Origin: Acidobacteriota bacterium
GTDB taxonomy: Bacteria; Acidobacteriota; JAAYUB01
Assembly: GCA_016935015.1 (NCBI GenBank)
Contig: JAFGRT010000180.1
Span: 1 to 34,163 of the forward strand
Length of the DNA: 34,163 bases
Direction: 5' to 3'
Numbering within the stretch: the stretch's first letter is position 1; each line of letters opens with the position of its first letter. Below are positions 1 through 34,163 of the stretch, one piece after another. The translations under genes and the position numbers were made by a program. A model generated the notes under the pieces. It was not told the origin of the DNA and made no database searches. It saw only the letters and a list, made by a program, of their open reading frames with translations.

Positions 1-858
<858 letters not shown>

Positions 859-938
859 AATGCTCCTTCCCGTGTCTTCTCTTCCATAAAATTTCTTAGA
901 TGCCGGAAACGATGCCGCTTTTTCGGAAAGACAGCCCA

Positions 939-968
939 ATAATAGGCGGAATTTTCTATCCGCGTCAA
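939..968 (-). promoter_or_regulatory. Sigma70-type promoter for aceE
   Basis: On the minus strand a TTGACG box (963-968) and a TATTAT box (939-944) are 18 bases apart, five of six matches each to the -35 and -10 consensus. Predicted start of transcription is near 932, giving a leader of roughly 75 bases before the aceE ATG. The spacer contains a perfect inverted repeat (946-963, arms GCGGA/TCCGC around 8 bases) that starts directly after TTGAC. It may be an operator. The promoter call comes from sequence match only. Confidence 0.6.
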
Positions 969-1118
969 CACGAGTCTCCGTTTGGATCGATACCCCCCTG
1001 CGATACCGGCCGGACGGCACGCATCCTGGCCGGCGCATACCCGGCCGGGCGATGGACGCACGTTGCCCGTGCGGGGGGCGACCCGCGCCCGGCAAACCGC
1101 CGATGTCAAAAGGGAAAT

Positions 1119-1754
1119 TTAGAAAGTCTCAATGGTAGGATTTTCCAGATGACCGTTCTCGTTGAGTCGGGTAATGGTATATCCCAGCGCCGATTGATGC
1201 TCCACCAGGGAGTAGGAGCAGTTGTCCAGATAGAATTTCCAGAAAAAATCCTTTTCCAGACCCAGCACGATGGCCAGGGCCACCTTCAGGACGCTGCGAT
1301 GGGTCACCACGGCGATCATCCGGCCGGGGTGCCCCTGCAGCAGCCGGTCCAGACCGCGTCGGATCCGGATACGCATCTGGGCCAGCGTCTCGGCGCCGGG
1401 TATCTGGACCGTCTCGGGGGTCGTCACCCACTGGCGCCATAATTCAGGGAAGCGGGCCTTCACCGTTTGCTTGGGTGTGCCCTCCCACTCTCCCAGGCAG
1501 ATGTTTTGGAAGTCTTGGTCTGGTTGCACCGCGAGGTCATGCACGGCAGCCACCGTTCGGGCCGTGACCATAGCCCGGCGCAGGGGGCTGGAATAGACGG
1601 CGACCAAGGGGAATGAACGGAGTGCCTCGGCAAGCTGGGCAGCCTGGGCCCGGCCGTTGTCCGTCAGGCCGATGTCCAGCCGTCCCCGGAAAACGTTACC
1701 AATATTCAGCTCCGTTTCGCCATGGCGAATCAGAACCAGGACCGTTTTTCCCAT
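1119..1754 (-). CDS. Histidine phosphatase family protein (phosphoglycerate mutase-like)
   Basis: A 211-residue protein of the branch 1 histidine phosphatase superfamily (GpmB/CobC type). The RHGE motif, with the phosphorylated histidine, is at residues 9-12 inside [21 protein letters not shown] follows near residues 55-65, and the second catalytic histidine is in VTHRS near residue 150. [10 protein letters not shown] is the usual helix after the first motif. Length is normal for a single-domain member and there is no signal peptide, so the enzyme is cytoplasmic. The substrate cannot be told: phosphoglycerate mutase, cobalamin phosphate phosphatase and general sugar phosphatases share this fold. 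The ATG at 1754 has a purine-rich GAGAGAGGA site directly upstream. It lies after the rpoC terminator and before aceE on the same strand, so it is probably a separate short unit. Confidence 0.85.
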
Positions 1755-1796
1755 TCCTCTCTCTCCCCGGTACCGTCACGCGTACGACACGGTGAT

Positions 1797-1828
1797 AAAA
1801 AAACGGAGCGAAACCGTTTGCGGCTCCG
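1797..1828 (-). terminator. Rho-independent terminator after rpoC
   Basis: About 25 bases after the rpoC stop, the minus strand can form a hairpin with outer stem CGGAGC/GCTCCG (1804-1828) followed at once by seven T (1797-1803). The 13-base loop has some further weak pairing. The position at the end of the long operon and the unbroken T-tract fit an intrinsic terminator. Confidence 0.75.
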
Positions 1829-1853
1829 CCCCGTAACTCGTTCGATCCAGCGG

Positions 1854-6056
<4,203 letters not shown>

Positions 6057-6083
6057 AATATCATCCTCCTCAAACAGGGAGTA

Positions 6084-9000
6084 TTAATCTTCGTTGAACT
6101 TGATCAGTTCCACATCCAGACACAGGCTCTGGAGTTCCCTGACCAGCACGTTGAACGATTCGGGAATGCCCGGCACGTAGGACGACTTGTTTTTCACGAT
6201 GGACTCGTAGATCTTGTTGCGACCCTGCACATCGTCCGATTTGACCGTCAGCAGCTCCTGCAGAATGTGGGCAGCGCCGTAAGCTTCCAGCGCCCAGACC
6301 TCCATCTCCCCGAACCGTTGGCCGCCGAACTGGGCCTTGCCACCGAGGGGCTGCTGGGTAATGAGCGAATAGGGACCGATGGACCGTGCGTGGATCTTGT
6401 CGTCCACCAGATGGGACAGTTTGAGCATGTAAATATAGCCTACCGTGACCATTTGCTCAAACGCGTCCCCGGTCTTGCCGTCATGGAGCGTCGTCTTGCC
6501 GCTGGAGTGGATACCGGCTTGCTTCAGCAGGCCGCGGATCTCCTCCTCCAGGGCACCGTCAAAAACGGGGGTGGTGAAGTGCAGTCCCAGAATCTTGCCG
6601 GCCCAACCCAGGTGGGTCTCAAAGATCTGGCCGACATTCATGCGGGAAGGCACACCCAGCGGATTGAGCACGATTTCCACCGGTGTTCCGTCCGGCAGGT
6701 AGGGCATGTCCTCGTCGGGCATGATCTTGGCGATGACCCCCTTGTTGCCGTGACGGCCGGCCATCTTGTCGCCCACCGATATCTTCCGCTTCATGGCAAT
6801 GTACACTTTCACCAGCTTGTTGACGCCGGGCGGTAGTTCGTCCCCTTTCTCCAGGGATTCCTTCTTCTCCTCGAAAATGTTGCTGAGAACCCGCAGCTTT
6901 TTGGCGACCTTTTCCTCCACCAGGGCGATTTCCTGAACCAGCATGGCCAGGTCGCCTTCCACCTTCAGGGCTTTCATGTCCGTGTAGGGGATCTTCAGCA
7001 AGGTCTCGGACGCCAGCTGGTCGCCTTTTTTCAATTCAATGCCCAGTTTGGCGTTCTTGTAGCTTTTGGCCAGGACGCGGTTGACGAGGAGACGGGCCAC
7101 CTGCTTGTCGCGCTCCTCCCGCAGGATCCGATGCTGCTCCTCCAGGTCGGACTGCATCTTCTCGATTTCTTCCTCTTCGATGGACACCGCCCGAAAATCC
7201 TTGGCCACGCCCTTGCGCGTGAACATCTTCACATCCACCACGATCCCGTCGATGCCCGGCGGGCACTTGAGGGAGTTGTCCTTCACGTCGCTGGCCTTGT
7301 CACCGAAAATGGCCCGCAGCAACTTTTCTTCCGGCGAGAGCTGGGTCTCGCTCTTGGGAGTGACCTTGCCCACCAGGATACTGCCCGGCTTGACGTAGGC
7401 CCCAATGCGGATCACACCACTGTCATCCAGATCCTTGAGGGCCTTTTCACTGACGTTGGGGATGTCGCGGGTGATTTCCTCGGAGCCGAGCTTGGTTTCC
7501 CGCGCCTCGATTTCAAGTTCCTCGATGTGGATGCTGGTGTAGACGTCCTCCTTGACCAGTTTTTCGCTGATCAGGATGGCGTCCTCAAAGTTGTAGCCGC
7601 CCCACGGCATGAAAGCCGCCAGCACATTGCGCCCCAGGGCCAGCTCGCCCCGGTCAGTGCATTGACCGTCGGCCAGGACCTGCCCCTTGACGACGCGGTC
7701 ACCACGGTTGATCAGCGGCTTCTGGTTGATGCAGGTGTTCTGGTTGGATCGTTTGAATTTGCTCAGCAGATAAATGTCAACACCGGCCTCGTTGCCGAGA
7801 TCGTCGCCATCGGCCGGATCGGCGACACGGACAATGATCCGCTCGGCATCGACGCGGTCCACTATGCCCGAACGCTCGCACAGCACCACCGCCCCGGAAT
7901 CCCGCGCGGCGATGTCTTCCATCCCCGTGCCGACGATTGGCGCCTCGGACCGCAGCAGCGGTACGGCCTGCCGCTGCATGTTGGAGCCCATCAGGGCGCG
8001 ATTGGCGTCGTCGTGCTCCAGAAACGGGATCATCGAGGCCGCCACGCTCACCAGCTGCTTGGGTGAAACATCAATGGCGTCAATGTCTTCCCGCTGGGCG
8101 AGAATGAAATCGCCGCCTTTGCGGGCGTTGACGAACTCGTCGACGATATACCCTTTTTCGTCAAGCTTCACCGAGGACTGGGCAATGACGTACTTCTCCT
8201 CTTCCCAGGCGGTCATATAGAACGCAAATACCTCAGAAACGGCCGGCCGTTTCTTCTTCTGTTTCAGCTTGACGTTGATTTGGTCCACTTTCTCCTTTTC
8301 CAGGACCTCCCCGATTTTGAGATCGGTATCGCCGCGGTCCAGGATCCGGACGAACTCCACCACCCGTCCATTCTCTACCCGCCGGTAGGGTGATTCGATA
8401 AAACCGAACTCATTAATGCGGGCGAAACAGCTCAGCGAGCTGATCAGGCCGATGTTGGGACCCTCCGGCGTCTCGATGGGACAGAGACGGCCGTAATGGC
8501 TGGTATGCACGTCCCGCACCTCGAATCCGGCCCGCTCGCGGGACAGCCCGCCGGGACCCAGCGCCGACAGGCGGCGTTTATGGGTGATTTCCGACAGCGG
8601 ATTGGTCTGGTCCATGAACTGGGAGAGCTGGGAGCTGCCAAAGAACTCTTTCAGGGACGCCACCACCGGTTTGGCGTTGATGAGATCGTGAGGCATGACG
8701 GTGGTCAGTTCCTGGTAGACGGACATCTTCTCCTTGATGGCCCGTTCCATGCGCACCAGCCCGATACGGAACTGGTTCTCCAGCAACTCCCCCACCGCCC
8801 GGACGCGGCGGTTGCCGAGGTGGTCGATATCGTCGGCTTCGCCTTCGCCGCCGGGCAGCTTGAGCATATAGGCCAGAACGTCGATGAAATCTTCCTTGGT
8901 CAGGGTTCGCTGATCAAGGGGCACATCCCGGCCAAGCTTAAGGTTGGATTTCAGCCGCCCTACCTTGGACAAATCGTACCGCTTAGAATCGAAAAACATG

Positions 9001-10349
9001 CTGTGGAACATGTTGGAGGCCACTTCCAGTGTCGGCGGGTCCCCCGGGCGCAGCTTCTTGTAAAACTCGAGCAGGGCCTTCTCCGTGCTGTCCACGTCAT
9101 CCTTGCGCACCGTGTTGGCGATAGTGGCCCCGGAGGGATCGAATTCGGGGAAACAGACCTCCAGCACATCAACACCGGACTGGATGAGCTTGTTGATCAT
9201 TTCGCCGGTGACATTCTCGCCTGCCTCGCCGACGATTTCCCCGGTTTCCAGATTGATGATGTCGTCCAGGATAATGGCTCCCTGCAAATCATCAACGTTC
9301 AGCAACAGTTTTTCGTAACCGGCCTCGCGCAGGTCTTCCAGATGACCCCGGTTGAAGCGTTCACCGCTTTTGTACAAGATGTCCTCAGCATCATCGGGAT
9401 GACTGATGGACTTCCTCAGCTTGCTGCCGACAAGGGATTCGTCCACCTGGCGGATGATCTCGCCGCCTTTCAGCTGGAGCGTCAGGGAGTGATAAAACAG
9501 CTTGAGAATGTCCGTGTCGCTTTCATAGCCCAGGGCCCTTAAAAACACGGAGGCCAGGAACTTGCGCTTGCGGTCGATGCGGATGTAAAGCAGATCCTTG
9601 TGGTCGAATTCGAACTCCACCCAGGAACCGCGGTAGGGAATGATTTTGCCCAGGAAGTAATGTTTGTCGTAATCCGCCTCGAAAAACACGCCGGGCGAAC
9701 GATGAAGCTGGCTGACGATCACCCGCTCCGTACCGTTGATCACGAAGGTTCCCCGGCTGGTCATGAGGGGAATCTCGCCGAAAAACACTTCCTGTTCCTT
9801 GACGTCGCGGATGGACTTGCTCTGCGTTTCCTCGTCCACGTCCCAGATCACCAGGCGCACCGTTACCTTGAGTGGCACGGAATAGGTCATGCCCCGATCG
9901 ATGCATTCTTCGATATTGTACTTGATCATCAGCTCGACCGGGTCTCCGCAGGAATTGCAGCGGGCATACTTGTTCTCGTTCAGGGCGCCGCAATTCTGGC
10001 AGATGATGTCACCGAGATCCTGCGGATTGGTGACGATGGGCCTGCCGCAATCCTTGCACTCGGAACGGAGATACTCGATGCCGACCAGTTGGCCGCACTT
10101 GCATTCCCAGTTGCCCAGGGTGTAATGCACAAATTCCAGCGAAGCGGTTCCCCGAAAGTCTTCGATGGGAAAAATCGAGTTGAAAACAGACTGGATCCCC
10201 ATATCTTCCCGCTCTTCGGGCAGAAGATCCATCTGCAGAAACGCCTGATAGGAGTTCCGCTGAATCTCCAGCAAGTTGGGAATGGGGACGGAAGTGGCTA
10301 TCTTTCCGAAATTCTCTCTTTCTCGGAAAATGTTGGTTGGTCCTGACAT
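6084..10349 (-). CDS. rpoB: DNA-directed RNA polymerase subunit beta, with a cysteine-rich insert
   Basis: Second large subunit of RNA polymerase, 1421 residues. The rifampicin pocket is clear ([17 protein letters not shown], then [13 protein letters not shown]), with the main resistance-site residues (Asp, His, Ser) as in sensitive enzymes. The C-terminal catalytic region has [20 protein letters not shown]. An unusual block lies between YTLG and the conserved [13 protein letters not shown]: about 60 residues (80-141) with four cysteine pairs, C83/C85, C98/C101, C117/C120 and C131/C134, which look like two small zinc-binding ribbons. E. coli RpoB has only a short link there. The insert is in frame and the flanks are intact. 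ATG at 10349 with GGAG upstream. It is 234 bases after rplL, a gap that holds a hairpin. Confidence 0.98.
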
Positions 10350-10515
10350 TGGCCTGATCTCCGGAAAAGTTTTTTTAGAAAAGGCAAATTAAATATTGCG
10401 GGAATGAAATCTTGCCTCTGATTTCGAACGACGGCTCCGTTTGCCCTTTTATTCGGATCCTGATCCCTGCGAATAGTTGAAGGTCTAATGCTAAAAGTTT
10501 ATCAGACAAAGAAAT

Positions 10516-10547
10516 AGAATGAAAGGGACAATCGTCCCTTCCATTCT
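10516..10547 (-). promoter_or_regulatory. Stem-loop between rplL and rpoB (attenuator or RNase processing site)
   Basis: About 45 bases after the rplL stop there is a strong inverted repeat: AAGGGAC/GTCCCTT (10523-10540) around a 4-base loop, one mismatch, then AGAATG/CATTCT outside it. This gives 13 paired positions. On the minus strand it is followed by a T-rich but interrupted tract, so termination would be partial at most. In E. coli the same interval holds an attenuator and an RNase III site that lower rpoBC expression relative to the ribosomal genes. Function here is inferred from position and shape. Confidence 0.55.
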
Positions 10548-10590
10548 GGATAGACTGAAATGGCGTAAAGCTGTTGATGTTTCCAGCAAA

Positions 10591-10980
10591 TTACTTGATT
10601 TCGACTTTCGCGCCAACCTCTTCGAATTTCTTCTTGATGGTCTCGGCTTCTTCCTTAGAAACGGCTTCCTTGATGGGCTTGGGAGCGCTTTCCACCACAT
10701 CTTTGGCCTCTTTGAGACCCAAGCTGGTCACTTCACGCACGACCTTGATCACCTTGATCTTTTCAGCACCGACCTCGGTCAGAACGACATCGAACTCCGT
10801 TTTCTCCTCTTCGGCCGCCGCCGGAGCAGCACCCGGCATTGCACCGGCCATCATGACCGGAGCCGCCGCCACCGCCGCGGACACACCGAATTTCTCTTCG
10901 ATATCCTTGACGAGCTGCGAAATTTCCATCATAGGTGCCTGTTCGATCCAGCTGAGCACATCTTCTCTGGTTATAGCCAT
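10591..10980 (-). CDS. rplL: Ribosomal protein bL12 (L7/L12)
   Basis: Stalk protein of the large ribosomal subunit that recruits elongation and release factors, 129 residues. Residues 1-30 form the dimerising helix domain that binds L10 ([21 protein letters not shown]). An alanine-rich flexible hinge follows (about 35-58). The C-terminal factor-binding domain begins at [13 protein letters not shown] and includes [20 protein letters not shown] with the conserved lysines and glycine. It follows rplJ after 33 bases. Expression is probably higher than that of rpoBC because of the hairpin downstream. Confidence 0.98.
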
Positions 10981-11013
10981 TATCGATACCTCCAGTATTT
11001 TTTTCGATTATTT

Positions 11014-11526
11014 TCAGGATTCTTTCTTGATCTCATTGAGCACGATCCCGAGGTTCCGCACAGGGGCGTTCAATACCCGTGCCAGGGATGTCACAGGATG
11101 CGTCAACAGGAACAGCAACTTGGCGATCAGTTCATCCCGGCTGGGCATGGTAGCGATGGCATCCAGCTGTTCCCCGGGATAGGGGGCCCCTTCCACCAGG
11201 ATAGCCTTGAAATCGAATGCATTCACTTCCTTGGCGAAGTCCTTGAACACTTTGGCCAGGGTAATGGGGTCGGATTCATTATAGGCGATGGCTGTGGTTC
11301 CCACGAATTTGTCCGTCAGGGCTTCCATGGGTGTACCCTCGGCCGCGATCTTGGCAATGGTATTCTTGACCACCCGGTACGAGCAGTTGGATTCACGAAG
11401 CCTGGAACGCAACAGCACGTCATTGGAGACCGACAAACCGGAGAAACTGACCACCACCGCATTGGCATTATTTTGGAAAACTTCGTGCAGCTCTTGACAG
11501 AGTTGTTCTTTATCGCTTCTTTTCAC
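11014..11526 (-). CDS. rplJ: Ribosomal protein uL10
   Basis: Base of the ribosomal stalk, binding 23S rRNA and the L7/L12 dimers, 170 residues, normal length. The N-terminal RNA-binding part includes [22 protein letters not shown] and [12 protein letters not shown]. The C-terminal helix ([18 protein letters not shown]) is the L12 docking segment. The start is GTG at 11526, with GAGG 8 bases upstream inside the last codons of rplA. Only 2 bases separate it from the rplA stop, so the long L10-binding leader seen in many bacteria cannot sit between the two genes. Confidence 0.97.
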
Positions 11527-11528
11527 GG

Positions 11529-12233
11529 TTATTTCCTCGCAGTCTTATCGATGGAATTCAGGGCAATCATCACACCCGGCCCCATAGAAGAAGCCACAAA
11601 CACACTGCGGATGTATTTTCCCTTGCTGGTGGCCGGTTTGGCTTTGGCCACGGCGTCGATCAGGGCCGACGCGTTTTCCTCGAGTTTGCCGTTCTCGAAG
11701 GACAACTTGCCCACCGGGGCATGGATGATCCCGGTCTTGTCCACCCGGAATTCCACCCGGCCGGCCTTGATTTCGTTGACGGCCCTGCCCACATCGAAGG
11801 TCACCGTTCCGGTCTTGGGATTGGGCATGAGACCTCGCGGACCGAGAATCCGGCCAAGCTTGCCCACAAATTTCATCATATCGGGCGTGGCGATCACGGC
11901 GTCAAAATCGAGATATCCCTTGGCGATCTTCTCCACCAGGTCTTCACCGCCGACTTCATCGGCACCGGCGTCCTTGGCCTCCTGTGCTTTCTCGGCCGAC
12001 GTGATGACCACCACCCTGACCTGCTTGCCGAGGCCGTTGGGCAGCACCACCGTGCCCCGGACCATCTGATCGGCATGCTTGGGATTGACGCCCAGTCTCA
12101 TGGCCAGTTCCAGAGTTTCATCGAAGCGGGCGAAGGCAATCCGTTTGATCAGATCGATCGCTTCATTCAACTCGTATTCCCTGGTTTCTACTTGTTCCAA
12201 TGCTTTCAAATATTTCTTTCCACGCTTGGCCAT
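11529..12233 (-). CDS. rplA: Ribosomal protein uL1
   Basis: Large-subunit protein of the mobile L1 stalk that helps move deacylated tRNA from the E site, 234 residues, normal length. The beginning [16 protein letters not shown] and the blocks [18 protein letters not shown] and [13 protein letters not shown] are diagnostic, and the end ([17 protein letters not shown]) matches family members. It often represses its own operon by binding the rplK leader. No such site was identified here, but rplK lies only 11 bases upstream, as in the classical L11-L1 unit. Confidence 0.98.
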
Positions 12234-12244
12234 CGAACATACCT

Positions 12245-12670
12245 CTATTGAATGATTTCAATCCCCATGCTCCGGGCGGTTCCCTGGATGATGCGCTCGG
12301 CAGCTTCCAGGTCGGTGCAGTTCAGGTCCGGCATTTTCAGCTTGGCGATTTCCGTAATCTGCTTCATGCTGACCTTGGCCACCTTCTGCTTGTTCGGTTC
12401 CGCGGAGCCCTTGGCGATCTTTGCCGTCTGTTTCAAAAGCACCGCCGCCGGCGGCGTTTTGGTGATGAAAGAATAGGACTTGTCATGATAGACGGTGATC
12501 ACTACGGGGATAATCAGGCCGGCATCTTTCTGCGTACGGGCGTTGAAGTTTTTGCAGAAATCCATGATATTCAGACCGTGCTGCCCCAGGGCCGGCCCCA
12601 CGGGCGGCGCCGGCGTCGCTTTGCCGGCGGGGATCTGAAGCTTTATGTAGCCAACGACCTTCTTAGCCAT
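12245..12670 (-). CDS. rplK: Ribosomal protein uL11
   Basis: Large-subunit protein of the GTPase-associated centre that contacts elongation factors, 141 residues, normal length. The N-terminal domain has [20 protein letters not shown] with the proline-rich switch and [15 protein letters not shown]. The C-terminal RNA-binding domain carries [20 protein letters not shown] and RSMGIEI. It is 9 bases downstream of nusG and 11 bases upstream of rplA, in the usual nusG-rplK-rplA order. Confidence 0.98.
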
Positions 12671-12679
12671 GAATACTCC

Positions 12680-13213
12680 TTAAATTTTCTCAACCTGCAA
12701 GAAATCCAACTCCACCGGTGTCTGGCGACCGAAAATGGTCACCGAAACCTTCATGGTGTTCTTTTCGGTGTTCACCTCATCCACGACTCCCACGAAATTG
12801 GCGAAGGGGCCATCCATTATTTTCACCGTCTCGCCCTTTTCGAATCTGAACTTCGGTCTCGGCTTCTCGGCGGAGACAATGAGCGTATTCATCAAATCAT
12901 TGATCTCTTCCTCGGAAAGGGCGGTGGGCTTGCCGCCCGAGCTCACGAAACCGGTCACTCGTGGGATGGAACGGATCAGGTGCCAAAGATCATCGGACAT
13001 CTCCATCTCGATAAGCACGTAGCCAGGGTAGACGATTTTGGAGGTCACTACCTTCTTGCCGCTCTTAATCTCCACCAGGTCCTCGGTGGGGATCAGGATC
13101 TGGCCGATGGCGTCCTCCTTCCCCGCGACCTGGATGCGGTTCATGAGACTTTCCGCCACGCGCCGCTCGAAGCCACTATACGTATGGATGATGTACCATT
13201 TTTTATCGCTCAT
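12680..13213 (-). CDS. nusG: Transcription termination/antitermination protein NusG
   Basis: RNA polymerase processivity factor that bridges to Rho or to ribosomal protein S10, 177 residues. The NGN domain begins at [20 protein letters not shown] and includes [13 protein letters not shown] short linker leads to the C-terminal KOW domain ([19 protein letters not shown]). The ATG at 13213 was preferred over a longer upstream reading because KKWY follows it directly, as in other NusG proteins, and the start lies 2 bases after the secE stop. No large insert is present, unlike some anaerobe NusG proteins. Confidence 0.97.
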
Positions 13214-13215
13214 CG

Positions 13216-13431
13216 CTAATTCCGAAATAACTGGGTGATCCACTGGATGCCGTTCTGGCAACCGATGTCCACCAGGAAAAGATAGAAGCCGAAAAAGAAC
13301 GAGGTCAGGATCACCACCAGGGTGGTGCTGTAGATCTCGTTCCGGTCCGGCCAGGAGACCTTGCGCAGCTCGGTGCGGGTCTCCCCGACGAACGTCCAGA
13401 AGCGTTTCAGTTTTTCAATAATTACCTTCAC
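13216..13431 (-). CDS. secE: Protein translocase subunit SecE
   Basis: Small essential subunit of the SecYEG channel in the inner membrane, 71 residues, typical of the short single-span SecE form. An amphipathic region with the signature ETRTELRKVSWPDRNE (about 17-32) is followed by one membrane helix (about 36-56, TTLVVILTSFFFGFYLFLV) and a short periplasmic tail. The start is GTG with an AGAGGA site upstream. It lies between tRNA-Trp and nusG, the usual place. Confidence 0.96.
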   Translation of the reverse strand: MKVIIEKLKRFWTFVGETRTELRKVSWPDRNEIYSTTLVVILTSFFFGFYLFLVDIGCQNGIQWITQLFRN

Positions 13432-13473
13432 CGCTCTTTTCCTCTGTAAGCAAACGATTCACTAAGAAAGGCA

Positions 13474-13550
13474 TGGCAGGCCAGGAGGGATTCGAACCCC
13501 CAACATCCGGTTTTGGAGACCGGCGCTCTACCAGTTCGAGCTACTGGCCT
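13474..13550 (-). tRNA. tRNA-Trp (anticodon CCA)
   Basis: Complete cloverleaf on the minus strand. The acceptor stem AGGCCAG pairs with CTGGCCT, the D-stem is GCTC/GAGC, the anticodon loop CTCCAAA lies between CCGGT and ACCGG, and the T-arm has GGTTCGAATCC. The discriminator is G and the 3' CCA is encoded. It sits between rpmG and secE, as in many non-enteric bacteria. Confidence 0.96.
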
Positions 13551-13560
13551 GCAATCGCTC

Positions 13561-13710
13561 TTATTTCGTTTCCTTGTGCAGTGTATGCTGCTTGCAGAAG
13601 CGGCAGTACTTCTTGAAGCTGTACTTGTCGACGTGCTTCTTCTTGTTCCGCGTCGTCGAATAGTTCTTGTTCTTGCAATCCGAACACTGCAGATGGACTT
13701 TTTCACGCAT
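13561..13710 (-). CDS. rpmG: Ribosomal protein bL33
   Basis: Small large-subunit protein of 49 residues. It begins MREKVHLQCSDCKNKNY and ends HTLHKETK. Two CxxC pairs (C9/C12 and C36/C39) make it the zinc-binding (C+) form; many bacteria also carry a cysteine-free copy elsewhere. The reading frame is short but complete, with ATG at 13710 and TAA at 13561. It lies 27 bases after tuf and 10 bases before tRNA-Trp. The ribosome site is weak (AGG about 9 bases upstream), so it may depend on translation of tuf. Confidence 0.96.
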   Translation of the reverse strand: MREKVHLQCSDCKNKNYSTTRNKKKHVDKYSFKKYCRFCKQHTLHKETK

Positions 13711-13737
13711 GGGCCGATACCTGTCTCTTCCGATCGC

Positions 13738-14928
<1,191 letters not shown>

Positions 14929-15004
14929 TGTTCATATCCTCCAGAATCTTCAATTAATAATTCCTTTTATCTCCAGTTCTTCCTTCGTCATCCCTGGTAG
15001 AGGA

Positions 15005-15079
15005 TGGAGCCCACGACCAGGATTGAACTGGTGACCCCTTCCTTACCAAGGAAGTGCTCTACCCCTGAGCTACGTGGGC
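15005..15079 (-). tRNA. tRNA-Thr (anticodon GGT)
   Basis: Cloverleaf on the minus strand with acceptor stem GCCCACG/CGTGGGC, anticodon loop TTGGTAA between CTTCC and GGAAG, T-loop TTCAATC, discriminator T and encoded CCA. It is fourth and last of the tRNA run before tuf, and its place matches thrT of the E. coli cluster. Confidence 0.96.
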
Positions 15080-15103
15080 TCACTTGCTGAATAAAAGGCT
15101 TCT

Positions 15104-15180
15104 TGGAGCGGGAGACGGGATTCGAACCCGCGACCCTCAGCTTGGAAGGCTGATGCTCTAGCCAGCTGAGCTACTCCCGC
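15104..15180 (-). tRNA. tRNA-Gly (anticodon TCC)
   Basis: Cloverleaf on the minus strand with acceptor stem GCGGGAG/CTCCCGC, anticodon loop CTTCCAA between TCAGC and GCTGA, T-arm GGGTTCGAATCCC, discriminator T and encoded CCA. It is third in the cluster, matching the place of glyT in E. coli. Confidence 0.96.
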
Positions 15181-15269
15181 GCGTATGCGGTTCAGACTCG
15201 ATTAAGGATGAGGTCATGCGAGCAAATCCTGGTCTCTCCCTCAACCGACTTAACCTCGCCTTGAATTCA

Positions 15270-15357
15270 TGGTGGAGAGGGGAGGATTCGAACCTCCGTA
15301 GGACCTAAGCCCGGCGGGTTTACAGCCCGCTGCCATTAACCACTCGACCACCTCTCC
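15270..15357 (-). tRNA. tRNA-Tyr (anticodon GTA)
   Basis: An 88-base class II tRNA with a long variable arm. The acceptor stem is GGAGAGG/CCTCTCC, the anticodon loop CTGTAAA lies between GCGGG and CCCGC, the T-arm has GAGGTTCGAATCCTC, the discriminator is A and CCA is encoded. It is second in the cluster, matching tyrU in E. coli. Confidence 0.96.
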
Positions 15358-15391
15358 ATGATATCGGGAATGCAAATAACACGTTCTTTTC

Positions 15392-15467
15392 TGGAGCTGG
15401 CGAGAGGACTTGAACCCCCAACCCGCTGATTACAAATCAGCTGCTCTACCGATTGAGCTACGCCAGC
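15392..15467 (-). tRNA. tRNA-Thr (anticodon TGT)
   Basis: Cloverleaf on the minus strand with acceptor stem GCTGGCG/CGCCAGC, anticodon loop TTTGTAA between GCTGA and TCAGC, T-loop TTCAAGT, discriminator T and encoded CCA. It is the first gene of the superoperon, starting about 8 bases after the predicted transcription start. The place matches thrU in E. coli. Confidence 0.96.
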
Positions 15468-15481
15468 GTCACGAGCCCGGT

Positions 15482-15510
15482 TTTATACCACAGAAATACT
15501 TGTGGGTCAA
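15482..15510 (-). promoter_or_regulatory. Strong sigma70-type promoter of the tRNA-tuf-rpoBC superoperon
   Basis: On the minus strand TTGACC (15505-15510) and TATAAA (15482-15487) are exactly 17 bases apart. The bases after the -10 box are GC-rich (ACCGGGCTCG), as in stringently controlled stable-RNA promoters, and the DNA upstream of the -35 box is A/T-rich. Predicted start is near 15475. An inverted repeat CCACA-8 bases-TGTGG (15488-15505) fills the spacer. It is the only strong promoter I see for the 15 genes downstream; weaker internal ones cannot be excluded. Confidence 0.8.
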
Positions 15511-15513
15511 GAC

Positions 15514-15540
15514 AAAAAGAAGAGAAGAATGATTTCTCTC
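15514..15540 (-). terminator. Possible terminator of the dehydratase-activator operon
   Basis: About 70 bases after the stop of the gene ending at 15612, the minus strand reads GAGAGAA, a 4-base loop, then TTCTTCTC (7 pairs with one bulge), followed by a T-rich run containing TTTTT. The stem is A/T-rich and the match is modest. It lies just ahead of the superoperon promoter, where insulation would be expected. Confidence 0.35.
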
Positions 15541-15611
15541 CCGCCCGGACATGACAAACCGAAATTTTAAACAAATTCCCAAGTGAATTCAAGAAAAAAA
15601 CAGACGGCGGG

Positions 15612-17525
15612 TCATTTTTGTGCAGACGTTCGGCCACCGGCGTAGACCGCGCCCAGCGCCCCGTTATACTGCGGATCCGGTGGTACCACGATCTCCGCGA
15701 AATCCGTCCCCTGGCCCAGGAATTTGCGAATGGCCCGGTTGTGGGCCACGCCACCCGTCACCACCAGCACACGCGACGGCAACGCCCGCAGATCGGGCAA
15801 CACGCGCTGGAAGACGGAGAAATTGATGCCGGCGCAGATCCGCTCCAGCGGAACGCCTTCCACAATCTTACCCACCACTTCTGATTCTCCAAACGTGGCG
15901 CAGGTGGCGTTCAACGGTTCAGGGTCGGCGGAGTAGAGGCCGAGTTCATGGACGGCGATCCCCAGCAGGCGGGCCATGTTTTCGAGGTAACGGCCGCTGC
16001 CGGCGGCACAGCGGTCGTTCATGACGAAGTTCTCCATCCGCCCGTCAAGCACAGCGATCACCTTGGTGTCCTGACCTCCGATATCCAGCAATGTGAAGTC
16101 TTCCAACCCGAGCTGGTATCGGGCTCCCTGCAGGTGGGCCTCCAGCTCGGGGATGATTTCCGCCTGGTCAAAGCGGGCCAGATGCCGCCCGTAACCCGTG
16201 GTGTAGAGGCGCAGCCCGTCCGCTGGCAGCGGCCGGGCGAATTGTGTCCGGAACCGGTCGGCCAGCCGCTCCCGGCTGAGGGACAAGCACCCCCCGGCCC
16301 GGTGGGCGAAGGAATGATAGAACGCGATGGTGTCGAACATTTCGCGTCCGACGATTTCATCACCCAGCAGCCAGATCAGCTTGACCCAGCGACTGCCGAG
16401 GTCGATCCCTACACGCAGGCTGGCCGGAGCGGATATGGCCTCGCGCCGCCGGTCCGGACTCGTGCCGGCGGCGGGCGAAGTGGCTCGGGACACATACGGA
16501 CCTTGTTCGACGGCGTGGGGAGTGGCCACGCATTCCGTCTGCCGGGCGGCAAGCATGCCGATAAAGTTCTCCAGCCGGGTTTCGTCGCGCGGACTCAACG
16601 GGCCAGGGGTATCGGCCTCCAGGGTCAGCACGGGTACCGGCAGCTCACGCCGAAATATCTGGTCCTCCAGATGATGAAAGCAGAAGGTCTGCACATAGTG
16701 AATCAGCCCGGCCAGACGGCGTTCCGTCAAGGCGTGACGGATATCCGCCACCCGCCCGAAGACGGAATAGGGATACGTGTATTCCCGGTACTGCGCCAGC
16801 AGGTCCGCGGCGGGGCGACACATGGCGAACTGGCGCTGAACCTCGTTGAAGACGATGCGACCACCCAGGGCCTCGGTTTTCTCATACAGGTCGTCGATCA
16901 TCGTCGGGACCCCGACGTACCCCAGTCGTACGCCTTCAGACGGCGGGACGCGTCCGGCCGCCTTGTGGAGGAAATCCCGCAGGTCCGCTTCGAACGCCGG
17001 TGGTTCACCGTTCATATCCGAACCGGACACCAGGTACAGGTGATTTTCGAAACCGGACACCAGACCTTCCCGCCAGGTGAGCTCGTCCAGCTGTCGCAGC
17101 ATGTCCCGGATGGGGGTAAACCGTCGGCGGACCTCCTCGGCCGCCGCCAGCGTGGTATCGAGCCGCCCGGCCAGTCGAGCCAGCTCCGCCTGCAGAACGT
17201 CGGGATCGCGGTCCAATGGGTAGGCGAAGGGGATGACCTCGATGCCCCGCTCTCTCAAAATCAGGCCCGTGGCGTCGGAGAAACTGCAATCCCCCTGGAC
17301 CACCTCAATGACGGAGGCAAGCCCCTGCACCAGGGCGGCGACCAGAATTCCCTTGTTCCAGCCGCACACCGTCCGGGGCAGACCGATTTTTTCGGCCTCC
17401 ACGGCAAAATGTCGGCGGTCCTCATGGGTGATGAACACGTTGTTCAGGTCCACCGGGACGCGCCCGGCGGCGTAGACGATCTCGATGGGCACCGTGGTGG
17501 TGATACCGATGCGGGCACTGTTCAT
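15612..17525 (-). CDS. Fusion of 2-hydroxyacyl-CoA dehydratase/double-cubane-type protein with its BadF/HgdC-type ATPase activator
   Basis: A 637-residue iron-sulfur protein. Residues 1-340 resemble the HgdB/FldC-type dehydratase fold (PF06050), with candidate cluster cysteines at C54 (VCGWNKG), C80 (QGDCS) and C282 (QTFCFHHLED). Residues 370-637 are a BadF/BadG/HgdC ATPase: phosphate motif GIDLGSRWVK at 373-382, DIGGQDTK at 481-488, the interface cluster cysteines C506 (NDRCAAGSG) and C542 (ATCATFGESE), and adenosine motif GGVAHN. Such activators use ATP to drive a low-potential electron into the partner. Here both would share one chain. No second dehydratase subunit or CoA transferase is nearby, so a double-cubane cluster reductase role is as likely as a 2-hydroxyacyl-CoA dehydratase. 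The ATG at 17525 overlaps the upstream stop as ATGA, which fixes the start. The linker (340-368) is Pro/Ala/Arg-rich. Confidence 0.85.
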   Translation of the reverse strand: MNSARIGITTTVPIEIVYAAGRVPVDLNNVFITHEDRRHFAVEAEKIGLPRTVCGWNKGILVAALVQGLASVIEVVQGDCSFSDATGLILRERGIEVIPFAYPLDRDPDVLQAELARLAGRLDTTLAAAEEVRRRFTPIRDMLRQLDELTWREGLVSGFENHLYLVSGSDMNGEPPAFEADLRDFLHKAAGRVPPSEGVRLGYVGVPTMIDDLYEKTEALGGRIVFNEVQRQFAMCRPAADLLAQYREYTYPYSVFGRVADIRHALTERRLAGLIHYVQTFCFHHLEDQIFRRELPVPVLTLEADTPGPLSPRDETRLENFIGMLAARQTECVATPHAVEQGPYVSRATSPAAGTSPDRRREAISAPASLRVGIDLGSRWVKLIWLLGDEIVGREMFDTIAFYHSFAHRAGGCLSLSRERLADRFRTQFARPLPADGLRLYTTGYGRHLARFDQAEIIPELEAHLQGARYQLGLEDFTLLDIGGQDTKVIAVLDGRMENFVMNDRCAAGSGRYLENMARLLGIAVHELGLYSADPEPLNATCATFGESEVVGKIVEGVPLERICAGINFSVFQRVLPDLRALPSRVLVVTGGVAHNRAIRKFLGQGTDFAEIVVPPDPQYNGALGAVYAGGRTSAQK

Positions 17526-18100
17526 GACGAACCTCCCGCTGCGGCCGCCTCGGCCGCCCGGATCCGCCGGCACAAGAGCTGGTACACCCGCCGCTTCCCC
17601 CGGTGATAGCGGCGGCGCCAGCGGCGAACCTCCGGCCCGCTGTCCAGATCACGCACGATCTCCTCGAAGGAACGTGGCCGAGCGGTAACGTCCGGAAATC
17701 GGCGGCGGAGTTGCTCAACGGACGGATCGGTCAGCGCTTCGTCCAGCAGCGTTTCATGAACCTGCCGGAAGGCCATTTCCAATTCCGGCAGGATGTGGGA
17801 CGTTTCCACGGGATTGTAAGGAATGCTGACGATGTCGAGGCCGAGGACGGCGAACAGCCGTAAATAGCGGGCAGTGACTTCGTCCGGACAGATCTTGCGG
17901 CGCCGCCCCATGCGGACCTCGAATCCCCACAGCGCCTTTTGTACCCGCGCCGGGGTGATGCGGCCCAGCAGCTCCACCCGGCGCCGGGGCAGCGGCAGCA
18001 CCCGGGCGGCGTACACTTCGTCCAGACCGGGACCCGGCAACTCCGCCAGCAACCGGCTGGCAAAACTCGTGGATCTCTGGGGGGATTGCGCGGTCTTCAT
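17522..18100 (-). CDS. Hypothetical protein translationally coupled to the dehydratase-activator fusion
   Basis: About 192 residues; I do not recognise the family. It has no signal peptide, membrane helix or cysteine cluster (one Cys in RRKICPDE and one near the end). It is rich in Arg and Leu, with a mixed alpha/beta core around RYLRLFAVLGLDIVSIPYNP and helical segments after it, and an Arg-rich basic C-terminal third ending in an Ala run. The stop overlaps the next gene by ATGA, so the two are probably made together, and it may be a partner or electron-transfer adaptor for that enzyme. The ATG at 18100 is chosen because the protein-like composition begins there. The frame stays open to 18385, but the added part has low-quality composition and would run through the glnN control region. 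The ribosome site (GGGAG, 12 bases away) is weak. Confidence 0.65.
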   Translation of the reverse strand: MKTAQSPQRSTSFASRLLAELPGPGLDEVYAARVLPLPRRRVELLGRITPARVQKALWGFEVRMGRRRKICPDEVTARYLRLFAVLGLDIVSIPYNPVETSHILPELEMAFRQVHETLLDEALTDPSVEQLRRRFPDVTARPRSFEEIVRDLDSGPEVRRWRRRYHRGKRRVYQLLCRRIRAAEAAAAGGSS

Positions 18101-18237
18101 CCGTGACTCGATCTCCCGGCTGGTCGGAGCAGCCTGAATATGGCCCGACGTAACAATATACCACAGATCCGGCGGTGATCCGGGGACCAAAAGCAGCCGT
18201 TCACGGAAAAATCCTGCTGCAGAAAAATGCATCCTAT

Positions 18238-18251
18238 GGCAATATATCTGC
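18238..18251 (+). promoter_or_regulatory. Sigma54-like promoter upstream of glnN
   Basis: The sequence TGGCAATATATCTGC has GG (18238-18239) and GC (18250-18251) with exactly 10 bases between, the required spacing of -24/-12 promoters, and TGGCA matches the consensus for the -24 box. The -12 box is weaker (CTGC instead of TTGC). Predicted start is near 18263, leaving about 49 bases before the ATG. Nitrogen control by NtrC would suit a glutamine synthetase gene, but I found no clear NtrC site upstream. Confidence 0.4.
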
Positions 18252-18274
18252 GGATTCCAGCCGACAATATTGCC
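18238..18274. repeat. Inverted repeat in the glnN upstream region
   Basis: GGCAATAT (18238-18245) and its exact complement ATATTGCC (18267-18274) are 21 bases apart, and CGG/CCG inside can extend the pairing. The left arm overlaps the sigma54-like -24 box. It could be an operator pair or, in a longer transcript, a leader hairpin in front of the ribosome site at about 18301-18308. Confidence 0.55.
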
Positions 18275-18311
18275 CCGAACGGGTCCGGACGTTTCTACAT
18301 AGAGGAGGGTC

Positions 18312-20456
<2,145 letters not shown>

Positions 20457-20487
20457 GGTGAGCGGCGACTCCGCCCCGACGGCTGAT

Positions 20488-21243
20488 TTACCGGGAGCAA
20501 AGTCTCAGGAAGGCGTCACAGTTGGGGAAGTCCAGCCCCAAAGGGGCCGGCAGGCCCACCTGCTGGCAAAAGCAACCCGTATCCGCCAGCGAAGGGAAAA
20601 TGTGATCGGGCGCATGGCGCATCAGCTCGGACAGGGAGTAATCACCGGTGGCCACCGCCACGGCTCGACAGGCCGCGGTTCTGGCACAGGCGATATCCCG
20701 CGGAGTGTCCCCAATCACCAGGCAGGTCGCCGTCGCGTCCAGGAGCGATCCGGCCGCAGCCTCGGCCCGACGGCGAGCGATTCCGGACAGTTCCAGCCGG
20801 TCGGCGGCATCATCACCAAAGGCGCCGCAGGCGAAATAATCCTCGATGCCGAAATACTTCAGTTTCAAGCGGGCGCCTTCCTGCCAGTTACCCGTGAGTA
20901 GTCCCAGCAGACAATCGGACCGCTGGGCCAGATAGCGGAGCAAGGGGGTGATGCCCGGCATCAGATGTCCCCGGCCGTTGAAGCGCGGCAGCTCCTCGGC
21001 CAGTGTCTGGAAATACAACTCCTGGAATGGCTCCAGGCGGGGCGCCACATTCCAGCGGCGGGCGGCCTCATCATAAATCTGCGGATCCGTCTTGCCCCCC
21101 AGTGACATCTCCTCCAGGGCGTTGTCGATACCGTGAAGACACATGAACGTCCGCGACATGGCATAGCGACCGGCACCGCCCGTCGACAGAAGCGTGCCGT
21201 CAATATCAAATAAAAATATCCAGCGAACAGCAATCGATTTCAT
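20488..21243 (-). CDS. HAD-superfamily hydrolase, phosphoglycolate phosphatase-like
   Basis: A 251-residue phosphatase of the haloacid dehalogenase fold. Motif I is FDIDGTLL with nucleophile D13 and acid D15. Motif II is in LLTGNW near 114-119, and motif IV is IGDTPRDIACA near 177-187. The helical cap after motif I (MSRTFMCLHGIDN, then GGKTDPQIYDEAARR) resembles the Gph/phosphonatase group, which acts on phosphoglycolate, beta-phosphoglucomutase-type or nucleotide substrates; the true substrate cannot be read from sequence. ATG at 21243 with AAGGTGA just upstream. It has its own promoter in the 100-base gap after the kinase gene and ends 31 bases from glnN on the other strand. Confidence 0.85.
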   Translation of the reverse strand: MKSIAVRWIFLFDIDGTLLSTGGAGRYAMSRTFMCLHGIDNALEEMSLGGKTDPQIYDEAARRWNVAPRLEPFQELYFQTLAEELPRFNGRGHLMPGITPLLRYLAQRSDCLLGLLTGNWQEGARLKLKYFGIEDYFACGAFGDDAADRLELSGIARRRAEAAAGSLLDATATCLVIGDTPRDIACARTAACRAVAVATGDYSLSELMRHAPDHIFPSLADTGCFCQQVGLPAPLGLDFPNCDAFLRLCSR

Positions 21244-21268
21244 CGTTCACCTTGGAATTGAAAGAAAC

Positions 21269-21297
21269 ATCATAGGAGGGATACCGCCAAAATGCAA
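21269..21297 (-). promoter_or_regulatory. Sigma70-type promoter of the HAD phosphatase gene
   Basis: On the minus strand TTGCAT (21292-21297) and TATGAT (21269-21274) are 17 bases apart; the -10 box matches five of six. Predicted start is near 21262, with a leader of about 18 bases. The same TTGCAT box with a 17-base spacer recurs before the gene starting at 27160. Confidence 0.6.
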
Positions 21298-21343
21298 CCG
21301 GATTTTTGGCCGACGGCACCGCCGCCGCCCGTCAGATGTCAGC

Positions 21344-22930
21344 CTATTCCTTGTGAAAATGGAAGATCAACCGGCCGATACGCAGCTCGTCGCCGCTGTT
21401 GAGTTTGTGAGTAACTCCGGATTGGAGCAGGTATTTTTTGTTGACCACAATCTTGTTTTTACTCTTGATATCCTCGATGTAATATTCTTCGTTCAACTTC
21501 AGGATCCGGGCATGCAGCCGGGACACGTGTTTCCCGTCGTCATAGGGGGTCAGATCGATTTCCGGAAAGCATCGTCGCTCCGGATCACGGCGGCCGATGA
21601 TAGTGATGTCCTTGATGACATTGAATGATTTGTTTTCAGTCGTCAACTTCAGCACCGCCTTGGGCACCTTGATGAAGGGCGAGTGCGGCTGTTCCGTGCC
21701 GCAATTGGGGCAGATCAAATCGTTTTCGGAAAGCTGGGTGTAGCACTTGACGCAATAAATATCCAGATTGGACGATGATTCGCGGCGGATGAAATCGTCC
21801 ATGGGCGGCAGGAAATCCTTGAATTCCTCCTCGAATTCGCGGCGCAGCTGATCAAAATCGGTGAAGGTTTCATTGCGGGTCTCGTCCTGGACGCTGGGCA
21901 CGACCTCTTTCTTGCCGGTGTGGCGCTTCTTGTCGGCGAGCACCGTCAGCAAATCCTTGCGGCGAGTATCGGCTTCCGCGTCGGGATAATACTTTTGCTG
22001 GATGGCCTCCAATTCCTTCTTCAGGGCGTACGCCGACGAGAAACGGTTGCTGGCATTGTAGGACACGCAACGGCAGATCACCTGCTCCATGGCGGGGGAG
22101 ATATCGGAATTGTATTCACGGGGCAGGGGATTTTTCGAGAAGTCGAAAATCAGGATGGGTTTGGTCTGGGGTGAAACGCCCGTCAGAAAATAGAACATGG
22201 TGGCACCGAGGGAATAAATGTCGGACGCCGGCTCGATTATTTCCTCGTACACCTCCGGCGGTACGTAACCCATGGTGCCGATGGTGGTGATGTCGGTGAG
22301 ATTGGCCGTGAGAAACCGGGCGATGCCGAAATCCACCAGCACCACGCGGTCCTGGGGCGTCAGCATGATGTTGCTGGGCTTGAGGTCGCGGTAGATGACG
22401 GGCGGCTTGTGGGTGTGCAGATAATGCAGGACGTCGCAGATCTGGATGGCCAGCCGGATGAGCTGCTCTTCATCGAGTTTTTCCCCGTACTGTTTCATAT
22501 ACCGGTTCATGTCCATCCCGTCGATGAATTCCATGACGAGATAGTATTTGTCGCTGTCCATGAAATAGTCGTAAATCTGGGGAATACTGGTATGGTTCAA
22601 GGTGGCCAGGAGCGATGCCTCCCGTTCGAATTCCTTGATGGTGCGCTCGTGCTCCAGCGGCTCGGAGTAGAGATCGATCAGCTCCTTGATGGCGCAGAGA
22701 CGGTTGGACAAACGGATATCCCGGGTCTGGTAGACGTTGCCCATGCCGCCGCCGCCGATCCGTTTGACCACTTCATAGCGGTTAAAAAACATGTGTCCCG
22801 GTTGCAGGAAATTCTTGCGGTACCGACACCGGAACGACTCCGCAATGTCCTGCGGCGCCGCCCATTGCCGGTACTCATCCCGCAACAGGTTTGCTCCGTG
22901 ACCAGGCAGCGCTTTTCTTCTCCTCACCAT
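21344..22930 (-). CDS. Serine/threonine protein kinase with zinc ribbon and FHA domain
   Basis: A 528-residue cytoplasmic kinase. Residues 50-312 form the kinase domain: glycine loop IGGGGMGNVY (58-67), AIK lysine K82, catalytic loop YRDLKPSN (180-187, Asp182), DFG at 200-202 and a threonine-rich activation segment ending in PPE. A charged linker (320-390) leads to a zinc-ribbon-like pair C393/C396 and C407/C410. The C-terminal FHA domain (425-528) has GRR at 446-448 and SRLHA at 470-474, the usual phosphothreonine-binding residues. No membrane helix or sensor domain is present. The first 46 residues are basic and unlike the rest; translation could also begin at M47, but the ATG at 22930 overlaps the phosphatase gene by 7 bases and has AAGG upstream, so coupling favours it. 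Confidence 0.93.
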   Translation of the reverse strand: MVRRRKALPGHGANLLRDEYRQWAAPQDIAESFRCRYRKNFLQPGHMFFNRYEVVKRIGGGGMGNVYQTRDIRLSNRLCAIKELIDLYSEPLEHERTIKEFEREASLLATLNHTSIPQIYDYFMDSDKYYLVMEFIDGMDMNRYMKQYGEKLDEEQLIRLAIQICDVLHYLHTHKPPVIYRDLKPSNIMLTPQDRVVLVDFGIARFLTANLTDITTIGTMGYVPPEVYEEIIEPASDIYSLGATMFYFLTGVSPQTKPILIFDFSKNPLPREYNSDISPAMEQVICRCVSYNASNRFSSAYALKKELEAIQQKYYPDAEADTRRKDLLTVLADKKRHTGKKEVVPSVQDETRNETFTDFDQLRREFEEEFKDFLPPMDDFIRRESSSNLDIYCVKCYTQLSENDLICPNCGTEQPHSPFIKVPKAVLKLTTENKSFNVIKDITIIGRRDPERRCFPEIDLTPYDDGKHVSRLHARILKLNEEYYIEDIKSKNKIVVNKKYLLQSGVTHKLNSGDELRIGRLIFHFHKE

Positions 22931-23772
22931 GAAACCTTCACCAATACCACCGAAATATTATCCTTGCCGCCGGCGCGATTGGCGATCCGCACCAGACGGG
23001 TGGCCGCCCGCTCCGGACTCCGCGCGCCGTCAATCACGGTCTGAATCTGTTCATCCGACACCATGTTGTTCAGTCCATCGGAACATAATAACACCCAGAC
23101 CGGCGGTGTCAACTCTTCCTCGTACACATCCAGCTCCATGACCTCGTCGGACCCGAGAGAGCGGTAGAGAAAATTTCGGCCGGGGTGATATTTGGCCTCT
23201 TCGGGGGTAATGGTCCCCAGCTCCAGCATTTGATTGACGATGGTATGGTCGCGGGTGACCTGTTTCAGCTGTTCCCGCCCGATGACGTAGCATCGGCTGT
23301 CCCCCACACTGGCCACGGTCAGGGTACGGTCCACAATGATCGCGGCCGTGATGGTGGCGCCCATGCCGAAAAAGGCCGGATTCTTGCGGGACAGTTCAAT
23401 GATGTCCCTGTTGGCCCGCTGGATGGCCTGGGGCAAAACCCGGCGCGGCGGCAGAGGGGGGACCGGCGGCTTCATCTTTTTGAAGTGATAGTTGTACACA
23501 TTGTCAGGCAGGCGGAAAAACCTGGACTGGACCAGTTTCTGGAAATAATCCCGGTTGATGGCCGACACCATGCTCTTGATGGCCGTCATGGACGCGATTT
23601 CGCCGGCATTGTGCCCGCCCATTCCATCGGAGACCACGAAGAGGCCGCAGGTGATGGCCTGGGAATTGGTCACGCTGGAGAAACTGTAGGCTGCCACCCC
23701 GTCTTCGTTGTGCGGCCGCTCGCGGCCGACATGCGTCTGGGCCGCATAGCTGAGGGTGATGTTTCGTGTCAT
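22924..23772 (-). CDS. PP2C-family protein phosphatase
   Basis: A 282-residue metal-dependent Ser/Thr phosphatase (Stp/PrpC type). Metal-site motifs are intact: RPHNED (19-24, Asp24), VSDGMGGHNAGE (47-58, Asp49), VASVGDSRCYV, LLCSDGLNNMV and GGKDNISVVLV at the C-terminus. No membrane span or regulatory domain is seen. It is slightly longer than the minimal 240-residue form because of a proline-rich insert (KMKPPVPPLPPRR). It precedes and overlaps the kinase gene, the standard pairing in which the phosphatase resets substrates of the kinase and often the kinase itself. ATG at 23772 with GGGAAG upstream. Confidence 0.94.
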   Translation of the reverse strand: MTRNITLSYAAQTHVGRERPHNEDGVAAYSFSSVTNSQAITCGLFVVSDGMGGHNAGEIASMTAIKSMVSAINRDYFQKLVQSRFFRLPDNVYNYHFKKMKPPVPPLPPRRVLPQAIQRANRDIIELSRKNPAFFGMGATITAAIIVDRTLTVASVGDSRCYVIGREQLKQVTRDHTIVNQMLELGTITPEEAKYHPGRNFLYRSLGSDEVMELDVYEEELTPPVWVLLCSDGLNNMVSDEQIQTVIDGARSPERAATRLVRIANRAGGKDNISVVLVKVSW

Positions 23773-23913
23773 AAGCTTCCCGGATACCGAGCTGGAATCT
23801 TCGTTACCGCGACGGCCGAAATTCCCTCTGCACGAAGAAGATCAGAGAACTTGCCGTGGAACCGGTTCCCTCTCCTTTCACAAATCCGCTGATAAATAGA
23901 GAACGCGAGCGCC

Positions 23914-23941
23914 ATTATTCTGCAGAAGCAACGGCTGTCCA
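23914..23941 (-). promoter_or_regulatory. Possible promoter of the phosphatase-kinase operon
   Basis: On the minus strand TGGACA (23936-23941) and AATAAT (23914-23919) match five of six consensus bases each, with a 16-base spacer. It is about 140 bases upstream of the PP2C start. The long leader and short spacer make the call tentative. Confidence 0.35.
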
Positions 23942-23998
23942 GCCGCGACTATTATATAATCAATGATCGAACAACTTCCACCCTTTTGGAATAGGTGG

Positions 23999-24027
23999 TT
24001 GTATTTTTATACGGATTTATCTAAAAT
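23999..24027 (+). promoter_or_regulatory. Possible promoter of serS
   Basis: TTGTAT (23999-24004) and TAAAAT (24022-24027) are 17 bases apart within an A/T-rich stretch of an otherwise GC-rich region. The -10 box matches five of six, the -35 box only its TTG. Predicted start is near 24034, giving a 30-base leader with GGAAGG. No T-box-like structure fits in so short a leader. Confidence 0.4.
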
Positions 24028-24063
24028 AGGCCCTTTATTTCGTTCACTTAGCGGAAGGTGCTC

Positions 24064-25350
24064 ATGCTGGATATCAAATATGTTCGTGAAAACCTGGCCC
24101 TGGTTCAGGAGAAAATCGGCCGGCGGGGCAGCGGTTTCGATGCCGGGGCGTTTGCCGAACTCGAAAACCGCCGCCGCAAACTCATCGTCCGGACGGAAGA
24201 GTTGCGCGCTCTGCGCAATCGGGTTTCCCAGGAAATCCCCCGCCGCAAAAAAGCCGGCGAGGACGTGGCGGCCCAGATCGCCGAAATGAAGGACGTGGGT
24301 GAAACCATCAAGGATCTCGAAGAAGGGCTGGCGGCAGTGGATCAGGAATTGCAGGATTTCCTACTCAATGTGCCCAATTTGCCCGACGATGCGGTGCCGC
24401 CGGGCCACTCCGAAGAAGACAACGTCGAGGTGCGCCGTTGGGGCACCCCCCGAAACTTCGACTTCCCGGTGAAGGATCATGTGGATCTGGGGGCGGCGTT
24501 AAACATTCTCGATCTCGACCGGGCGGCCAAAGTCACCGGCGCCCGTTTCGCCATTTACCGCGGCGCCGGCGCCCGTTTGGAACGGGCTCTGATCAATTTT
24601 ATGCTGGAGGTACAGACCCGGGAAAATGGCTACCTCGAGGTCTTGCCGCCCTTCATGGTCAACGCCGATTCCCTGGTCGGCACCGGCAATCTTCCCAAGT
24701 TCGAAGACGACCTTTTCCGGATCCAGAACTGGCCATTCTACCTCGTGCCCACCGCCGAAGTGCCGGTGACCAACTTCTACCGGGACGAAATACTGGAAGA
24801 AGCCGAACTGCCCATCCGCCTGGTGGCCTTCACGCCCTGCTTCCGTTCCGAAGCGGGCTCTTACGGAAAACTGACACGCGGTCTGATCCGTCAGCATCAA
24901 TTCAACAAGGTGGAGCTGGTCAAATTCTGCCGGCCCGAAGAATCCATGGCGGAGCTGGAATCGCTTACCGCCGACGCCGAAACCATCCTGCAGCGGCTGG
25001 GACTTCCCTACCGGGTGGTGAGCCTTTGCACGGCGGATCTGGGTTTTTCATCGGCCAAGACCTATGACATCGAGGTCTGGCTGCCGAGCCAGCAACGGTA
25101 TGTGGAGATCTCTTCCTGCAGCAACTTCAAGGATTTCCAGGCACGGCGGGCCGCTATCCGCTACCGCCCCGCCGGTCAGGGCAAACCGCGCTACCTGCAC
25201 ACCCTGAACGGCTCCGGTCTGGCCATCGGCCGAACCTGGGTTGCCCTGATGGAAAACGGCCAGAACGCCGACGGCAGCATCACCCTGCCGGAAGTGTTGC
25301 GGCCCTTCATGGGCGGAGATGTCCACATCTTCGCTCAGGCAACAAGTTAA
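24064..25350 (+). CDS. serS: Seryl-tRNA synthetase
   Basis: Class II aminoacyl-tRNA synthetase charging tRNA-Ser (and tRNA-Sec where present), 428 residues, normal length. The N-terminal long coiled-coil arm (about 1-100, rich in Glu, Lys, Arg) binds the tRNA variable arm. Motif 2 lies around residue 260 ([11 protein letters not shown], then [12 protein letters not shown]), and motif 3 around 383-390 (GSGLAIGRT), followed by [11 protein letters not shown] at the C-terminus. ATG at 24064 is preferred over a GTG six bases earlier, because GGAAGG then has a proper 6-base spacing. It ends 10 bases before efp on the same strand. Confidence 0.97.
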
Positions 25351-25360
25351 GGAGGATATC

Positions 25361-25918
25361 ATGATTAACGCGACGGACATACGCCGAGGGATGATCCTGA
25401 AAATGGATGACGGTCTCTACCAGGTGTTCGACTTCACCCATATCACCCCGGGCAAGGGGCGAGCCTTCGTCCAAACGAAACTGCGCAACCTGGAATCCGG
25501 TGTCATCAAGGATTACCGTTTCCGCTCCAGTGACCGGGTGGAAAAGGCGTTCCTGGATTCGCACGAGATGCAGTACATGTACAACGACGGCGAATTCTAC
25601 TACTTCATGAACAACGAGACCTTCGAACAGATCTCGTTGAGCCGCGAGTACCTGGGTGACGGCATTTATTACCTGAAACCGGATACCATCATCAGCATGC
25701 AGTTCCACGAAAAGCGGCCGCTCGGTGTGCAGCTGCCGGCCTCGGTGGAACTGGAGGTGGTGGAGACGGAACCGGCAGTGAAAAATGCTACGGTGTCCAA
25801 TGTCACCAAACCCGCCACCACCGAAACCGGCCTGGTGGTCCAGGTACCTCCGTTCATCAATTCGGGAGAGACCATCAAAGTGAACACGGAAACCGGCGAG
25901 TACATCAGCCGGGCCTGA
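25361..25918 (+). CDS. efp: Elongation factor P
   Basis: Ribosome-binding factor that relieves stalling at polyproline stretches, 185 residues, normal length. The N-terminal KOW-like domain carries the tip loop TPGKGRAFVQTK with K32 at the site that is lysylated or otherwise modified in many bacteria, followed by an arginine. Two OB domains follow, with EMQYMYNDGEFYYFMN and the C-terminal ETGLVVQVPPFINSGETIKVNTETGEYISR signature split across residues 152-184. The ATG has GGAGGATATC directly upstream; an earlier in-frame start inside serS is rejected. The modifying enzyme is not in this window. Its place behind serS suggests joint expression. Confidence 0.97.
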   Translation: MINATDIRRGMILKMDDGLYQVFDFTHITPGKGRAFVQTKLRNLESGVIKDYRFRSSDRVEKAFLDSHEMQYMYNDGEFYYFMNNETFEQISLSREYLGDGIYYLKPDTIISMQFHEKRPLGVQLPASVELEVVETEPAVKNATVSNVTKPATTETGLVVQVPPFINSGETIKVNTETGEYISRA

Positions 25919-25942
25919 CGCACGTGCCGCCCCGGCGGCGGC

Positions 25943-26758
25943 ATGTGCCCGGAGAAACCACCTGTGAGGGAACATGTGATCGAATCAGAGGTCACGCCAC
26001 GTGCGCCATCATTCGCAACCGCCCTCATCACCATTCCCTGTTTCAACGAGGAACTCATCCTGAACCGGAATGTGGAGGAACTGTACCTCTTCTGCCGGCA
26101 GAGACTGACCGCCTTCCGATGGTCCATCCTCATCGCCGACAACCACTCCCACGACGAAACCGGCCGCATTGCCCGTTCCCTGGCCGAGCGGTACGAGGAG
26201 GTGGCCTACTATTTCCTGCCGGAGAAGGGGCGCGGCAACATTCTCCGCACCTGCTGGCTGGAGCAGGAATTCGACATCTACGCGTATATGGACGCCGACC
26301 TGGCCACGCACCTGGAGCATCTGCCGCCGCTGCTGGAAGCCGTGGCCGGAGGGGCCGATGCCGCCGTGGGCTGCCGTCTCATCCCCGGAGCGGAGGTCAT
26401 CGGCCGCAGCTTCAGCCGCGAGGTGTCCTCCCGCGTGTACAACTGCCTGCTGCGCCTGGTTTTCAGCAGCCGGCTCCATGACGCCCAGTGCGGCTTCAAG
26501 GCCGTCAGCCGGCGGGTGCGGGATCACGTGTTGCCCCTGACCCGGGACCATCACTGGTTCTTCGACAGCGAGGTCCTGGTCCTGTCCGAGCGAAAGGGAT
26601 ACCGGCTGCAGGAAATCCCCATCAGCTGGCAGGATCACCAGTTCCGGGACAGCAAAGTGAAGCTTTTTCGGGATATCCGTTATTTTGTCCGCCAGATATC
26701 GGCGTTTCGGCGCCGCCTGAAGCAGGATCCCGCGATTCGGGGATTTTTGGCGGAATAG
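25943..26758 (+). CDS. Family 2 glycosyltransferase (dolichyl/undecaprenyl-phosphate sugar transferase type)
   Basis: A 271-residue GT-A fold glycosyltransferase. The nucleotide-sugar domain begins at ALITIPCFNEE (27-37), with DNHSHDET near 66-73 and the metal motif DAD at 117-119 (YMDADLATHLEHL). The later blocks DAQCGFKAVSRR and WFFDSEVLVLSERKGY are typical of the ALG5/DPM group that moves glucose or mannose to polyprenyl phosphate. There is no C-terminal membrane span, so the enzyme would act on the inner face of the membrane as a peripheral protein. The start may be ATG at 25943 or GTG at 25964; GGAG at about 25952 favours the GTG. It lies 24 bases after efp. Confidence 0.85.
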   Translation: MCPEKPPVREHVIESEVTPRAPSFATALITIPCFNEELILNRNVEELYLFCRQRLTAFRWSILIADNHSHDETGRIARSLAERYEEVAYYFLPEKGRGNILRTCWLEQEFDIYAYMDADLATHLEHLPPLLEAVAGGADAAVGCRLIPGAEVIGRSFSREVSSRVYNCLLRLVFSSRLHDAQCGFKAVSRRVRDHVLPLTRDHHWFFDSEVLVLSERKGYRLQEIPISWQDHQFRDSKVKLFRDIRYFVRQISAFRRRLKQDPAIRGFLAE

Positions 26759-26887
26759 GACCGGTCCATTCTTCTTGTATTCCCCAGAAAACGTTGGTGA
26801 GATGTCGCCCCCCCCACCGCCGGCCCTGATGACCGACGGCAACAACGAATCCGCATGGGGGAGACGGCGCGGGATCGGAGTCGGCCC

Positions 26888-27160
26888 TCAGCGCCGCCGG
26901 CCGCCGGAAATAAAATTGAGGACGGCGATGAAGATGGCGGCCCCGGCAATGGACCACAGGACCGGGATGTCCTTCAGATAAATGAAATCCTTGATGCCCA
27001 GTTTCTGACTGAGAAGGGTGCCGATCAGGGCACCGATAAAACCCAGCACGATGCTGGTGATGCAACCGCGACGGGATGACCCGGCCAGCCGGGCCCCCAG
27101 GGCGCCGCATACGAAAGCCACCAGCACCAGGGCGAGGAGATTGAGGAGATTATCCAGCAT
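26888..27160 (-). CDS. GlsB/YeaQ/YmgE-type small membrane protein
   Basis: A 90-residue membrane protein with three predicted helices (about 5-24, 32-50 and 65-84). Glycine-rich turns CGALGARLAGSSRRG and IVLGFIGALIGTLL fit the transglycosylase-associated protein family, whose members are stress-induced inner-membrane proteins of unknown mechanism. The C-terminus is basic (GGRRR). ATG at 27160 with GGAG 9 bases upstream and a candidate promoter just before. The family call rests on the glycine pattern and size. A generic small membrane protein is the alternative. Confidence 0.7.
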   Translation of the reverse strand: MLDNLLNLLALVLVAFVCGALGARLAGSSRRGCITSIVLGFIGALIGTLLSQKLGIKDFIYLKDIPVLWSIAGAAIFIAVLNFISGGRRR

Positions 27161-27196
27161 AATTTGTACTCCGCAAAAAAACGGATGAATACCTGA

Positions 27197-27225
27197 ATCT
27201 TAGCAGAAGTGGCCAGTGGATGCAA
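27197..27225 (-). promoter_or_regulatory. Possible promoter of the small membrane protein gene
   Basis: On the minus strand TTGCAT (27220-27225) and TAAGAT (27197-27202) are 17 bases apart, about 35 bases upstream of the ATG. The -10 box matches four of six. Confidence 0.4.
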
Positions 27226-27286
27226 TCGGCAAGGCCATTTTGACCCTTCGTCAAACGTCATTGTCCACCGTTGTGGCCGGTCCTGC

Positions 27287-28816
27287 TCAAAGCGTCGGCC
27301 CGCTGACCCGCCGGTGCAGTTCCAGCAGATCCACGGCATTCATCAGACCGTCTTCGTTCAGATCGGCCTGGATTTCACCGCCGCCCGAAGGCCACGCCAG
27401 GTTTTCGGACAGAACAGCCGCCAGCAGGACCATGTCCACGCTGTCCACGCTGCCGTTCCAGTCCACGTCCCCCGCTATGATCGGAACGGGCGCCGCCAAT
27501 TCGGCCACGGCGCTCACCGCGGCGCGGGCGGAACGGGTGCAGAAATCCATGTTCAGCTTGTCAAAGGTGTCGAATTCGGAATGATAGTAGGGATAGGTTA
27601 CGTTGGCGTCCTCAATCCCGCAGACGGCGCTGTAGCCGTTGTCCCAGAAGGAGGAGTGATCGCTGTAGATGAACATGGGATTGGTGATGCGCTTCACGTC
27701 CAGATCCGTGTACATCTCCGCCGCCGCCGCAAATAACTGGCCCAGCCAGATGGACGGGCCGTTGCAGATGATATCCAGGTCCTCGGGGACAAAATCGGTA
27801 TACGCCACCATATCCAGATTGACCACGGCCACGATGTTTTCCCCGTCATCGGCCGCGGCGGCCGCGAAATGTTCACTGCCGAAGAGACCCCACTCCTCGG
27901 CGGAAAAACAGACGAAACGAACGGTATTCTCCAATGAATAATGGCGCAGGATCCAGGCGGCCTCCATAACGACGGCGGTGCCGCTGGCGTTGTCGTCGGC
28001 GCCGGGGGCTTCCCCCACCCCGTTGCGGTTGATGGAATCGTAGTGGGCGCAGATGATAACGACCTCTTCCGGCCGGCAGCGGCCGGGAAGCGTGGCCACG
28101 ACGTTGCGGGTGTTATACCCGTAGAAGCTGAAGTCATCGAATTCCACTTCGAGCCCCATTTCCCGGAAAAAGTCGTATAAATAATTGCCGGCCTGGCGGC
28201 AGCCCGCCCACCGGGCATCGCGGGTACGCACATCGTGCACGTCGCGGAAATCCTGCAAGGTCTGAATATAACCGGTCAGGTTCTCCATGGATACCGCCGC
28301 GGCCATGGTGGCGATTAAGGGATCATATGTCAGCTCCAGCCCGGGTTCGTCGGCCGCCGAGGCTTCGCCCGGCCAGTCGACAGAAACCGCCCGGCGGGAC
28401 AACCGCTTGACGGGCAAGCGGCCGGGGATCAACGCACGGCCGGGAATGTCGACGGGAGTCCAGAAAAGAGCCACCCCGTCGGTCACGGGGGCCACCTGCC
28501 CCCGGGCGGCCAGTTGGCGGAGGTCCGCGTCGTCATCGACGGCGACCAGCAGGTACTCCGTACCGTCGTCCCAGTCCGCCAACCATCGCACCAGCAGCCC
28601 CGCCGCCGCAGCCTGCTCCAGGCCGACGGCGGTACATTTCGCCACCAGCACATCGTCCAGCACCTGCAACACCGTCATCCCGTCCGGCAGCGTGCCGAGA
28701 GCGGCCAGCCGTTCATTCCGGGCCAAGACCACCAGTCCGGGGGCCACATCGGCCGCCTGGGCGATCACCATGGACATAACGGTCAGCAGCAGGAGGAAAT
28801 TGAATCGAAGAAGCAT
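27287..28816 (-). CDS. Secreted M28-family zinc metallopeptidase with C-terminal dockerin-like repeat
   Basis: A 509-residue exported protein. Residues 1-21 are a signal peptide (basic start, hydrophobic FNFLLLLTVMSMV, cleavage near AQA-AD). Residues 25-150 form an unassigned N-terminal region. The peptidase domain (about 175-440) has the five metal ligands of M28 aminopeptidases: H258 in AHYDS, D274 in PGADDN, E307/E308 in SAEEWG, D335 in NLDMV and H412 in YHSEFDT. Residues 447-505 carry two calcium-loop repeats (GDVDWNGSVDSVD and ADLNEDGLMNAVD) separated by a Gly-rich linker, the pattern of a type I dockerin. The ATG at 28816 was chosen because the signal peptide starts there; the frame is open further upstream. 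It probably digests external peptides. Confidence 0.88.
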   Translation of the reverse strand: MLLRFNFLLLLTVMSMVIAQAADVAPGLVVLARNERLAALGTLPDGMTVLQVLDDVLVAKCTAVGLEQAAAAGLLVRWLADWDDGTEYLLVAVDDDADLRQLAARGQVAPVTDGVALFWTPVDIPGRALIPGRLPVKRLSRRAVSVDWPGEASAADEPGLELTYDPLIATMAAAVSMENLTGYIQTLQDFRDVHDVRTRDARWAGCRQAGNYLYDFFREMGLEVEFDDFSFYGYNTRNVVATLPGRCRPEEVVIICAHYDSINRNGVGEAPGADDNASGTAVVMEAAWILRHYSLENTVRFVCFSAEEWGLFGSEHFAAAAADDGENIVAVVNLDMVAYTDFVPEDLDIICNGPSIWLGQLFAAAAEMYTDLDVKRITNPMFIYSDHSSFWDNGYSAVCGIEDANVTYPYYHSEFDTFDKLNMDFCTRSARAAVSAVAELAAPVPIIAGDVDWNGSVDSVDMVLLAAVLSENLAWPSGGGEIQADLNEDGLMNAVDLLELHRRVSGPTL

Positions 28817-28858
28817 TATTTTCACCACGTGAACCTTTGAATGAGAGTCCCTAACGAG

Positions 28859-28875
28859 GACGCCTTCGGGGCGTC
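28859..28875. repeat. Short hairpin upstream of the M28 peptidase gene
   Basis: GACGCC and GGCGTC pair perfectly around a 5-base loop, about 45 bases upstream of the start codon. It has no T-tract on either strand. It may shape the leader of the mRNA; no function is claimed. I see no convincing promoter or gene in the rest of 28817-29096. Confidence 0.4.
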
Positions 28876-29096
28876 GGTCCGTGGCAGGATATCCCCGTCC
28901 GCTCATGGAGTGCCTCACGAACCACCTGTTAAGATCATGCCGCGCGGTGCGATGTTCAGAAAAATTTGCCGCGGCCGTCGTTTCCCGCCGCCGCACCGGC
29001 GGGGCCTAGAACCAGAATGATAGGGTATCTCCACAGGGCGTGGCAATAATAAACCGGCGTCCCCATTCCACTACCCGTCGCCTGACAGGCGATCGC

Positions 29097-29726
29097 TCAG
29101 GGTAAAACCGCCGCCGGAGGACGGGTCTGCAACCGACGCGGTGACACGATACCACCGGAAATGATCAGTTTCATGGCATCTTCGACCGGTATTTCCACCC
29201 ACCGGATTTTCTCCAGCGGCACCATGGTCAGGATGCCGGTGGTGGGATTGATGGAGTTCAGCAACAGCACCAGGGCCATGCGCCGGCCGTCATCCAGGGT
29301 CACTTCGCGGTTCAGGAATCCGAAGGCCCACAATCCATCCGACGGCCAGGGGACCATCACCACCTTTTTCTCTTCCGTGTCACCCTCCTGTGAAAACGCC
29401 TGCAGGATTTGCTTGATGGAATTGTACACATTGCCCGCCAACGGGATATGGTTCAGGATACGCTCACCCAGGCGGATGAGACGCTGGGCCAGCAGGTTGC
29501 GGGTAACGATCCCGATGATCAGCACCAGCGCGCCGGTGATGAGTATGCCCAGGCCGGGTATATAGGCTTCCAGCGAGCGCGTCAGCAACGGCTGCAAGAG
29601 GTCGTCGGTGATCCGGAAGAGCAGAAACAGTACGTAACCGGTGGCAAACAGAGGCCCCACCAGCAACAACCCCGACAGAAAGGATCTTTTCAGGCCGGTC
29701 CGCCATGTGGATTTCGTCGTTTTCAT
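29097..29726 (-). CDS. DUF502 family membrane protein
   Basis: A 209-residue inner-membrane protein with two predicted helices (about 17-36 and 54-73). The conserved stretch IPLAGNVYNSIKQILQAF (about 93-110) and a soluble C-terminal domain (VVMVPWPSDGLWAFGFLN, then NPTTGILTMVPLEKI and EDAMKLIISGGIVSP) are hallmarks of DUF502, whose function is not established. The Pro/Asn-Thr-Gly segments in the C-terminal half match the family. ATG at 29726 with AGGTAGGA upstream. It is divergent from the tricorn-like protease gene. Confidence 0.88.
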   Translation of the reverse strand: MKTTKSTWRTGLKRSFLSGLLLVGPLFATGYVLFLLFRITDDLLQPLLTRSLEAYIPGLGILITGALVLIIGIVTRNLLAQRLIRLGERILNHIPLAGNVYNSIKQILQAFSQEGDTEEKKVVMVPWPSDGLWAFGFLNREVTLDDGRRMALVLLLNSINPTTGILTMVPLEKIRWVEIPVEDAMKLIISGGIVSPRRLQTRPPAAVLP

Positions 29727-29759
29727 GGTATCCTACCTCGCGCAGGGAATGTCGTGCGA

Positions 29760-29788
29760 ATTTTACGCCAGCCGGCCACCCGTACCAA
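29760..29788 (-). promoter_or_regulatory. Possible promoter of the DUF502 gene
   Basis: On the minus strand TTGGTA (29783-29788) and TAAAAT (29760-29765) are 17 bases apart; four and five of six matches. The predicted start near 29753 gives a leader of about 27 bases with the ribosome site. Confidence 0.5.
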
Positions 29789-29909
29789 GCGGTTTCTGCC
29801 GGCTACACCGGATCGACGAAGGCCGGCGGCCGGGCACGATTTCCAGAACTTCCCTTTCGGCGAGATCGTAAGAATCCTTTTTACTTCCGAGCAAAGGAGT
29901 GTTTTCAGC

Positions 29910-32900
29910 ATGAAGCATTGGATCGCGTTAATGGTTCTTTTGTGCGCCGCCTGGACATGGGCCGCCGAGGCCCGTTTTCTGAGCGACCCCACCCTGTCGC
30001 CGGACGGCAGCAGCGTCGTCTTTGCTTATCAGGGGGATTTATGGCGGATACCGGCCGAGGGAGGGACCGCTCTGCGGCTGACCGGGATGCGCGGCGAGGA
30101 AAGCCAACCGCGCTACTCGCCTGACGGCCGCTGGCTGGCCTTCACCGGCAGCCAGGACGGCAATGGTAACGTTTACGTCATGCCCGTCACGGGCGGGGAA
30201 ATCCGACAATTGACCTACCATGACGCCAATGATCTGGTGGACTCGTGGTCCTGGGATTCCCAGCAGATCTATTTCACCTCGGACCGGTACAACAATTTTT
30301 CCGCCTACCGGGTCGCCCGCACGGGGGGGACACCCGTCCGGCTGTTCAGCAACTTCTTCAACACACCCCACGGCATCGTGGAGAATCCCCGCACCGGGGC
30401 CTGGCTGTTTACCGACACCTGGGAGAGTTTCCGCTTCGCCCATCGCAAGCGCTACAAAGGGGATTACAATCCGGACCTCAAAACGTACCACCCGGAAACC
30501 AAGGAGTTCGAGGTGCTGACCACCTACCGCGGCAAGGATTTCTGGCCCACCATCGATCGCGCCGGCAACATCTACTTTGTATCCGATGAAGCCAACGGTG
30601 AATACAATCTCTACACCATCACCCAAGGACGGAAAACGCCATTGACCGCTTTCCCGACCTCTGTCATCACCCCTCAGGTCAATGCCGACGGTGGCCGGCT
30701 GGTTTTCGTCAAGGACTATCAATTGTTCCGGCACGACCTGAGCACCGGAAACAGCATCGCCATTCCCGTAAACCTGTTCGTTAGCGACACCCTTGAGCTG
30801 GAGCAATCTTTTGATGTCGCCGGCAAGATCAGCACCTTCGCCGCATCACCCGACGGCAAGAAACTGGCCTTCATTTCCCGCGGCGAGCTGTTCGTCGGTG
30901 ACAGCGAAGGCAAGTTCATTCGGCAGATGACGACCCGGCCCGACGGCCGGATCATGGAAGTCGCCTGGTTGGCCGATAACCTGACCCTGGTGTACAACCA
31001 AACGGTGGACGGCTGGTTGAACTGGTTCCGCATCACGGCCGACGGCAAGACCGCCGAAGTCCAGATCACCCGGGACAGCCAGAGCAACCGCAACCTGACC
31101 CTCAACAGTGACCGCAGCCAGGGCGTGTATCTTAGCGGCCGCAGCGAGGTTCGGCTCCTGGACCTGAAAACCTGGGCCAGCCGGACCATCGCCACCGACG
31201 AGTTATGGGCCATGTACAATCCCGATCCGCGCTTTTCCCCCGACGACCGGTATGTGGCCTTCACCGCCTACCGCAATTTTGAGACGGATATTCTGCTGGC
31301 GGATCTCCAGGAAAACAAAATCATCAACATCACCGATACGGGCGTAACGGAAACCAGTCCGTACTGGTCCCCGGACGGCAAGTACCTCTACTTCGCCTCA
31401 GACCGCGGCCATCCGTCCTACCCGCGCGGCGACACCGAACCTCGCATCTACCGTCTGCCCCTGCAGAAATTCGACGAGGCCTTCAAGAGCGCCGAATTCG
31501 AGAAGCTGTTCGAGAAAAAAGAAAAAGACCGGAAAGACGAGAAGGAAAAGGCTGAACCAGCCGCCGACGCGCCGGACAAGCCGGCCGGGAAAGAGGCGGC
31601 CGTCGACAAGGAGAAACAGGAAAAAGCCACCCCGGCTGTGACAGTGACCGTCGATTTCGAGGACATGCTGGAGCGGCTGGAGCGCATCTCGCCCAATCGT
31701 GGCCAGCAGGGCCAACCGGTGGTGCTACAGGAGAAGGAGGTGCAAACCGTTCTGTACATCTCCGACCATGACGGCGAAGGGAACAACGTGTGGAAAACCG
31801 TCATTGCGCCCTTCAAGCCCAATGAAACCAAAAAAATCGAAGGCGCACGGACCGGCGGGCTGACCTTAGCCGCCACCGACAAGAAACAGTATCTCCTGGT
31901 GCGGGGCGACATCCACGAACTGGATCTCAAGGCCAACAAGGTGAAGAAAATCGAACTCAAGCACAAGTTCACCCGTCAGTTGCGTCAGGAATTCCGCCAG
32001 ATGTTCGAAGAGGTCTGGGCCGCCGTGGCCGAAAATTTCTACGACGGTGACTTTCACGGCACCGATTGGGACGCCATCGGCCGGCGCTACCGCCAGCTGC
32101 TGCCGTTCGTGACCACCCGCGGCGATTTGCGCACCCTCGTCAATGACATGCTGGGCGAACTGAATGCGTCCCATATGGGCTTCTATTCCAGCGGTGAAGA
32201 GGAAAAGACCTTTTACAACCTGCGCACTGCGGCGCCGGGGATCCGGTTCGCCACTGACCGGCCCTACGTGGTGGAGGCGGTGGTCAAGGATTCACCCGTC
32301 GACCGGGAAGGCAAGGACCTGGCGGTCGGCGATGTCCTGGTGGCCGTGGACGGGCAGGCGGTGGATCCGGAACGCAACCGGGAAAGTTATTTTTTGCGCC
32401 CCGACCGCGCCGAGGAAATGATCCTGTCCTTCCGCCGCGACGGGGAAACCTTCGATGTACGTGTTCATCCCCAGAGCAGCGTCGCCTTTCGCAGCCTGCT
32501 GTACAGCGAGTGGATCGCCGAGAACCAGCGTTATGTGGACGAGCGGTCCGACAAGCAGATCGCCTATATCCACATGCCCGACATGGGCGGCGGCAGCCTG
32601 AACGATTTCCTGGTGGAGATGACGTCGGAGTGGTATCGCCGCGAGGCCCTCATCCTGGATCTGCGGTTCAACCGGGGTGGCAATGTCCACGACGACGTGC
32701 TGCAGTTTCTGAGCCAGCGGCCCTACACCCAGTGGAAGTATCGCGACGGCAAGATGTCGCCCCAGCCCAATTTCGCCCCGGCGGCCAAGCCCATCATCCT
32801 CCTGGTCAATGAACAGAGCCTGAGTGACGCTGAGATGACGGCGGCCGGTTTCCGGGCCCTCGAACTGGGCACAATCATCGGCACCGAAACGTACCGTTGG

Positions 32901-33110
32901 CTGATCTTTACTTCCGGGCGCCAGCTGGTGGACGGCTCTTTCTGCCGCCTGCCCGCTTGGGGCTGTTTCACCCTCGACGGTCGTAACATCGAAACCGAGG
33001 GCGTGGCGCCGGACATCTACATCAAGACCACCCTCGAGGATCGCCTGGCGGGCCGTGATCCCCAGCTGGACCGGGCCATTGAAGAAATCCGCAAGGATAT
33101 GCACCAGTAA
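29910..33110 (+). CDS. Tricorn-like S41 protease with WD40-like propeller repeats and PDZ domain
   Basis: A 1066-residue exported protein. Residues 1-19 are a signal peptide (MKHWIALMVLLCAAWTWA). The N-terminal half has repeated propeller blades of PD40 type (LSPDGSSVVFAYQGDLWRIP, YSPDGRWLAFTGS, YWSPDGKYLYFASDRG). A Lys/Glu/Ala-rich insert spans about 528-575. The C-terminal part contains a helical region (FEEVWAAVAENFYD), a PDZ domain (about 770-850) and the S41 catalytic core. S754-H755 in ELNASHMG and S972 in NEQSLSDAE line up with Ser745, His746 and the nucleophile Ser965 of Thermoplasma tricorn. Tricorn cuts proteasome products to short peptides; bacterial homologues of this form are probably periplasmic. 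The ATG at 29910 has AAAGGAG upstream and begins the signal peptide, so the longer open frame is rejected. Confidence 0.92.
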   Translation: MKHWIALMVLLCAAWTWAAEARFLSDPTLSPDGSSVVFAYQGDLWRIPAEGGTALRLTGMRGEESQPRYSPDGRWLAFTGSQDGNGNVYVMPVTGGEIRQLTYHDANDLVDSWSWDSQQIYFTSDRYNNFSAYRVARTGGTPVRLFSNFFNTPHGIVENPRTGAWLFTDTWESFRFAHRKRYKGDYNPDLKTYHPETKEFEVLTTYRGKDFWPTIDRAGNIYFVSDEANGEYNLYTITQGRKTPLTAFPTSVITPQVNADGGRLVFVKDYQLFRHDLSTGNSIAIPVNLFVSDTLELEQSFDVAGKISTFAASPDGKKLAFISRGELFVGDSEGKFIRQMTTRPDGRIMEVAWLADNLTLVYNQTVDGWLNWFRITADGKTAEVQITRDSQSNRNLTLNSDRSQGVYLSGRSEVRLLDLKTWASRTIATDELWAMYNPDPRFSPDDRYVAFTAYRNFETDILLADLQENKIINITDTGVTETSPYWSPDGKYLYFASDRGHPSYPRGDTEPRIYRLPLQKFDEAFKSAEFEKLFEKKEKDRKDEKEKAEPAADAPDKPAGKEAAVDKEKQEKATPAVTVTVDFEDMLERLERISPNRGQQGQPVVLQEKEVQTVLYISDHDGEGNNVWKTVIAPFKPNETKKIEGARTGGLTLAATDKKQYLLVRGDIHELDLKANKVKKIELKHKFTRQLRQEFRQMFEEVWAAVAENFYDGDFHGTDWDAIGRRYRQLLPFVTTRGDLRTLVNDMLGELNASHMGFYSSGEEEKTFYNLRTAAPGIRFATDRPYVVEAVVKDSPVDREGKDLAVGDVLVAVDGQAVDPERNRESYFLRPDRAEEMILSFRRDGETFDVRVHPQSSVAFRSLLYSEWIAENQRYVDERSDKQIAYIHMPDMGGGSLNDFLVEMTSEWYRREALILDLRFNRGGNVHDDVLQFLSQRPYTQWKYRDGKMSPQPNFAPAAKPIILLVNEQSLSDAEMTAAGFRALELGTIIGTETYRWLIFTSGRQLVDGSFCRLPAWGCFTLDGRNIETEGVAPDIYIKTTLEDRLAGRDPQLDRAIEEIRKDMHQ

Positions 33111-33126
33111 CCCGCCTGCTTTCACT

Positions 33127-33155
33127 CCGACCGGGAGCAGTCCGCTTCCGGTCGG
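33127..33155 (+). terminator. Hairpin after the tricorn-like gene, probable terminator
   Basis: CCGACCGG and CCGGTCGG pair exactly, and GAGC/GCTT inside extend the stem to 12 pairs (one G-T) around a 5-base loop. It begins 17 bases after the stop codon. The following tract (GCTATTTATC) is only moderately T-rich, so termination may be incomplete or aided by other factors. Confidence 0.6.
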
Positions 33156-33215
33156 GCTATTTATCAGCGACACCCCCATCGGTCGTTCCGTCTCGTTCCG
33201 GCCGGTCATTCCCCG

Positions 33216-33244
33216 TTGATTTCCAGGCACAGCCCGCCTACAAT
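33216..33244 (+). promoter_or_regulatory. Sigma70-type promoter of the nucleoside transporter gene
   Basis: TTGATT (33216-33221) and TACAAT (33239-33244) are 17 bases apart; four and five of six consensus matches. Predicted start is near 33251, giving a leader of about 130 bases that contains a palindrome at 33271-33289. Confidence 0.6.
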
Positions 33245-33270
33245 AAGCGGCACCCGGGAAGCCCGCTCTG

Positions 33271-33289
33271 TGTCCGACTATTCCGGACA
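33271..33289. promoter_or_regulatory. Operator-like palindrome in the transporter leader
   Basis: TGTCCG and CGGACA form a perfect inverted repeat with a 7-base centre, 20-38 bases after the predicted transcription start. Its location and symmetry suit a dimeric repressor. A leader hairpin is an alternative reading. Confidence 0.45.
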
Positions 33290-33379
33290 TCCGTCCCAGT
33301 GACCGGTAGGCCTTCCCGGCGGGCGGCATTCCATCCCGACGCGCGGATCACTCCGTGCTTCCGGCAAAGGAAGGACACC

Positions 33380-34163
33380 ATGCAGGCATACAATCTGGTC
33401 AGTCTGGCCGGCATCCCCATCTTGCTGGCCCTGGCCTGGTTATGCTCCACCAACCGGCGCAAACTCAACTGGCGGCTCATCCTGTGGGGCCTGGGCCTGC
33501 AAATGACATTCGCCGTCTTTATTTTCGTGGTGCCGGCCGGCACGTCGCTCTTCATGACCGTCAACCATCTGGTCATCCGCCTGCTGGATACCGCGGCGGC
33601 CGGGGTCAGGTTCGTCTTCGGCACCCTGGCGCTGTCGCCCGGGGAGGCGGCCGAAGCCGGCGCGCCCGGTCTCGGCTTCATTCTGGCCTTCCAGGGACTG
33701 CCCACCATCATCTTCTTTTCGGCCCTGGTGGCCGTCCTGTATCATTTCCGCATCATGCCGCTGATTATCCGCGGCTTTGCCTGGGTGTTCACAAAAACCA
33801 TGCGCATCTCCGGCGCCGAGAGCCTGGCGGCGGCCAGCAACATCTTCGTAGGAGTGGAATCAGCCATTACCGTCCGCCCTTTTCTGGCGCAGATGACGCG
33901 GTCGGAGCTGTGCACCGTTCTCACCGCCGGAATGGCAACGGTGGCATCCAATGTCCTGGTGCTGTACGTCAATTTTTTGCGGGACATCTTCCCGGCCATC
34001 GCCGGGCACCTGGTCTCCGCCTCGATCCTTTCGGCACCGGCGGCCGTCATCATGGCCAAGATCCTGCTCCCCGAAGACGGACAGCCCGAAACCCTCGGCC
34101 TCCACGTGCGGCCGCACTGCGAGCGAGCCCGGAGCTGGTTCGAGGCCATCATCAACGGCGCCA
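33380..34163 (+). CDS. Concentrative nucleoside transporter, NupC/CNT family (N-terminal part, cut by window edge)
   Basis: Inner-membrane, ion-coupled importer of nucleosides; 261 codons are present of a family usually near 400. Hydrophobic helices occupy about 7-22 and 31-53. The gate region LAFQGLPTIIFFSALVAVLYH is split across 112-132, followed by GAESLAAASNIFVGVESAITV and RPFLAQMTRSEL, which align with the core substrate-binding part of the family. Most CNT proteins have a GQTEA-type motif at the start of that helix; here it reads GVESA, keeping the glutamate. The ATG at 33380 has GGAAGG 5 bases upstream. It follows the tricorn-like gene but has its own promoter and operator-like palindrome. 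Confidence 0.9.
   Translation, partial: MQAYNLVSLAGIPILLALAWLCSTNRRKLNWRLILWGLGLQMTFAVFIFVVPAGTSLFMTVNHLVIRLLDTAAAGVRFVFGTLALSPGEAAEAGAPGLGFILAFQGLPTIIFFSALVAVLYHFRIMPLIIRGFAWVFTKTMRISGAESLAAASNIFVGVESAITVRPFLAQMTRSELCTVLTAGMATVASNVLVLYVNFLRDIFPAIAGHLVSASILSAPAAVIMAKILLPEDGQPETLGLHVRPHCERARSWFEAIINGA

Follow-up and report, generated by a model that had tools for sequence, protein, structure and literature searches.

Gene A encodes what is probably an independent small basic α/β protein, inherited vertically as a single copy, found beside varied operons and perhaps binding nucleic acid; it does not form a conserved redox pair with the fusion gene that follows it (hereafter F). The gene occupies 17522..18100 on the reverse strand of the window, the 34,163-nucleotide stretch of Acidobacteriota DNA that was analyzed as a whole. 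Its 192-aa product would stand alone and act on its own, and the gene would have come to lie beside different operons in different lineages, preceding F in the window genome by chance. A preliminary description of this DNA had instead read the overlap between A and F as a sign of matched production and had suggested that the pair, if conserved across genomes, would define a two-gene redox system. The existence of both genes and of the overlap is borne out by the analysis, and so is the novelty of the A family, but the conservation of the pair is not.

Gene A and its family

The A frame is translated from an ATG and ends with a TGA that is read on the plus strand as tca (17522-17524). Its start codon is provisional: the open frame extends to 18385, which makes the start the least certain boundary of the gene. 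That the frame is protein-coding follows from homology, with relatives in the same family and profile matches across the phylum. The Arg-rich character recorded in the preliminary description is plain, with 16.7% Arg, a net charge of +13 and a calculated pI of 10.9, and is a trait of the family at large, in which the medians are 12.2% Arg and a net charge of +10. Positive net charge is found in 70 of 72 family sequences, with a mean pI of 10.0. Upstream of A, on the opposite strand, lies a gene that we take by eye to encode a type III glutamine synthetase.

A single-sequence search among 60 relatives returned clear homologues, including three genomes of the same family at 47-52% identity. Weak matches from this type of search in two further genomes (G017 and G036) failed to be confirmed by the family profile and were set aside. 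The profile, built from 11 members, detects A in 82 of the 396 Acidobacteriota genomes searched and in 45 of the 210 genera; a single match is the rule, and only G321 has two. Among the carriers is the culturable species Pyrinomonas methylaliphatogenes (locus L154). The two copies in that genome (L064 and L065) come from an assembly with a contamination estimate of 8%, so one of them may derive from another organism. When GTDB was scanned with the degenerate pattern CPDxxTARYL, 121 relatives of A were confirmed, and the best 80 of these 121 are all from Acidobacteriota. A scan of the GTDB contigs with the single A sequence gave no confirmed match, while a profile scan succeeded, and no relatives of A were present in the plasmid and viral collections. 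The family thus appears so far to be known from Acidobacteriota alone, with absence outside the phylum judged from the GTDB pattern scan.

The preliminary description could not place the protein in any family, and the profile searches agree. No convincing match to Pfam or NCBIfam was obtained for 30 diverse members, PADLOC gave no match among the three members scanned, a profile sequence search of the PDB returned nothing convincing, and no literature on an A-like family was found with the terms tried. Judging from its relatives, A is a real, conserved protein family that has not been described before. Its core signature, CPDEVTARYL, spans residues 71-80 (17861..17890, reverse strand), and the P, D, A, R, Y, and L of this motif are near-invariant over 71 members. 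The full family signature reads Y..V...RTR...L.GR....I..TLLG.E.K.G..R..CPD..TARYL..FA.LG...V..PYDPT and is followed by a basic helical tail. In a phylogenetic tree the window protein groups with the copies from its own family (support 99/97, the bootstrap being not fully settled), and the tree broadly tracks families. A is inherited vertically and is kept nearly always as a single copy. At L083 and L084 the open frames are long, 375-389 aa, which raised the possibility that A is fused there to a further domain. L083 shows no such domain, and a start called too far upstream in GC-rich DNA is the likelier explanation.

The fusion gene F and its overlap with A

F (15612..17525, reverse strand) encodes a protein of 637 aa and is, as the preliminary description had it, a fusion enzyme: a single chain combines an HGD-D (2-hydroxyacyl-CoA dehydratase D-type) domain with its ATP-dependent acyl-CoA dehydratase activase. 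The HGD-D domain covers residues 10-325 (16551..17498, reverse strand) and matches PF06050 with an E-value of 8e-20 and a score of 72 bits (cut-off 28.4). The activase domain covers residues 371-627 (15645..16415, reverse strand) and matches TIGR00241 with an E-value of 6e-48 and 163.5 bits (cut-off 125.4); activators in the PDB match it at 1e-34. Residues Cys54, Cys80, and Cys282 of the HGD-D domain align with those of E. coli YjiM and of unfused HGD-D proteins, and the retention of these three family cysteines makes F plausibly functional.

Both domains are those of the 2-hydroxyacyl-CoA dehydratase and double-cubane systems of the YjiM-YjiL type. F differs from these in carrying the two in a single chain and in having no adjoining second D-type subunit; the window genome contains one HGD-D match in all. 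Members of the HGD-D/activator family pass single electrons to a [4Fe-4S] cluster at the expense of ATP, and the same activity is predicted for F by analogy with its family. We know of no dehydratase/activator system of the YjiM-YjiL type that includes A. Just behind F, the window carries a reverse-strand run (13474-15467) of tRNA-Trp and tuf followed by four consecutive tRNA genes (Thr, Gly, Tyr, and Thr).

The two genes share an ATGA stop/start overlap at 17522..17525 on the reverse strand, the ATG of F being read on the plus strand as cat (17523-17525). Does this overlap tie the two proteins together? The overlap would couple translation of A and F by ordinary termination-reinitiation. F also has a ribosome-binding-like site of its own, so A need not set the level of F: a strong Shine-Dalgarno-like GGGAGG (assigned by its consensus; 17532..17537, reverse strand) is embedded in the last part of A and precedes the ATG of F by 6 nt. 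The frequency of such overlaps also speaks against a special relationship. Overlaps of −4 join 13 of 95 same-strand pairs that include A (14%, excluding the A-F pair of the window and one pair from its family, in G002, that the gene caller missed) vs. 31 of 278 other pairs (11%), where the background consists of same-strand pairs with conserved genes in the A loci. In these overlaps A is paired with upstream HEAT genes at six loci, with nuoN and with an f21 gene at one locus each, and also with the iron-sulfur gene S discussed below, with glycosyltransferase genes, and with another gene. A therefore enters −4 overlaps at about the background frequency and with unrelated partners, and the overlap with F is best read as translation coupling and not as proof of partnership. 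The −4 overlap is in any case the commonest arrangement of unidirectional gene pairs; close or short-overlap pairs are enriched for heteromeric complexes, and about 70% of close pairs in E. coli encode no complex (PMC10666635). An ATGA overlap alone is poor ground for inferring partnership, as A itself, which overlaps unrelated genes across lineages, illustrates.

Neighborhoods of A across the phylum and within the order

Neighbor genes were clustered in the stretches around about 70 other A homologues. An HGD-D or activase gene adjoins A in 0 of these ~70 neighborhoods, and the window is the sole case of such an arrangement. The preliminary description had itself named the consistent occurrence of homologues away from activator genes as evidence against its proposal, and at the scale of the phylum this is what was found. 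F is known in only about 3 of the 396 genomes (the window genome, G004, and G005, where it is a contig-edge fragment) vs. 82 of 396 for A, and the two are accordingly not co-inherited; in G017 the D-type part occurs alone, without the fusion. Four genomes that have A (G001-G003 and G013) contain no HGD-D gene. With A-F adjacency confined to the window, the proposed conserved redox system has to be abandoned, whereas the recognition of an unplaced family holds.

The neighbors of A vary widely instead. A lies behind nuoN in f21, f11, f69, and others, and behind etfA in two genomes of f32. In f10, f20, f52, f60, and others A is convergent to dnaK or to hspR-dnaJ-dnaK. In f28 it comes after a RodZ-like and a HEAT-like gene, and in f59 and f83 it precedes a family-9 glycosyltransferase gene. 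At single loci the upstream gene is presumably trpB or miaB, as named by eye. In many of the loci in which A lies behind nuoN, A is followed by a gene for a class-I glutamine amidotransferase protein (for example L067:6869-7798), the product of which resembles the glutaminase part of GMP synthase. At L105:4430-6846 the RodZ-like gene, the HEAT-like gene and A form a conserved row that converges with hspR-dnaJ-dnaK, with a 4-base overlap between the HEAT-like gene and A; loci L100, L108, L109, L111, and L112 are arranged alike.

This variety underlies our preference for an independent protein, although two features of the neighborhoods count against independence: within the order the neighbors (F and S) are non-random, and in several other lineages A ends nuo or etf operons. 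The second of these could be accounted for if A were a general accessory of respiratory and electron-transfer complexes, among them NDH-1, ETF, and F/S, as its place directly after nuoN in many Blastocatellia-type loci and after etfA in two, besides its association with F and S, would suggest. We nevertheless consider such a role improbable. A second large half of the family lies with genes that play no part in redox chemistry, namely dnaK/hspR, rodZ-HEAT, and glycosyltransferase genes, and about four-fifths of the searched genomes of the phylum lack A, although bacteria commonly have a nuo operon.

Within the order of the window, which is sampled by six genomes, the picture is more suggestive. 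S is a small GlcF-like protein with a two-[4Fe-4S] ferredoxin segment. In the sister genus (G001-G003) A is followed by S, the two being joined by ATGA; in the sister family (G004) F is followed by S with a 4-base overlap, and in G005 the end of F is followed by S on a contig-edge fragment. The arrangement of an HGD-D/activase fusion with an overlapping two-[4Fe-4S] protein behind it can be inspected in two genomes of the order at L202:3893-6522 and L222:259-1456. S shares its two-[4Fe-4S] segment with the Fe-S subunits of the GlcF/GlpC type, and its best NCBIfam relative is GlcF (2e-14 and 1e-13), far under the equivalog cut-off of 333 bits. Unlike GlcF/GlpC, neither form of S has a Cys-rich domain detectable by Pfam, only ferredoxin-type domains. 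Searched with the S of G004, each of G001-G003 yields only the gene adjoining A, and searched with the S of G003, G004 and G005 yield only the gene behind F. Because the two forms resemble each other in the ferredoxin part alone, their descent from one ancestral unit is likely but falls short of proof. In the window genome the S of G004 detects no counterpart.

The A-F, A-S, and F-S adjacencies are thus seen in one genus each, and together these three edges suggest one ancestral A/F/S cluster, albeit from few independent events. Could the products of the three genes work as a single unit in this order? F would then be an ATP-driven injector of low-potential electrons fused to its acceptor, S the electron feeder and A an assembly or docking factor, and an ancestral A-F-S cluster would have lost S in the genus of the window and F in the sister genus. 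All three edges involve ATGA-type or other overlaps, and short overlaps are in general enriched for heteromeric complexes (PMC10666635); the reciprocal searches reach only those S genes that adjoin A or follow F, and both forms of S have the same ferredoxin-type composition without a Cys-rich domain. Against this, the six genomes supply just a few independent events, the likeness of the S forms extends to the ferredoxin part only, and the full set is broken up in several ways: A lies on a different contig from F-S in G004, A and S occur without F in G001-G003, and A and F occur without S in the window genome. No A locus beyond the order shows neighbors of this kind. We regard a single unit of this kind as rather unlikely, and give a local functional link among A, F, and S inside the order, as read from gene order, the same tentative standing. 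The earlier suggestion that A works with the fusion enzyme therefore survives in part, as a plausible link within the order, and falls at the scale of the phylum, where the neighbors vary.

Predicted fold and candidate activity of A

The conserved α/β core of A, residues 20-120 (17741..18043, reverse strand), is predicted by AlphaFold2 as a block with pLDDT mostly above 90, the mean for the whole window protein being 79. A compact relative of 123 aa is predicted with the same core at a mean pLDDT of 95.1 and a pTM of 0.87; its chain passes through a helix, four strands, a second helix, a further strand and finally two helices. Foldseek found no match at E ≤0.001 for the window protein among PDB structures and viral models, or for the compact relative in the PDB, the best PDB E-values for the two models being 0.4 and 0.66 with query-normalized TM scores of ≤0.25. 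A new fold is therefore a possibility for these models, as judged against the PDB and viral models. The most frequent of the weak PDB matches were RiPP recognition elements such as MccB and PbtF, with a PqqD-like winged fold. They recur as top matches of A and are the weakest structural lead, but at E-values of 0.4 or worse, TM scores of ≤0.25 and probabilities of ≤0.2 the match is too weak to make A a relative.

It is unlikely, in our estimation, that A is a new-fold assembly or docking factor of an undescribed A/F/S system, recruited in one order from a family that serves other complexes. Whatever its activity, A is kept in about one-fifth of the sampled Acidobacteriota genomes, and this retention, together with a confident core unlike solved structures in Foldseek searches and absence from the main family libraries, makes it a fair target for structural and functional work in an under-studied phylum.

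For the independent protein that we favor, binding of nucleic acid, either RNA or DNA, is the leading guess, held with less than even confidence. It draws on the high positive charge, on the conserved Arg, Tyr, and Asp residues and on a Type IIG-like methylase that ends in the same domain; counting against it are the lack of any Foldseek relative and the restriction of the methylase fusion to one genome. The predicted α-β-β-β-β-α-β order, a strand with E-x-K/R/Q, the invariant PD and the methylase fusion would be compatible with a degenerate or permuted nuclease-like domain, but PD-(D/E)XK nucleases place the D and then (D/E)xK on successive strands. In A the invariant PD comes after E-x-K, the reverse of that order, the K is not conserved and is often Q or R, and Foldseek gave no significant match to any nuclease, so that we hold a nuclease-like domain to be very improbable.

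The methylase, of the Eco57I family, is encoded at L025 by an ORF at 85-2355 that is probably cut by the contig start. Its C-terminal domain is the same domain as A, which itself stands alone, and occupies residues 615-755 (L025:1927-2352), with a profile match in G026 of about 125 residues at an i-Evalue of 5e-19. In this form CNS stands in place of CPD, and GxE lacks its E.
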